Program-made: the position numbers and the translations under genes
Notes under the pieces: model-generated
The model's input: the letters and a program-made list of their open reading frames with translations, nothing else
What the model was told of the DNA's origin: nothing
Databases searched by the model: none
Source: Bradyrhizobium sp. 21
Lineage (GTDB): Bacteria > Pseudomonadota > Alphaproteobacteria > Rhizobiales > Xanthobacteraceae
Length of the DNA stretch: 64,000 nucleotides
Reading direction: 5' to 3'
Assembly: GCF_023073335.1 (NCBI RefSeq)
Contig: NZ_JADPJG010000032.1
Location: forward strand, 496,001 to 560,000
Shown: piece by piece, positions 1 to 64,000 of the stretch
How the letters are laid out: each line of letters begins with the position of its first letter
How positions within the stretch are numbered: position 1 is the first letter of the stretch

Positions 1-635
1 TGTGGCTGCCGGTCGGCCCGTTCAACGGCTCCTCGATCGTCGATCCCGAGATGAACCCGGTCGAGCAGCACCTCATCCCCGCAAGCGCCGCCGAGCGGTC
101 CCTGCAGATCCTCCGCGAATTCGGCGCCGACATCTGGCTGTTCACCACCGACAAATGGCTGATCGATAATCCCAACGGCAAATACGTCGCGCACGAGCAG
201 CACACGATCCGCTCCGATCCGACCATCGTGACGGATTTTTCGCCGTATCTCGCCAGCGCCTGCAAGATCGTCGGCGCCAGCGCCGATGCTGCGGGCCTCG
301 AGCGTTGCGAGAAGGCGATGCAGGAGGCGCTCGGCAGCGAGGCCACGGCGGTGCGTTCGCAGACCTATTATCTCGACATCACCCCGCCCGGCTTCGACAA
401 GGGCACGTTCGTGCGGGCGATGGCCAAGCGTTTGGGCATTTCGACCGACGCGGTCGTCACCATCGGCGACATGCAGAACGACCTCGCGATGTTCCGTGTC
501 AGCGGCACCTCGGTCGCCATGGGCAATGCCACCGACAGCGTCAAGGCGCAGGCCACCCACGTTACCGCAACCAACGAGCAGGATGGTTTTGCGGAGGCGA
601 TGGAGATGATCTTGACGCGGAATGGCGCCGCTTAA
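1..635 (+). CDS. HAD-IIB (Cof-type) hydrolase, 5'-truncated
   Basis: C-terminal part of a Cof/sucrose-phosphatase-like HAD phosphatase. The frame is open from base 3 to the window edge, so the start and the first catalytic Asp motif lie outside. Visible are the N-G-S-S-I-V stretch just before the first internal Met (position 51), which matches the substrate-loop region of the family, and GDMQNDLAMF (codons near 460-490), the C-terminal metal-binding Asp motif. The family dephosphorylates small sugar or cofactor phosphates; next to trehalose/glucan genes a sugar phosphate is plausible, but that is inference. It converges on the GH15 gene with one base between the two stop codons. Confidence 0.85.
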   Translation, partial: WLPVGPFNGSSIVDPEMNPVEQHLIPASAAERSLQILREFGADIWLFTTDKWLIDNPNGKYVAHEQHTIRSDPTIVTDFSPYLASACKIVGASADAAGLERCEKAMQEALGSEATAVRSQTYYLDITPPGFDKGTFVRAMAKRLGISTDAVVTIGDMQNDLAMFRVSGTSVAMGNATDSVKAQATHVTATNEQDGFAEAMEMILTRNGAA

Positions 636-636
636 G

Positions 637-2475
637 TCACGGCTTCGACCGCTGCATCGCCGGCTTATCGCACTCCTGCCTTGCGGCGGACAGATTGTGC
701 GCGGTGTTGATGAGCGCGATATGGGTCAGCGCCTGCGGGAAATTGCCGGTCTGGCGGCGCGCAACAGAATCATATTCCTCCGCCAATAGCCCGACGTCGT
801 TCGCAATTCCGACCACGCGGTCGAGCAGGATCTGCGCCTTGTCGAGATCGCCGGCCAGCACATGGGCATCGGCCAGCCACAGGGTGCAGGCGAGGAATGC
901 ACCCTCGATCGGCTGCTTCTCGTCAGATGTTTCGCGCGGATCGTGCCGCAAGACAAAACCGTCGCGCATCATGTGCTTTTCTACCGCCGCGATGGTGCCG
1001 CGGATGCGCGGGTCCTCCGCCGGCAGGAAGCCGACACCCGGCAGCAGCAGCACGCTGGCATCGAGCAGCTTTGAGCCGTAGGACTCGACGAAGGCATTCT
1101 CCTCCGCGTCAAATCCCCTGTTGCAGACGTCGCGATGGATGGCTTCGCGCAAGGCCCGCCAATGCAACAGCGGCGCCTTGAAGCCAAAGGTCTCGGCGCT
1201 CTTGATAGCGCGGTCGAACGCGACCCAGGTCATCACCTTCGAGAAGACGTAGTGTCGCGGCTGGCCGCGCCGTTCCCAGATGCCATGATCGGGCTGATCC
1301 CAGACCTCGGCGAGATGATTGAGCACGTTGCATTCCAGGGCCCAGGTCGTTTCGTCGTCGAGCTTGAGCTTGGCCATCCGCGACTGATGGAAGGCGTCGA
1401 TCAATTCGCCATAGACGTCGAGCTGGAGCTGCGCATGCGCGGCATTGCCGACGCGCACGGGCTGCGCGCCCTCGTAGCCGTCGAGCCAGCCCGCCTCCCA
1501 TTCCAGTAGCCGCCGCTGGCCCCAGATGCCGTACATGATCTGCATGTTCGCGGGCGAGCCGGCCGCGGCGCGCAACAGCCAATTGTGCCACGCCAGGGCT
1601 TCCTCGGTATAGCCGGAGTTCATCAGCGCCAGCAGCGTGAAGGTGGCGTCGCGCAGCCAGCAGAAGCGGTAGTCCCAATTCCTGGCGCCGCCGAGCTTTT
1701 CCGGCAGCGAGGTGGTGGGCGCCGCGACGATGCCGCCGGTGGGGCCGAAGGTCAGCGCCTTCAGCGTGATCAGCGAGCGCATGATGAGATCATGATAATC
1801 GCCGTTATGCGTCGAACGGCCGCTCCATTCCTGCCAGAATTTTTCGGTCTCCTGGAGGGCGATCTCGGGGTCGATCGGCGGCGGTGGATCGACATGCGAG
1901 GGACCGTAGGTCAGCACGAACGGCACGGTCTCGCCGGCCTTCACCTCGAAATCGGAGATCGTGGTCATGTCCTCGCCACGGGTCTCGGCCGGCGTGCGCA
2001 GCACGGTCATGTCCTGACCCGCGATCGCCAGCAGCGAATGATCGATCCGCCGCACCCAGGGAATGTCGACGCCGAAGCCGAAGCGGATCACCAGCTCCAT
2101 CCGCATCTTCACCGAACCGCTGACGCCGCGGACCAGCCGCACGATGTCCGAGGCCTTGCCGCGCGGCGGCATGAAGTCGATCAACGCGACGGTGCCGCTC
2201 TCCGTCTCGAAGCGCGTCTCGAGGATGAGGGTGTCGCCGAGATAGCGGCGCGAAATGGCTGTGACGTCCTCGCTTGGCGCGATCAGCCAGCGGCCGTTCT
2301 TGGGGGTGCCGAGGATCGCGGCAAAGCAGGCGTCGGAATCGAAGGCCGGCCAGCACAGCCAGTCGATCGAGCCGTTGCGCCCGACTAGCGCTGCGGTCTC
2401 GCAGTCGCCGATCAGCGCATAATCCTCGATCTTCTGAGACAATGTCGTTCGAACCCTGGAAATGGCGGCGCTCAA
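637..2475 (-). CDS. GH15 family hydrolase (glucoamylase- or trehalase-type)
   Basis: A 612-aa cytosolic glycoside hydrolase of family 15; no signal peptide. The N-terminal beta domain opens with IEDYALIGDCETAALVG and SIDWLCWP, and the (alpha/alpha)6 barrel carries RNWDYRFCWLRDA, the -1/+1 subsite signature. Candidate acid and base Glu residues sit in the IEGAF segment and in LLAEEYD, just before GNFPQALTHIALI. Family members hydrolyse maltodextrins, dextran or, in mycobacteria, trehalose; sequence alone does not decide between them. Its start codon overlaps the malQ stop by 4 bases (ATGA type), so it is the second gene of a malQ-GH15 operon. If it is a trehalase it opposes the TreS/TreYZ enzymes encoded divergently. 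Confidence 0.93.
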   Translation of the reverse strand: MSAAISRVRTTLSQKIEDYALIGDCETAALVGRNGSIDWLCWPAFDSDACFAAILGTPKNGRWLIAPSEDVTAISRRYLGDTLILETRFETESGTVALIDFMPPRGKASDIVRLVRGVSGSVKMRMELVIRFGFGVDIPWVRRIDHSLLAIAGQDMTVLRTPAETRGEDMTTISDFEVKAGETVPFVLTYGPSHVDPPPPIDPEIALQETEKFWQEWSGRSTHNGDYHDLIMRSLITLKALTFGPTGGIVAAPTTSLPEKLGGARNWDYRFCWLRDATFTLLALMNSGYTEEALAWHNWLLRAAAGSPANMQIMYGIWGQRRLLEWEAGWLDGYEGAQPVRVGNAAHAQLQLDVYGELIDAFHQSRMAKLKLDDETTWALECNVLNHLAEVWDQPDHGIWERRGQPRHYVFSKVMTWVAFDRAIKSAETFGFKAPLLHWRALREAIHRDVCNRGFDAEENAFVESYGSKLLDASVLLLPGVGFLPAEDPRIRGTIAAVEKHMMRDGFVLRHDPRETSDEKQPIEGAFLACTLWLADAHVLAGDLDKAQILLDRVVGIANDVGLLAEEYDSVARRQTGNFPQALTHIALINTAHNLSAARQECDKPAMQRSKP

Positions 2476-4433
2476 CGCCCGCCGGGCAACGAGCGTTCCC
2501 GCGTGGCGGCCTTCAAAGCTGCGAGATCGATCTTCGAAGCGATCTTGTCGAGCGTCACCGGCAGCCGCTGGCGCCAGTTCGGATGCTCGTCGATCGTGCC
2601 TGGAATGTTGGGCTGGTCGATCACGCCGAGCAGATCCTCCAGCGACACCGCGAGCAGCCGTGACGGCGTGCGCGACAGGAAGGCGAGCACCGAATAGAGG
2701 TCGTTGGCGTTGATGCCGTTCTGGCGCAGGATCTCGTCGAGCCTGCCGAGCGCATCCCAGCGCGCCTGGCTGTCCTCGCCGGGATCGAGCCCGAGCGAGA
2801 GTTTCATCTTGAGATCGCTGAAGGAGCGCCAGCCTGCATAGGTCGACAAATCATGGGTGTTCAGCGTCACCAGCGCGTTGGGCCGGTAGTGATCGACGGG
2901 CCGGAAGTGACCGGAATCGTCGCGCTCGAACATCATGACGAGGTAGGACCAGATGCCGAAATCTTGCATGGTCTCGCGAAAACCTTCCGGCACCGTGCCA
3001 AGGTCTTCGCCGATCACGATGCACTTATGGGCCGCGCTCTCGCGCGCCACGGTCGCCAGCAGCGCCTCGAACGGCATCTGCACATAGGCGCCGTTGTCGG
3101 GCTTGAAGCCGCGCGGCACCAGATACAACCGCTTCAGGCCCAGGACGTGATCGAGACGGATAGCCCCGGAATGGCGCATCGAAGCTGCGAGCATATCGGC
3201 GAATGGCACGAAGGATTGCGCCTCCAGGCCGCCGGCATTGAAGCCGGCGAGGCCCCAGTCCTGGCCGATGGTGTTGAGCACGTCGGGCGGCGCGCCGACG
3301 GCGAGATGGCGGGAGATCGCCCCCTGCTCGTTCCAGGCATCGAAGCCGTTGGACTGCACGCCGACGGCGACGTCGAGATAGAGGCCGACGCGCATGCCGA
3401 GCTGACCGGCCAGCTCCTTGGCCGCATGCAACTGGCTATCGGCCGTCCATTGCACGAATTCGATGAACTCGACGTCGTGCTTGTGGGGACCGTTGCGCAG
3501 CTCGGCGCATTTCGCCTCGTCCGGCTGCTGCCATTCCACCGGCCATTCCCACCACGGCGTCGTGAAGCGATGGCGCAACACCTCAAAACAGGCAAAACGG
3601 GACAACAGCGGCGCGCGAGCCGCGCGGAAGGCGTCGAACTCGTTGCGGCGGACACCGCTCGCGCTTTTCACGAAGCTGTCGAAGGCGGCACGCAAGGCCA
3701 ACCACTTCAAAGCCGCCATGTCGGCATAGGGGACGCGGTCGCCTTCACGCAGCCGCGCGGCGGTCGCGGCCGCGTCGGGGACGAGATCGAAGGAAAACTC
3801 CGGGATCGCCTCGACGTCGATATAAAGCGGATTGAGAAACAGCCGGCTGTTCGGCGAATAGGGGCTGCAATCGGCCGGATGGTCGTCGAACAACACGTGC
3901 AGGGGATTGAGCCCGACGCCGTCGGCCCCCAACTGCTTGGCGAGCCGGACGAGATCGGCAAGGTCGGTGAAATCGCCAATGCCCCAATTTCGGTCGGAGC
4001 GGACGCTGTAAAGCTGCACGGCAAGCAGCCAGCCGCGGTCGAAATCGCCGCCGAAGGCCCGTTCGGGCGCCACGATCATTGGCACCTCTTCGCTCACGCC
4101 TCCGGCATCGGTCAGCGTCAGGCGGTGATAGCCGAGCGGCAGGCCGGCGGGCCAGGCAATCACCGGCTCGCGCGTCTCGCCTTGCGCGATCACATTGGCG
4201 TTGCCGGTCATCTTCCATTTGAGCGGCGGCGCACCGATCGTCACCAATTCGGTGCGCGGATGTCCCAAGGCACGGACCACCACGGGCCCGCTGACGAAGC
4301 GGTAAACCCGCTTCTCCGGCAGGGCGTCGAGGATGGATTTGAGGGCCACGGGATCCGTGACCCGCAGCTTTCCGAGGGCATCGACGAATTCGGATTGAAC
4401 GCCCTTGATCCGGGCTTGAGCTAAAAGATCCAT
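2472..4433 (-). CDS. malQ: 4-alpha-glucanotransferase MalQ
   Basis: GH77 amylomaltase, which transfers glucan chains between maltodextrins and releases glucose. The ATG at 4433 gives 653 aa; an in-frame TTG at 4451 would add six residues, and neither has a strong ribosome binding site. The hallmark blocks are all present: DRNWGIGDF (about 147-155), SPYSPNSRLFLNPLYID (190-206), nucleophile D428 in RLDHVLGL, acid/base E476 in GEDLGTVPE, and D528 in NTHDLSTYAGW. An N-terminal beta-sandwich of about 130 aa precedes the barrel, as in long proteobacterial MalQ. First gene of a two-gene unit with GH15, diverging from the glgE-treY operon. Confidence 0.95.
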   Translation of the reverse strand: MDLLAQARIKGVQSEFVDALGKLRVTDPVALKSILDALPEKRVYRFVSGPVVVRALGHPRTELVTIGAPPLKWKMTGNANVIAQGETREPVIAWPAGLPLGYHRLTLTDAGGVSEEVPMIVAPERAFGGDFDRGWLLAVQLYSVRSDRNWGIGDFTDLADLVRLAKQLGADGVGLNPLHVLFDDHPADCSPYSPNSRLFLNPLYIDVEAIPEFSFDLVPDAAATAARLREGDRVPYADMAALKWLALRAAFDSFVKSASGVRRNEFDAFRAARAPLLSRFACFEVLRHRFTTPWWEWPVEWQQPDEAKCAELRNGPHKHDVEFIEFVQWTADSQLHAAKELAGQLGMRVGLYLDVAVGVQSNGFDAWNEQGAISRHLAVGAPPDVLNTIGQDWGLAGFNAGGLEAQSFVPFADMLAASMRHSGAIRLDHVLGLKRLYLVPRGFKPDNGAYVQMPFEALLATVARESAAHKCIVIGEDLGTVPEGFRETMQDFGIWSYLVMMFERDDSGHFRPVDHYRPNALVTLNTHDLSTYAGWRSFSDLKMKLSLGLDPGEDSQARWDALGRLDEILRQNGINANDLYSVLAFLSRTPSRLLAVSLEDLLGVIDQPNIPGTIDEHPNWRQRLPVTLDKIASKIDLAALKAATRERSLPGGR

Positions 4434-4513
4434 TCGGCACGCAGCTTGCAAAGCCAGTCTCTGGCCCGGGGGGCATCGATTTAACGTGGTCGCGGAATAG
4501 GTTAGTCGGGGTT

Positions 4514-4539
4514 AACTCGCAAACTATGCCTGCTGTTCC
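4514..4539 (-). promoter_or_regulatory. candidate EcfG-type (general stress) promoter of malQ-GH15
   Basis: On the minus strand GGAAC (4539-4535) is followed after 17 bases by AGTT (4517-4514). The alphaproteobacterial EcfG consensus is GGAAC-N16/17-cGTT, so three of four bases of the -10 element match. The site is about 80 bases upstream of the malQ ATG. The assignment is by pattern only. Confidence 0.4.
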
Positions 4540-4640
4540 CAGGGGAACCAATGACACACAAGCGGCTTTCTATATAGGGTATCAAGCGTAGGTTCCCGAC
4601 AAGGGAAACGGGCTCCTGCTTTCTTGTCAATGGCATCACC

Positions 4641-6587
4641 GTGAACAAGACAATTCAAACTGTCGAGAGTGCCGCAGCCGGCAGCGCTTTCCGCATCGAG
4701 GACGTCTATCCCGTGATCGACGGCGGCCGCTTCCCCGTGAAGCGGATCGCCGGCGAACGGGTCGATGTCTGGGCCGACATTTATCGCGACGGCGACGCCG
4801 TGGTGAGTGCGGCGCTGATCTGGCGACAGGAGCAGGAGCGCGAATGGCGGAGCGAGCCGATGATCCCTCACGGCGATGACCGCTGGTCCGGCGCTTTCAC
4901 GCCCGTCGAGCCCGGGCAATATGTCTATGCGATCGAAGCCTGGACCGACGAATTCGCCACCTGGTCGCACGGGATCGCGCGCAAGCGGCGCACCGGTGCG
5001 GATATCAGTCTCGATGCGATCGAGGGTGCCGGCCTCCTGACCAAGGCGCATGGCGCGCGGCAGGACGCCGCAGCGGTCATCGTCAGGCAATGCGAGGATT
5101 ATCTTCAGACCGGCGACGTCGCCCCGCTGCTGGCAACCGAGCTCGGCGAAGCCATGGCCGAGAGCCAGTCGCGGCCCGACCTCACTCGCTCTGCGCCCTT
5201 CCCGCTCCTCGTCGACCGCGACAAGGCGCGCTTTGGTGCCTGGTATCAGATGATGCCCCGTAGCCAGAGCCAAATCCCCGGCCAGCATGGCACGCTCCGC
5301 GACTGCATCGCGCGCGTGCCCGATATCGCCGCGATGGGCTTTGACGTGCTCTACTTTACGCCGATCCATCCCATTGGCCGCACCCGCCGCAAGGGCCGCA
5401 ACAACGCGCCGGTCGCGACCGAACGCGATCCCGGCTCGCCCTATGCGATCGGTACCTCCGAGGGCGGGCATGACGCACTGCATCCCGACCTCGGCACGAT
5501 CGAGGATTTCCGCGCGCTGGTCGCGACTTGCCTGGAATACGGCCTCGAGCTCGCGCTCGACTTCGCCGTGCAATGCTCGCCGGACCATCCCTGGCTGACG
5601 CAGCATCCGGAATGGTTCAAATGGCGACCGGACCGCTCGGTGCGGACGGCTGACGGGCCCTATTCCGATATCGTCATCCCCGATTTCATGTCCGTCGACC
5701 GGGCCGGACTGTGGAACGGGTTTCGCGACGCCATGCTGTTCTGGATCGACCATGGCGTCACCATCTTCGCCATCGACAATCACGACACCGCGCCGCTGCC
5801 GTTCTGGGAGTGGCTGATCCGCGACATCCGCCGGCGGCATCCCGAGGTGGTCCTGTTCTCCAAGACGTTTGCGCGGCCGAAGCTGATGAAGGGCCTTGCC
5901 AAGCTCGGCTTTGCGCAATCCTTCAGCTATTTCCCCTGGCGCACGGAGAAGTGGGAGCTGGAGCAATATTTGGGCGAACTGACGCGCTATCCGGAACGCG
6001 ACTTCTACCGGCCGAACCTGTTCGTGAGCACGCCCGACCTGCTGCCCTATCATCTCCAGGGCGGCGAGACCTGGGCATTCAAATCGCGCGTTGCGCTGGC
6101 CGCGACGCTGTCGGGCAATTACGGCGTCTACAGCGGCTTCGAGTTGCTGGAGCACGACGCGATCCCCGGCTGCGAGGAATATCTCGACTCCGAGAAATAC
6201 CAGATCAAGCAGCGCGACTGGGACAAGCCCGGCAACATCAAGCCCTACATCACGGAGCTCAATCGCATCCGCAAGGAAAATGCGGCGCTTCGACAGACGG
6301 CGAACCTGTGCTTCCTCGGCATTGAGGACGGCGAGACGATCGCGTTCGCCAAACAGACCGCCGATCCCGCGAACACCGTCGTCGCGGTCATCGCCCTCTC
6401 GCGCCATGCGCGCGAATTCTGGCTGCCGCTCGGCGAGCTCACCATCGAAATCGGCGGCGCGCGCCGCCCCGTCACCGCACTCGAAAATCTCCTCACCGGC
6501 GAACAGTCCCGCATCGAATGGGGCGGGATCAAATTGCGCATCGATCCCGACCGCGATCCGGCGCTGCTGTTCCGCTGCCTGGCGTAA
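4641..6587 (+). CDS. glgE: GlgE-like maltosyltransferase with altered active site
   Basis: A 648-aa GH13_3 homologue of GlgE, which normally extends alpha-1,4-glucan with maltose-1-phosphate. GTG start. The N-terminal domain opens with [17 protein letters not shown], typical of Glg[10 protein letters not shown] (239-247), [12 protein letters not shown] (307-318) and SEKY (517-520) are conserved. The catalytic centre is not: nucleophile D379 remains, but the usual Arg two residues earlier is A377, the acid/base Glu of the AEAF motif is K408 (aag at 5862-5864), and the family's YAENPPKKYQ loop is reduced to TADGPYSDI (336-344). The reading frame is intact and otherwise well conserved, so this looks like a maintained protein of changed function, not a decayed gene. 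First gene of the operon with treS 10 bases downstream, whose maltokinase would make its expected substrate. Confidence 0.85.
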
Positions 6588-6597
6588 GGATCACGCC

Positions 6598-9500
6598 ATG
6601 AACGTATTGTCTTCGGTCGACACCAAGAAAGCCGAGGCTGCCGAGATCGTGGATGAGCTCTGGTACAAGGACGCGATCATCTACCAGCTCCACGTCAAGG
6701 CGTTCGCCGACAGCAATCATGACGGCATTGGCGATTTCGCCGGGCTGACCGAGAAGCTGCCTTATCTCCAGGAGCTCGGCGTCACCGCGCTGTGGCTGTT
6801 GCCGTTCTATCCTTCGCCCGGTCGCGACGACGGCTACGACATTGGCGACTACGGCTCGATCAATCCCGATTTCGGGACGATGAAGGATTTCAAGCGCTTC
6901 ATCCAGGAGGCGCAGAAGCGCGGCTTGCGCGTCATCACCGAACTCGTCGTCAACCACACCTCGGACCAGCACAATTGGTTCAAGCGCGCGCGCCGCAGCC
7001 CGGCGGGGTCGAGCGCCCGCAACTGGTATGTCTGGAGCGACACCGACCAGAAATACCAGGGCACGCGCATCATCTTCACCGACACGGAGAAGTCGAACTG
7101 GACCTGGGATCACGAGGCCGGCGCCTTCTACTGGCACCGCTTCTTCTCGCACCAGCCGGATCTCAATTTCGACAATCCGCGCGTCGTCAGCGCCCTCATC
7201 CAGGTGATGAAGCGCTGGCTCGACGCCGGCGTCGACGGATTCCGCCTCGACGCCATTCCCTATCTCTGCGAGCGCGAGGGCACCTCGAACGAGAACCTCC
7301 CGGAAACGCATGCGATCATCAAGCGCCTGCGCCAGGAGCTGGATTCCTACTCCAAGGGCAAGCTGCTGCTGGCCGAGGCCAATCAATGGCCGGAGGACGT
7401 ACAGGAATATTTCGGCCGCGGCGACGAATGCCACATGGCCTACCACTTCCCGCTGATGCCGCGCATCTACATGGCAATCGCGCAGGAGGACCGTTTCCCG
7501 ATCACCGACATCCTGCGCCAGACGCCGGACATTCCGGCGAGCTGCCAATGGGCTCTGTTCCTGCGCAACCATGACGAGCTGACGCTGGAAATGGTGACGG
7601 ACGTCGAGCGCGACTATCTCTGGACCACCTACGCCAACGATCCACGCGCCCGCATCAATGTCGGCATCCGTCGGCGCCTCGCGCCGCTGATGGACAACGA
7701 CCGGCGCAAGATCGAGCTGATGAACTCGCTTTTGCTGTCGTTCCCCGGCACGCCGATCATCTATTACGGCGACGAGATCGGGATGGGCGACAACATCTAT
7801 CTCGGCGACCGCAACGGCGTGCGCACGCCGATGCAGTGGAGCCCGGACCGCAATGGCGGCTTCTCGCGCTGCGACCCGGCGCGCCTCTACGCGCCGCTGA
7901 TCATGGATCCGGTCTACGGCTACGAATCGGTGAACGTGGAGGCGCAGTCGCGCAGCCTGTCCTCTCTGCTCAGCGCCACCAAGCGGCTGATCTCGGTGCG
8001 CAAGTCGACGCTCGCCTTCGGCCGCGGCACCATGACCTTCATCCGCCCGGCCAACCGCGCCGTGCTGGCCTATGTCCGGCAGTACGGCGACGAGGTGATC
8101 CTCTGCGTCGCCAATTTGTCGCGCGCGGCCCAGGCGACCGAGCTCGATCTGTCGCCCTGGAAGGACCGCATCCCGCAGGAGATGCTCGGCCGCACGCGTT
8201 TTCCGGCGATCGGCGAACTGCCCTACATGGTCACGCTGGGGCCCTATGGCTTCTACTGGTTCCAGCTCACCGAGCGCGACAAGTCCGAGCCGGTCACGCC
8301 GCGCGCGGTGCCGGAATTCGAGACGCTGGTGGTGCCGGTGAACTCGACCTGGGTGTCGCTGGCGCGCGAGCGCGGCGTGTTCGAGCACGAGGTGCTGCCG
8401 GGATTCCTGTCGCGCACGCGCTGGTATCCGGAGCACAATCCCAAGCACATCAAGCCCACGCTGACCTCGGCGGTGCCGTTCTGCGACATCGGCGACAACA
8501 GGCCCTGGATCGCGGTCTTCGAGGCGGCGAAGCACGACGTCACGACGCGTTACGTGCTGCCGATGCAGATCGAGTGGGTGCGCTTCGACCGAGAACGCTT
8601 CAATCCGAAGGCGCTCGCCGCCGTGCGCCAGGGTGCGCGCGAAGGGACGCTGCTCGACGTCGCGACCGAGCAGATCTTCATCGGCCTTTTCCTGCGCAAC
8701 CTGTCGCAGAATTTGGTGGTGGAGGAGAACAATCTGCGGCTGGAGTTCAAGGCCACCAGCCGGTTCGCCGACTACACCATCAAGGAGCCTGAACGCATCC
8801 GCGCGATCGAGCAGACGAACAGCACCGCGCTGGTCGACAACCAATATGTCGCCAAGATCTATCGCCAGCTCGAGGGCGGCATCAACCCCGAGATCGAGAT
8901 TGGCTCCTACCTCACCGAAACCGCCCGCTTCGCCAACACGCCGGCGCTGCTCGGCAGCGTCGAGCTGGTCGAAGGCGATCATCGCAGCGCGCTCGGCGTG
9001 CTGCACGCCTATGTCGAGAATCAGGGCGACGGCTGGGCCGTCACCGCGGGTTATCTCGACCGCTATATCGACGAGCAGCGAGTGCTGCCGCCGGGCGAGA
9101 TACCCCGTGAGACCCAGGAGCAAGCGCCTTATCTGCACTTCATGGCACAGATCGGACGGCGGCTCGCAGAGCTGCACGTGGCTCTCGCCGCCGCAAAGCC
9201 CGATGATCTGGCCCCCGATCCGATCGCCTCCGCACACGTCAAGCGGTGGACATCCGACCTCAAGGCCCGGGCCGAGCGGGTTTTCGAGGGGCTGGACGAT
9301 AGAAGCGAAAGCTTGCGGGAAGCGGACCGGCCGTTGGTCGATCAGCTCGCAGCATTGCGCAGCTCCCTATCCGGCCGGCTGCATGCGCTCTTGCCATCCG
9401 GGATCGGCGGGCTGAACATCCGTCATCATGGCGACTTCCGCCTCGGGCAAACTCTGATCGTGAAGGACGATATCTTCATCATCGACTTCGACGGAGATCC

Positions 9501-9888
9501 GCGTTTGCCGCTGGCCGACAAGCGGCGCAAGCTGCCTGCCGCGCGCGACGTCGCCGGCCTGATCCGCTCGATTGATCTTTCAGTTAACGCGGCGCTCAAC
9601 CGCGCGCTCACTGGCGCCTCCGACGAGCAGGGCCGGCTTACGGCTGCGCTCGGCGAATGGCGCGAGCGCGCCGCCGCCACCTTCCTCACCGCCTACCGGG
9701 AAGCCATGACCGATCGGCGACTGTGGCCGGAGGATCGGCAATCTGCGGCTGGCCTGTTAAGGTTTTTCCTGCTTGATCAAGCGTTCGACGAAGTAGAGTA
9801 CGAGCTGTCCCACCGGCCTGAGGGGCTCCACGCGCCGCTGTCCGGACTGCTTCGCATTCTGTCCAATGAGAGCGAAGTCCATGCCTAA
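6598..9888 (+). CDS. treS: TreS-maltokinase fusion (trehalose synthase / maltose kinase)
   Basis: A 1096-aa two-domain enzyme. Residues about 20-550 are GH13_16 trehalose synthase, interconverting trehalose and maltose: nucleophile D218 in [11 protein letters not shown], acid/base E260 in [10 protein letters not shown], and D326 in [10 protein letters not shown]. Residues about 590-1096 are a Pep2/Mak maltokinase that phosphorylates maltose with ATP: N-terminal cap [12 protein letters not shown], catalytic HGD (944-946) with following LGQ, and metal-binding DFDGDP (D963). Both active sites look complete. The ATG at 6598 is chosen because the frame upstream overlaps glgE; the gene follows glgE by 10 bases and overlaps glgB. 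It would feed maltose-1-phosphate to GlgE. Confidence 0.95.
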
Positions 9889-12019
9889 ACTCCCAGCCGA
9901 GGCCTACGCGATCATCGAGGGCCGCCACTCCGATCCCTTCCACTATCTCGGGCTGCATCCCGAGGGCGGCAAGAGCGTGGTGCGCGCGTTTCTCCCCGAG
10001 GCCTCCAATGTCGAGGCCGTCGGCGAGCACGGCGAGGTGGCGAAGCTCGACCGCGTCCATGAGTCCGGCCTGTTCATCGGCGCCCTCCCGAACGGCTCGA
10101 AGCGCTACCAGCTGCGCGCGAAGTTCGGCGACAACGTCGTCGAATTCGAGGATGCCTATCGCTTCCCGCCGATCCTGACCGATTTCGATCTCTATCTGCT
10201 CGGCGAAGGCACTCACCAGCGCCTCTACGACAAGCTCGGCGCGCATCCGATGCGGCTCGAAGGCATCGACGGCATCGGCTTCGTGGTGCTGGCGCCGAAT
10301 GCGCGGCGCGTGTCGGTGGTCGGCGACTTCAATTTCTGGGACGCGCGGCGGCACTCCATGCGGGTGCGCGGCGCCGGCTATTGGGAATTGTTCATCCCGC
10401 ACGCCAAGGCCGGCGACCACTACAAGTTCGACATCATCGGACCGCATGGCCATCAGCTTCCGCTGAAGTCCGATCCGATGGCGTTCGCGAGCGAGGTGCG
10501 GCCAAAGACGGCGTCCATCGTGTTCGACGAGGCGCACCTGCCGCGGCCGCGGCCGGCACCCGACGGCATCAACGCATTGTCGGCGCCGATGTCGATCTAC
10601 GAGGTTCATCTCGGCTCATGGCGGCGCAAGAACGGCGACGAATGGCTGACCTATCGCGAGCTGGCGGAGCAGCTGCCGGCCTACGCCCGCGACATGGGCT
10701 TCACCCATCTCGAATTCCTTCCCGTCAGCGAGCATCCTTTCGACGGTTCATGGGGCTATCAGCCGACCGGCCTGTATGCGCCGACCAGCCGCTTCGGCAC
10801 GCCGGAGGATTTTGCCGCGCTGGTCGATGCGTGCCACCGCGAGGGCGTCGGCGTGCTGCTCGACTGGGTGCCCGGTCACTTCCCGGACGATCCGCACGGC
10901 CTCGGCAGCTTTGACGGCACCTCGCTGTACGAGCATGCCAACCCGCTGCAGGGCCGCCATCTCGATTGGGGCACGCTGATCTACAATTACGGCCGCACCG
11001 AAGTGACGAATTTTTTGGTGTCTAACGCGCTGTTCTGGCTGGAACGCTACGCGATCGACGGGCTGCGGGTCGATGCAGTGGCGTCGATGCTGTATCTCGA
11101 TTACAGCCGGCCTCCGGGCGCGTGGATCCCGAATCAATATGGCGGCCGCGAAAACATCGAGGCGATCGCGTTTCTGCGCCGCGCCAACACGGAGATCTTC
11201 GCCCGCTTCCCGCAGACGACCACGGCCGCCGAAGAGTCTACCGCCTGGCCGCAAGTCTCGCGCCCGGTCGAATTCGGCGGGCTCGGATTCGGCTACAAGT
11301 GGAACATGGGCTGGATGCATGACACGCTGAACTACATCAGCAAGGATCCGATCCACCGCAAGCATCATCACGGCGACATCCTGTTCGGCCTGCACTACGC
11401 CTTCTCGGAAAACTTCATCCTGCCGCTGTCGCATGACGAGGTCGTGCACGGAAAGCGCTCGATCCTGGGGCGCATGCCCGGCGACGAATGGCAGCGCTTT
11501 GCCAATTTGCGCGCCTATTACAGCTTCATGTTCGGCCATCCCGGCAAGAAGCTGCTGTTCATGGGCGCCGAGATCGCGCAAAGCCGCGAATGGAATCACG
11601 ACCAATCGCTCGACTGGCACCTGCTCGAGCACAAGACCCACTCCGGCATCCAGTCCCTGATCCGCGACCTCAACCGGCTCTATCGCGCCGTGCCCGCCCT
11701 GCACCAGATGGATTGCGACCCGGCCGGCTTCGAATGGCTGATCACCGACGACGCCAACCGCAACGTGTTCGCCTGGCTGCGCAAGGGACTCGACGAGCAC
11801 GCGCGATGTCTCGTGATCGTCAATTTCTCACCCAACGTCTATCGCAACTATCGCGTTCGCGTGCCCTTCGGCGGCAAATGGAAGGAAGTTCTCAACTCGG
11901 ACTCCGCCCATTACGGCGGCAGCAATGTCGGCAACATCGGCGAAGTGCATGCCGTCGATGGCGAGCTCCGCCTCACCATTCCGCCGCTCGCCGCGATCTT
12001 CCTCGTTCCGGAAAGCTGA
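9881..12019 (+). CDS. glgB: 1,4-alpha-glucan branching enzyme GlgB
   Basis: A 712-aa GH13_9 branching enzyme that creates alpha-1,6 branches in glycogen. Two CBM48-like beta domains occupy about residues 1-220 ([13 protein letters not shown] is the second-domain hallmark), then the barrel with [11 protein letters not shown], nucleophile D398 in [10 protein letters not shown], acid/base E451 in AEES, and D519 in [12 protein letters not shown]. The ATG at 9881 overlaps the treS stop by 8 bases and has GAGAG upstream; an in-frame ATG at 9866 is possible but lacks a ribosome binding site. Part of the glgE-treS-glgB-glgX-treZ-treY operon. Confidence 0.96.
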
Positions 12020-12022
12020 CCG

Positions 12023-14101
12023 ATGCGCCTGACTGCTGGATCGCCCGCACGCCTCGGCGCAAGCTGGGACGGACGAGGCACCAATTTCGCGCTGTTCTCC
12101 GCCAACGCGCAGAAGGTCGAGCTGTGCCTGTTCGACACGCAAGGCCGCCGCGAACTCGAACGCGTCGAACTGCCGGAGCGCACCGAGGATGTCTGGCACG
12201 GCTATTTCAACGACGTCTCGCCCGGCCAGCTCTACGGCTACCGCGTGCACGGCCCCTACGAGCCCGAGCAGGGTCATCGCTTCAACGCCAACAAACTGCT
12301 GCTCGACCCCTATGCCAAGCGGCTTTCCGGGCGGCTGGTCTGGAGCGACGCGCATTTCGCCTATCGCACCGGAAGTCCGCGCGAGGATCTGTCCTTCGAC
12401 CGGCGCGACAATGCGCGCGGCATGCCCAAGGGCGTCGTCGTCGACGAGACTTTCAATTGGGGCCGGCGCGAGATCCGCCCCAACATCCCGTGGGAAGACA
12501 CCATCATCTATGAGGCCCACGTCAAGGGCTTGACGCAGAAGCGCGACGACGTGCCGCCGAATCTGCGCGGCACTTACGGCGGGCTGTCGTCGCCGGCGAT
12601 GATCGAGCACTTAAAGAAGCTCGGCGTCACCACGGTGGAGCTGCTGCCGATCCACGCCTTCGTCGACGACCGGGTTCTGGTCGAGAAGAAGCTCGCCAAT
12701 TACTGGGGCTACAACTCCCTGTCGTTTTTCGCGCCGGAGCAGCGCTACGCTCAGGACAACGCGCTCGACTCCTTCCGCACCACGGTCGCACGCCTGCACG
12801 ATGCCGGCATCGAGGTGATGCTCGACGTCGTCTACAACCACACCGCCGAGGGCAATCACCTCGGCCCGACGCTGTGCTACCGCGGTATCGACAACGCCTC
12901 CTATTACTGGCTGAACCGCGAGAACCCGCGCTACTACGACGATTTCACCGGCTGCGGCTCGTCGGTAAACCTCACCCACCCGCGCGTGCTGCAGATGGTG
13001 ATGGATTCGCTGCGCTACTGGGTCGAGGTCTGCCACGTCGACGGCTTCCGTTTCGACCTCGCCACGACGCTGGCTCGCGGGCCGAACGGCTATGATCGCG
13101 GCATCTCGTTCCTCACCGCGATCAGGCAGGATCCGGTGTTGGCGAGCGTCAAGCTCGTCGCCGAACCCTGGGATCTCGGCCTCGGCGGCTATCAGGTCGG
13201 CGCATTCCCCTCGCAATGGTCGGAGTGGAACGACCGTTACCGCAGCGCCATGCGCCGCTACTGGAGCGGTGAAGGCAGCCTGATCGGCGACATCTCCAGC
13301 CGCATGACGGCGTCCTCCGACCTGTTCAACCACGATGGACGGCGACCGCGCGCCAGCATCAATCACATCACCGTCCATGACGGTTTTACGCTGGCCGACC
13401 TCTTCAGCTACAACGAGAAGCACAACGAGGCCAATGGCGAGGACAATCGCGACGGCTCCAACGACAATCACAGCAACAATTGCGGTGTCGAGGGCCCGAC
13501 CGACGATCCCCAAATCCTCAGCTTGCGCCGGCAGCTTCGCAAGAACGTGCTGGCCTGCCTCATGCTGGCGCAGGGCATTCCCCTGATCCTCGCCGGCGAC
13601 GAGGTCGGCAATTCGCAATCCGGCAACAACAACGCCTATTGCCAGGACAACGAGGTCGGCTGGATCGGCTGGGACAATCTCGGCAAGGACGGCGACGACA
13701 TGATCGATTTCGTCGCCGAACTCGCCGACATCCGCCGCCGGTTCTCGCAGCTTCGCAGCCATCGCTGGCTCGACGGTCGCCCCAAAGACGGCATCTCCTA
13801 CGGCGCGCTGTGGCTGACGCCGGCCGGCGACGAAATGACGGAAAACGACTGGAAGTTTCCGGAAGGCCGGTTTCTCTCCTATGTGATGGGGCCGATGGAA
13901 CCGGGCAGCGCCGCGATCTTTATCGTACTGAACGCCGCCCCCGAAGAGATCGCATTCAAATTGCCTAAGATGCCCGAATACAAGAGCTGGCAGCAGATCC
14001 TGAACACGACCGATGCCAAGCTGAACAGTGTTGATTTCCTGCCCGGGGGCGACAGCAAGGCGCCGCCGCGCTCCGTGCTCGCTTTCGCGGGGGCGCTATG
14101 A
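12023..14101 (+). CDS. glgX: glycogen debranching enzyme GlgX
   Basis: A 692-aa isoamylase-type GH13_11 enzyme that hydrolyses alpha-1,6 branches of phosphorylase-limit or native glucan. An N-terminal CBM48 domain (RLGASWDGRGTNFALFS) is followed by the barrel: nucleophile D345 in DGFRFDLATTLAR, E381 in LVAEPWDLG, and HDGFTLADLFSYNEKHNEAN with the third acidic residue. The NGEDNRDGSNDN segment that follows is characteristic of GlgX/TreX. It starts 3 bases after glgB and ends in an ATGA overlap with treZ. It would release linear maltodextrins, the substrate of TreY. Confidence 0.96.
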   Translation: MRLTAGSPARLGASWDGRGTNFALFSANAQKVELCLFDTQGRRELERVELPERTEDVWHGYFNDVSPGQLYGYRVHGPYEPEQGHRFNANKLLLDPYAKRLSGRLVWSDAHFAYRTGSPREDLSFDRRDNARGMPKGVVVDETFNWGRREIRPNIPWEDTIIYEAHVKGLTQKRDDVPPNLRGTYGGLSSPAMIEHLKKLGVTTVELLPIHAFVDDRVLVEKKLANYWGYNSLSFFAPEQRYAQDNALDSFRTTVARLHDAGIEVMLDVVYNHTAEGNHLGPTLCYRGIDNASYYWLNRENPRYYDDFTGCGSSVNLTHPRVLQMVMDSLRYWVEVCHVDGFRFDLATTLARGPNGYDRGISFLTAIRQDPVLASVKLVAEPWDLGLGGYQVGAFPSQWSEWNDRYRSAMRRYWSGEGSLIGDISSRMTASSDLFNHDGRRPRASINHITVHDGFTLADLFSYNEKHNEANGEDNRDGSNDNHSNNCGVEGPTDDPQILSLRRQLRKNVLACLMLAQGIPLILAGDEVGNSQSGNNNAYCQDNEVGWIGWDNLGKDGDDMIDFVAELADIRRRFSQLRSHRWLDGRPKDGISYGALWLTPAGDEMTENDWKFPEGRFLSYVMGPMEPGSAAIFIVLNAAPEEIAFKLPKMPEYKSWQQILNTTDAKLNSVDFLPGGDSKAPPRSVLAFAGAL

Positions 14102-15852
14102 GGCCATCCTTCGGGGCGAGGCCGACGAAAGACGGCGTATCGTTCCGGCTGTGGGCGCCTGCCGCGCGCCGTGTCGATCTCCTGCTCGACAGACGACACG
14201 CGATGCAGCGCCGGCAGGATGGCTGGTATGTCGCCGAGATTGCCGGCCTTGCCGTTGGCAGCAACTACAAATTCAGGATCGACGATGAAATCGACGTGCC
14301 CGATCCGGCGTCTGCATTCCAGCCCGAGGACGTGTTCGGCCCGAGCGAGGTGATCGATCATGACGCCTTCGCCTGGCGCGCGCATGATTGGTCCGGCCGT
14401 CCCTGGGAAGAGACGGTGCTGATCGAGACGCATGTCGGCACCTTCACTGCGGAAGGCACCTATAGTGCCATGATCGACAAGCTCGATCATCTCGTCGCGA
14501 CTGGGATCACTGCGCTGGAATTGATGCCGCTGGCCGATTTCGCCGGCCGCCGCGGCTGGGGTTATGACGGCGTGCTGTGGTACGCGCCCGACAGCGCCTA
14601 TGGCCGTCCGGATGAGCTGAAGACGCTGATCGACGAGGCGCATCTACGCGGGCTGATGGTATTCCTCGACGTTGTCTACAATCATTTCGGCCCGGAGGGG
14701 AATTACCTCGGCTGCTATGCGCCGGCCTTCTTCACCGATGCACACACGCCCTGGGGCAGTGCGATCGATTATTGCGTGCCGCAGGTTCGCGCGTTTGCCG
14801 TCGAGAACGCGCTGTCGTGGCTCAGCGACTACCGCTTCGACGGCCTGAGGCTGGATGCCGCCAACCACATCATGGCAATCCCCGGCGAGCAATCGATGCT
14901 GCAGGACCTCAGCGTCGCCGCAGGCGAGCTTGCCAAGGCGACGGGGCGGCACATCCATCTCGTGCTGGAGAACGGCGACAACCGCGCCAGTCTGCTCGAC
15001 GCCGCGCAGCAGCCGCCGAACGGCAAATATCGCGGACAGTGGAACGACGATTACCACCACGTCTGGCACGTGATGCTGACCGGCGAGCTCGCCGGCTACT
15101 ATGCCGACTACCAGACCCCGCGCATGGACCTCGCGCGCGCGCTCGCCTCGGGCTTCGTCTATCAGGGCGAGATCTCGGAATTCTGGGGCAAGAAGCCGCG
15201 CGGCGAGAGAAGCGGCGAGCTGCCGCCCGCGACCTTCGTCAACTTCCTGCAAAACCACGACCAGATCGGCAATCGTCCACTGGGCGACCGGCTCGAGAGC
15301 CTGGCAACGCCGCAGCAGATGGAAGCCGCGCTCGCGGTCACCCTGCTCGCGCCGATGGTGCCGATGCTGTTTCAGGGCGAGGAATGGGGCTCGACGGTCC
15401 CCTTCCCGTTCTTCTGCGACTTCCAGGGCGGCCTCGCCGATGCCGTGCGCAAGGGCCGCAAGCAGGAATATGCCTGGGCCTACGAAAAATATGGCGACGA
15501 GGTGCCCGACCCGCTCGATCCGGCAACGCTGCAATCGGCCGTCCTCGACTGGATCGGCCATACGCCGGAGCAGGACACGCGTCTCGCGCTGGTGCGGGAG
15601 CTGCTCGCGCTTCGCCACAAGGAGATCGCGCCACGACTGAAAAATGCGCGCTTCGGCGACGCCGCCGTGGCCGATAGCGGCCTGCTCACCGCACATTGGC
15701 GCATGGGAGATGGCGCGACGTTGCGCCTCGTCGCCAATCTGTCGGACAAGGACATCGCGCGTCCCAGCGACGCTACGGGAGCGCTTATCTGGGGCGCTAC
15801 CAACGGCGATGGGCTCTCGCCGTGGTCCGTGGTCTGGCGCCTCGGAGATTGA
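14098..15852 (+). CDS. treZ: malto-oligosyltrehalose trehalohydrolase TreZ
   Basis: A 584-aa GH13_10 enzyme that cleaves the alpha-1,4 bond next to the terminal trehalose of maltooligosyltrehalose, releasing trehalose. N-terminal E-set domain (GVSFRLWAPAARRVDLLL), barrel motif VYNHFGPEGNYL, nucleophile D253 in FDGLRLDAANHI, acid/base E291 in LVLENGDNRAS, and LQNHDQIGNR with the third acidic residue. The start codon shares four bases with the glgX stop, implying translational coupling, and treY begins one base after its stop. Confidence 0.96.
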   Translation: MRPSFGARPTKDGVSFRLWAPAARRVDLLLDRRHAMQRRQDGWYVAEIAGLAVGSNYKFRIDDEIDVPDPASAFQPEDVFGPSEVIDHDAFAWRAHDWSGRPWEETVLIETHVGTFTAEGTYSAMIDKLDHLVATGITALELMPLADFAGRRGWGYDGVLWYAPDSAYGRPDELKTLIDEAHLRGLMVFLDVVYNHFGPEGNYLGCYAPAFFTDAHTPWGSAIDYCVPQVRAFAVENALSWLSDYRFDGLRLDAANHIMAIPGEQSMLQDLSVAAGELAKATGRHIHLVLENGDNRASLLDAAQQPPNGKYRGQWNDDYHHVWHVMLTGELAGYYADYQTPRMDLARALASGFVYQGEISEFWGKKPRGERSGELPPATFVNFLQNHDQIGNRPLGDRLESLATPQQMEAALAVTLLAPMVPMLFQGEEWGSTVPFPFFCDFQGGLADAVRKGRKQEYAWAYEKYGDEVPDPLDPATLQSAVLDWIGHTPEQDTRLALVRELLALRHKEIAPRLKNARFGDAAVADSGLLTAHWRMGDGATLRLVANLSDKDIARPSDATGALIWGATNGDGLSPWSVVWRLGD

Positions 15853-15853
15853 C

Positions 15854-18640
<2,787 letters not shown>

Positions 18641-18643
18641 ACG

Positions 18644-18958
18644 CTAGCTTTTCTCTTTGCCCAATAGCAACTGGCCGCGCTTGCGGATCGCGGCCTGCGC
18701 CATCTCCGCAAAGCGCTGCAACAGCCAGGGCAGCACCACCTGCACCTTGACGTGGTCGTCGGCGACGTCGACCTGTCCCGTCGCGATCTGCCCGAGCGCG
18801 CGGATGCGAAAGCTCATGCTGTCGCCGCTCCAGCGCTCCTCCTCGACCTGCATGACGGGAATGCTGGCTGCGGCGCGGCCGAGCCCGGTCTTGAGCCGGC
18901 GCACCGCCTCCTCGCGGCCGAGATGGTGCGGAATGGAAACGACAAGCGGTGCTGACAT
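18644..18958 (-). CDS. polyhydroxyalkanoic acid system family protein
   Basis: A 104-aa protein matching the small PHA-granule-region family (TIGR02610 type) by overall pattern: VSIPHHLGREEAVRRLKTGL near the N-terminus, a central beta-rich part (SMSFRIRALGQIATGQVDV) and a C-terminal helix FAEMAQAAIRKRGQLLL. Members occur near polyhydroxyalkanoate granule genes, and their biochemical role is not established. No other PHA gene is in the window. It is single, facing treY, and its upstream region is shared with the DUF3309 gene. Confidence 0.8.
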   Translation of the reverse strand: MSAPLVVSIPHHLGREEAVRRLKTGLGRAAASIPVMQVEEERWSGDSMSFRIRALGQIATGQVDVADDHVKVQVVLPWLLQRFAEMAQAAIRKRGQLLLGKEKS

Positions 18959-19054
18959 GGGGCTGCCCTGCGGGTAATTGATCTTCAGCTAATCATGCCG
19001 GACACAAGGACAAAGGTTCCCGAGGCCTTCGCCAACCCGCCGTGTTTCATATGT

Positions 19055-19079
19055 GGAACTTTCAAACCTGCGGCAAGTT
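19055..19079 (+). promoter_or_regulatory. candidate EcfG-type promoter of DUF3309 gene
   Basis: GGAAC at 19055-19059, a 16-base spacer, then AGTT at 19076-19079, close to the EcfG consensus GGAAC-N16/17-cGTT. It lies about 50 bases upstream of the DUF3309 start. Pattern only. Confidence 0.45.
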
Positions 19080-19131
19080 GCCCTGAGCACAACGTAGCAA
19101 CCCTTTGACCAAGGGCTGGAGGAGAATTCGC

Positions 19132-19296
19132 ATGTCTATCGGTACGATCATTCTGATCATTCTGGTCATCGCCCTGCTCGGCGGCTTCAGCGGCATCGGC
19201 GGCGGCCCGTTCTATGGCACCGGCTATTATGGCGGCGGCGGTCTCGGACTCGTCATCGTCATCCTGCTGATCTTGCTGCTGCTAGGACGAATCTAG
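19132..19296 (+). CDS. DUF3309 family small membrane protein
   Basis: A 54-aa peptide starting MSIGTIILIILVIALLGG, with a first transmembrane helix (about 3-20), a Gly/Tyr-rich loop (GGGPFYGTGYYGGGG) and a second helix ending in LLLLGRI. This two-helix plan is that of DUF3309, a family of unknown function common in Bradyrhizobium and relatives. The ATG at 19132 is preceded by a strong GGAGGAG ribosome binding site 6-12 bases upstream; a longer frame from 19105 lacks one. A candidate general-stress promoter lies upstream. Confidence 0.85.
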   Translation: MSIGTIILIILVIALLGGFSGIGGGPFYGTGYYGGGGLGLVIVILLILLLLGRI

Positions 19297-19303
19297 AAGC
19301 TTT

Positions 19304-19392
19304 GTAGGGTGGGTTAGCGAAGCGTAACCCACCATGCTTCCACGAATGCTGAACGAAGTTGGTGGGTTACGCCTTCGGCTAACCCACCCTAC
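19304..19392. repeat. intergenic inverted repeat between DUF3309 and ligD
   Basis: Arms GTAGGGTGGGTTAGC and GCGTAACCCACC (19304-19333) recur in inverted order at 19360-19392, giving a long stem-loop. This sequence family is frequent in Bradyrhizobium intergenic regions. It fills the space between two converging genes and could act as a bidirectional terminator. Its outer arm contains the TAG stop codon of ligD. Confidence 0.8.
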
Positions 19393-22064
19393 TTCTTTTT
19401 CCCCGCAAGCTTCTTGATAGCCGCCTTGATCGGCGCGGCGGCATCGTCATAACCCTCCCAGGCCTTCGAGCGCACCAGCAGGCCCGGCACCGTTCGTACG
19501 GTATAGCGCTTCGGATCGAGATCGCTCTTCACCTGCGCCCAGGTGACGGGCATCGACACGGTCGCGCCATCGCGCGCGCGCGGGGAGAGCGGCGCTACCG
19601 CCGTCGACATCCGGTCGTTGCGCAGATAATCCAGGAAGATCTTCCCGTTGCGCAGCTTCTTGGACATGTTGAGCAGATAGCGCTCGGGATCGTCGTCCGC
19701 CATCCATTGGCAGACGCCCTGGGCGAAGGCCTTGGCCTCCTTCCAGCTCACCTTGTCCCGCGCGCCATGGAGCAGCGGCACCACCACATGCAGGCCCTTG
19801 CCACCCGTGGTCTTGCAGAAGCTGTCCATGCCGAGATCGGTGAGCCGCTGCCGCATCTCCTTCGCAGCCTCGACGACTTCGGTGAATTCGACGTCCGGCG
19901 CCGGATCGAGATCGAACACCAGCCGGCCCGGCGTGTCATAAGCGTTGGGCGCGCAATTCCAGGGATGCAGCTCGAGGCCGCCAATCTGCGCGACTGCGGC
20001 AAGGCCCTCGACGCGATCGATCTGCAGATACGGCTTGCGATCGCCCGAAACCTTCGCGAGCTCGAGCAGGTTCGAGCTGCCGGGCATGGCATGGCGCTGA
20101 AAGAATGTCTCACCACCGATGCCGTCAGGCGCCCGCACGATCGAGCATGGGCGGCCTTTGAGATGTTCGATCATCCAGGAGCCGACGGCCTCGAAATAGC
20201 GGGCGAGATCGAGTTTTGTCACGCCCTCGCCGTCACCGCCGTCCGGCCACAGCTCCTTGTCCGGCTTGGAGATCACGACGCCCATCACCTCGGCGCTGGC
20301 GTCTTTTCCCTTGCCGGGCTTTGGCGGCACGCGCCGTCCCGTCGAAGGCTTGGCGAGCTCGGTATCGGCGGGCGTTTCCGCCTCGACCTCCTCCGCCGGC
20401 TTGTCCTGCCGCAGGCCCTTGAAGGCGGCCTGGCGGATATTGCCGTCGGCGGTGAAGCCGGCGAATTCGATCTCGGCGACGAGTTCCGGCTTCAGCCAGT
20501 GCACGTCCCGTGCTTTCTTCGGCGCGTTCTTGCCGCCGAAGGGGCTTTGCTTGGCCTCCATGGCTTTCAGGGAGGGCATGATGCGCTTCACCTTGTCGGC
20601 GCCAAAGCCGGTCCCGACCATGCCGACAAAGGCAAGATGATCACCGCGATGCACGCCCGCCATCAGCGAGCGGAATTTTCCATTGGTGGTCTTCCAGCCG
20701 CCGATCACGACCTCATGGCCGGCCCGGCATTTCGCCTTGGTCCAGCTTTCTGTGCGTCCCGAACGATAGGGTGCGTCGAGCTTCTTCGACACGATGCCTT
20801 CCAGCTCGAGCTTGCAAGCCGATTGCAGTACGGCGTCACCGCCGCTCACGAAATGCTCGACATAGCGGATCTGGCTCGATTTCTTCTTTCGCGCCTCCAG
20901 CAATGCCTTGAGGCGGTCCTTGCGTTCGCCGAGCGGCAGACGACGATAATCGAGGCCTTCCGCAAACAAGAGATCGAAGGCGAAGAAGATGAGCTCTTCG
21001 GTCTTGCCGTCCGATAGCGCAGCCTGGAGCGAGGAAAAGTTCGGTGCCCCGTTGTGGTCGAGCGCGACGATCTCGCCGTCGATCATGACGTCCGGCAGCG
21101 AGCTCGCCTCGTTGGCGATCGCCGAAAACTTCTCTGTCCAGTCGAGACCCTTGCGCGTCTTCAACGTCGCCTTGCCGTCCTCGACGCGGAGTTGCACGCG
21201 ATAGCCGTCGAACTTGATCTCGTGGCACCAGCCGTCGACCGCCGGCGGACGCTCGACCGAAGCGCAGAGCTGCGGCGCCACGAAATCCGGCATCTCCGAG
21301 ACTTTGCTGGCGTTGGTCGCTGTCGTGGCTTTCTTCTTCGTTGCCTTGCCGCTCTTCAGCGCCGCGCGTGGCGCCGGCCTGACGGTGCGCCCGTTTGGCT
21401 CCTCGACGCGATTGGACTGCCAGACCGCATCTGCCTTGCCCTTGGCGCCCTTCGCCAGCATGAACGGTTTTGGCGCACGGCCTTTACCTCCGGCGATTTG
21501 CGCCATGGCGCGGCCGGACGCCACCGACTTGTCCTCGGCCAGGATATCCTGGCCTTCGCTGGCATACTCGTCGCGGTGCTTGATCAGCAGCCAGTTGGTG
21601 CGTTTGCCGCCGCTGCGGTCGTTGCGCATGCGCACCAGCACCCAGCTGCCGTGCAGCTTGTCGCCGTGAAGCGTAAACTTGAGGTCGCCCTTCTTGAAGC
21701 CGCGTTCGGGGTCCTCGGATTCCCAGGTGCCCCGGTCCCACAGCATGACCGTGCCGCCGCCGTACTGGCCCTCCGGAATCGTGCCTTCGAAATCGCCGTA
21801 ATCGAGCGGATGGTCTTCGACCTCGACGGCCAGCCGCTTGTCGTGCGGATCGAGCGAGGGCCCTTTCGTCACCGCCCAGGACTTGAAGACGCCGTCGAAC
21901 TCGAGCCGTAGATCGTAGTGCAGCCGCGTCGCATCGTGCTTCTGGATCACGAAGCGCCGCTGCTTCGAGGGCACCACTGCCGTCTTGCCCGACGGCTCCG
22001 GCGTCTTCTCGAAATCACGTTTCTGTCGGTAGGTGGAGAGTTTTCGCAGCACAACCGGTCCCAC
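19389..22064 (-). CDS. ligD: multifunctional DNA ligase D (NHEJ)
   Basis: An 891-aa LigD with three domains: 3'-phosphoesterase (about 30-190; [18 protein letters not shown], with His/Asp residues of that domain), ATP-dependent ligase (about 255-570; lysine nucleophile K284 in EIKFDGYRV), and primase-polymerase (about 605-880; metal motif DLDP). Partner of Ku in bacterial end joining, and able to process, fill and seal breaks. Translation begins at GTG 22064. The last residues (KKLAGKKK) are followed by a TAG lying inside an intergenic repeat. Divergent from ku, with 108 bases between. Confidence 0.96.
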
Positions 22065-22110
22065 ATTCTCTTATCGGCGTTGAAGCCTATCACGGCAAAA
22101 GTCCCAACCG

Positions 22111-22135
22111 GGAACCAAACCCCCACCGGGCGGTT
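22111..22135 (+). promoter_or_regulatory. candidate EcfG-type promoter of ku
   Basis: GGAAC at 22111-22115, a 16-base spacer, then GGTT at 22132-22135, about 38 bases before the ku ATG. It matches GGAAC-N16/17-cGTT except for one base. In Sinorhizobium a ku/ligD pair is known to belong to the RpoE2 (EcfG) stress regulon, which makes the match credible. Confidence 0.5.
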
Positions 22136-22172
22136 GGGGTTCCAAATTGCCTTGAAAACGCTGGAGAATGGA

Positions 22173-23057
22173 ATGGCCCCGCGCGCCTATTGGAAGGGAA
22201 CGTTGAAGCTCTCGCTGGTCAGTTGCCCGGTCGTGCTTTATCCGGCGACCACCGCGGCCGAGAAGACGCGGTTTCACATGATCAACCGCGAGACTGGCAA
22301 CCGGTTGAAGCAGCAGATGATCGACGCTGAGACCGGCGACGTCGTCGAGAGCGACCAGAAGGGACGCGGCTACGAGCTGCGCAAGGGCAAATATGTCGAG
22401 ATCGAGCCGGAGGAGCTCGAAGCCGTCCAGATCGAGAGCAACCACACCATCGACATCGAGAGCTTCGTTCCGAGCGACGAGATCGACCAGCGCTATCTCA
22501 ACCATCCCTATTACGTCGCGCCCGACGGAAAGGCCGCGATCGACGCCTTTGCCGTGATCCGCGATGCCATGAAAGACCAGGATCGCGTGGCGCTGGCCAA
22601 AATCGTGCTCACCAATCGCGAGCATATCATCGCGATCGAGCCACTCGGCAAGGGCCTGCTCGGCACCACGCTGCGCTTCCCCTACGAGCTGCGCGACGAG
22701 GACCAGTTCTTCGACGACATCAAGAGCCCGAAGATCACCAAGGACATGGTTGAGCTCGCCGGCCATATCCTCCAGACCAAGGCCTCCCATTTCGATCCCA
22801 GCAAGTTCAAGGACGAATACGAGACCGCGCTGAAGGCGCTGGTGAAGCGCAAGGCCAGCGGCAAGACAATCGAGTTGCCGGAGCCCGAGGAGCGGCCGAG
22901 CAACGTCGTCAGCCTGATGGATGCGTTGAAGCAGAGCTTGAAGGGACGCGGCGGGAAGAAGACGGCGGCGAAGTCGCATGCGCGTCGGGCGAGCGGCGGG
23001 CGGCGAGCTGCGAAGAAGACGCCCCGGTCAACGGCGCGGCAGAGGAAGGCGGGGTAA
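22173..23057 (+). CDS. ku: Ku protein (NHEJ end-binding)
   Basis: A 294-aa bacterial Ku homodimer subunit that binds DNA ends and recruits LigD. It starts MAPRAYWKGTLKLSLVSCPV, the conserved first strand; the ATG at 22173 has GGAGAATGG just upstream, and the longer upstream frame lacks homology. The core beta-barrel covers about 1-255 (FHMINRETGNRLKQQM, GYELRKGKYVEIEPEEL, IVLTNREHIIAIEP). The C-terminal 40 residues are a Lys/Arg/Ala-rich tail that in other bacteria helps DNA threading. Divergent from ligD. Confidence 0.95.
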   Translation: MAPRAYWKGTLKLSLVSCPVVLYPATTAAEKTRFHMINRETGNRLKQQMIDAETGDVVESDQKGRGYELRKGKYVEIEPEELEAVQIESNHTIDIESFVPSDEIDQRYLNHPYYVAPDGKAAIDAFAVIRDAMKDQDRVALAKIVLTNREHIIAIEPLGKGLLGTTLRFPYELRDEDQFFDDIKSPKITKDMVELAGHILQTKASHFDPSKFKDEYETALKALVKRKASGKTIELPEPEERPSNVVSLMDALKQSLKGRGGKKTAAKSHARRASGGRRAAKKTPRSTARQRKAG

Positions 23058-23084
23058 CGCTTCTCGGCGCGCCTCACTCTCTCC

Positions 23085-23191
23085 CCTCATGGTGAGGAGG
23101 CGCGAAGCGCCGTCTCGAACCATGCAGGCCTCGCTGCTGCAGCCGGGCCTTCATCCTTCGAGACGCGCGTTCCGCGCTCCTCAGGATGAGG
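23085..23191. repeat. intergenic inverted repeat between ku and kdpE
   Basis: CCTCATGGTGAGGAGGCGCG with GAAGCGCCGTCTCGAACCATG pairs imperfectly with the segment CATCCTTCGAGACGCGCG ... GCTCCTCAGGATGAGG at 23151-23191. This is a well-known Bradyrhizobium intergenic repeat type. It occupies nearly all of the gap between two converging genes and is a plausible two-way terminator. Confidence 0.75.
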
Positions 23192-23200
23192 ATCGAGGTC

Positions 23201-23890
23201 CTAATCCCCCGCCCTTAGCCGATACCCGATCCCCGTTTCCGTCAGTACATATTGCGGTCGCTCTGGATCGGCCTCGATCTTCTGGCGAAGCTGGCGGACA
23301 TAGACGCGCAGATATTGGGCGTCGGTCAGCTCGTCCCAGAGCTCCCTAAGCAGGAAGCGGTGGGTAAGCACCTTGCCGGCGTGCTGCACCAGCACGCGCA
23401 AGAGGTCGTATTCCTTCGGCGACAGTTTGACGTCGCGCTCGCCGACCTTGACGATGCGGCGCACCAGATCGACGGAGAGGTCGCCGGTGCGGAACACCGG
23501 GCGCTCGCCCTGGACCTGGAGCTGGTGCCGCAGTGCGGCGCGCAGGCGCGCCAGCAGTTCGTCCATGCCGAACGGCTTTGTGAGGTAATCATCGGCGCCG
23601 AGATCGAGCGCCTGCACCTTGCCGGCCTCGTCGCCGCGGCTCGACAGCACCACGATCGGCACGGCTTTGTTGCGGGCGCGGATGGTGCGCAGCAGCTCGT
23701 GGCCCTGGATGTCGGGCAGGCCGAGATCGAGGATGATCAGCGCGGGGTCTTCGGCGAGCTTCTCCAGCGCGGTCTTGCCGTTCGGCGCCTCCAGAATCTC
23801 GTAACCTTGCGTCGTCAGCCCCATCCGCAGCAGCTTGCGGATCGGCGGCTCGTCGTCGATGACCAGCACCTTGATCGGGGCAGCGCTCAT
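23201..23890 (-). CDS. kdpE: response regulator KdpE
   Basis: A 229-aa OmpR-family regulator of the kdp operon. Receiver domain: acidic pair D12-D13, phospho-acceptor D55 in LIILDLGLPD, signalling residues in VVLSSRG, and K in DYLTKPFG. A winged-helix domain follows from about residue 130 (LSPKEYDLLRVLVQHAGKVLTHRFLL, YVRQLRQKIE). The start overlaps the kdpD stop by 4 bases, so it is the last gene of the kdp transcript. Confidence 0.96.
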   Translation of the reverse strand: MSAAPIKVLVIDDEPPIRKLLRMGLTTQGYEILEAPNGKTALEKLAEDPALIILDLGLPDIQGHELLRTIRARNKAVPIVVLSSRGDEAGKVQALDLGADDYLTKPFGMDELLARLRAALRHQLQVQGERPVFRTGDLSVDLVRRIVKVGERDVKLSPKEYDLLRVLVQHAGKVLTHRFLLRELWDELTDAQYLRVYVRQLRQKIEADPERPQYVLTETGIGYRLRAGD

Positions 23891-26610
23891 GCGGCGGTGT
23901 CCAATGCCTGGGTCTGCGCCGGAATGGGCAGACGGATGGTCAGAACCGCGCCGTTCCGGTCGTTGCGATTCCCGGCCGAGATGGTGCCGCCCATCGCCTC
24001 GACGAAACCGCGGGAGATGGCGAGCCCCAGCCCGGTGCCGGGACGGACGTGGTCCCCCTTCTGCGCGCGATAGAACTTGTCGAACACGCTCTCGAGCTCG
24101 TCGGGCGGAATGCCGCCGCCCTCGTCGACGATCTGAAGCACCACCTGGTTCCGTTCGCGCTGGCTGCGAATTGCGATCGTTGTCTGCGACGGCGAATATT
24201 TGGCGGCGTTGTCGAGCAGGTTGAACAGAACCTGCTCGAACAGCACCGCATCGAGCTGGAGCATCGGAAGGTCTGCGGCCAACACCAGCTCGACCGTGTG
24301 CGCGGCCAGGATCTTGCCTGCACGCCTCAGCGCGCTGCCGACGATCTCTCCGAGATCATGCAACGCGGTGTTGGGCACGATGGCGCCGGATTCGAGCTTG
24401 GTCATGTCGAGCAGATTGGCGATGAAGCGATTGAGCCGTTCCGATTCGTCGATCACGGTGGCGAGCAGGTCGCGCTTCTCGGTGTCGGAGAGCGCGCTGG
24501 CGAAATCGCGCATGGTCGAGGCCGCACCTAACACGGATGCGAGCGGCGTCTTCAAGTCATGCGAGATCGAGGTCAACAATGCGGAACGCAACCGCTCGGA
24601 TTCGACGGTGCGCTTGACGCGATCGACGTCCTCGACCAGCAAGACGCGCTCGATCGCCAACGCGCCCTGGTCGACCAGCGCATCGAGCAGCCGGCGCTGG
24701 TCCGGCGTCAGCAACGGGCCGGTGCGGTCATTGTCGATGCCGATGACGCCAATCGGGCCACGCCCGGTGCGCATGGGCAGGAACAGCCGTTTTGCGCCCG
24801 GCAACGTGTCCGAGCCGCGCCCTGCGGGGCGGTCGTTGCTCCAGGCCCAATTGGCGGCGGCAAGATCAGCCTGATCGAGATCATCTTCGGGCGGATAGCC
24901 CGACTTCACCGTCAGAAGCCCCTCCTCCGGCAGCAACAGCACCACGCGGACCTTCAGCATCAGCGCGGTCTGATAGGCGGCCGCCCAGAGGACGTCGTCG
25001 AGCGTACCGGTGCCGGCGAGCTTGCGGCTGAAGGCGTAGAGCTGCTCGGTCATCCTGATCCGGCCGATCGCGCTATCTGCCTGGGTGCGGACGCGGGCTG
25101 CGACATTGGAGACGATCATCGCCACCACCATGAACAGGACGAAGGCGGCCACATTGGTCGGATCGGTGATCGTGAAGGTATAGATCGGTGGCAGGAAGAA
25201 GAAATTGTACGACAGCGAGGCCGCGACGGTGGCGAGCAGCGACGGCCACAGCCCATAGCGGACCGCAACCGCCACCACGGCCGTGAGCAGCACGAGGTCG
25301 ACGTTCTCGATGCCGAACCTCGGCTGAAGCAGTTCGGCAGCCCCGAGACCGACCAGCACGATGCCGAGCGCCTTCAGGTAAGGCAGCGGATCGAATGGCT
25401 CCAACCGCGCGGCCGTCTGCACCGCGGTTTTCGGCGCCGCCTCATCGGCCAGCTCGTCACCGGGAATGACGTGAACGCTGATATTGCCGGACCGGCGCAC
25501 GAGATCATGCACCACGGAGCCGCGGGTCATCTCGAACCAGCGCGAGCGCGTCGACTTGCCGATCACGATCTGGGTGACGTTGTTGCCTTGCGCGAAATTG
25601 ACGACGTCGTCGGCGATGCGGCGGCCGACGGCGGGAATGGTCAGCGCCTCGCCGCCGAGCGCCTCCGCGAGCCGGAGCGTATCGGCCAGCCGGTCGCGCT
25701 CCTCGTCCGAAAGCTGAAGCGAACGCCGCGTCTCGATGGAGATCGCCGTGAATGGCGCATGCAGCCGGTCGGCCAGCCTCTTGGTATAGCGCACGAGTCC
25801 GGCCGCCCGCGGATCCTCGCTGACGCAAACGAGGATGCGCTCGCCCGCAGCCCAGGGCCCGGCGATGGCGTTCGCCTGCATGTGGGTCAGAAGCTGCTCG
25901 TCGACCCGCTCGGCGGTGCGCCGCAAAGCGAGCTCACGCAGCGCAGTGAGATTGCCCGGCGAGAAATAGTGGTCCAGGGCCCGCTCGGCCTGCCTGGGCA
26001 CGTAGACCTTGCCCTCCTTCAGCCGCTGGATCAAATCATCGGGCGTGAGGTCGATCAGCTCGATCGCGTCGGCTCGGTCGAATATGGAATCCGGCACGGT
26101 CTCGCGCACCCGCACATGGGTGATCTGGGCGACGACGTCGTTCAGGCTCTCGATGTGCTGGATGTTGACGGCGGTGTAGACGTCGATGCCGTGGGAGAGC
26201 AGCTCCTCGACGTCGAGATAACGTTTGGGATGGCGGCTCCCGGCCGCGTTGGTGTGGGCGAGCTCGTCAACCAGCGCGATTTTCGGACGCCGCGCGATCA
26301 CCGCGTCGAGGTCCAGCTCCTCGATCACCTGGCCGCGGTAGTCCAGCTTCTTGCGCGGGACCATTTCGAGCCCCTGCACCAGCGCCTCGGTCTCGGCGCG
26401 GCCATGGGTTTCGACGAAGCCGACCACGACGTCGATGCCGGCCTTGCGCTTGGCATGGGCGCTTTGCAGCATCTCGTAGGTCTTGCCGACGCCGGGGGCG
26501 GCGCCGACGAAGATCTTGAGCTTGCCACTCGCGCTCCCCTCCCGGCGCGCGGCTTCCAGCAGCGCCTCGGGCGACGGACGTTGTTCGGAATCGCGGCGCT
26601 CTCGGACCAT
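23887..26610 (-). CDS. kdpD: sensor histidine kinase KdpD
   Basis: A 907-aa membrane sensor kinase for K+ limitation. Order: KdpD N-terminal domain with Walker A GAAPGVGKTYE (about 36-46), Usp-like domain (about 250-370), DUF4118 segment with four transmembrane helices (about 400-500), GAF-like region, HisKA with H684 in SISHDLKTPL, and HATPase_c (NLLDNAAKYS, DEGGGIPP, GTGLGLAI). Length and order are those of full-size proteobacterial KdpD. It lies between kdpC (40-base gap) and kdpE (4-base overlap). Confidence 0.96.
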   Translation of the reverse strand: MVRERRDSEQRPSPEALLEAARREGSASGKLKIFVGAAPGVGKTYEMLQSAHAKRKAGIDVVVGFVETHGRAETEALVQGLEMVPRKKLDYRGQVIEELDLDAVIARRPKIALVDELAHTNAAGSRHPKRYLDVEELLSHGIDVYTAVNIQHIESLNDVVAQITHVRVRETVPDSIFDRADAIELIDLTPDDLIQRLKEGKVYVPRQAERALDHYFSPGNLTALRELALRRTAERVDEQLLTHMQANAIAGPWAAGERILVCVSEDPRAAGLVRYTKRLADRLHAPFTAISIETRRSLQLSDEERDRLADTLRLAEALGGEALTIPAVGRRIADDVVNFAQGNNVTQIVIGKSTRSRWFEMTRGSVVHDLVRRSGNISVHVIPGDELADEAAPKTAVQTAARLEPFDPLPYLKALGIVLVGLGAAELLQPRFGIENVDLVLLTAVVAVAVRYGLWPSLLATVAASLSYNFFFLPPIYTFTITDPTNVAAFVLFMVVAMIVSNVAARVRTQADSAIGRIRMTEQLYAFSRKLAGTGTLDDVLWAAAYQTALMLKVRVVLLLPEEGLLTVKSGYPPEDDLDQADLAAANWAWSNDRPAGRGSDTLPGAKRLFLPMRTGRGPIGVIGIDNDRTGPLLTPDQRRLLDALVDQGALAIERVLLVEDVDRVKRTVESERLRSALLTSISHDLKTPLASVLGAASTMRDFASALSDTEKRDLLATVIDESERLNRFIANLLDMTKLESGAIVPNTALHDLGEIVGSALRRAGKILAAHTVELVLAADLPMLQLDAVLFEQVLFNLLDNAAKYSPSQTTIAIRSQRERNQVVLQIVDEGGGIPPDELESVFDKFYRAQKGDHVRPGTGLGLAISRGFVEAMGGTISAGNRNDRNGAVLTIRLPIPAQTQALDTAA

Positions 26611-26650
26611 TTTGCCAATATAATCGTCGGCGCGTCGCGAGCCTAGACCG

Positions 26651-27256
26651 CTACTTGGCGGCAGCCCGATCCAGCGCGAGGTTCAGCGCCAATACGTTAA
26701 CGCGGGGTTCGCCGAGCAGGCCGAGCAGACGGCCTTGCGTCGCTGAGACCACGAGCTGCTTCAACGTGTCCTCCGGCATATTCCGGGCCTTGGCGACCCG
26801 CGGCACCTGGAATTGCGCGGCTTCCGGCGAGATGTCCGGGTCAAGGCCGCTGGCCGAGGTGGTCACCAGGTCCACCGGCACGGCGGCGTTCGGATTCTCG
26901 GCTTTCAGCTTGTCCACGTCTTCCTTCAGCCGGTCGGCCAGCGCCTTGCTGGTCGGGCCGAGGTTGGAGCCGCCCGAATTGGCGGCGTTGTAGGGCGCGG
27001 ACACCGTCTTGGTCGAATCATTGGGATCCGGCGCTGATGTCGCCGAGGGGCGGCCGTGGAAATATTTGTCGTCCTTGAACTCCTGTCCGATCAGGGCGGA
27101 GCCGACCACCTTGCCGTCCTTCTCGATCAGGCTGCCTTGCGCTTTTGCGGGAAAGATCGCGCCGGCAATGCCGGTCATTGCGAGCGGATAGGCCAGGCCC
27201 GTGACGGCGGTGAGCACCAGCAAGAGGACGATGGCGGGGCGGATTTCTCTGAGCAC
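26651..27256 (-). CDS. kdpC: K+-transporting ATPase subunit KdpC
   Basis: A 201-aa single-span subunit that stabilises nucleotide binding by KdpB. An N-terminal membrane helix ([21 protein letters not shown]) is followed by a periplasmic domain with [23 protein letters not shown] and a C-terminal [16 protein letters not shown]. Start is GTG at 27256 with AGGAGA upstream. It follows kdpB with a 57-base gap. Confidence 0.95.
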
Positions 27257-27313
27257 GTGAGGTCTCCTATGTCTTCGTCATGGCCGGCGGCGGCTTGCGC
27301 CGCGCCGCGACGG

Positions 27314-29428
<2,115 letters not shown>

Positions 29429-29460
29429 GGAGGTCACTCCAACAATCAAAAGGCTGTCGA

Positions 29461-31164
29461 TCAGAACATTTGGCCGGCGTTCATCGCGAGATGCTCGACG
29501 ATCGGGCCGAGCGCGAGTGCCGGAAAGTAGGTCAGGCCGCCGATGATCAGGATCACGCCGACGACAAGGCCGACGAACAGGCCGCCCGTGGTCGGGAGGG
29601 TGCCCGCCGACGGCGGGATGGATTTCTTGGCCGCCAGCGAACCCGCGATCGCCATCGCCGGAATGATCATGAAGAAGCGGCCCACGAACATCGCGCTTGC
29701 GAGCGTGAGGTTGTAGAAGAACGTGTTGCCGGTGAGGCCCGCGAAGGCCGAGCCGTTGTTGCCGGTCGCCGACGTGAAGGCGTAGAGCACCTCGGTGAAG
29801 CCGTGCGGCCCGGCATTCGTCATCGAGGCGACGGCAGGCGGATAGACCACGCCGACCGCGGTCCAGCCGAGATACATCAGCGGCAGCACCAGGATCGCGA
29901 GCATGGCCATCTTGACCTCGCGCGCCTCGATCTTCTTGCCGACATATTCCGGCGTTCGGCCGACCATCAGGCCCGCGACGAAGATCGCGAGCACGACGAA
30001 CAGCAGCATGCCGTAGAGGCCGGCGCCGACGCCGCCGACGATGATCTCGCCGAGCTGCATGTTGATCAGCGGGATCATGCCGCCGAGCGCGGTAAAACTG
30101 TCATGCATGGCGTTGACCGCGCCGCAGGAGGCGGCCGTCGTGATCACGGCGAACAGCGAGGATGCGACGATGCCGAAGCGGACCTCCTTGCCCTCCATGT
30201 TGCCGCCGGTCAGGCCGAGCGCATGGAGCGTCGAGGTGCCGCTGGCTTCCGCCCAGTAGGTGACGGCGACGCCTGCGACGAACAGCACACCCATGACGGC
30301 CAGAATCGCCCAGCCCTGGCGCTGGTTGCCGACCATGCGGCCGAACACGTTGGTCAGCGCGGCGCCGAGTGCGAAGATCGAGAGCATCTGCACGAAGTTG
30401 GACAGCGCGGTCGGATTCTCGAAGGGATGCGCGGCGTTGGCGTTGAAGAAGCCGCCGCCATTGGTGCCCAGCATCTTGATCGCGACCTGCGAGGCGACCG
30501 GGCCGACCGCGATGGTCTGCTTGGCGCCTTCGAGCGTGGTCGCCTCGACATAATCGCCGAGCGTCTGCGGCATGCCCTGCGAAACGAGGAACAGCGTGTA
30601 GACGACGGAGATCGGCAGCAGCACATAAAGCGTCGTGCGAGTGACGTCGACCCAGAAATTGCCGACCGTGCGCATCGAGGCGCGCGAGAAGCCGCGGATC
30701 AGGGCCACTGCGAGCGCGATGCCGGTCGCCGCCGAGAGGAAATTCTGGTGCGTTAGACCCACCATCTGAACCAGATATGAGATCGTGCTCTCGCCGCCGT
30801 AGTTCTGCCAGTTGGTGTTGGTGATGAAGGAGATCGCGGTGTTGAAGGAGAGATCCTCAGCGACCGCCCCCTGTCCTGCCGGGTTGAAGGGCAGTATCGC
30901 CTGAAGCCGCATCACACCGTAGATGATGAGGAAGCCGCCGACATGGAACAGCAGCATGGAGACGGTATAGGTCAGCCAATGCTGCTCGCGCCTCTCGTCG
31001 ACGCCTGAGAACCAGTAGATGCCAGCCTCGATCGGGCGCAGCACCGGCGACAGGAACGTGCGCTCGCCGTTGAACACGCGCGTCATGTACCAGCCGAGCG
31101 GTTTTGTGAGCGCGACAATGATGACGCAATAGAGAATGATCTGGAGCCAACCGATCGCAGTCAT
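29461..31164 (-). CDS. kdpA: K+-transporting ATPase subunit KdpA
   Basis: A 567-aa ion-selecting subunit with about ten transmembrane helices. The selectivity-filter loops are visible as [32 protein letters not shown], and [13 protein letters not shown]. The ribosome binding site (AAGGG) lies in the last codons of an upstream 34-aa ORF, whose stop is 4 bases before this ATG. It mediates high-affinity K+ uptake with KdpB, KdpC and KdpF. Confidence 0.96.
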
Positions 31165-31168
31165 GGCA

Positions 31169-31273
31169 TTAACCCTTCAGGCTTTGTGTCCGGCGCAGAA
31201 GCGGCAGGAGCACCGTCAGCAGACCCGCGACGAGCGCGGCATCCGCCAGCAGCAATTCGAGAAGCAGCAGCAC
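31169..31273 (-). CDS. putative 34-aa single-span membrane peptide between kdpF and kdpA
   Basis: A GTG-initiated ORF of 34 codons lying in the same reading frame as kdpF, beginning two codons after its TGA stop. The peptide is one strongly hydrophobic helix ([20 protein letters not shown], then LLPLL) ending in a basic tail (RRTQSLKG). Its stop is 4 bases before the kdpA ATG, and the kdpA ribosome binding site lies in its final codons, suggesting translational coupling. I do not recognise it as an annotated Kdp subunit. It could be an extra small subunit, a leader, or the product of read-through from kdpF; translation is not proven. Confidence 0.45.
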
Positions 31274-31276
31274 GGG

Positions 31277-31366
31277 TCAGAACCGCTCGGGCCGCAGCAG
31301 CGCATAGGTGAGGTAGGTCAGAAGGCCGAACGAGACGACGCCGGCGAGCGCATAATCGAAGATCAT
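31277..31366 (-). CDS. kdpF: K+-transporting ATPase subunit KdpF
   Basis: A 29-aa peptide starting MIFDYALAGVVSFGLLTYL and ending LLRPERF. This is the canonical KdpF length and pattern: one membrane helix and a C-terminal L-x-x-PE-(K/R)-F. It stabilises the KdpABC complex. The start is preceded by GGGAGCG. It follows the 27-aa leader ORF by 11 bases. Confidence 0.92.
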   Translation of the reverse strand: MIFDYALAGVVSFGLLTYLTYALLRPERF

Positions 31367-31377
31367 GGTCCGCTCCC

Positions 31378-31461
31378 TCACAGCCGTTCGCAGGCGTAGC
31401 TGTAGCCTATCGCGAGCGCAAAGAAGCCGAAGCCCAGCGCCAGCATCAGAATGTCCATCAT
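31378..31461 (-). CDS. 27-aa membrane peptide preceding kdpF
   Basis: ORF of 27 codons (MMDILMLALGFGFFALAIGY, then SYACERL) with GAGGAG 7-12 bases upstream. It has one hydrophobic helix with a C-terminal Cys-(E/D)-R-L. From memory, short peptides with this plan ending in C-(D/E)-R-L precede kdpF in many bacteria, usually left unannotated or called hypothetical. It would be the first gene of the kdp transcript. Function unknown. Confidence 0.6.
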   Translation of the reverse strand: MMDILMLALGFGFFALAIGYSYACERL

Positions 31462-31792
31462 GGGATTTCTCCTCGCCGCGTCCTCATGCCCGGCGCAGCC
31501 TCTTCTCGGGGACCCGGCGAAGCTCGAAGGAAACGCATGCGCATTTCCAGAGGCGACAGCCGGGACTTTTGACCGTGCTGAAGTGCCACCACAAGCATAG
31601 GTTTTCGAGATGACCGCAAAGGCGAAGTTATAGGAATCTCATAAAGGCCAGGGGTTGGCGCCGAACTGCAAAGGCCCCGCACTTATGAAACCTCTATATC
31701 TCTCGTTCTTTCCTCATCTCGTTTTCAAATGCCGTTTTGGCCATCATGGAGCGGCCGGCCGACTGACCAACGCCAATTCCAGGAGGCCTGAC
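31462..31792. promoter_or_regulatory. divergent kdp / hypothetical-protein promoter region
   Basis: A 331-base gap between two divergent genes, without a convincing ORF. It should carry the kdp promoter and KdpE site. Two related 16-base segments in opposite orientation are visible: TTATGAAACCTCTATA on the plus strand at 31683-31698 and TTATGAGATTCCTATA on the minus strand at 31644-31629 (12 of 16 identical). Confidence 0.5.
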
Positions 31793-32311
31793 ATGACCGC
31801 CGCACTTGGACGCCACGCCCCATCCTCGTTCAGTGAACGCCTGCGCAACGCGCATGCGATGACACGGCCGTTGATGCTCGACATCATCGAAAACGCCTGC
31901 CGGCGCTTCCCCTCGCTCGGCCAAAGCGAACGCACCACCCGCGTCATGCGCCTGATCGACGTCGAGGCCTGGGCCGATGCGGCACTGGCGCTGATGGAGC
32001 TCGAGCTGCCGATGTGGCAGGTCCGCCGCATCGCCTATGACGAGGGCGAGTGGCATTGCGCGCTCTCGCGCGAGCGCGAGCTGCCGGACTGGCTGGATGC
32101 CGCGGTCGAGGCGCACCACGCCGACCTCGCGCTCGCTCTGCTGTTGGCCTTCATTGAAGTCCAGGCCCTGGCCGCGGACGTGTCACGGCCGACCGTTGCT
32201 TCGATTCGGCCTGTGCATGATCCGCTTTACGAGCCGCTCGCCCTGCGACAATTTCGGCTAGGCACAGGATTAATACCGTGTCGCAAGCTCCGGACATGCC
32301 GCGCGCGCTGA
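31793..32311 (+). CDS. hypothetical protein, divergent from kdp
   Basis: A 172-aa soluble protein I do not recognise. The ATG at 31793 has a perfect AGGAGG ribosome binding site 7 bases upstream, so the longer upstream frame is rejected. Predicted mostly helical, acidic and Trp-containing: LMLDIIENACRRFPSL, VEAWADAALALMELELPMW, then a segment reading RIAYDEGEWHCALSRERELP and a long helix (LDAAVEAHHADLALALLLAFIEVQAL). The last 25 residues are rich in Arg and less regular. The position back to back with kdp and a shared candidate operator suggest co-regulation with K+ status, which is inference. Confidence 0.7.
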   Translation: MTAALGRHAPSSFSERLRNAHAMTRPLMLDIIENACRRFPSLGQSERTTRVMRLIDVEAWADAALALMELELPMWQVRRIAYDEGEWHCALSRERELPDWLDAAVEAHHADLALALLLAFIEVQALAADVSRPTVASIRPVHDPLYEPLALRQFRLGTGLIPCRKLRTCRAR

Positions 32312-32372
32312 TCTGGGCGGCATCCTGACGCTGGTGATCACGCTTCTGGCGCGTGGGCTCGGCGTATAACCC

Positions 32373-32954
32373 TCACCTCGCCGCCTCCGCCTCGATCAGC
32401 CGCGCCAATTCTGCCGCCGTGACCTCGATCGACCGACCGCTGCGCTCGACGCGGGCCTGGATCAGCGCGCCCTGAAGCGCCGACGTGCAGAGCACGGCAA
32501 GCGCTTCCGCGCGAGATCTAACGAAGCCGTCCGCGAGAAGCTTGTCGCGCAGGATGGACAATCGCGCCGCATAAGCCTTGCGGCCGGCATCGGACACGGC
32601 ACGCTCGCGCGGCGCGAGTTCGAGCAGCACGGTCGTGATCGGGCAGCCATTGCGAAAGCCGGAGCCCTGCATCCAGCCCGCCAGCAATCTCGCGTGCGCC
32701 CGCAAGAGGTCGCCGGTCGAGCCGCACTCTTCCGCGAGCTTGGCGACCGTCGCCGCGACGCGACGGCCCGCCTCCTCCACCGCCGCCACCGCGATCGAGG
32801 ATTTTCCGTCCGGAAAGTAGTGGTAGAGCGAGCCCTTCGGCGCACCGCTGACATCGACGATGTCGTTCAGTCCGGTCCGGGCAAAGCCCTGGCGGCGGAA
32901 CAGAGTCACCGCCGCATTGATGATGGGCTGGCGGTGTTTTGGCACGGCCGGCAT
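32373..32954 (-). CDS. TetR/AcrR family transcriptional regulator
   Basis: A 193-aa repressor. The N-terminal helix-turn-helix spans about 8-55 (FRRQGFARTGLNDIVDVSGAP, KGSLYHYFPDGK), and the C-terminal part resembles the LmrA/YxaF ligand domain (LLAGWMQGSGFRNGCPI, with the conserved Cys-Pro). It is divergent from a crotonase gene with 85 bases between, and a GGTCTA half-site in TTGATTGGTCTAC (about 32980-32993) is a candidate for its operator. Likely controls itself and the crotonase gene; the effector is unknown. Confidence 0.88.
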   Translation of the reverse strand: MPAVPKHRQPIINAAVTLFRRQGFARTGLNDIVDVSGAPKGSLYHYFPDGKSSIAVAAVEEAGRRVAATVAKLAEECGSTGDLLRAHARLLAGWMQGSGFRNGCPITTVLLELAPRERAVSDAGRKAYAARLSILRDKLLADGFVRSRAEALAVLCTSALQGALIQARVERSGRSIEVTAAELARLIEAEAAR

Positions 32955-33039
32955 GGCGCGCTCCTCCGATCGGAAATTATATTGATTGGTCTACATCAGC
33001 CTCCGACAGTCAAGGTCTGACAACGACCGGGAGAGGCAG

Positions 33040-33780
33040 ATGCCAAAGAGAGTGAGCTACGAACTGAATGACGGCGTGGCACGGATCGCGCTCGACGACG
33101 GCAAGGTCAATGTGATGTCGACCACCATGCTGGGCGAAATCGGAGCCGCCTTCGACCGCGCCGAGACCGAGGCCGGGATCGTGGTGCTGCGCTCGGCGCG
33201 GCCGGACATCTTCTCCGCGGGCTTCGATCTGAAGGTGTTCGCCTCCGGCGATGCCGCCGGGAGCCTCGATATGGTCCGTGCCGGGGCGGAGCTTGCGCTC
33301 CGGCTGATGTCGTTTCCGCATCCGACCATCGGCGTGATGGAGGGCCATGCCTTTCCGATGGGAACGTTCCTGCTGCTTGCCTGCGACGTCAGGCTGGGCG
33401 CGCGCGGGCCGCACCGCATGGGGCTGAACGAGGTCGCGATCGGCATTGCGCCGCCGACCTTCGCCATCGAGCTTGCCCGCAGCCGCCTGCATCCGGCCTG
33501 GCTCAGCCGCACCGTCATCCTGGGTGAGATGTACGAGCCCGAGGAGGCGTTGACGGCGGGTTTCCTCGATCGCGTGGTTGCGCCTGAGGCCATCGACCGC
33601 ATCCTTGAGGAGGTCATCGCTTCATTGCGCGCGATCCACAAGCCGTCGCATGCGACCGCCAAAAAGCGCCTGCGCCAGCCGGCCATGGATGCCATGCGCA
33701 CGGCGATCGAGCGGGAGTTGACCATGGCTGCCTACGAGGCGAGCAGCCGCGCCCGCAAGCAGGTCGCGATGCCGGCCTGA
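33040..33780 (+). CDS. crotonase/enoyl-CoA hydratase family protein
   Basis: A 246-aa crotonase-fold protein. Oxyanion-hole segments are visible as IFSAGFDLKVF (about 61-71) and GHAFPMGTFLLLACDVRLG (about 104-122). The Glu pair used by classical hydratases is not clearly present in the second segment (AFPMGTF), so hydratase activity is uncertain; isomerase, hydrolase or other CoA chemistry is possible. ATG at 33040 chosen for its GAGAGG ribosome binding site. Probably regulated by the divergent TetR protein. Confidence 0.87.
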   Translation: MPKRVSYELNDGVARIALDDGKVNVMSTTMLGEIGAAFDRAETEAGIVVLRSARPDIFSAGFDLKVFASGDAAGSLDMVRAGAELALRLMSFPHPTIGVMEGHAFPMGTFLLLACDVRLGARGPHRMGLNEVAIGIAPPTFAIELARSRLHPAWLSRTVILGEMYEPEEALTAGFLDRVVAPEAIDRILEEVIASLRAIHKPSHATAKKRLRQPAMDAMRTAIERELTMAAYEASSRARKQVAMPA

Positions 33781-33850
33781 GGCCGCGTAGACCCGCGGAA
33801 AAAACCCGGCCGATCTGGCGCAATTCCAGGGAAACGTGTAGATCGGCTTC

Positions 33851-34486
33851 ATGAGCACCAGCAACATCAACGTCGTCGCCCACCCTCTGGTCCAGCACAA
33901 GCTCTCCCTCATGCGGGAGAAGGACCGCTCGACCAAGAGCTTTCGCGAGATCCTGAACGAGATCGGGATGCTGCTCGGTTACGAGGTGACGCGCGACCTG
34001 CCGCTGGAGCTGGTCGGGATCGAGACGCCAATTGCGCCGATGCAGGCGCCCAAGATCGCGGGCAAGAAGCTCACGCTGGCGCCGATCCTGCGCGCGGGTG
34101 TCGGCTTCCTCGACGGCATGCTGGCGCTGATGCCCTCGGCGCGCGTCGCCCATATCGGGCTCTACCGCGACCCCGAGACGTTGCAGGCCGTGGAATATTA
34201 CTTCAAGGCGCCGCAGGACCTCTCCGACCGCACCGTGATCCTGATGGACCCGATGCTGGCGACCGGCAACTCGGCCTGCGCCGGCGCCTCGCTGCTGAAG
34301 GCGCGCGGCGCCCGCGACATCCGCTTCGTCTGCCTGTTGGCCGCGCCCGAGGGCATCGCGCAGTTCCAGAGCGAGCATCCCGACGTGCCGGTCTGGACCG
34401 CCGCGATCGATGAACGTCTCAACGACCACGGTTACATCGTGCCGGGCCTTGGTGACGCCGGCGACCGGATGTTCGGCACCAAGTAG
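33851..34486 (+). CDS. upp: uracil phosphoribosyltransferase
   Basis: A 211-aa pyrimidine salvage enzyme converting uracil and PRPP to UMP. It has [15 protein letters not shown] at the N-terminus, [15 protein letters not shown], the PRPP loop [12 protein letters not shown] (about 131-142) and the C-terminal uracil-binding segment [16 protein letters not shown]. Length is standard for the family. It stands alone on the plus strand between unrelated acyl-CoA genes. Confidence 0.97.
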
Positions 34487-34519
34487 ACAGGTTTGCGCGA
34501 TCGGGTTAGTCCGGTTGCC

Positions 34520-36118
34520 ATGAGCGCCAACGCATTTTCGCTGCAATCGCTGATCGGCACCGAGCAAGCCGCCGATCCCGCCTTCGTGTTCGAGGGCGCG
34601 CCAGTCTCGCGCGCGGAATTTTCAGAAAGGGTCGAGCAGACCGCCGCCTGGCTTGCCGCGCAGGGCATCGGCAAGGGCGATGTGGTCGCGGTCTGGCTGG
34701 TCAACCGGATCGAATGGATCGCGCTGCTGTTTGCCGCCGCCCGGCTCGGGGCAATCGTCGCCGCTGTCAACACCCGCTACCGCAGCGCGGAGGTCGCGCA
34801 TCTCCTCAAGCTGTCCGGTGCCAGGCTGATGGTGGTCGAGGCCGCGTTCCGCTCGATCGACTTTGCCGCTATTCTTGCCGACGTTGCCAAGGCCGACGTG
34901 CCCGCGCTTCAACGGCTTGCATTTGTGGGTGCGGATGAGATTCCCAGCCCAATTCCCGGCTCATGGCCATGCGTGCGTTTCGATGCCTTCGACAGGCCCT
35001 GTCCGCCGGCTCCGCCGCCGCAAAACGATTTCGACCTGCCGGTGCTGCTCTACACGACATCAGGCACGACCAAAGGGCCAAAACTGGTCGCGCATTCGCA
35101 GCGGACGCTGGCCACGCACGCCGCCTCCGTCGCCAAAGCGCTAAAACTCTCGCCGCGACGCCATTCCTTGCTGGCCATGCTGCCGTTCTGCGGCACCTTT
35201 GGCATGACGAGCCTGCTCGGCTTCATCGCGGCGGGCGCGACCGTCCATGTGCTCGACGCCTTCGAGGCGGCACCGGCGCTGAGGACTCTCGGCGAGTGCG
35301 GGATCACGCACGCCTTTGGCTCGGACGAGATGTTCCGCCGTATCCTCGCCCTCACCGAGGCGCGGCGTCCGTTTCCACGTCTCGAAATCTGTGGCTTTGC
35401 CGCGTTCCAGCCGGGCTGGCGCCAGCTCGCCGCGGAGGCCGAGGCGCGCGGCATGCCGCTGTTCGGCCTCTACGGTTCGAGCGAGGTGCAGGCCCTGTTC
35501 TCGATCGCTCGCTCCAGTGATGTCTTCGCCGATCGCATCGAGGGCGGCGGCTGGCCGATGTCACCCGACGCAACGGTCCGCGTGCGCGACATGGAGACAG
35601 GTGAGCTTGCGGCCCAAGGCGTCTCCGGCGAGATCGAGATCAGCGCACCGTCGCGCTTCCTCGGCTATTTCAACAATCCCGAGGCAACACGCGATGCGGT
35701 CACGGCCGACGGTTTCTTCCGCACCGGCGACATCGGCCGGCTCCGCGGCGACGGCTCGTTCGTTTACGAAACCCGCGCGGGTGATGCGATGCGGCTCGGC
35801 GGCTTCCTGGTTGCGCCCGGCGAGATCGAGGACGAGCTGAAATCGTGCGCTGGCGTGGCCGACGCCCAGGTGGTTGCAATCGACCTGAAGGGACAGGCAC
35901 GCTGCGTTGCCTTCGTGATCGCGGCCCAAGGGCCTCAAACAGAGCCGCCGCAGCAGGAGACGCTGACTGCCCGCCTGCGCGAGCGGCTCGCCGGCTACAA
36001 GGTGCCAGCACGGATCTATGTCGTGGACGCCTTCCCCGTCACCGACAGTGCCAACGGCGTCAAGATCCAGCGCGCCCGGCTTCGGGCCATGGCAATGGAC
36101 CGGATCGCAGCCGAATAG
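34520..36118 (+). CDS. AMP-binding acyl-CoA synthetase/ligase
   Basis: A 532-aa class I adenylate-forming enzyme that would activate a carboxylic acid to its CoA thioester. Core motifs: P-loop YTTSGTTKGPK (about 184-194), A5 FGLYGSSEVQ, A7 FFRTGDIGRL, A8 GGFLVAPGEIED, and the C-terminal catalytic Lys in NGVKIQRARLR. The substrate cannot be read from sequence. The ATG at 34520 follows upp by 33 bases. It converges on an acyl-CoA dehydrogenase gene with 18 bases between. Confidence 0.92.
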   Translation: MSANAFSLQSLIGTEQAADPAFVFEGAPVSRAEFSERVEQTAAWLAAQGIGKGDVVAVWLVNRIEWIALLFAAARLGAIVAAVNTRYRSAEVAHLLKLSGARLMVVEAAFRSIDFAAILADVAKADVPALQRLAFVGADEIPSPIPGSWPCVRFDAFDRPCPPAPPPQNDFDLPVLLYTTSGTTKGPKLVAHSQRTLATHAASVAKALKLSPRRHSLLAMLPFCGTFGMTSLLGFIAAGATVHVLDAFEAAPALRTLGECGITHAFGSDEMFRRILALTEARRPFPRLEICGFAAFQPGWRQLAAEAEARGMPLFGLYGSSEVQALFSIARSSDVFADRIEGGGWPMSPDATVRVRDMETGELAAQGVSGEIEISAPSRFLGYFNNPEATRDAVTADGFFRTGDIGRLRGDGSFVYETRAGDAMRLGGFLVAPGEIEDELKSCAGVADAQVVAIDLKGQARCVAFVIAAQGPQTEPPQQETLTARLRERLAGYKVPARIYVVDAFPVTDSANGVKIQRARLRAMAMDRIAAE

Positions 36119-36136
36119 GCCTTCGGAGCAACCGGC

Positions 36137-37303
36137 TTAGTACGACTTGGCGAGGCCCAGCACCTTTTCCGCGATGAAGCTGAGCGCAAGCTGCGGGCTG
36201 ACCGGCGCGATGCGCGGGACCAGACTTTCGCGCAAATAGCGCTCGACGTGAAACTCCTTGGCATAGCCGAAACCGCCATGGGTCATCACCGATTGCTCGC
36301 AGGCATGGTATCCGGCCTCGCCGGCAAGATATTTTGCGGCATTGGCAGCGGCGCCGCAGGGCAAGCCTTTGTCATATTGCCAGGCCGCCGACATCACCAT
36401 CAGCCAGGCCGCCTCGAGCTCGACCCAGTTCACGGCCAGCGGATGCTGGATACCCTGGTTCTTGCCGATCGGCCGGTTGAAGACAATTCGCGTCTTGGCA
36501 TATTCGCTTGCGCGCGACAGCGCGACCTTGCCGAGACCCACCGCTTCCGCCGCGATCAGAATCCGCTCCGGGTTCATGCCTTCGAGGATGTACTGGAAAC
36601 CCTTGCCCTCTTCGCCGATCCGGTCCTCCATCGGAATTTCAAAGTCCTCGAAGAACAGCTCGTTGGAATCAACGCTCTTGCGGCCCATCTTCTCGATCTC
36701 GTGGACCTTGATCTTTTTGCGGTCGAAGTCGGTATAGAACAGGCTCAAACCGTGCGTTGGGGAGCGCACCTCCTCCAGCGGCGTGGTGCGCGCCAACAGC
36801 AAAATCTTGTGCGCGACCTGCGCGGTGGAGATCCACACCTTCTGGCCGTTGACGATGTAGCGGTCGTTCTTGGCGACCGCACGGGTCTTGAGCTGCGTGG
36901 TGTTGAGCCCGGTGTTAGGCTCGGTGACGGCGAAGCACGCCTTCTCGCGGCCTTCGACCATCGGCGGCAGCATGCGCTTGCGCTGCTCCTCGGTGCCGAA
37001 CACGACGACGGGGTTGAGGCCGAACACGTTGATGTGCACCGCGGAGGCGCCGGACATGCCGGCGCCGGATTCCGCTATCGTGCGCATCATGATCGCGGCT
37101 TCGGTGATGCCGAGCCCCGAGCCGCCATAGGCTTCCGGCACGCAGATGCCGAGCCAGCCGGCGTCAGCCAGCGCCTTGTGGAAGTCGTGCGGGAAGCCGC
37201 CGTCGTGGTCCTTCTTAAGCCAGTAGGCATCGGGAAAGCCTTCGCAGATCTTGGCGATGGCGTCGCGAATGGCTTCCTGCTGGTCGGTGAGCGCGAAATC
37301 CAT
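36137..37303 (-). CDS. acyl-CoA dehydrogenase
   Basis: A 388-aa FAD enzyme introducing the alpha,beta double bond of an acyl-CoA. It starts MDFALTDQQEAIRDAI; the ATG at 37303 has AGGAG upstream, and the longer frame lacks homology. Seen: GWLGICVPEAYGGSGL, CFAVTEPNTGLNTTQLKTRA (FAD and substrate contact), MGRKSVDSNELFFEDFEIP, and the C-terminal MTHGGFGYAKEFHVERYLR. At the usual catalytic-base region for medium-chain enzymes I see HGGFGYAKEFHVER, compatible with a Glu base. Divergent from the MaoC-lyase pair. Confidence 0.93.
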   Translation of the reverse strand: MDFALTDQQEAIRDAIAKICEGFPDAYWLKKDHDGGFPHDFHKALADAGWLGICVPEAYGGSGLGITEAAIMMRTIAESGAGMSGASAVHINVFGLNPVVVFGTEEQRKRMLPPMVEGREKACFAVTEPNTGLNTTQLKTRAVAKNDRYIVNGQKVWISTAQVAHKILLLARTTPLEEVRSPTHGLSLFYTDFDRKKIKVHEIEKMGRKSVDSNELFFEDFEIPMEDRIGEEGKGFQYILEGMNPERILIAAEAVGLGKVALSRASEYAKTRIVFNRPIGKNQGIQHPLAVNWVELEAAWLMVMSAAWQYDKGLPCGAAANAAKYLAGEAGYHACEQSVMTHGGFGYAKEFHVERYLRESLVPRIAPVSPQLALSFIAEKVLGLAKSY

Positions 37304-37534
37304 GTTCTTGATCTCCTGCTTGGGAGCCGCGACCACGCATTCTCCCTTCTCGTCGCGTTCCCGATGCAAGGGCCGTGGCCGATTGCTGCGCCCGGACGTG
37401 CCCTCGCTTGCGTTGTTTAACGCGAAAAACCGAGTACAGATACGTGAATTTGGCTGGCAAGTGCGTGTACCATGCATAGGGTCATGCGGCGCGAAGGTGC
37501 GAGCGCGCCGTTATTTCGCAGGGAGGAAACCGCG

Positions 37535-37987
37535 ATGGCCGGACTTTATTACGAAGACTTTTCCGTGGGCCAGGAGTTCAGGCATCCGCTGACCCGGACC
37601 GTCACGGAGATGGACAACACCATGTTCAGCCTGCTGACGCTCAATCCGCAGCCGCTGCATATCGACGCGCATTTCTCCGCCCAGACCGAGTTTGGCCAGC
37701 GCATTTTCAACAGCCTTTACACCCTCGGCATCATGATCGGCATGACAGTCTATGATACGACCATGGGCACCACCGTCGCCAATCTCGGCATGACCGACGT
37801 CACTTTTCCAAAGCCGGTCTTCCATGGCGACACGCTGCGGGCGACGACGAAGGTGCTTTCGTTGCGAGAATCCAAATCGCGCCCGAAAGCGGGCATCGTC
37901 GAGTTCGAGCACCACGCTCTTAACCAGAACGACGAGATCGTCGGAAAATGCCGCCGCATGGCGATGATGCACAAGAGGCCAGTCTGA
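37535..37987 (+). CDS. MaoC family dehydratase
   Basis: A 150-aa hot-dog-fold (R)-specific enoyl-CoA hydratase-like protein. Typical MaoC features: YYEDFSVGQEFRHPLTRTVTE at the N-terminus and the catalytic Asp/His segment NPQPLHIDAHFSAQTEFGQR (about 40-59). ATG 37535 has GGGAGG upstream. Its stop overlaps the start of a CitE-like lyase (TGATG), so hydration and C-C cleavage are coupled at the level of translation. Probably hydrates an unsaturated dicarboxyl-CoA; the substrate is unknown. Confidence 0.92.
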   Translation: MAGLYYEDFSVGQEFRHPLTRTVTEMDNTMFSLLTLNPQPLHIDAHFSAQTEFGQRIFNSLYTLGIMIGMTVYDTTMGTTVANLGMTDVTFPKPVFHGDTLRATTKVLSLRESKSRPKAGIVEFEHHALNQNDEIVGKCRRMAMMHKRPV

Positions 37988-38838
37988 TGCGTTCGATGCT
38001 GTTCGTGCCGGGCGATTCCCCGCGCAAATTCGAGAAGGCGAGCGAAGGCAGCGCCGACGCACTGATCATCGATCTCGAGGATTCCGTCGTCACCGAGAAG
38101 AAGGAAGAGGCGCGAGGTCTCACGCTGGCGATGCTGAAGGGCCGCAGCAAGCCGCACCAGCTCTATGTCCGCGTCAACGCGCTCGACACCGGCATGACCC
38201 TCGCCGATCTCGCCGCAGTCATGCCGGGCAAGCCCGACGGTGTCGTGCTGCCGAAATCGCTAGGCGGTGACGATGTCCGGCAGGTCGCGACCTGGCTCGA
38301 AGCTTTGGAAGCCGCAGCCGGCACGACGGTCGGATCGACCCGCATCGTCTGCGTTGCCACCGAAACCGCGGGATCGATCTTCGGGCTCGGCAGCTACAAG
38401 GGCTGCTCTCCTCGCCTCGCCGGCCTGATGTGGGGCGCGGAAGATCTCTCGGCTTCGCTCGGCGCAACCGAGAAATCCTCGGGCGGCGTGTTCCACAGCC
38501 CCTATCGTCTGGCGCGGGATCTGTGCCTGATGGCGGCGGCCGCCGCCGAAGTCGCACCGATCGACACCGTCTACACCGACATCGACAATCTCACGGGGCT
38601 GGAACAGGAGACGCGCGCCGCGCGGCGCGACGGTTTTTCGGCGAAGGCCCTGATCCATCCAAAACATGTCGATGTCGTCAATGCGGCATTCGCGCCAACC
38701 GATGCCGAGCGTAGCTGGGCGGAGAAGGTGATCGCGGCGTTCGCGAGTAATCCGAACTCCGGCACGCTGCGTCTCGACGGCCAGATGATCGACAAGCCGC
38801 ATCTTCGCGCCGCGAAGAAGATCCTCGGCCAGCCCTAG
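37987..38838 (+). CDS. CoA ester lyase (CitE/HpcH family)
   Basis: A 283-aa TIM-barrel lyase of the malyl-CoA/citramalyl-CoA/CitE group, cleaving a beta-carboxyl-beta-hydroxyacyl-CoA. It starts MRSMLFVPGDSPRKFEKA; further motifs are ALIIDLEDSVVTEKKEEAR (Asp/Glu metal ligands), VCVATETAGSIFGL (metal Glu) and LMWGAEDLSASLG (Asp). The C-terminal GFSAKALIHPKHVDVVN is typical. It overlaps the MaoC gene by one base. With the neighbouring ligase and dehydrogenase it suggests degradation of a branched or dicarboxylic acid. Confidence 0.92.
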   Translation: MRSMLFVPGDSPRKFEKASEGSADALIIDLEDSVVTEKKEEARGLTLAMLKGRSKPHQLYVRVNALDTGMTLADLAAVMPGKPDGVVLPKSLGGDDVRQVATWLEALEAAAGTTVGSTRIVCVATETAGSIFGLGSYKGCSPRLAGLMWGAEDLSASLGATEKSSGGVFHSPYRLARDLCLMAAAAAEVAPIDTVYTDIDNLTGLEQETRAARRDGFSAKALIHPKHVDVVNAAFAPTDAERSWAEKVIAAFASNPNSGTLRLDGQMIDKPHLRAAKKILGQP

Positions 38839-38895
38839 AGCAGGATGCGAGCCGCGCCATGATCGTTCGCCAAGCCGCAAACGTCCTGGAGAATG

Positions 38896-39687
38896 CTACA
38901 CGATCTTGATCGACATGTCCGGCAGGCCCTCGAGCTTGCAGAGCAGCACGTCGCCCTTCACCACGGGGCCGACATTCTCCGGCGTGCCGGAATAGATGAT
39001 GTCGCCGGCCTTCAGCTCGAACGCTTCCGAGAGCTTTGCGATCTGCTCGGCCACGCTCCAGATCATCTTGCCGAGATCCGAGCTCTGCTTCACGGTGCCG
39101 TTGATCGCCAGCGAAATCGCGCCCTTCTCGAAATGGCCGGTCTTGCTCACGGGGTGGATCGGGCCGATCACCGCGGCGTGGTCAAAGCTCTTGCCGATCT
39201 CCCACGGCTTCTTCTCCGCGGCCATGCCGTTTTGGAGATCGCGCCGGGTCATGTCGAGGCCGAGCGCGTAGCCGTAGACATGCTCGAGCGCCTTGTCAGC
39301 CGGGATGTTGGAGCCGCCTGATTTCAGCGCGGCAACCAGCTCGACCTCGTGATGATAGTTCTTGGTCAGCGAGGGATAGGGATGATCGGCGACCTCGCCA
39401 ACCGCGACATTCTGGATCGCGTCCGTTGGCTTCTGGAAGAAGAACGGCGGCTCACGGTTCGGGTCCGAGCCACGCTCGATCGCGTGCGCTGCATAGTTGC
39501 GCCCGATGCAATAGATGCGGCGGACCTGGAACACTTGGGTCTCGCCGACGATCGGGATCGCGACCATCGGTACCGGGAAGATCGGCTTCGGCCCGGCCTG
39601 TGCGGCGGCCGGCGCACTGTCGGCGATGGAAGCTACGGTGGCCGTCGCAGCAGTCACGAGCAAGTCCCTGCGCGTCGTCTTTTTCAT
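38896..39687 (-). CDS. fumarylacetoacetate hydrolase family protein with Tat signal
   Basis: A 263-aa FAH-fold protein. The C-terminal 210 residues carry the fold's metal ligands: IYCIGRNYAAHAIE, YHHEVELVAAL (Glu pair), GYALGLDMTRRDLQN (Asp) and the KPWEIGKSFD segment. The family hydrolyses or decarboxylates beta-keto acids and is normally cytosolic. Here the N-terminus is MKKTTRRDLLVTAATATVAS followed by an Ala-rich stretch ending AAAQA, a convincing twin-arginine export signal. ATG 39687 has GGGAGC upstream. An exported FAH enzyme is unusual. Confidence 0.9.
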   Translation of the reverse strand: MKKTTRRDLLVTAATATVASIADSAPAAAQAGPKPIFPVPMVAIPIVGETQVFQVRRIYCIGRNYAAHAIERGSDPNREPPFFFQKPTDAIQNVAVGEVADHPYPSLTKNYHHEVELVAALKSGGSNIPADKALEHVYGYALGLDMTRRDLQNGMAAEKKPWEIGKSFDHAAVIGPIHPVSKTGHFEKGAISLAINGTVKQSSDLGKMIWSVAEQIAKLSEAFELKAGDIIYSGTPENVGPVVKGDVLLCKLEGLPDMSIKIV

Positions 39688-39871
39688 TTTGTGCTCCCTT
39701 TGGCTTCGTTGGGCCGCGTTCATGTGCGCCGCTCCGGGTGATAGTCGATATTCAGTATGCCATGAACGCTGGACGAGCGTGGCATCGTCTTATTGATGAG
39801 ACCGTGCCGTCCGGCGACCCAACGCGACCATCTGGAGAGACGATAATCGTCCCCGGGGTCGGCGACTCATC

Positions 39872-41173
39872 TCAGGATTTCAGCGTTTCGCGCGCCGTCT
39901 CCGGTGCCATCAGCGTTGCGATGATCGTGATGATCGAGAGCGCGATGATGTAGACCGACACGGCCGAATACGATCCAGCCCAAGCGAGCAGCGCGGTCGC
40001 AATCAACGGCGAGAAGCCGCCGCTGAGCGCGGCTGCGACATTGGCCCCTAATGACGCGCCGCTGTAGCGCACCTGGGTGCGGAACAGTTCCGGCATGAAC
40101 GCCGCCTTCGGCCCGAACAGCAGTGCGTGCGTCAGCGTCATCGTGACGACGAGAGCCAGCGTGATCAGCGTCGGCTCCCTGGTGTCGAGGAACCAGAATA
40201 GCGGAAACGCTAGCGCCACCGAGAACACGCCGCCGGCGAGATACAGGGCCTTCCTGCCAAAAATATCGGACAGCCAGCCGGCGAGCGGCAGCGTCGCGAA
40301 CTCGACGATTGCGGCGCAGACCACCGCATCCAGGATCACTTGGCGCGGCAGTCCGAGCTTTGTCGTGGCATAGACCACGGTGAAGACGGTGAGAAGATAG
40401 GCGAGCCCGACCTCCGACACCGTGATGCCGATCGCCAGCAAAAAACTGCGCCAGTCGCGGCGGAGCACTTCCATCACCGGCTGCGCCAGCACCTCCTTGC
40501 GCTCGACCACCTCCTTGAAGTGCGGCGTCTCCGCGAGTTTCAGCCGCACGATGAAGCCGACGCCGACGAGCAGGATGCTGATCAGGAACGGCACGCGCCA
40601 GCCCCAGCTCAGGAAATCCGCCTCCGGCAGCTTCGTCATCAGGCCGAAGATGCCGGTCGACGCCGCAACGCCGACGGGAAAGCCGATCTGCACCAGGCTG
40701 CCATAGAGGCCGCGGCGATTGCCGGCGTGCTCGGCCACCATGACCACCGCGCCGCTCCATTCGCCACCGAGCCCGATGCCCTGGATGAAGCGCAGGATGA
40801 CGAGGAAGATCGGCGCCCAGACGCCGATCTGGCTGTAGGTCGGCAGGCAGCCGATCAGGAAGGTGCCGAGCCCCATCGCGATCATGGTCGCGACCAGCAT
40901 TGTCTTGCGGCCGAGCCGGTCGCCATAATGCCCGATGATCGCGCCGCCGATCGGCCGCGCGACGAAGCCGACCGCATAGGTCGAGAACGCCGCCAGCGTC
41001 CCGACGAAAGGATCGAAGCTGGGGAAGAACAGCTTGTTGAACACGAGCGCCGCAGCGGTGCCGTAGATCAGGAAATCGTACCACTCGATCGCGGTGCCGA
41101 GCGCGCTCGCCCACACCACATGCGCCGTCGTCGATCTCTCCACTGATGCGGAGACCCCCGTTGCTGCCGTCAT
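39872..41173 (-). CDS. MFS transporter, metabolite:H+ symporter (MHS) type
   Basis: A 433-aa, 12-helix carrier. Signature segments: GTAIEWYDFLIYGTAAALVF in helix 1, GHYGDRLGRKTML in the 2-3 loop, RFIQGIGLGGEWSGAVV in helix 4, and LSDIFGRKALYLAG in the 8-9 loop. These are typical of MHS symporters for organic acids, betaines or aromatic acids; the substrate is undetermined. The ATG at 41173 is chosen; an in-frame ATG at 41209 would add 12 residues. It lies 184 bases upstream-to-downstream from the FAH gene on the same strand. Confidence 0.9.
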   Translation of the reverse strand: MTAATGVSASVERSTTAHVVWASALGTAIEWYDFLIYGTAAALVFNKLFFPSFDPFVGTLAAFSTYAVGFVARPIGGAIIGHYGDRLGRKTMLVATMIAMGLGTFLIGCLPTYSQIGVWAPIFLVILRFIQGIGLGGEWSGAVVMVAEHAGNRRGLYGSLVQIGFPVGVAASTGIFGLMTKLPEADFLSWGWRVPFLISILLVGVGFIVRLKLAETPHFKEVVERKEVLAQPVMEVLRRDWRSFLLAIGITVSEVGLAYLLTVFTVVYATTKLGLPRQVILDAVVCAAIVEFATLPLAGWLSDIFGRKALYLAGGVFSVALAFPLFWFLDTREPTLITLALVVTMTLTHALLFGPKAAFMPELFRTQVRYSGASLGANVAAALSGGFSPLIATALLAWAGSYSAVSVYIIALSIITIIATLMAPETARETLKS

Positions 41174-41530
41174 GCCATGCCCCAAGATTCCAGGCGGCAT
41201 CATGGCCAATCGCGCTTACGGTTGCAACCTGCGGGGGTGTTGGCTCTCACAGGATAACCGCACCCAATTTCGCGCGCCTCTGCTTCAACCCCCGCCATTG
41301 CGAGGAGCCCTTGCGACGAAGCAATCCAGACTGCCTCCGCCGAGAAAGTCTGGATTGCTTCGCTGCGCTCGCAATGACGGGTGCTGAAGCAGCGGCCCCT
41401 GTCGTCCCCACCCGCCAAGCGGAACCCATCCAGAGATCAATTCGCCATTGACAAACTTATTCGCTAATATCTAACTTACCCCCAGAACAACCAGCCGTAC
41501 CAAGCGGCCAATAAAAGAGAGGAAATGACG
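41174..41530. other. intergenic region between MHS carrier and binding-protein gene
   Basis: A 357-base gap between divergent genes. It holds an 81-base inverted repeat (41296-41376) and, near the binding-protein gene, a TTGACA at 41448-41453 with no good -10 at normal spacing. No ORF with a ribosome binding site was found in it. Confidence 0.5.
41296..41376. repeat. intergenic inverted repeat (REP-like)
   Basis: CATTGCGAG at 41296 is mirrored by CTCGCAATG ending at 41376, with inner arms GAAGCAATCCAGACT and AGTCTGGATTGCTTC around a short loop. The sequence family (CATTGCGAGCGNAGCGAAGCAATCC-like) is abundant in Bradyrhizobium. Unlike the other repeats here it lies between divergent genes. 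Confidence 0.8.
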
Positions 41531-42760
41531 ATGAGAGGGTTTTTGGCCTGCGCCATGCTCGCTGCCATGACTGCGGCTGCCATGACTTCGGCCGCCATGA
41601 CCACAGTCGCGAATGCGCAAGTCTCCGACGACGCGGTGCGGATCGGCGTGCTGACGGATCTGTCGAGCTGGGGCCGCGACAACAGCGGGCCGGGCTCGGT
41701 CGAGGCCGCGAAGATGGCGGTGGAAGAATTCGGGCCCACCGTGCTCGGCAAGCCGATCGAGATCATCAGCGCCGACCACCAGATGAAGACCGACGTCGGC
41801 GTGCAGATCGTGCGCGGCTGGTTCGACAACGGCAAGGTCGACGCCGTCGTCGACATCCCCAATTCCGGCATCGCCATCGCCGTGCACAACATGGTGCGCG
41901 AGCGCAACAAGATCGCCTTGCTCTCCGGCCCCGGCGCGAGCTCGCTGACCGATGAGCTGTGCAGCCCGAACACCGTGCACTTCACCTACGACACCTACGC
42001 GCTGTCCAAGGTGACGGCCTCCGCCGTCATCAAGGAGGGCGGAAAATCCTGGTACTTCATCACCGCCGATTACGCCTTCGGCCAGCAGCTCGAGAAGGAC
42101 GCCACGCGCTTCATCAACGAGATGGGCGGCAAGGTTTTGGGCGGCGTGAAGCACCCGACCAATACGGCCGACTTCTCCTCCTTCGCGCTCCAGGCGCAGA
42201 GCTCGAAGGCCGACGTCGTCGCCTTCGCCAATGCCGGCCAGGATACCGACAACGCGATCAAGCAGTCGGGTGAGTTTGGCCTGGTGCAGGGCGGCCAGAA
42301 GCTCGTCGGCCTGTTGATGTTCGACACCGACGTGCACGCGGTCGGGCTCAAGGCCGCGCAGGGCACCTACATGACCACGGCGTCGTATTGGAACATGGAC
42401 GAGGCGACCCGCGCCTGGTCGAAGAAGTTCTACGAGCGCACCAAGGTGATGCCGACCATGATCCAGACCGGCGTCTACGGCTCGGTGCTGCATTACCTGA
42501 AGGGCATCAGGGCCGCCGGCACCGACGATCCTGCCAAGGTGATGGCCAAGATGCGCGAGCTGCCGATCGAGGATATGTTCGTCCATGGCGGCAAGCTGCG
42601 GGAGGACGGCCGCGTCATCCGCGACATGTATCTGGCGAAGGTGAAGTCGCCCGCACAGTCCAAGGAACCCTGGGATTATCTTGAGATCATCAAGACCGTG
42701 AAGGGCGAGGACGCCTTCCGCCCGGTCTCCGAGTCCAAATGTCCGCTGCTCAAGAAGTGA
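41531..42760 (+). CDS. branched-chain-amino-acid-type ABC substrate-binding protein
   Basis: A 409-aa periplasmic type I binding protein (LivJ-like). Sec signal MRGFLACAMLAAMTAAAMTS to about residue 30 (ANAQ). Mature part: VRIGVLTDLSSWGRDNSGPG, ADHQMKTDVGVQI, NSGIAIAVHNMV and FITADYAFGQQLEKDA are typical lobes. ATG 41531 is preferred over the ATG at 41525 because GAGG lies 8 bases before it. No permease or ATPase is adjacent, so it is an orphan receptor; it is followed after 7 bases by a flavoprotein gene. Confidence 0.92.
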   Translation: MRGFLACAMLAAMTAAAMTSAAMTTVANAQVSDDAVRIGVLTDLSSWGRDNSGPGSVEAAKMAVEEFGPTVLGKPIEIISADHQMKTDVGVQIVRGWFDNGKVDAVVDIPNSGIAIAVHNMVRERNKIALLSGPGASSLTDELCSPNTVHFTYDTYALSKVTASAVIKEGGKSWYFITADYAFGQQLEKDATRFINEMGGKVLGGVKHPTNTADFSSFALQAQSSKADVVAFANAGQDTDNAIKQSGEFGLVQGGQKLVGLLMFDTDVHAVGLKAAQGTYMTTASYWNMDEATRAWSKKFYERTKVMPTMIQTGVYGSVLHYLKGIRAAGTDDPAKVMAKMRELPIEDMFVHGGKLREDGRVIRDMYLAKVKSPAQSKEPWDYLEIIKTVKGEDAFRPVSESKCPLLKK

Positions 42761-42767
42761 GGCCCAC

Positions 42768-44501
42768 ATGACCGGCAACGCGCGCAACGCAATGGAGACC
42801 TACGAGTGCGATGTACTCGTGGCCGGATCGGGCGCCTCCGGCATGTCGGCCGCGATCACCGCACGCTATCGCGGGCTCGACGTGCTGATCGTGGAGAAGG
42901 AGCCGCGCTTCGGCGGCACCACCGCCCGCTCCGGCGGCTGGCTCTGGATTCCCGGCACCTCGCTGGCGAAGGCCTACGGCATCGCCGAGACGCCGGACCA
43001 GGCCCGCACTTACCTGCGGCACGAGGCCGGCAACAATTTTGACGCCGCGCGGGTCGATGCATTCCTGAGCGCGGGTCCGGAGGCGGTCGATTTCTTCACG
43101 TCAAAGACCGCGCTGCGCTTCGACATGCCGCTGGTGTTTCCCGACTATCATGCCGAAGCGCCCGGCGGTACCCAGGGTGGCCGCTCCATGGTCGCGCGCC
43201 CGTTCGACGGCCGCGAGCTCGGCGACCAGATCAAAATGCTCGGCGCGCCCCTGCCCGAGCTCACCGTGTTCGGCATGATGCTCGGATCGGGCAAGGACAT
43301 CGTCCATTTCATGCGTGCGACGAAGTCACTGACTTCGGCGGTCTACGTCGCCAAGCGCCTGTCGCGCCATCTGATGGACGTGCTGCGCTACGGCCGCGGC
43401 ATGACCTTGACCAACGGCAATGCGCTCGCCGGGCGCCTCGCAAAATCGGCGCAGGATCTGAAGATTCCGATGTGGCTGTCCTCGCCGGTGCGCGAGCTGA
43501 CGGTCGAAAACGGCGCCGTCACCGGCGCGATCGTCGCGCGCGAGGGCCGCGAGGTGCGTGTCCGTGCGCGCCAGGGCGTGGTGCTCGCCTGCGGCGGCTT
43601 TCCGCACGACGTGGAACGGCGCAAGAAGATGTTTCCGCACGCGCCCACCGGCAACGAGCATCATTCGCCGGGACCGACCGGCAACACCGGCGACGGCTTG
43701 CGCCTTGCTGAAGGCGCCGGCGGACACGTCGAGGAGCGGCTGCCGAATGCGGCCGCCTGGGTGCCGGTGTCGCTGACCACGCGCAAGGACGGGTCAAAGG
43801 GCGTGATGCCGCATTTCATCGACCGCGCCAAGCCCGGCGTGATCGCGGTGATGCGCGACGGCAAGCGTTTTGCCAATGAGGGCAATTCCTATCACGACTT
43901 CGTCCAGGCCATGGTCAAGGCGGCCAGACCCGGCGAGGAGATCGCGGCCTTCCTCGTCTGCGATCACGAGACGCTCCGGAAATACGGCCTCGGCTGCGTG
44001 CCGCCGTTCCCGATGCCGCTGGGTCATCACCTCGACACCGGCTATCTCATGCGCGGCGATACGCTGGAGGCGCTTGCGGCAAAGGCCGGCATCGATGCCA
44101 AGGCCTTTGCCGAGACCGTGGCGCAATTCAACGCCACTGCGCCGCAAGGCCACGATGCCGCCTTCGGCAAGGGCTCAAAGGCCTATAACCGCTACCAGGG
44201 CGACGCGCTGCACGGCCCCAACCCCTGCGTGGCGCCGTTGGAAAATGGTCCGTTCTACGCCATCAAGATGGTGATCGGGGATCTCGGCACCTATGCCGGT
44301 ATTGTCACCGACGAGAACGCACGGGCGCTCGACGCCGAAGGCCGGGTGATTCCCGGGCTCTACGCTGCCGGCAACGACATGGCGAGCATCATGGGCGGCA
44401 ATTATCCCGGTGCCGGCATCACGCTTGGGCCGGCACTGACCTTCGGCTACATTGCCGGCCGTCATCTCGCCGACCGCGCCGCCAAGCGCGACGCGGCGTA
44501 A
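42768..44501 (+). CDS. FAD-dependent oxidoreductase (fumarate reductase / 3-ketosteroid dehydrogenase-like)
   Basis: A 577-aa FAD_binding_2 flavoprotein. Dinucleotide fold VLVAGSGASGMSAAITARYRG with VEKEPRFGGTTARSGGWLWIPG, and the C-terminal FAD contact GLYAAGNDMASIMGGNYPGAG followed by ITLGPALTFGYIAGRHLA. The STARSGG-like block and the final motif are those of ketosteroid Delta1-dehydrogenase and related enone or fumarate reductases. Soluble, no signal peptide. It lies between the orphan binding protein and an IclR regulator, possibly one operon acting on the same imported compound. Confidence 0.92.
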   Translation: MTGNARNAMETYECDVLVAGSGASGMSAAITARYRGLDVLIVEKEPRFGGTTARSGGWLWIPGTSLAKAYGIAETPDQARTYLRHEAGNNFDAARVDAFLSAGPEAVDFFTSKTALRFDMPLVFPDYHAEAPGGTQGGRSMVARPFDGRELGDQIKMLGAPLPELTVFGMMLGSGKDIVHFMRATKSLTSAVYVAKRLSRHLMDVLRYGRGMTLTNGNALAGRLAKSAQDLKIPMWLSSPVRELTVENGAVTGAIVAREGREVRVRARQGVVLACGGFPHDVERRKKMFPHAPTGNEHHSPGPTGNTGDGLRLAEGAGGHVEERLPNAAAWVPVSLTTRKDGSKGVMPHFIDRAKPGVIAVMRDGKRFANEGNSYHDFVQAMVKAARPGEEIAAFLVCDHETLRKYGLGCVPPFPMPLGHHLDTGYLMRGDTLEALAAKAGIDAKAFAETVAQFNATAPQGHDAAFGKGSKAYNRYQGDALHGPNPCVAPLENGPFYAIKMVIGDLGTYAGIVTDENARALDAEGRVIPGLYAAGNDMASIMGGNYPGAGITLGPALTFGYIAGRHLADRAAKRDAA

Positions 44502-44520
44502 GCCACTCGCCAGGAGGCGC

Positions 44521-45315
44521 ATGAAGAGAGAGAGCCGCGGCATCCAGTCGATCGAGGTCGGCGGAGAATTGCTCCGCGCGCTCGCGCGATGCGGCGAGCC
44601 GATGATGCTGCGCGATCTCGCGCGCGAGGCCGGCATGGCGCCGGCCAAGGCGCATCCCTATCTCGCCAGCTTCTCGCGTATCGGGCTGATCGAGCAGGAT
44701 GAGACCACCGGCCGCTACGAGATCGGGGCGCTGGCGCTGGAGCTCGGCCTGATCAGCCTGCGCCGCCTCTCCGGCGTGCGCCTTGCAGGACCGAAGATCG
44801 CGGCGCTCGCAAGTCAGATCGGACATGCGGTCTCGCTGGCGGTCTGGGGCACGCACGGCCCGACCGTGGTGCAGCTCGAAGAGCCCGGCCAGCCCGTCCA
44901 CATCGTGATGCGCGCCGGCTCGGTGATGGCGCTGCTGGAGACGGCCACGGGCCGGGCCTTTGCGGCCTTCCTGCCGGAGAAGACCGTCAATGCCGCGCTC
45001 GAAAGCGGCCTCGACCGCCAAGGCGTCGGTTACAATCCGAAGCGCGCGGTGAAGGGCGCGAAGGTCGCCGACATGCTCGCCGAGGTCCGCAAGCACGGCC
45101 TCGCCCGCGCACTCGGCGATCCCCTGCCCGGCGTCAACGCCTTCTCCGCGCCCGTTTTCGACCATGCCGGCCATGTCGCACTGGTCATCACCGCGATGGG
45201 GCCGGAAGGCACTTTTGATGCCCGCTGGGACAGCCCGATCGCCCATGCGCTGCGCGAATGCGCGGGGGGTATCTCGAAGCGGCTTGGCCACGGCATGACG
45301 GTCGCGGCGGAGTGA
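44521..45315 (+). CDS. IclR family transcriptional regulator
   Basis: A 264-aa regulator. N-terminal winged helix (GIQSIEVGGELLRALARCGE, MMLRDLAREAGMAPAKAHPYL) and C-terminal effector domain (VAVWG-like ISLAVWGTHGPTVVQLEEP, TATGRAFAAFLP, FSAPVFDHAGHVALVITAMG). ATG 44521 has AGGAGG 6 bases upstream. It follows the flavoprotein by 19 bases and probably controls the binding-protein/flavoprotein group. Confidence 0.93.
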   Translation: MKRESRGIQSIEVGGELLRALARCGEPMMLRDLAREAGMAPAKAHPYLASFSRIGLIEQDETTGRYEIGALALELGLISLRRLSGVRLAGPKIAALASQIGHAVSLAVWGTHGPTVVQLEEPGQPVHIVMRAGSVMALLETATGRAFAAFLPEKTVNAALESGLDRQGVGYNPKRAVKGAKVADMLAEVRKHGLARALGDPLPGVNAFSAPVFDHAGHVALVITAMGPEGTFDARWDSPIAHALRECAGGISKRLGHGMTVAAE

Positions 45316-45342
45316 GGCTTCGCAGCCCAACATAAGCACCGC

Positions 45343-45443
45343 CGTCATGCCCGCGAAGGCGGGCATCCAGTACGCCGAGGCTTATCGGCTCTATCACTGC
45401 TCTCACGGAGTACTGGATCGCCCGGTCAAAGCCGGGCGATGAC
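45343..45443. repeat. intergenic inverted repeat between iclR-type gene and SDR gene
   Basis: CGTCATGCCCGCGAAGGCGG with GCATCCAGTACGCCG at the left and AGTACTGGATCGCCCGGTCA with GCCGGGCGATGAC at the right form a long imperfect stem. The same element recurs at 58720-58821. It fills the space between two converging genes. Confidence 0.8.
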
Positions 45444-45468
45444 ACCGAATTCGCGGCGACCGCGCCCC

Positions 45469-46248
45469 CTACTTCTCCTTCACCGGCACCGTATAGTTCA
45501 GGATCAGCCGGCCGCCATCCGGATAGATCGTCTGTCCGGTGATGTAGGACGCATCGTCGCTGGCGAGGAACGCCACGACGGAGGCGACCTCGCTCGGCTC
45601 GCCGCCGCGGCCGATCGGCGTACGCGACAGCACGCCCTTGCGCGCATCCTCGGACGTGTAGATCGCGGATGCCACCATGTCGGTCAGGATCGTGCCGGGT
45701 CCGACGGCCACCACACGAATGTTGTGCGGGGCAAGCGCGACCGCAGCGACCGAGGTGAGCTGCTTCATGCCGCCCTTGGAGATGGCGTAGGTCGCAAGCG
45801 TTGGGATCGCCAGCAGCGCGTTCACCGAGGACATGTTGATGATGACCCCGCCGCCGCCTTGCGTGATCATCTGCTTCGCCGCCGCCTGCACGCCGAAGAA
45901 TGCACCCTTCAGATTGATGGCGATGACATCGTCGAAATCCTGCTCGGATATCTCCAGAATGTCCTGGTTGCGGGCGACACCGGCATTGTTGACCATGATG
46001 TCGAGCCGACTGAATTCCTTGGCGGCGGTCGCGACGAGCTGATCCACCTCAGCGCGCTTGGCGACATTGCCGACGACGGCGCGCAAGGCGTCGGGACGCC
46101 CGAGCTCGGCGGCCGTTGCGGCCAGGCCATCGGCATCGACATCCGAAATGACGACCTTGACGCCGTCGTCCAGGAATCGTTTCGCGCAGGCCTTGCCGAT
46201 GCCGCGCGCCGCGCCGGTGATGACCGCGACCTTGCCGGATAGTTTCAT
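45469..46248 (-). CDS. SDR family NAD(P)-dependent oxidoreductase
   Basis: A 259-aa classical short-chain dehydrogenase. Cofactor motif TGAARGIG (11-18), NNAG (NNAGVARNQ), catalytic Ser in INMSSVNA, Y-x-x-x-K in TYAISKGG, and PDGGRL near the C-terminus. The Asp after the second strand (ISDVDADG) points to NAD(H). ATG 46248 has GGAGTGAG upstream. Last gene of the cluster that begins at 53088; probably interconverts an aldehyde/ketone and alcohol made by the ThDP enzyme upstream, which is inference. Confidence 0.94.
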   Translation of the reverse strand: MKLSGKVAVITGAARGIGKACAKRFLDDGVKVVISDVDADGLAATAAELGRPDALRAVVGNVAKRAEVDQLVATAAKEFSRLDIMVNNAGVARNQDILEISEQDFDDVIAINLKGAFFGVQAAAKQMITQGGGGVIINMSSVNALLAIPTLATYAISKGGMKQLTSVAAVALAPHNIRVVAVGPGTILTDMVASAIYTSEDARKGVLSRTPIGRGGEPSEVASVVAFLASDDASYITGQTIYPDGGRLILNYTVPVKEK

Positions 46249-46306
46249 GGTCTCACTCCAGAATAGCTGCTGGGGCAGCAGGCTGTTGCCGGATGAGAAC
46301 CCCGGA

Positions 46307-46903
46307 TCAGCCCGCCGCAAATCCGAGATGAGCACGGAACCGGTTCTTGATAAAGACGGCATCGCGCGACGGCAGCGAGCGCGGCGGATTTTCAGCCAGA
46401 ACCTTGATGACGAACAGGCGCGGCCCCTCGCCCGGCTCGGCAAGCTGCGCCGCGAGGCGTTCCACCTCGGCGATCGTCCGCAGCATTCCGGTTGCGATAA
46501 AGCCGCAAGCAGCCGCGATCGCGGTAAGATCGACGCCGCGCCCGGTGTGGCTTGCCTGCATTCCGGTCTCGCCAAAATGCTGGTTGTCGATCACGACGAT
46601 GTCGAGATTATGCGGGCGCGCGACGCCAATGGTGGCGATGCCGCCGAGGCCCATGAGCTGTTCGCCGTCGCCGGTCAAAGCCAGGACGCGTTTCCCCGGT
46701 TGAGCCTGTGCCAGCCCGAGCCCGATCAACGCGGCGCCGCCCATCGCGCCCCAGAGATAGAAATTGCCGTCGTGGTCACCCACCGAATGCAGATCGTAGG
46801 TGGGAGAGCCGAGGCCGGAGACGACGAGCGTGTCCTTACGGTTCTTCAGGAGCGCGGCAACAGCGGCGCGACGATCGAGTTGAGCTTGCATTGGCGTCAC
46901 CAT
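46307..46903 (-). CDS. ThDP-dependent decarboxylase beta subunit (ComE-like)
   Basis: A 198-aa C-terminal-half ThDP enzyme, similar in plan to the beta subunit of sulfopyruvate or phosphonopyruvate decarboxylase. ThDP motif GDGEQLMGLGGIATIG with IDNQHFGETG following (GDG-x25-N type), and FYLWGAMGGAALIGLGLAQA. Its ATG at 46903 overlaps the alpha-subunit stop by 7 bases; ATG 46891 is an alternative. Works as an alpha/beta pair decarboxylating a 2-oxo acid; the acid is not known. Confidence 0.88.
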   Translation of the reverse strand: MVTPMQAQLDRRAAVAALLKNRKDTLVVSGLGSPTYDLHSVGDHDGNFYLWGAMGGAALIGLGLAQAQPGKRVLALTGDGEQLMGLGGIATIGVARPHNLDIVVIDNQHFGETGMQASHTGRGVDLTAIAAACGFIATGMLRTIAEVERLAAQLAEPGEGPRLFVIKVLAENPPRSLPSRDAVFIKNRFRAHLGFAAG

Positions 46904-47457
46904 TTCTTCTTGCCGATCAGGCGCTGCCCGATCAGAACCGCGATCTGCTGATCGGATTCGTAGGCGAGCGCCGCGGCCGATTCGACCGTTTCGACCAGAT
47001 CGTCTGCCGTCTCCGCGCGCATCACCTTCAGGCCGATCGCTTCGAGCGAGGGCTGCGTGGCCCGGCTCATCGGCACCTGCCAGGGATTGAACTCCGCCCA
47101 TTCGCCGCGCATTGTCACCAGCATCAGCAGTGGGAACCGTCCGATCGCGGACAGCGACAGCATGTTGATGCAATTGCCGACCCCGCTCGACTGCATCAGA
47201 AGCACGCTGCGCTGGCCACCGAGCCAGGCGCCCGCGGCGATGGCGATGCCCTCTTCCTCGGTCGTCAACACGTTGGTGGTGACGTCGCGGTCCGCCGAGA
47301 GCAGGCGGATCAGCTGGCTGTGGCCGGCATCCGGCACATAAGACATCTGCCGCACGTCGGCTGCCTTGAGGATACGATAAAGCTCCGCGGGCCAATCGTC
47401 GCTGGTTCGCGCTTCGAGATCAGGTTGAGGGCTGTGCACCGCGTGTCTCCGTGACAT
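46897..47457 (-). CDS. ThDP-dependent decarboxylase alpha subunit (ComD-like)
   Basis: A 186-aa Pyr-domain subunit. Seen: VPDAGHSQLIRLL, the catalytic Glu region TTEEEGIAIAAGAWLGGQRS, and the strongly conserved LLMQSSGVGNCINMLSL typical of ComD (sulfopyruvate decarboxylase alpha). It binds the aminopyrimidine of ThDP and pairs with the beta subunit translated from the overlapping frame. A GTG ten codons after this ATG could also serve as start. The 145 bases upstream, after the GntR gene, contain a stem-loop. Confidence 0.88.
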   Translation of the reverse strand: MSRRHAVHSPQPDLEARTSDDWPAELYRILKAADVRQMSYVPDAGHSQLIRLLSADRDVTTNVLTTEEEGIAIAAGAWLGGQRSVLLMQSSGVGNCINMLSLSAIGRFPLLMLVTMRGEWAEFNPWQVPMSRATQPSLEAIGLKVMRAETADDLVETVESAAALAYESDQQIAVLIGQRLIGKKKW

Positions 47458-47565
47458 TCGACCGGCACCCTATCGATGCTCGTCGGCGAAAGCTCTGACC
47501 GTCTGGCACGATCAGATATCGAGGGATTGTATAGCTGCCTTTTCACGGCAGCGGCGGTGCCTCTG

Positions 47566-47596
47566 CTCCCTCGCCCGCTTGCGGGGAGAGGTGGAG
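47566..47596. repeat. stem-loop repeat between gntR-type gene and ComD-like gene
   Basis: CTCCCTCGCCCGC, a TTG loop and GCGGGGAGAGGTGGAG pair into a short hairpin. This motif (CTCGCCCGCTTGCGGGGAGAG) is a common rhizobial intergenic element. It lies just past the stop of the GntR gene and could attenuate transcription into the downstream ComDE-like genes. Confidence 0.6.
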
Positions 47597-47602
47597 AGAG
47601 CC

Positions 47603-48307
47603 TCAATTCGCCGCCGACCTCGCCGTCGCCGGCATGTAGATCTGCGCGTAGCCTTCCTTGATCGCGGAGGTGATGCGGTCGAGGCGGCGGTCGATGTGCT
47701 TCTCCAGCACCGACACGCAAGCCTCTTCATCGCGGGCCTTCAGGCCTTCGACCACGGCACGATGCTCGGCTTGCGTGTTGGAGCGGTTGATGCTGTCCAT
47801 GTCGATCCAGCGAACGAAACGAATCCGGGCGTTGACGTTGCGCAAGACGCGCAGCATCTCGGCATTGTTCGACAACGCCATCAGCCGCTCGTGGAAGGTC
47901 TCGTCGAGCTCGACGAGCTCCACCGAGGAACGCTCGCCGGGATCGGGGCCGGTGGCTTCGAGGAATTTCAGGAGCGCATCGATGTCCTCGTCCTTGCCGC
48001 GCTTGACGGCGAGGCGGACCGAGGCGACCTCGATCGACTTGCGCAGCTCGTAGAGATCGAAGATCTCGTGGGCGTCGAGCTCGCGGCAAAAGAAGCCCTT
48101 GCCCGGCGTGAAGCGCAGAAAGCCTTCCGTGTTGAGGCGGTTGAGCGCCTCGCGCAGCGGCGTGCGGCTGACGCCGAGACGTTTTGCCAGTTCTCCCTCG
48201 TTGAGCCGTTCGCCCGGCTTGAACTCATAGCTCACGGCCATCGCCTTGAGCTGTTCGTAGACGCGATCGACGATACTATCGGAGGGGAGTTCCAAGTGCT
48301 TGTTCAT
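47603..48307 (-). CDS. GntR family regulator, FCD (FadR) subfamily
   Basis: A 234-aa regulator. Winged helix about 12-75 (IVDRVYEQLKAMAVSYEFKP, GELAKRLGVSRTPLREALNRL) and an all-helical FCD domain about 85-215 with the metal-binding Asp/His pattern (DLYELRKSIE, DETFHERLMALS, EHRAVVEGLKARDEE, EKHIDRRLD). The ATG at 48307 gives the usual N-terminus; the longer frame is discarded. It lies inside the catabolic cluster and probably represses it in the absence of an acidic metabolite. Confidence 0.93.
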   Translation of the reverse strand: MNKHLELPSDSIVDRVYEQLKAMAVSYEFKPGERLNEGELAKRLGVSRTPLREALNRLNTEGFLRFTPGKGFFCRELDAHEIFDLYELRKSIEVASVRLAVKRGKDEDIDALLKFLEATGPDPGERSSVELVELDETFHERLMALSNNAEMLRVLRNVNARIRFVRWIDMDSINRSNTQAEHRAVVEGLKARDEEACVSVLEKHIDRRLDRITSAIKEGYAQIYMPATARSAAN

Positions 48308-48324
48308 AGGCAGCTTCTCGACCT

Positions 48325-49068
48325 CTAACCAAACCGGCGCGGCCGCAATCCGGCATGAAACCACGTAATCATGGAATAGATATCATAGACGGGCAATCCA
48401 ACCTCGGCCTGAAGCGCGGCCGCGTAAGGCGGCATGTTGGTGCATTCGAGCACGATGGCGCCGACGTCCGGATTCCTGGCAACGAGTTCCTTGCCCGCCT
48501 CCACCACGTCACGCTCGGCTTGCGCGATGTCCATGTCGTCCTTCTCGGCCTTGATCAGGACGCGGAAGAACTCCTTGCCGTGTTCCGTGCCGACCAGCGG
48601 CGTATCGAGCGGCACACCGGCGCCTTCGAGATGTCCCGGCGTCAGGGTCGAGCCCGACACCGTGACGAGACCGACGCGCTTGCCCGGCGGCAAGGTCGCC
48701 TGCACCCACGGCACCTGCATCAGCGACGAGGTCGCAACGGGAACGCCGACGGCGGCTGCGATCTCCTTCTGGAACAGCGAGAGGAAGCCGCAATTGGTGG
48801 TGATGGCTTCGGCCCCGAGCCGCACCAGATCCTTCGCCGCATCGATGAAATCAGGCAGCAGGCCGGCCGCGCCCTTCAGCACCACCTTCTCCGGCGACGC
48901 CCCGCTCACCACGCGATAGAGCACGGGAAACGGCCAGGTCGTGCCGTTGCCCATGTCGCCGGGAATGCGGGGAAAGCGCGCCTCCAGCATCAAAATGCCG
49001 AGCGGCGCGCCATAGATGGCCTTGCCGCCACGGGCGATGCGGGAAGATGAGTTGGCTGGAGTGGTCAT
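48325..49068 (-). CDS. aspartate/glutamate racemase family protein
   Basis: A 247-aa Asp/Glu/hydantoin racemase-superfamily protein. The two catalytic Cys positions are present: ITTNCGFLSLF (about residue 92) and VLECTNMPPYA (about residue 210). Family members include racemases, maleate isomerases and arylmalonate decarboxylases, so the reaction is open. It lies 17 bases upstream of the GntR gene and 9 bases downstream of a D-amino-acid-dehydrogenase-like gene, which fits racemisation followed by oxidation. Confidence 0.88.
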   Translation of the reverse strand: MTTPANSSSRIARGGKAIYGAPLGILMLEARFPRIPGDMGNGTTWPFPVLYRVVSGASPEKVVLKGAAGLLPDFIDAAKDLVRLGAEAITTNCGFLSLFQKEIAAAVGVPVATSSLMQVPWVQATLPPGKRVGLVTVSGSTLTPGHLEGAGVPLDTPLVGTEHGKEFFRVLIKAEKDDMDIAQAERDVVEAGKELVARNPDVGAIVLECTNMPPYAAALQAEVGLPVYDIYSMITWFHAGLRPRRFG

Positions 49069-49077
49069 GATGCGATC

Positions 49078-50343
49078 TCAGAGGAAGCGATTCGGTGCGA
49101 ACGGCGCGAGCGGGATCTCCGGCTCCTTGCCGCTCAGGAGCTGCGCGACGAGACGCCCCGTGCGGGCCGAGCCGACCAGGCCGACATGGCCGTGGCCGAA
49201 GGCGTAGACGATGTCGCGCGAAGCCCGCGCGTAGCCGATGCAGGGACGTCCGTCCGGCATGCTCGGCCGATGGCCGAACCAGGTCTTGATGCGCGAGGCC
49301 GGAATGTCCTTCGGCAGTTTCGGGAACATGCTGAGGAGATGATTTCGCAGGATCTCGGCGCGCCTCCAGTTCGGCGCGGCCTCAAGGCCGGCGATCTCGA
49401 CCGTGCCGGCGGCACGCAGGCCCTTGTCGGTCCAGTTCACCACCATCTTCGCATCCGACGCCATCATCGAGCTGCGGGGACCGGTTTCCGGATTCTCGAT
49501 CATGACGTGATAGCCGCGCTCGGTCTCGAGCGGCAGCGGATCGCCGATCGATGCAGTCAACCGCTTGGAATGCGCGCCGGCGGCGACCACCGCGGCATCG
49601 CAGGGAATCTCGCCGGTCTCGGTAAGCACGGCGAGGAGCTTGTTGCCGGAGAGCTTGAGGCCCGTCGCCTTCGCGCGCACGAGCTTGGCGCCGTTAGCGA
49701 CCGCATGATTGGCGAGTGCTGCGACATAAGCGCCGGGATCGCGGCAGCGACCGGCCTCCTCCACCACCACGCCAAACGTGTAGCGCGGATGCAGATCCGG
49801 CTCGCGCTGGCGCATCTCGTCCGCGTTCAGCTCCAGCCATTCGACACCGACGCGCTTGCGCAGGCGCCAGCCGAGATCGTTGTCGAAATTGCCGCGCGAC
49901 GGGAAGACATGCATCACGCCGTTGCGTTCGACCAATTCAGGGACGCCCGCCTCCTCCGCGAGCTTCCTGTGCAGCAGCGGCGCGTCCTTCAGGAGGTCGC
50001 GCAGCGCGAAGGCCGTCTTCTCGACCCGCGCCTCGGTCCAGCCCGAGAGCAGATACTTGATCAGCCAGGGCAAGGCCTTCGGCAGATAAGACCAGCGGAT
50101 CGCGAGCGGCCCGAGCGGGTCCAGGAGATAGCCCGGCACCTTCTTCCAGACGCCGGGCTCGGCCGGCGGGATCACCGAATGCGACGACAGCCAGCCGGCA
50201 TTGCCGTAGCTCGCCGCCTGTTCGCCACCGGGCTCGCCAGCGTCGATCAGCGTGACACGATGGCCCTCGCGCAGCGCCTCGATGGCGCTGATCACGCCAA
50301 CCGCGCCGGCACCGATGATGGCGACGTGGCGGCGCTGCGACAT
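49078..50343 (-). CDS. FAD-dependent D-amino acid dehydrogenase-like protein
   Basis: A 421-aa DadA-type flavoprotein of the DAO family. Rossmann motif VAIIGAGAVGVISAIEALREGH (about 8-29), YGNAGWLS, and the C-terminal FAD contact YAFGHGHVGLVGSARTGRLVA. Members oxidise D-amino acids to 2-oxo acids and pass electrons to the respiratory chain; some act on other amines. It starts 3 bases after the ThDP enzyme gene, so it is in one transcript with it. The neighbouring ThDP decarboxylases could use its product. Confidence 0.92.
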   Translation of the reverse strand: MSQRRHVAIIGAGAVGVISAIEALREGHRVTLIDAGEPGGEQAASYGNAGWLSSHSVIPPAEPGVWKKVPGYLLDPLGPLAIRWSYLPKALPWLIKYLLSGWTEARVEKTAFALRDLLKDAPLLHRKLAEEAGVPELVERNGVMHVFPSRGNFDNDLGWRLRKRVGVEWLELNADEMRQREPDLHPRYTFGVVVEEAGRCRDPGAYVAALANHAVANGAKLVRAKATGLKLSGNKLLAVLTETGEIPCDAAVVAAGAHSKRLTASIGDPLPLETERGYHVMIENPETGPRSSMMASDAKMVVNWTDKGLRAAGTVEIAGLEAAPNWRRAEILRNHLLSMFPKLPKDIPASRIKTWFGHRPSMPDGRPCIGYARASRDIVYAFGHGHVGLVGSARTGRLVAQLLSGKEPEIPLAPFAPNRFL

Positions 50344-50346
50344 CGC

Positions 50347-52008
50347 TTAAGCCTTCACCGCCGGGGCGAAGTCCTTGCCGACCGACATCGCGCGCGGATC
50401 GATGATGCAGTGGAGGATCGACGGCTTGCCCGAGGCCAGCGCACGCTCGAAGGCCGGCGCGAACTCTTCGGTACGCTCGACGCGCTCGCCATGGCCGCCG
50501 AACGCTTTCGCGTACATCGCGAAATCCGGGTTCTTGAGCTGGGTGCCGACGACGCGACCGGGATAGTCGCGCTCCTGGTGCATGCGGATGGTGCCGTATT
50601 GCGCATTGTCGACGACGATGACGACGAGCGGTGCATCGTATTGCACGGCGGTTGCGAATTCCTGGCCGTTCATCAGGAAGCAGCCGTCGCCGGCGAAGGC
50701 GATGACGGTGCGATCCGGATATTGCCGTTTCGCGAGCACCGCCGCCGGCACGCCATAGCCCATCGAGCCCGAGGTCGGCGCGAGCTGGGAGGCAAAGCTG
50801 TGGAAGCGGTGATGGCGATGGATCCAGCCGGCATAATTGCCGGCGCCGTTGCAGACGATGGCATCCTTCGGCAGACGATCGCGCAGCCAGGTCATGACCT
50901 GGCCGTACTGGAATTTGCCCGGCAGCTCGCGTGCTTTCTCGGTCCAGGCCAGATAATCGGCATGCGCTTTCGCCGCCTCACCCTTCCAGGCCGGCGCGGC
51001 CGAAGGTCTCAGCGTCTCGACGGCGGCGGCGAACGCGGCGGGCGTCGCCTGAATCGCAAGCTCGGGCTGATAGATGCGGCCGAGTTCTTCCGAACCCGGG
51101 TGCACATGGATCAGCTTCTGCTGCGGGGTCGGAATATCGAACAGCGTGTAGGACGATGACGGCATTTCCGACATGCGGCCGCCGATCAACAGGATGACAT
51201 CGGCGCCGTCGATGCGCGCTTTCAGGCCCGGGCTCGGTCCGATGCCGAGATCGCCGGCATAGTGCGAGTGATCGGCGTCGATCAGCGACGCCCGACGGAA
51301 GGAGGTCGCGACCGGCAGGTCGAAGCGTTCGGCGAAGCGCGCGATGCTTTTGGTGCCCTCGTCGGTCCAGCGCGAGCCGCCGAGAATGACCAGCGGGGCC
51401 TTGGCGCTCGCGAGCATCGCACCAACGCGCTCGATGTCGGCGGGCGACGGCCAGCTCACCGCCGGCTCGATGCGCATGGCGTCCGCAACGGCGGCGGTCT
51501 CGGTCAGCATATTCTCTGGCAGCGAGATCACCACGGGACCGGGGCGGCCCTGCATGGCGACGCGGAAGGCGCGCGCGACCAGCTCCGGAATGCGATCGGG
51601 ACGGTCGATCTCGACCGCCCATTTCGCCATGGTGCCGAACACCGCCTTGTAGTCGAGCTCCTGGAACGCCTCGCGCTCGCGCATGCCGGTGTCGACCTGG
51701 CCGACGAACAGGATCATCGGCGTCGAATCCTGCATCGCGATGTGGACGCCATGGCTGGCGTTGGTGGCGCCGGGGCCGCGGGTCACGAAGCAGATTCCGG
51801 GCCGGCCGGTGAGCTTGCCATAGGCTTCCGCCATCATCGCAGCACCGCCTTCGGCGCGACAGATCATGACGTCGATCGGGCTGTCATGCAGCGCATCGAG
51901 CGCCGCGAGATAGCTCTCGCCCGGCACGCAGGTGACGCGCTCGACGCCTTGCGCGACCAGCTGATCAATCAGGATCTGGCCCCCGGTGCGGGTGTTGCGA
52001 ATGGTCAT
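50347..52008 (-). CDS. ThDP-binding enzyme, acetolactate synthase-like
   Basis: A 553-aa full-length ThDP enzyme. Pyr domain with catalytic Glu in CRAEGGAAMMAEAYGKLTG, central domain about 190-330, PP domain with GDGCFLMNGQEFATAVQYDA and DNAQYGTIRMHQERDYPG. It resembles large acetolactate synthase/benzoylformate decarboxylase-like proteins, but no regulatory small subunit is near, and the cluster context argues against branched-chain amino acid synthesis. ATG 52008 has GGGAGC upstream. The exact reaction is unknown. Confidence 0.88.
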   Translation of the reverse strand: MTIRNTRTGGQILIDQLVAQGVERVTCVPGESYLAALDALHDSPIDVMICRAEGGAAMMAEAYGKLTGRPGICFVTRGPGATNASHGVHIAMQDSTPMILFVGQVDTGMREREAFQELDYKAVFGTMAKWAVEIDRPDRIPELVARAFRVAMQGRPGPVVISLPENMLTETAAVADAMRIEPAVSWPSPADIERVGAMLASAKAPLVILGGSRWTDEGTKSIARFAERFDLPVATSFRRASLIDADHSHYAGDLGIGPSPGLKARIDGADVILLIGGRMSEMPSSSYTLFDIPTPQQKLIHVHPGSEELGRIYQPELAIQATPAAFAAAVETLRPSAAPAWKGEAAKAHADYLAWTEKARELPGKFQYGQVMTWLRDRLPKDAIVCNGAGNYAGWIHRHHRFHSFASQLAPTSGSMGYGVPAAVLAKRQYPDRTVIAFAGDGCFLMNGQEFATAVQYDAPLVVIVVDNAQYGTIRMHQERDYPGRVVGTQLKNPDFAMYAKAFGGHGERVERTEEFAPAFERALASGKPSILHCIIDPRAMSVGKDFAPAVKA

Positions 52009-52155
52009 GACGGCTCCCTCAAGGCTCTGGCGATGCGCTTCACGGCTTCGCCCAAATGTTGTTCGGAGCTGGCGTAGGACAGGCCGCCAGGGCGCGCAAG
52101 ATCGAAAGGCCTCTCGCACCCTGCGCAGGCGTCATGCCCGTCCCTGCTGTTTGCA

Positions 52156-53088
52156 CTACCGGCCATTCGCGATGATGCGGGCGCAATGATCGAGCGCCGC
52201 ACCAACGAGATTGTCGCTCGCCTCCGGCGTGCGGAACGCCGAATGCGCGGACAGCGTCACGTTCGGCAATTTCGTCAGCGGATGCCCTGGCGGCAGCGGC
52301 TCGACGGTGAAGACGTCGAGGCCGGCATGCGCGATATGGCCGGAGCGCAGTGCATCCAGCATCGCATCCTCATCGACGACCGCGCCGCGCGCGGTATTGA
52401 TCAGGATGCTGCCAGGGCGCATCTGCGCGATACGCTCGCACGACAGGAATCCCTTGGTCTCGTCGTTGAGCAGCAGATGCAGCGAGACGACGTGGCTGTC
52501 GGCGAGCAACTTCTCCAGCGACACGAACTCGACGCCGGGATGGGTCTTCGGCGACCTGTTCCAGGCGATCACCTTCATGCCGCAGCCCGTCGCCATGCGG
52601 GCGGCTTCCGCGGCGATGCCGCCAAAGCCGATCAGGCCGAGCGTCTTGCCGGTGAGCTGCATCGCATCGCGGCGCAGCCAATTGCCCTCGCGCATGCCGC
52701 GATCCATCTCGCCGAAGCTCTTTGCAGAAGCCCACATCAGCGCGATCGCGCATTCGGCCACCGCGGTGTCGCCATAGCCCTTGATGGTGTGAACGGAGAT
52801 GCCGGCTTGGCCAAGTTCTTCCGAATTCATGTAGCTGCGCGCGCCGGTACCGAGGAAGACCACGTGCTTCAAGGTCGTGCACTTCCCGGCGATCGCGGTC
52901 GGCACCGCGGTGTGGTCGACGATCATGATCTCGACACCATCGAGCAGGCCGGGCAAATCGTCGGGCTTGATGGAGGGATTGCGGTTGATGCCGACCGGCA
53001 GGTCCTGGGAGCGCAGCAGCTTCTCGGTGACCGCAGCAAGCGTATCGTTGGCGTCGACGAAGAGGGCGCGCACAGGCTCGTCTTTCAT
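52156..53088 (-). CDS. D-isomer-specific 2-hydroxyacid dehydrogenase
   Basis: A 310-aa NAD-dependent dehydrogenase (SerA/glyoxylate reductase type). Nucleotide fold LGLIGFGGIAAEAARMA, catalytic Arg in INTARGAVVDE, Glu in FTVEPLPPGHPL, and His in LSAHSAFRTPEA. The usual C-terminal ACT domain of SerA is absent. ATG 53088 gives the normal N-terminus. It is the first gene of the minus-strand cluster, with a palindrome upstream. Likely interconverts a 2-hydroxy and 2-oxo acid. Confidence 0.92.
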   Translation of the reverse strand: MKDEPVRALFVDANDTLAAVTEKLLRSQDLPVGINRNPSIKPDDLPGLLDGVEIMIVDHTAVPTAIAGKCTTLKHVVFLGTGARSYMNSEELGQAGISVHTIKGYGDTAVAECAIALMWASAKSFGEMDRGMREGNWLRRDAMQLTGKTLGLIGFGGIAAEAARMATGCGMKVIAWNRSPKTHPGVEFVSLEKLLADSHVVSLHLLLNDETKGFLSCERIAQMRPGSILINTARGAVVDEDAMLDALRSGHIAHAGLDVFTVEPLPPGHPLTKLPNVTLSAHSAFRTPEASDNLVGAALDHCARIIANGR

Positions 53089-53108
53089 GTCCGGATTGCA
53101 GAAATACC

Positions 53109-53131
53109 GTATTGCATTTATATCTGAATAC
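53109..53131. promoter_or_regulatory. candidate operator upstream of hydroxyacid dehydrogenase cluster
   Basis: GTATT (53109-53113) and AATAC (53127-53131) form an inverted repeat with a 13-base AT-rich spacer containing TTTATA, 20 bases upstream of the dehydrogenase start. It could be the binding site of the cluster's GntR protein or overlap the promoter. Evidence is symmetry and position only. Confidence 0.35.
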
Positions 53132-53309
53132 AGAAATAGTCCAGATGCCCTCAGCACTTGGGCCGACTACAAACCGCTCGCTGGGCCAGACCTGCGGCGG
53201 CGGGATGCTGAAGGGTTTTGAGGCCGTCGGTCTCAGCGCAGACGATATCCGTCCCGAGATCCAGTTCTGACCTCCGGGCTCTGACTACGCGGCGAGCCTT
53301 AAGACAGGC

Positions 53310-54974
53310 TCAATCACGCGAGACGCGCGGCGTCGAAGGCGTGACGTTTGCCGGTGTGTGGAAATCCAGACGCGCGCGGCTCTCCTCGCGAACACCGGAT
53401 TCGTCGCCGAACTCGACATAGTTTTGCGCGCCCTGATTCCATTGCGGCCATGGCGTCGCCGCCGTCGCCGGATTTCCGGTCCTCGCGAATGCGACCAGCG
53501 TATCCATCATGCGATCGGACAAGGCGCGGTCGAACTCGGTCCAGAGCCGCGTGACGCGGATCTTGTTGAAGGCATCCTGCGTGCCGAACCAATAAGGCAC
53601 GTCGGAGGTGTGATAGGCGCCGATCTTCTGCGGACTATCGAAGAACTGGACGTCCTTCGCGAAGGGGTGCACGCGCGAATACATGTACATGTAGAACGGC
53701 GCCTTGCCGGTCTTCGCCTGCGCCATGGCCCAGTTGCGCGTGCCCGCTTCGACCAACCCCTCGCGCGCGGCGAGCAGGCCCATCGCCTTGGCCTCTTCGT
53801 CGGTCTTCGCCGGATAGAGCGCGAGGAAGCGCTCGGCCTGGTCGCCATAGAGTTTTCGCGCGGCGGCGACATAGGCTTCGAGCGTTCCTGCGGTGCGCAG
53901 ATCATTCGAACTTTCGTCGCTGGTGAAACCCGCGACCGTCGCGACATCGTTCTGTTTGCCCGTCGCAAAAATGTTCGGCACGGTGTCGGGCAGGACGTAG
54001 CCGTCGATATCCGGCGTGACGGCGATCGTGCCGGCACAGCCGAGCTGGCAGTCTTTCTGGATCGCCAAGATCTTGTCGGCCTGGATCAGCCGCATCTCGG
54101 CCAGCGAGGACGCGCCGAGCGCCGTCTGCACCTCGAGACCGACCTTCTCGGCGGCCGGCAGCGCCGGGAATTTGAAGCGGCTGTCGAACATGCTGAGACT
54201 CATCGCAAAACCGCGATTGAACAGGCCCTTCGCCAGCGGACTTGCCTCTAACGCCGACACCGACATCGCGCCCGCGGACTGCCCGGTGATGGTGACGTTG
54301 TCGGGATCGCCGCCAAACGTTGCGATGTTGCGCTTGACCCATTGCAAGGCCGCGATCTGGTCCATCAAGCCGTAATTGCCGGAGGCATGGTGCGGCGATT
54401 CCGCGGTCAGTTCGGGATGGGCGAGGTTGCCCAGGATGCCGACGCGGTAGTTGAAGCTGACGAAGATCGTGCCTTTCTTCGCGACATTCTCGCCGTCGTA
54501 CATCGCCATGCCGCTGGAGCCGAGCGTGAAGCCGCCGCCGTAGATCCAGACCACCACCGGCAGCTTTGCGCCCGATTTCGCATCCCGGCTCGCCCAGATG
54601 TTCAGAGTGAGGCAATTCTCGCTCGTCGCTTCCTCGCCGAAATAATGATTGAGATTGTGCCGGCGCAGCACCTGGATACACTCCGGTGCCAGCCGATCGG
54701 CGTGATAGACGCCGTTCCAGGCCTCGACCTTCTGCGGTTCGCGCCAGCGCAAGTCTCCGAGCGGGGGTGCGGCATAGGGGATACCGAAATAGGCCTTCAC
54801 GCCCGACGCGAGCACCTTGCCGGAGATCGCACCGCTATCGATGCTGACGGGATCTTCGGGAATTGGCGTCGCGACGATCTGCGCCGCCGACGGCACGACC
54901 GCCAGCAAGGAGAGAATTGAAGCCATCGCAAGAATCGTGCGCGCGAGCGCGCGCCCGCTATCTGAAACGCTCAT
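53310..54974 (-). CDS. exported type-B carboxylesterase
   Basis: A 554-aa alpha/beta-hydrolase. Sec signal about 1-31 (AMASILSLLAVVPSAAQ). Nucleophile S233 in GQSAGAMS, oxyanion hole YGGGF, acidic residue in FTSDESSND, and catalytic His in AYHTSDVPYWFG. C99 and C121 are placed like the conserved disulfide of this family, fitting an extracytoplasmic location. It hydrolyses carboxylic esters of unknown nature. It is followed upstream, on the same strand, by a second, cytosolic family member. Confidence 0.93.
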   Translation of the reverse strand: MSVSDSGRALARTILAMASILSLLAVVPSAAQIVATPIPEDPVSIDSGAISGKVLASGVKAYFGIPYAAPPLGDLRWREPQKVEAWNGVYHADRLAPECIQVLRRHNLNHYFGEEATSENCLTLNIWASRDAKSGAKLPVVVWIYGGGFTLGSSGMAMYDGENVAKKGTIFVSFNYRVGILGNLAHPELTAESPHHASGNYGLMDQIAALQWVKRNIATFGGDPDNVTITGQSAGAMSVSALEASPLAKGLFNRGFAMSLSMFDSRFKFPALPAAEKVGLEVQTALGASSLAEMRLIQADKILAIQKDCQLGCAGTIAVTPDIDGYVLPDTVPNIFATGKQNDVATVAGFTSDESSNDLRTAGTLEAYVAAARKLYGDQAERFLALYPAKTDEEAKAMGLLAAREGLVEAGTRNWAMAQAKTGKAPFYMYMYSRVHPFAKDVQFFDSPQKIGAYHTSDVPYWFGTQDAFNKIRVTRLWTEFDRALSDRMMDTLVAFARTGNPATAATPWPQWNQGAQNYVEFGDESGVREESRARLDFHTPANVTPSTPRVSRD

Positions 54975-54998
54975 TTGATCTCCCCTTTGCTTTTCTTG

Positions 54999-56480
54999 TC
55001 AGGCGACCGCTTCGGGACGGACGGTCAGTTCCGCCCACATCCGGAAGCGCGCGCCGTCGTTGAGCGGCACTATGTGGAACGGCTGACCGAAGATTGCGAG
55101 AGGCTCCTTGCCCGGCTCGAAGCTCGGCCAGGCTTCCGCGATATCCGGCATGCCGGTCGTGACGAAGCGCAGCACATTGGCCTGAAACCGCGCCGCGACG
55201 TCGATATCGGTAGCCGTCATCGGGCCGCCCTTGCGCTTCAGGATCGGGCGATCGATGAAGTCGGGCAGGTGCGCCCAGAGGCAGGCGTTATCCGCACCAT
55301 GGGTCGGGCCTTGCGAGAGGAACGGCTCCAGCGCAGGACGATGGTCGAACCGGCTCAGCCACACCTCGCCGCCCGCTGCGGCGTGAAACCGCGCGACATC
55401 GGCCATCGGGCGATGCCAGAACGCATCCGACAGCAGCGCTTCGTACGGATCTTCGTCGACGCGCGCGGTGGCGCGGTAGCAGGACAGCAGGTGCCCCCAG
55501 CCGGCATCGCCGAAGGCCGCACGTATCTGTCGCTCGGTGGTGCGGATCATCGCGGCCGGCGGCGTGCTTTTCAGGAACATCGCCATCTCGTCGCGGCAGG
55601 AGCCGAGCCAGAGCGGGATGTCGCGCAAGCTGCCGTCGGCAAAGACCTCGCGCGGCTCGCGCGGGATCACAGAGCCGTCGAGCACCGGGCCGAACACAGT
55701 GCCTGAGGCGGCCTCGTCCGCGAGCCTGCGGCCGACGCGCTCGACGGCGGCGAAGAGTTTTGGCAACGACACCGATGCGATCGCCGTCGGATCGCGCGAA
55801 AATTCGAGCTCGTCGAGAACGCGGCGCGCAACGTCGTCCGCATGATCAGGGCTCATGATGTTTCGTCCAGGCGCGCTGAGCGCAAGGGCGCGGATGAACT
55901 TGCCTCTGGTCTGCGGCAGGGTTGCGAGCGCAATCACCATGGAGGCGCCCGCCGACTGGCCGGACAAGGTGATCGCGTCCGGATCGCCGCCGAAGCTTGC
56001 GATGTTGGCGCGCACCCAGTCGAGCGCGGCGAGCGCATCCTGGAGCGCGAGGTTGTTGGCCTCGTCAAGGCCGTGACGATGCAGTTGCAGGAAGCCGAGC
56101 GGGCCGAGCCGGTAGTTGATGGTGACGATCACGGCCGGGCCGTGCGGGGCGAGGAAGCCGCCGTCATAATCGGCGCCGCCGCCGGTGACGAAGGCGCCGC
56201 CATGGATGAAGAACAGCACCGGCAGCGGGCGATCGGCACCTGCCGGCGCCCAGATGTTCAGGCTGAGACAGGCTGCCTCGTCCGCATGATCGAGATGGCC
56301 GGGCTGCGGCGCAAAGGCGCCGTAGTCCGTGCATTGGCGCGGCTCCGCCCACGCAGGTGGCGGTGTGGCCTTGGCAAAGCGCCGCGCGATCGCGAACGGC
56401 ACGCCCTTGAAGGCGCGTACGGCCCCCTGCTCGGCGCCGAGAATCGGCCCGCTCGTGGTCGGAACTGCGTGGGTCAGCAT
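54999..56480 (-). CDS. carboxylesterase/lipase family protein (type B)
   Basis: A 493-aa esterase without a signal peptide. Nucleophile S176 in SGQSAGAS, oxyanion hole HGGAF, acid in GSCRDEMAMF, and His in GPTHGADN. The start at 56480 follows GAGG; the longer frame reading back into the MFS gene is not homologous. It differs clearly from the adjacent exported esterase, so it is not a recent tandem copy. It lies 24 bases downstream of an MHS carrier gene, suggesting import and cytosolic hydrolysis of an ester. Confidence 0.92.
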   Translation of the reverse strand: MLTHAVPTTSGPILGAEQGAVRAFKGVPFAIARRFAKATPPPAWAEPRQCTDYGAFAPQPGHLDHADEAACLSLNIWAPAGADRPLPVLFFIHGGAFVTGGGADYDGGFLAPHGPAVIVTINYRLGPLGFLQLHRHGLDEANNLALQDALAALDWVRANIASFGGDPDAITLSGQSAGASMVIALATLPQTRGKFIRALALSAPGRNIMSPDHADDVARRVLDELEFSRDPTAIASVSLPKLFAAVERVGRRLADEAASGTVFGPVLDGSVIPREPREVFADGSLRDIPLWLGSCRDEMAMFLKSTPPAAMIRTTERQIRAAFGDAGWGHLLSCYRATARVDEDPYEALLSDAFWHRPMADVARFHAAAGGEVWLSRFDHRPALEPFLSQGPTHGADNACLWAHLPDFIDRPILKRKGGPMTATDIDVAARFQANVLRFVTTGMPDIAEAWPSFEPGKEPLAIFGQPFHIVPLNDGARFRMWAELTVRPEAVA

Positions 56481-56503
56481 GCGATCGTTGCCTCGTCTTT
56501 CGC

Positions 56504-57841
56504 TCAAGCGCGCCGCTTGCCGAGATCGGCGATGTCGACATTGTGGGTTTCGCGCGCGGTCGCCGCCGCTGCCGCCGAGATCACGCAGCAGCAGGCGACG
56601 AAGATCGCGACCGGGATCCAGCCGTTCGGCCCCTCGCCGACCAGGCTCGCGCTGATCAATGGCGTGAAGCCGGCGGCGAGGAAGCCGAGCTGGGTACCGA
56701 TCGCAGTGCCGGAATAACGCACGCGCGCCTCGAACATCTCGGCATAGAACGACGGCCAGATCGCGTTCGGCGCGGCATAGACGATCCCGGAGAGGATCAT
56801 CGCTCCGGCGAAGATCGCGATCGTGTTGCCTGACGTCACCAGCATGAAATAGGGGAACAGCAGCACCGCGCAACCGAGCACGCCGCCGATGAACACCGGC
56901 TTGCGGCCGATCTTGTCGGCAAGCAAGGCCCAGAGCGGCTGGGTGATCAACGCCGTGACGTTCCCGAGCACGCCGGCCCACAGCATGGTCGGGCGCGCGA
57001 CGCCGAACTTGCTGGTGGCATAGCCGAGCGCGAACACGGCGGTCATGGTGCTCACTGTCGCGATCAGCGCGCAGGCGATCACGCGCAGCACGTCCGGCCA
57101 ATAGTCCCGCAGCAGCGCAACGATCGGGAAGCGCGCCACCTTGGCCTTGCCCTTGATGTCTTCGAACACCGGCGTTTCCGGCATCGTCCGCCGCACCAGA
57201 TAAGCGACGACCAGCACAACTGCCGAAAGCAGGAACGGAATGCGCCAGCCCCAGCTCAAAAGCTGCTCCTCTGGCAAGCTCGACACCGGAATGAACACCA
57301 GGGTCGCCAGGATTGCGCCGGCCTGGGTGCCACTCAGCGTCCAGCTCGTGAAGAAGGCCCGGTTGGAATTGGCGGAGTGTTCAAGCGTCAGCGAGTTGGC
57401 CCCGCTCTGCTCGCCAGCCGCCGACAGACCCTGCAGCAGGCGCAGCAGCGTCAGGATGACAGGCGCGGCGTTGCCGATCGCCTTGGCATCCGGCAGCAGG
57501 CCGATCGCGAGCGTCGAGCCGCCCATCAGCACCAGCGTGAACAGGAGCACGGTCTTGCGGCCGATGCGGTCGCCGAAATGGCCGAGGATGACGGCGCCGA
57601 CGGGCCGCGCGATGTAGCCGATGCCGAAGCTCAAGAGTGCGAGCAGCGTTCCGGTCGACGGATCGACATTGGCGAAGAACACCCTTGGAAAGATCAACGC
57701 GGCTGCGGCACCATAGATGAAGAAGTCGTAGTATTCGAGCATGCTGCCGACGAAGCTGACCAGCGCGGCGCGCTTCGGCAGCTTGCCCGTGGCCTCCGTT
57801 GCGGACGGCGCGTGTAGCGATGCGGCTGACGTCAAGGTCAT
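56504..57841 (-). CDS. MFS transporter, MHS type
   Basis: A 445-aa 12-helix symporter. Helix 1 segment SFVGSMLEYYDFFIYGAAAAL, the GHFGDRIGRKTVL loop, LLRLLQGLSAAGEQSGANSLT in helix 4, and ALLADKIGRKPVFIGG. Typical of metabolite:proton symporters for carboxylates. Start codon at 57841 has GGGAGGA upstream. It is divergent from a TetR gene with a palindrome between them, so it is probably the regulated transporter of the two-esterase group. Confidence 0.92.
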   Translation of the reverse strand: MTLTSAASLHAPSATEATGKLPKRAALVSFVGSMLEYYDFFIYGAAAALIFPRVFFANVDPSTGTLLALLSFGIGYIARPVGAVILGHFGDRIGRKTVLLFTLVLMGGSTLAIGLLPDAKAIGNAAPVILTLLRLLQGLSAAGEQSGANSLTLEHSANSNRAFFTSWTLSGTQAGAILATLVFIPVSSLPEEQLLSWGWRIPFLLSAVVLVVAYLVRRTMPETPVFEDIKGKAKVARFPIVALLRDYWPDVLRVIACALIATVSTMTAVFALGYATSKFGVARPTMLWAGVLGNVTALITQPLWALLADKIGRKPVFIGGVLGCAVLLFPYFMLVTSGNTIAIFAGAMILSGIVYAAPNAIWPSFYAEMFEARVRYSGTAIGTQLGFLAAGFTPLISASLVGEGPNGWIPVAIFVACCCVISAAAAATARETHNVDIADLGKRRA

Positions 57842-57946
57842 GATGTGTCCTCCCCTCTGGTGTCCGGCGCGGCTCGCGTCAGGCAGTGGTCCTGCCCGCG
57901 GTGTTATGGTTCTGGTTGCCGCAGCCTTGGTTTGAAGCGATAATGT

Positions 57947-57960
57947 ACGAACTAGTACGT
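57947..57960. promoter_or_regulatory. candidate TetR operator
   Basis: ACGAACTAGTACGT is a 14-base near-perfect palindrome (two mismatched positions) centred on CTAG, in the 210-base gap between the divergent MHS carrier and TetR gene. Size, symmetry and place fit a TetR binding site. Confidence 0.5.
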
Positions 57961-58051
57961 TTATGCAAGATCACCCTGAAGCGGTCGCGACCGGGCGAAA
58001 TTTGCCTTCACCTTCAAGGTGATCCATAGAAACGGGCGGGAGAAAACAGTG

Positions 58052-58702
58052 ATGCTCAAGCGCATGCCACCCCCATCGAAGCGCACCAATGACCCCGAGC
58101 GCACTCAGCGCGACATCCTCGAAGTGGCGATGGCCGAATTCGCCTCGGAGGGCTATTCCGGTGCCCGCGTCGACGCGATCGCGGCGCGGACGCGCACGTC
58201 GAAGCGGATGATCTACTACTATTTCGGCGGCAAGGAGCAGCTCTACCTCGCGGTGCTCGAGGAGGCCTATCGCAGCATCCGCGCGCTGGAGGATCAGCTC
58301 GACATTGCGAGCTGCGACGCCCGCGAGGGACTGCGCCGCCTGATCGAGGCGACCTTCGACCATGACGAGCGCAATCCGAACTTCATCCGCCTCGTCAGCA
58401 TCGAGAACATCCACCACGGCAAGCACCTGAAGCAGAACGTGCAACTGCGCCAGCTCAACGCCAGCGTGATCGCGACGCTCGACGGCATCCTCAAGCGCGG
58501 CCGCGCGGAAGGCGTCTTCCGCGACGACGTCGACGCCGTCGACCTGCACCTGGCCATCTCCTCCTACTGCTTCTTCCGCGTCGCCAACCGCCACACCTTC
58601 GGCGCCCTGTTCGACCGCGACCTCAGCGAGGCCAAGGTGCTGGCGAAGAGCAGGGCGCAGATCGTGGAGATGATCTTGGCGTGGCTGGGGGCGAAGGCGT
58701 GA
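58052..58702 (+). CDS. TetR/AcrR family regulator
   Basis: A 216-aa repressor. Helix-turn-helix about 22-65 (DILEVAMAEFASEGYSGARV, DAIAARTRTSKRMIYYYFGG) and a C-terminal ligand domain of the larger TetR_C type (NPNFIRLVSIENIHHGKHL). ATG 58052 has GGGAGAA upstream; an in-frame ATG at 58019 is less likely. It is divergent from the MHS carrier and converges on the ABC permease gene. Confidence 0.93.
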   Translation: MLKRMPPPSKRTNDPERTQRDILEVAMAEFASEGYSGARVDAIAARTRTSKRMIYYYFGGKEQLYLAVLEEAYRSIRALEDQLDIASCDAREGLRRLIEATFDHDERNPNFIRLVSIENIHHGKHLKQNVQLRQLNASVIATLDGILKRGRAEGVFRDDVDAVDLHLAISSYCFFRVANRHTFGALFDRDLSEAKVLAKSRAQIVEMILAWLGAKA

Positions 58703-58719
58703 CTGCCACCACACTCGCT

Positions 58720-58821
58720 GTCATTCCCCGCGAAAGCGGGGAATCCAGTACGCCGCGGCCTATCGAGGAATCACGACCGCCTCTGGAATACTGGGTCGCC
58801 CGATCAAGTCGGGCGATGACA
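58720..58821. repeat. intergenic inverted repeat, second copy of the 45343 element
   Basis: GTCATTCCCCGCGAAAGCGG followed by GGAATCCAGTACGCCG, and ATACTGGGTCGCCCGATCAA followed by GTCGGGCGATGACA, match the element at 45343-45443 in order and arm sequence. It lies between two converging genes and may end transcription from both. Confidence 0.8.
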
Positions 58822-58840
58822 GCGGAGGCCGGAACCGCCC

Positions 58841-59626
58841 TCACCCGCCCTTCTTCTGCCGCGAACTCGCCAGCAGCACCAGCATGAACGAGGCCGCCGT
58901 CATCAGCGTCGAGATCGCGGCAATCGTCGGGTCGATCTCGTCGCGGAGCGCGGTGAACATGCGCTTGGTCAAGGGTTGATACTGGCCGCCGGAGATGAAC
59001 AGCGCGACGATGGTCTCGTCCATCGCCGATATGAAGGCGAAGATGCCGCCGGCGACCACGCTGGACTTGATCTGCGGCAAGGTCACCGCGAAGAAGCTGC
59101 GCAGGCGATTCATGCCGAGACTGCGCGCCACCATCTCCTGCGCCGGATCGAAGCTCTGCATGCCCGCCAGCACCGAGATGATGACGTAAGGCAATCCCAG
59201 CATCACGTTCGCCAGCACGAGGCCCGGCAGGGTCGCGACCAGGCCGACTTTGGCATAGACGAAGAAGATGCCGACCGCGGTGATGATGATCGGCACCACC
59301 AGCGGCAGCAGCAGCATCATGTGGATCAATCGCATGATCCGCAGCTTCGACTGGCTGATGGCATAGGCGGCGGAGATTCCGAGCGGCGTTGCGATCAGCA
59401 CAGTCAGAAGCGCGACCGTCAGCGTCACCTGCGTCGCCTGCATCCAGGCGGGGTTGGCGAAATATTGCTGGTACCAGCGCAGCGAGAACGAGGGCGGCGG
59501 AAAAGTCAGGAAGCGCGCGCTGGAGAATGAAATCGGCGCGATGATCAGCACCGGCAGGATCAGATAGACCAGCACCAGCGCGCTGACCACGTAGAGGACG
59601 ATCCGTGCGGGCGAGGCGCGCATCAT
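58841..59626 (-). CDS. ABC transporter permease, PotC-like
   Basis: A 261-aa inner-membrane permease with six predicted helices, the second permease of a spermidine/putrescine-type importer. The cytoplasmic coupling loop is AQEMVARSLGMNRLRSFFAV followed by TLPQIKSSVVAGG, the EAA motif in its polyamine form. The start overlaps the PotB-like stop by 4 bases. Substrate class is by family; polyamines, opines or other cations are possible. Confidence 0.92.
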   Translation of the reverse strand: MMRASPARIVLYVVSALVLVYLILPVLIIAPISFSSARFLTFPPPSFSLRWYQQYFANPAWMQATQVTLTVALLTVLIATPLGISAAYAISQSKLRIMRLIHMMLLLPLVVPIIITAVGIFFVYAKVGLVATLPGLVLANVMLGLPYVIISVLAGMQSFDPAQEMVARSLGMNRLRSFFAVTLPQIKSSVVAGGIFAFISAMDETIVALFISGGQYQPLTKRMFTALRDEIDPTIAAISTLMTAASFMLVLLASSRQKKGG

Positions 59627-60489
59627 TTCTGCCCCAATATGCGATCGAGCGAGATGAAGCGGCTGACGACGAGGAAGATCAGGAGCACACTGGCGAGCAG
59701 CACCACCGCCACCGCGCTCGCAGCCCCAAACTGGTTGTAGAGCTCGACATTGCGGCTCACCAGCATCGACACCATCACCGTGCGGCCGCCGCCGAGCAGC
59801 TCCGGCGTGATGTAGAAGCCGAGGCAGAGCACGAACACCATGGTGCAGCCGGCGAGCACGCCCGGCAGCGACAGCGGCAGGAAGACGCGGCAGAAGGTGA
59901 GCGACGGGCTCGCACCCAGGCTTGCACCGGCCTGCATCAGATCGCCGGGGATCTTCTGCATGGTGGCATAGAGCGGCAGCACCATGAAGGGCAGCAGGAT
60001 GTGCACGGTCGCAACCACCGTGCCAAACATGTTGTGAACCAGCGCGAGCGGCTCGGAGGTCACGTCGAGATAGCGCAAAAGCTGGTTGATCACGCCGGTG
60101 CGCTGGAGCAGCGCCAGCCAGGCATAGGCGCGCACCAGCACGCTGGTCCAGAACGGCAGCACGACCAGCGACAGGATGAGAATGCTCCAGCCCTTCGGCA
60201 ACGCATTGGCGAGATAGGCCACGGGATAGCCGAGCAGCAGCGCGATCAATGTGACCGCGAGGCTGATCTCGAACGTCAGCGCAAAACTGCGCCAGTAGAT
60301 GTCTTCGGTGAAGACGCGGCGATAATTCTCCAGCGTGAAGCCGTCATGGTAGATCGACTGCCAGGCCAGCCAGCCGACCGGCAGCACGATCAACAGGAGA
60401 ATCACGAGCAGCGCCGGCGACACCAAAGCCAGCATCAGCCCGTGCTCGCGGCGCTGATGTCTTTGAGAGGAATCCGGAACGGATGTCAT
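59623..60489 (-). CDS. ABC transporter permease, PotB-like
   Basis: A 288-aa permease with six helices. EAA-type loop is DLMQAGASLGASPSLTFCRV followed by FLPLSLPGVLAG. The first helix (LMLALVSPALLVILLLIVLP) is followed by a periplasmic loop typical of PotB. It lies 55 bases downstream of the binding-protein gene and overlaps the PotC-like gene. Confidence 0.92.
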   Translation of the reverse strand: MTSVPDSSQRHQRREHGLMLALVSPALLVILLLIVLPVGWLAWQSIYHDGFTLENYRRVFTEDIYWRSFALTFEISLAVTLIALLLGYPVAYLANALPKGWSILILSLVVLPFWTSVLVRAYAWLALLQRTGVINQLLRYLDVTSEPLALVHNMFGTVVATVHILLPFMVLPLYATMQKIPGDLMQAGASLGASPSLTFCRVFLPLSLPGVLAGCTMVFVLCLGFYITPELLGGGRTVMVSMLVSRNVELYNQFGAASAVAVVLLASVLLIFLVVSRFISLDRILGQK

Positions 60490-60544
60490 CGACGCTGACT
60501 CGATTGGTTGAGTGGTCCGGTTCGGTGGCGCCGAACCGGCTGGC

Positions 60545-61594
60545 TTATTTCTGCATGAACGACGCCCAGCGCTTCTCGGCGGCTTCGCCCGCGGGCGAGG
60601 ACCACCAGGCGTAGGACATCAGCGCCTGCTTGGCCGCGTTGGCCGGCTCGCTCGGCAATTGCGCGGCGCGCTCCGGCTTGATCACGCCAGTCTCGAACGC
60701 CTTCGGGTTGCCGGGGCCGTAATCGATATTGAGCGGCAGATTGGCCTGGTGCACGGGATCGACAGCCTCGTTGAGGAATTTCACCGCCGTGTCGAGATTG
60801 GGCGCGCCCTTGAGGATGCAGAGCGAGGTGCTCTGCAGGACGCCCTGGTTGAAGGTGAAGGACACCTTTGCGCCCTCCTTGGCGACCGCGCTGACGCGGC
60901 CGTTCCAGGCCATCTCCATGTCGACCTCGCCGTCATTGAGGAGCTGCGCCGATTGCGCGCCTGAGGTCCACCACACCGTGATGTGCGGCTTGATCTCTTC
61001 CAGTTTCTTGAAGGCGCGGTCGACGTCGAGCGGATAGAGCTTGTCAGGCGCCACGCCATCGGCCATCAGCGCCGCCTCGAGCGTGGCGATCGGATGATTG
61101 CGCAGCGCGCGGCGGCCGGGGAATTTCTTGACGTCCCAGAAATCCACCCAGCTGTTCGGCGCGTCCTTCGGGAAGGCCTTCTGGCTGTAGGCGAGAACGC
61201 TGGAATAGAACTCGTACGAGACCGAATAGGCGTTGCGATAGGCCTCCGGCATCGCCGCCGCGTTCGGGATCTTCGAGAAGTCGAGTTTTTCGATCAGCCC
61301 CTGCTCACCGCCGCGCAGGCAATAGCCGGTCGGGGTGTCGACGACGTCCCAGATCGGCTTGCCGCTGCCGACCTGGGTCTTGATCGCGGGCCAGGCATCG
61401 GGAATGGAGTCCTGGTTGATGGTGATGCCGAGCTTTTTCGCGGAGGGATCGAGGATCGCCACCGTCTGCGCCTGCTGATAGGCGCCGCCCTGCGAGACGA
61501 AGGTGATCTGCTCGGCGGCATTGGCCGCGTTGCCGCTGAGCGCGAACGCCCCAACCAGGGCGCAGCCAAATCCAAAGTGCCGTGTCGTCGTCAT
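60545..61594 (-). CDS. periplasmic binding protein of polyamine-type ABC importer
   Basis: A 349-aa type II binding protein (PotD/PotF group). Sec signal about 1-27 (GFGCALVGAFALSGNAANAA). Mature part: ITFVSQGGAYQQAQTVAIL, VGSGKPIWDVVDTPTGYCLRG, FWDVKKFPGRRALRNHP and WNGRVSAVAKEGAKVSFTFN are typical. ATG 61594 has GGAGGAGGCGAGG upstream. It follows an amine-oxidase gene by 22 bases, so the transporter and oxidase are likely in one operon. Confidence 0.92.
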   Translation of the reverse strand: MTTTRHFGFGCALVGAFALSGNAANAAEQITFVSQGGAYQQAQTVAILDPSAKKLGITINQDSIPDAWPAIKTQVGSGKPIWDVVDTPTGYCLRGGEQGLIEKLDFSKIPNAAAMPEAYRNAYSVSYEFYSSVLAYSQKAFPKDAPNSWVDFWDVKKFPGRRALRNHPIATLEAALMADGVAPDKLYPLDVDRAFKKLEEIKPHITVWWTSGAQSAQLLNDGEVDMEMAWNGRVSAVAKEGAKVSFTFNQGVLQSTSLCILKGAPNLDTAVKFLNEAVDPVHQANLPLNIDYGPGNPKAFETGVIKPERAAQLPSEPANAAKQALMSYAWWSSPAGEAAEKRWASFMQK

Positions 61595-61616
61595 CCTCGC
61601 CTCCTCCAAATAGATC

Positions 61617-62936
61617 TCATTGACCGATTGCATCGAGAAACTGATACCAGCCGGCGACCATGCGCACGGCGGGCTCGCGCAACGGATAGAACGGAATGGG
61701 TCTCAGGCGCCGCGCATCGAGCAGCCCGACATCGGGCGTCTCGCCGCGGACGAAGGCGGCGAGATAGCGGCCCATCAGGCTCGACATCGCAACGCCGGCA
61801 CCGTTGTAGCCCATCGCGAACAAGGTGCGGTCGTCGAGCCGACCGATATGCGGCACGGAGTCGAGCGTCATGCCGACGAGGCCCGACCATTTGTGCGCGA
61901 GCGGGATGTCAGCGAGGTCCGGGAAGATGCCGACCATCGCCTTGCGCAGCGCATCGAACGCGGATTCCGAATCCTGCTTGCCGAAAGCGCCGCGGCCGCC
62001 AAAGACCACGCGATTGTCGACCATGCGGAACCAGCGCATCATGCGTTTGGTCTCGGTGTAGGTGCGCCCCGTCGGCATCAGGCTTCCGGCAAGATTGCGC
62101 GGCAGCTTCTCGGTGGCGACGATGGCGCTGCGGAATGGGATCAGCGTGCGCTGCATCTGCGCAGTCGCATCCGTCAGGTCGGAATAGCTGTTGGTGGCGA
62201 TGATCGCCTGCTTGGCGCGTACCGCGCCATTCGGCGTCTCCGCGACGATGCCGCCCTGCTCTCGCCGCAGCTTGAGCACCGGCGATTCCTGGAAAATCGC
62301 AACGCCTCGGCGCGCCACGCCATCGGCGAGGCCACGCAGATAGTTCAGCGGATGGATGCCGCCCGAGCCGGGATTGAGCACGCCGCCGACGAAGATGTCG
62401 GAGCCGGTCTCGTCGCGCACCTGGCCCTTGTCGAGGATGCGGACCTCCGCATCGCCCATCTCGCGCTTCATCCAATTGGCTTCGTCGATCGCAGCCTTCA
62501 GCGTCGTCTCATTATGCGCGGCCTTGACCTGGCCGGTGCGCGTCAGTGCCGCGCTGGTGATGCCAAATTCGGACACCAGCTCCTCGACGATATCCGTGGA
62601 CTCATGCGCGATCCCGTACATGCGCTGCGCCATGGCGCGGCCATGCACGGCATCGATCTCGCGGAACGACAGCCGAAATTTTGCGGTGATCACCCCGCCA
62701 TTGCGGCCGCTCGCACCCCAGCCGGGACGGTTGGCCTCGAGCACGACCGGCGCGAGACCGCTCTTGGCGATGTGGTGCGCAGCGGACAGGCCCGTGTAGC
62801 CCGCACCAATGATCACCACATCCGCCTGCTGCTCGCCCGACAGCACCGGGAAGTCGCGCCCCGGCTCCGCCGTGGCCGCCCACAGCGAGTTGGCCGATGG
62901 CAATGCGCTCCGGTCCCGGGTCATGCCGTCGCTCAT
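61617..62936 (-). CDS. FAD-dependent amine oxidase (PuuB-like, DAO family)
   Basis: A 439-aa flavoprotein. FAD motif VVIIGAGYTGLSAAHHIAKSG with VLEANRPGWGASGRNGGVI, and C-terminal GYNGAGVAMSSLMGRYLA. The N-terminal NSLWAATA and the GWGASGRNGG block resemble gamma-glutamylputrescine oxidase (PuuB) and related enzymes. With the polyamine-type ABC genes downstream, it probably oxidises the imported amine. It begins 3 bases after the HAD-like gene stop. Confidence 0.9.
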   Translation of the reverse strand: MSDGMTRDRSALPSANSLWAATAEPGRDFPVLSGEQQADVVIIGAGYTGLSAAHHIAKSGLAPVVLEANRPGWGASGRNGGVITAKFRLSFREIDAVHGRAMAQRMYGIAHESTDIVEELVSEFGITSAALTRTGQVKAAHNETTLKAAIDEANWMKREMGDAEVRILDKGQVRDETGSDIFVGGVLNPGSGGIHPLNYLRGLADGVARRGVAIFQESPVLKLRREQGGIVAETPNGAVRAKQAIIATNSYSDLTDATAQMQRTLIPFRSAIVATEKLPRNLAGSLMPTGRTYTETKRMMRWFRMVDNRVVFGGRGAFGKQDSESAFDALRKAMVGIFPDLADIPLAHKWSGLVGMTLDSVPHIGRLDDRTLFAMGYNGAGVAMSSLMGRYLAAFVRGETPDVGLLDARRLRPIPFYPLREPAVRMVAGWYQFLDAIGQ

Positions 62937-62939
62937 GCC

Positions 62940-63656
62940 CTACACCGCCGGGCCGACGGCCGCGTCGGCGAGCGCCTTCAAGGTCGGGAAATGGAAGTCC
63001 GGCTTGGTCAGCGTCTCCACGGCCGGCGTGCCGCCAAAACCGGCGATGCCCTGGCGGCGCTCGATCCAGCACACCTTGTAGCCGAGTTTCCGCGCGATCC
63101 CGATGTCGTGGTACTGGCTCTGCGCGACATGCAGAATATCGGACTGCTTGTAACCGAAAGCGGACTGGCGCCCCTTGTTGTAGGCGAAGAATTCCGGGTT
63201 CGGCTTGGCAACGCCGGTGTCGTCGGCGCAGACGGTGTCGTCGAAGGGATTGCCGAGCGCGTGGGCATAACAAGAGAGCGCGACGCGGTCGGCGTTGGTC
63301 ATCGCGACCAGGCGAAACTTCGTGCGCAAGCGCTTGAGCGCTTCGACGGAATCGGAGAACGGCCCCCAGCGCAGCACGGCGAGCTGGAACATTTCGCAGG
63401 ACGCGTCGTCAGCCGGCAGTCCGAGCTCCTTGGCGAGGTAGCGGTAGACGTCGAACATCACCTCGCTCGAGCGCTCATAGTGCTTGTCGCGGCCGCGCTT
63501 GTAGGACTCGAAAATCTTGTCGTCGCTGAGCTCGGCCGGCGTCTTGCCGGAGATCCTGCGCACCGCGGAGAGCACGCCGGTCTCGAAATCGATCAAGGTG
63601 CCGACGACGTCAAAGGTGAGAACCTTGAAATTGCTGAACGAGGCTGGGGACGACAT
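62940..63656 (-). CDS. HAD type II protein (L-2-haloacid dehalogenase-like)
   Basis: A 238-aa HAD protein. Nucleophile D16 in FDVVGTLID; the +2 position is V18, not the Asp used by phosphatases, which fits the dehalogenase group. AMTNADR is the Thr/Ser-Asn motif, GVAKPNPEFF carries the Lys, and HVAQSQYHDIGIARKLGY the final acidic motif. ATG 63656 has GAGAAG upstream. Dehalogenation in an amine-uptake operon is unexpected; the real substrate could be another 2-substituted acid. Confidence 0.9.
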   Translation of the reverse strand: MSSPASFSNFKVLTFDVVGTLIDFETGVLSAVRRISGKTPAELSDDKIFESYKRGRDKHYERSSEVMFDVYRYLAKELGLPADDASCEMFQLAVLRWGPFSDSVEALKRLRTKFRLVAMTNADRVALSCYAHALGNPFDDTVCADDTGVAKPNPEFFAYNKGRQSAFGYKQSDILHVAQSQYHDIGIARKLGYKVCWIERRQGIAGFGGTPAVETLTKPDFHFPTLKALADAAVGPAV

Positions 63657-63691
63657 TTTGGTTTCTTCTCTCGGTTTGAACAAGGCTGGTG

Positions 63692-64000
63692 TTAGTCGCT
63701 CCCCTTGGGAACGACGATGGTGTCCTCGGGGTGAAGCGTGACGGTGAGGCTGCCGCCGAGCGGAGGAATGCGGCTATAGGCCTGGTGGTAGCTCGGCTGG
63801 CGCAGGCTGAGTGCGGTGCCGTCGGGCAGCGCGAGGAAAATGCGCAGGCTCTCGCCCTGGTAGACGACGTCGGTGACGGTGCCGGTCAACCGGTTGCAGG
63901 CGCCATCCTGCGCTCCGTCGTCGATCAGGAGCTTTTCGCTGTGCACGGCGAGCATCAGGGCATCGCCTGGGGGAATGGCGCGGGCGCTGCGCAGCAGGGC
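63692..64000 (-). CDS. ABC transporter ATP-binding protein, C-terminal fragment (PotA-like)
   Basis: The final 102 codons of a gene cut by the window end. The frame is open through 64000, so the apparent start at 63955 is internal. MLAVHSEKLLI matches the (R/S)-P-E-K-type strand that opens the TOBE domain, followed by GTVTDVVYQGESLRIFLALP and TVTLHPEDTIVVP. This is the substrate/regulatory domain of PotA-type ATPases. It is the first visible gene of the polyamine-type operon. Confidence 0.88.
   Translation of the reverse strand, partial: ALLRSARAIPPGDALMLAVHSEKLLIDDGAQDGACNRLTGTVTDVVYQGESLRIFLALPDGTALSLRQPSYHQAYSRIPPLGGSLTVTLHPEDTIVVPKGSD

Follow-up and report, generated by a model that had tools for sequence, protein, structure and literature searches.

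A GlgE descendant with an altered active site, kept beside a TreS-fused maltokinase that lacks key residues, in Bradyrhizobium

GlgE, the alpha-1,4-glucan:maltose-1-phosphate (M1P) maltosyltransferase, forms the subfamily GH13_3, and among GH13 proteins the plant isoamylase ISA2 is a non-catalytic partner. Reference structures exist for Streptomyces coelicolor (Sco) GlgE1 (3zss/4u2y) and for Mtb GlgE (4u33). We mapped residue sites onto Sco GlgE1 and took their roles from PMC4526890, where Asn352, Lys355, Tyr357, and Asn395 are the phosphate ligands, Arg392 touches O2', Asp394 is the nucleophile, Glu423 is the general acid, and Asp480 touches O3'. The Sco GlgE variants E423A and D394A, in which one catalytic side chain each was removed, bound malto-oligosaccharides in crystals; in E423A crystals soaked with malto-octaose the chain ran from −2 to +6 and contacted Trp448, Arg449, and His397 (PMC5076824). 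In the maltokinase (Mak) of M. vanbaalenii, whose residue numbers are used here, Asp305 is the putative base, Asp322 binds Mg, His307 lies in the maltose pocket, and Glu326 pairs with Arg342 (PMC4306142). Single mutation of Lys413, Tyr416, or Tyr420 practically abolished the activity of this enzyme, and M. tuberculosis Mak was damaged by mutating the equivalents of Ser136 or Asp322 (PMC4306142). Pep2 docks on TreS (PMC6509496), and inactivation of GlgE in M. tuberculosis causes M1P to accumulate to toxic levels (PMC4526890). In the open-access literature we found no published natural inactive GlgE and no dead maltokinase fused to TreS.

The window, the whole 64,000-nucleotide stretch of Bradyrhizobium DNA analysed here, holds a GlgE-derived gene at 4641–6587 (+), recognised by its ORF, alignment, and Pfam content. 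ORF reading gave a protein of 648 aa with a GTG start and zero internal stops, in line with an earlier sequence-only reading of this DNA that had called the frame intact. Comparison with Sco GlgE1 aligned residues 17–643 (E about 1e-149), and the Pfam domain GlgE_dom_N_S scored 185 bits, so that near full-length homology and the N/S domain both place the protein with GlgE. Its nearest homologues, among the best 80 of 279 encoding stretches from named genomes, were from Bradyrhizobium, at identities of up to 92%. No second GlgE was found in the window's own 7.0 Mb genome (G000), where the sole other match was partial and scored 24 bits. An AF2 model built from an alignment of 24 close rows was too poor for reading geometry (pLDDT 50, pTM 0.41).

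The gene lies beside treS-mak and glgB, as GlgE genes do, in a cluster ordered treH (−), malQ (−), the glgE-derived gene, treS-mak, glgB, glgX, treZ, and treY. Domain content and locus comparison identified its divergent neighbour in this conserved cluster as the 4-alpha-glucanotransferase MalQ (2472–4451, −). On the forward strand follow the TreS-Mak fusion (6598–9888), whose TreS part (about 6598–8310) has intact catalytic motifs and is followed by a Mak part with lost residues, the branching enzyme GlgB (9866–12019), the debranching enzyme GlgX (12023–14101), and TreZ with TreY (14098–18640; TreZ 14098–15852, TreY ORF 15644–18640, with a putative start). The catalytic motifs are present in GlgB and GlgX. 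An earlier claim that the five other GH13 enzymes keep complete triads held for TreS, GlgB, and GlgX, in which all three motif strings were found, while two of three matched in TreZ and TreY. A short ORF (51–635, +) upstream of treH is conserved in many of the compared cluster loci, and the cluster is followed by a DNA ligase D gene (19389–22064, −) with phosphoesterase, ligase, and primase-polymerase domains.

Alignment with Sco GlgE1 revealed Lys408 (codon 5862–5864, +) in place of the acid/base Glu423 and Ala377 (codon 5769) in place of Arg392. The latter opens the stretch A377-I-D379-N-H381-D382-T-A384 (5769–5792, +), in which Asp379 (codon 5775) occupies the nucleophile position and Asn380 preserves Asn395; the next residues have changed from PHTK to HDTA, with Pro396 replaced by His381, His397 by Asp382, and Lys399 by Ala384. 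Of the phosphate loop there remains D338-G339-P340-Y341 (5652–5663, +), where Asn352 has become Gly339, Pro354 to Lys356 are deleted, and Tyr357 is kept as Tyr341; two phosphate ligands (Asn352 and Lys355) are thus lost and two (Tyr357 and Asn395) retained. Asp480 is preserved as Asp466 (6036–6038, +), and Lys519-Tyr520 of the SEKY motif (6195–6200, +) correspond to Sco Lys534-Tyr535 in the −2 subsite. All residues of the −2/−1 maltose subsites (Lys264, Asn268, Ser279, Gln324, Asp359, Lys534, and Tyr535) are retained in the window protein. The alignment therefore bears out the sequence-only reading on the Lys at the acid/base position, on the Ala before the nucleophile, and on the conservation of SEKY and the N-terminal domain. 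Its claim of a lost phosphate loop stands for the shortening and the absence of Asn352 and Pro-Lys-Lys and fails for Tyr341 and Asn380, and its list of altered residues, correct as far as it went, missed the wider conversion of NPHTKP to NHDTAP.

A search of 265 Bradyrhizobium genomes placed 132 in a class with a GlgE like that of the window (class A; two copies broken), 35 in a differently altered class B, and 40 in a canonical class C; 58 were GlgE-less, 43 without a match and 15 with weak partial hits. Class A was assigned at an identity of at least 75%, the two broken copies being assigned by their pieces, and residues were read in 95 loci plus genome G516. The residue sample comprised the 95 loci, the window's own included, and 84 distinct proteins (85 distinct rows in some counts). 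An exact DNA pattern for the class A signature matched 9 of the 397 genomes in a sample of the order, all nine among the 15 Bradyrhizobium genomes and none among the other 382. The cluster order is common to class A loci, to the class B loci L130 and L131, and to most canonical loci, as far as the loci extend; exceptions include L132–L134, where GlgE is located elsewhere, and L142–L145. Given this shared order, the class A GlgE was altered in place. TreS catalytic motifs were unchanged wherever the loci covered TreS.

The substitutions seen in the window, which the earlier reading had proposed to check against Streptomyces GlgE and Bradyrhizobium orthologues, proved to be fixed in this 95-locus type. 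In Sco numbers, Lys423, His396, Asp397, and Ala399 were present in 95/95 loci and Ala392 in 94/95; Asn352 was lost in 95/95, Pro354-Lys355-Lys356 was deleted in 93/95, and His397 of the +1 subsite was lost in 85/85 distinct rows. The nucleophile Asp394 was kept in 94/95 loci and Asp480 in 95/95. Each −2/−1 subsite residue was found in 77 to 85 of the 85 distinct rows. Across the sugar subsites and platform as a whole, Lys264, Ala282, Tyr357, Asp359, Asn395, Trp448, Asp480, Glu527, Lys534, and Tyr535 were kept in all of them, and retention was partial for Gln324 (84), Ser279 (82), Arg449 (81), and Asn268 (77). Because the changes are fixed across 95 class A loci, the altered residues are neither sequencing error nor chance. 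The Pro-Lys-Lys segment was present in 53 of 54 rows then classed as canonical, the exception (L130) being later moved to class B, and for this reason the short phosphate loop is a derived state. That it might be common to canonical relatives was ruled out by the full alignment, tblastn columns concealing insertions.

The class A protein thus resembles GlgE in its overall homology, nucleophile Asp, Asp480, −2/−1 sugar subsites, and acceptor residues Trp448/Arg449, and it differs in Glu423 to Lys, Arg392 to Ala, the lost Asn352, the deleted Lys355, and NHDTAP for NPHTKP, including His397. It shares a missing catalytic side chain with the Sco E423A and D394A variants. Those are single engineered changes, whereas the natural class A consensus differs at 20 of 137 family-invariant sites (positions fixed in 71 canonical rows and Sco), many of them near the active site. 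Together these losses strongly support, at the level of predicted function, a loss of GlgE chemistry. The alternative posed by the sequence-only reading, a pseudoenzyme or a new reaction, is still the right pair.

To find newly invariant residues, we required at least 97% presence in class A and less than 15% in canonical rows, D/E swaps excluded. Four chemically active residues emerged, Tyr300, His381, Asp382, and Lys408, each in 95/95 loci and rare or absent in canonical GlgE. No replacement Glu for the acid/base was found among the newly conserved class A residues, so the nearby substitute that the earlier reading had allowed for is absent; the sole new conserved acid is Asp382, adjoining the new His381. 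All four could serve new catalysis or binding equally well. One could propose a rebuilt active site that carries out a different reaction, with maltose, trehalose, or the ends of glucans as substrate and with His381-Asp382 and Lys408 replacing the acid/base system, and retention of Asp379 (94/95) and Asp466 (95/95) would agree with this. On the GlgE tree, where class A sites average 4.1 changes, positions 392, 394, 396, 397, 399, and 423, which include the retained nucleophile, showed 2 changes where the rate over all sites predicts 25, as opposed to 20 where it predicts 12 at three phosphate-loop sites. The kept sugar sites showed 6 changes against 45 expected. Such figures lose weight beside the 117 invariant sites of unchanged consensus, which averaged 0.73 changes per site: the 11 kept pocket sites had 6 changes, the five new residues were not special relative to family-invariant sites (P = 0.29), and the pocket is not clearly more conserved than those sites. 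Moreover, we know of no precedent for GH13 chemistry lacking both the acid/base Glu and the Arg. The class A GlgE at L045:10001–11944 (B. diazoefficiens SZCCT0138) lacks the nucleophile as well (D to A; FTIANHDTAP), yet retains the His, Asp, and Lys. We consider a rebuilt site unlikely, and give slightly less credence again to its more specific form, in which a GH13 enzyme with the GlgE nucleophile and sugar pocket, and His381-Asp382/Lys408 for Glu/Arg, would catalyse an M1P-free reaction that acts on maltose or glucan ends and links TreS maltose to glucan turnover.

The neighbouring kinase bears on whether M1P is available at all. The maltokinase (Mak/Pep2) domain of the fusion, with a border chosen by hand at 8311–9888 (+), is predicted to be inactive. 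Its P-loop EQTNST (8809–8826, +) is retained, with Thr at the Ser136 position, a substitution shared by 2 of 43 canonical rows. The HGDFRLGQ segment (9427–9450, +) keeps the catalytic HGD and has Arg in place of the maltose-pocket His307, and DFDGDP (9484–9501, +) keeps the Mg-binding Asp322, with Glu324 and Glu326 of the DFE loop both changed to Asp. In the maltose site (9775–9804, +), Lys413 has become Gln and Tyr416 Asp, while Tyr420 is retained. The sequence-only reading had supposed that M1P made by this neighbour goes elsewhere; with His307, Glu324, Glu326, Lys413, and Tyr416 lost, that supposition falls. Since the maltokinase half beside the altered GlgE has lost key residues, M1P is probably not made.

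Twelve kinase sites were scored across the genus (Ser136, Asn137, Lys149, His303, Asp305, His307, Asp322, Glu324, Glu326, Lys413, Tyr416, and Tyr420; Thr accepted at 136). All twelve were intact in 42 of 43 class C rows, the exception being L148 (Y416H); these 43 rows are not all independent, with two genomes represented twice, two copies from G345, 5 standalone kinases, and 16 rows from outside the genus. None of the 79 class A, 13 class B, or 34 GlgE-less rows had all twelve. A further 22 rows from other class B genomes were all altered (one clipped by a contig end), and 8 further canonical kinases were all intact by motif. In total, substrate, ATP, or metal residues were lost in 148/148 kinase rows beside an altered or missing GlgE and intact in 50/51 canonical rows; the L307 kinase was readable at its P-loop alone (intact), and the L299 and L306 loci stop short of the kinase. 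The residues were lost by differing routes. Class A kinases retain the P-loop, with H307R and E324D in 79/79, Glu326 changed in 79, Lys413 changed in 75, and Tyr416 present in none. Class B kinases lost Ser136 in the 13/13 rows first read, and a later row, L278, retains Ser136 but is without Asp305, His307, and Asp322. GlgE-less rows lost Ser136 in 34/34 and Asn137 in 30/34. The fusion itself was stop-free, at an identity of at least 72%, in all 35 GlgE-less genomes tested (of 58), in 34 of which the kinase sites were read; in GlgE-less G430, TreS-Mak is divided over two contigs, the second piece at 65% identity. The kinase, predicted to be disabled, thus remains fused to TreS even in genomes that lack GlgE. 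A structural role for this domain is plausible, because Pep2 docks on TreS. The class A neighbour is comparable to the TreS:Pep2 complex and to TreS-Mak fusions, from which it differs in that the kinase part, without its substrate-site residues, would be a structural domain at most.

These data make it very improbable that the class A protein is still an M1P maltosyltransferase working through altered residues. The retained nucleophile, Asp480, Tyr357, Asn395, and sugar subsites would be expected of such an enzyme, but the acid/base, Arg392, Asn352, and Lys355 are absent, and the adjoining kinase lacks Lys413 and Tyr416, mutation of either of which practically abolished M. vanbaalenii Mak activity (PMC4306142). 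A second canonical glgE, which the earlier reading had suggested looking for, is absent: none of the 130 class A genomes searched has a second GlgE-like gene, the next match scoring 26 bits at most, and the window's own genome likewise holds none.

In many Bradyrhizobium, then, loss of the active site appears to have affected GlgE and the M1P-making kinase jointly, with both proteins kept whole. Nine genomes hold a canonical GlgE at another locus. In 9/9 of them the fused TreS-Mak kinase is altered, and the standalone kinase beside the second-locus GlgE is intact in the 8/8 genomes read (all but G491). Canonical GlgE accompanies an intact kinase even within one genome. The cassette in these nine genomes consists of a canonical GlgE (in G122 split over two frames, the one such case among the 40 canonical genomes) and an intact standalone maltokinase about 40% identical, and it looks like a re-acquisition of the pathway. 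It was seen at L207 and L208 (two copies in G345), L132 (G105), L133 (G235), L134 (G122), L182, L183, L206, L209, and L210; in L132–L134 it includes a GlgX relative encoded on the opposite strand.

How many times the loss occurred independently is uncertain, because the GlgE and TreS trees disagree on the placement of class A. In the GlgE tree, class A (own clade support 0.70) was joined with the main class B group (support 1.0). In the TreS tree, which included 27 of 79 class A rows, class A formed one group (support 95) beside canonical L109/L112 (support 95), ten class B rows grouped beside canonical L126/L128/L129 (support 85), and L130, L185, and L211 fell elsewhere. We place more trust in the slower TreS domain than in the GlgE tree. 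The best TreS tree had 11 changes of GlgE state, 4 of them forced by strongly supported branches. Kinase state followed GlgE in 4/4 strongly supported independent pairs, which are too few for significance (median p 0.125).

We then asked how the altered gene has been maintained. Median dN/dS of glgE was 0.161 in class A (84 sequences, median dS 0.47), 0.191 in class B (35), and 0.192 in class C (67), and over shared pairs (74 class A rows and 22 in-genus canonical) omega was 0.157 for class A versus 0.127 for class C. The glgE/glgB dN ratio was 2.49 in class A versus 1.29 in in-genus canonical rows, and the Mak/glgB ratio was 2.97 versus 1.91 in canonical rows. Class A glgE is therefore under purifying selection that is relaxed relative to glgB, and loss of catalytic residues with persisting purifying selection is the pattern of a pseudoenzyme. 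Relaxation could also point to a slowly decaying remnant of a useless M1P branch, kept intact through the recency of its loss or through translational coupling of treS-mak. A frame break (L212; G516), an internal deletion (L184; G410), the lost nucleophile of L045, and the 58/265 genomes without glgE would all be consistent with decay. Yet a dN/dS of 0.16, far below 1 at that divergence over 84 sequences, argues for constraint, and 130/132 class A genomes have an intact-length, stop-free match; coupling is not needed either, since treS-mak survives without glgE in 35/35 genomes tested. Decay we consider improbable, somewhat more so than a rebuilt site.

The explanation that we favour, and hold to be probable, is that the class A protein is a GlgE descendant that no longer uses M1P, in a lineage where the M1P branch is off at the kinase and GlgE steps, and that it probably serves as a non-catalytic glucan binder. 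As judged from sequence, the acid/base, the Arg, half of the phosphate ligands, and the kinase residues have been lost, and the sugar subsites and purifying selection have been kept. Both steps of the M1P branch, first maltokinase and then GlgE, would have been shut down in the class A lineage and, through different residue changes, in other Bradyrhizobium, with TreS, GlgB, GlgX, TreZ, and TreY persisting afterwards. The class A protein would then bind glucan ends without turnover; its lack of activity, its glucan binding, and a partner role are what we infer. The E423A crystals offer the closest experimental hint, by analogy, for such binding. Against a glucan binder, the +1-subsite His397 is lost, and chain binding could be weaker. 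Against the explanation as a whole stand the relaxed constraint, the two broken copies of 132, and the 58 of 265 genomes that live without GlgE. Like ISA2, the class A protein would be a GH13 enzyme minus catalytic residues that is kept beside active enzymes; unlike ISA2, it belongs to another subfamily and is known here from its sequence. The GlgA-type domain PF08323 turned up in 77 of the 80 genomes sampled (60/60 class A, class B, and GlgE-less, 20 each, and 17/20 canonical), which fits retirement of the M1P route but is no proof of glycogen synthesis.

One publication credits B. japonicum with 'a complete glgE operon' and suggests that the desiccation tolerance of this species may be an alpha-glucan phenotype (PMC8084333). 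The named B. japonicum loci L033, L047, L089, and L108 carry altered GlgE with an altered kinase, and their residues argue against a working glgE operon in these four. The presence of GlgE/TreS-Mak genes is thus misleading about M1P pathway function. In B. diazoefficiens, a treS mutant reportedly showed increased trehalose and decreased maltose, and mutants without treZY and treS nodulated like the wild type (PMC8092242). The sugar levels would fit TreS making unphosphorylated maltose. Because GlgE inactivation raises M1P to toxic levels in M. tuberculosis, GlgE loss alone should be harmful; the linked kinase loss fits this logic and renders it testable. With GlgE in canonical form, in two differently altered forms, or missing, mostly at a single locus, Bradyrhizobium provides a natural series that would be useful for following the route from enzyme to pseudoenzyme and the reason why a disabled kinase stays on TreS.

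Class B altered its GlgE differently. Among 35 distinct rows, Glu423 and Asp394 were each kept in 32, and the phosphate loop was altered, mostly to AEHPPQRWDD, with Asn352 to His in 27, Lys355 to Gln in 29, and Tyr357 to Trp in 29. At the catalytic positions, Glu423 was replaced by Gly in three rows (L131, L162, and L202) and Asp394 by Lys in two (L130 and L163) and by Thr in one (L162). M1P is not required for disproportionation by GlgE (PMC11046441), and class B might reasonably be supposed to disproportionate in this M1P-free way. The GlgE of L211 is widely altered. Elsewhere, GlgE matches 46–48% identical were found within open frames of about 1100–1620 aa (G057:C24, G094:C1, G001:C154, G073:C1, G082:C1, G146:C13, and G226:C421), and these family members may carry GlgE as part of a fusion with another enzyme.
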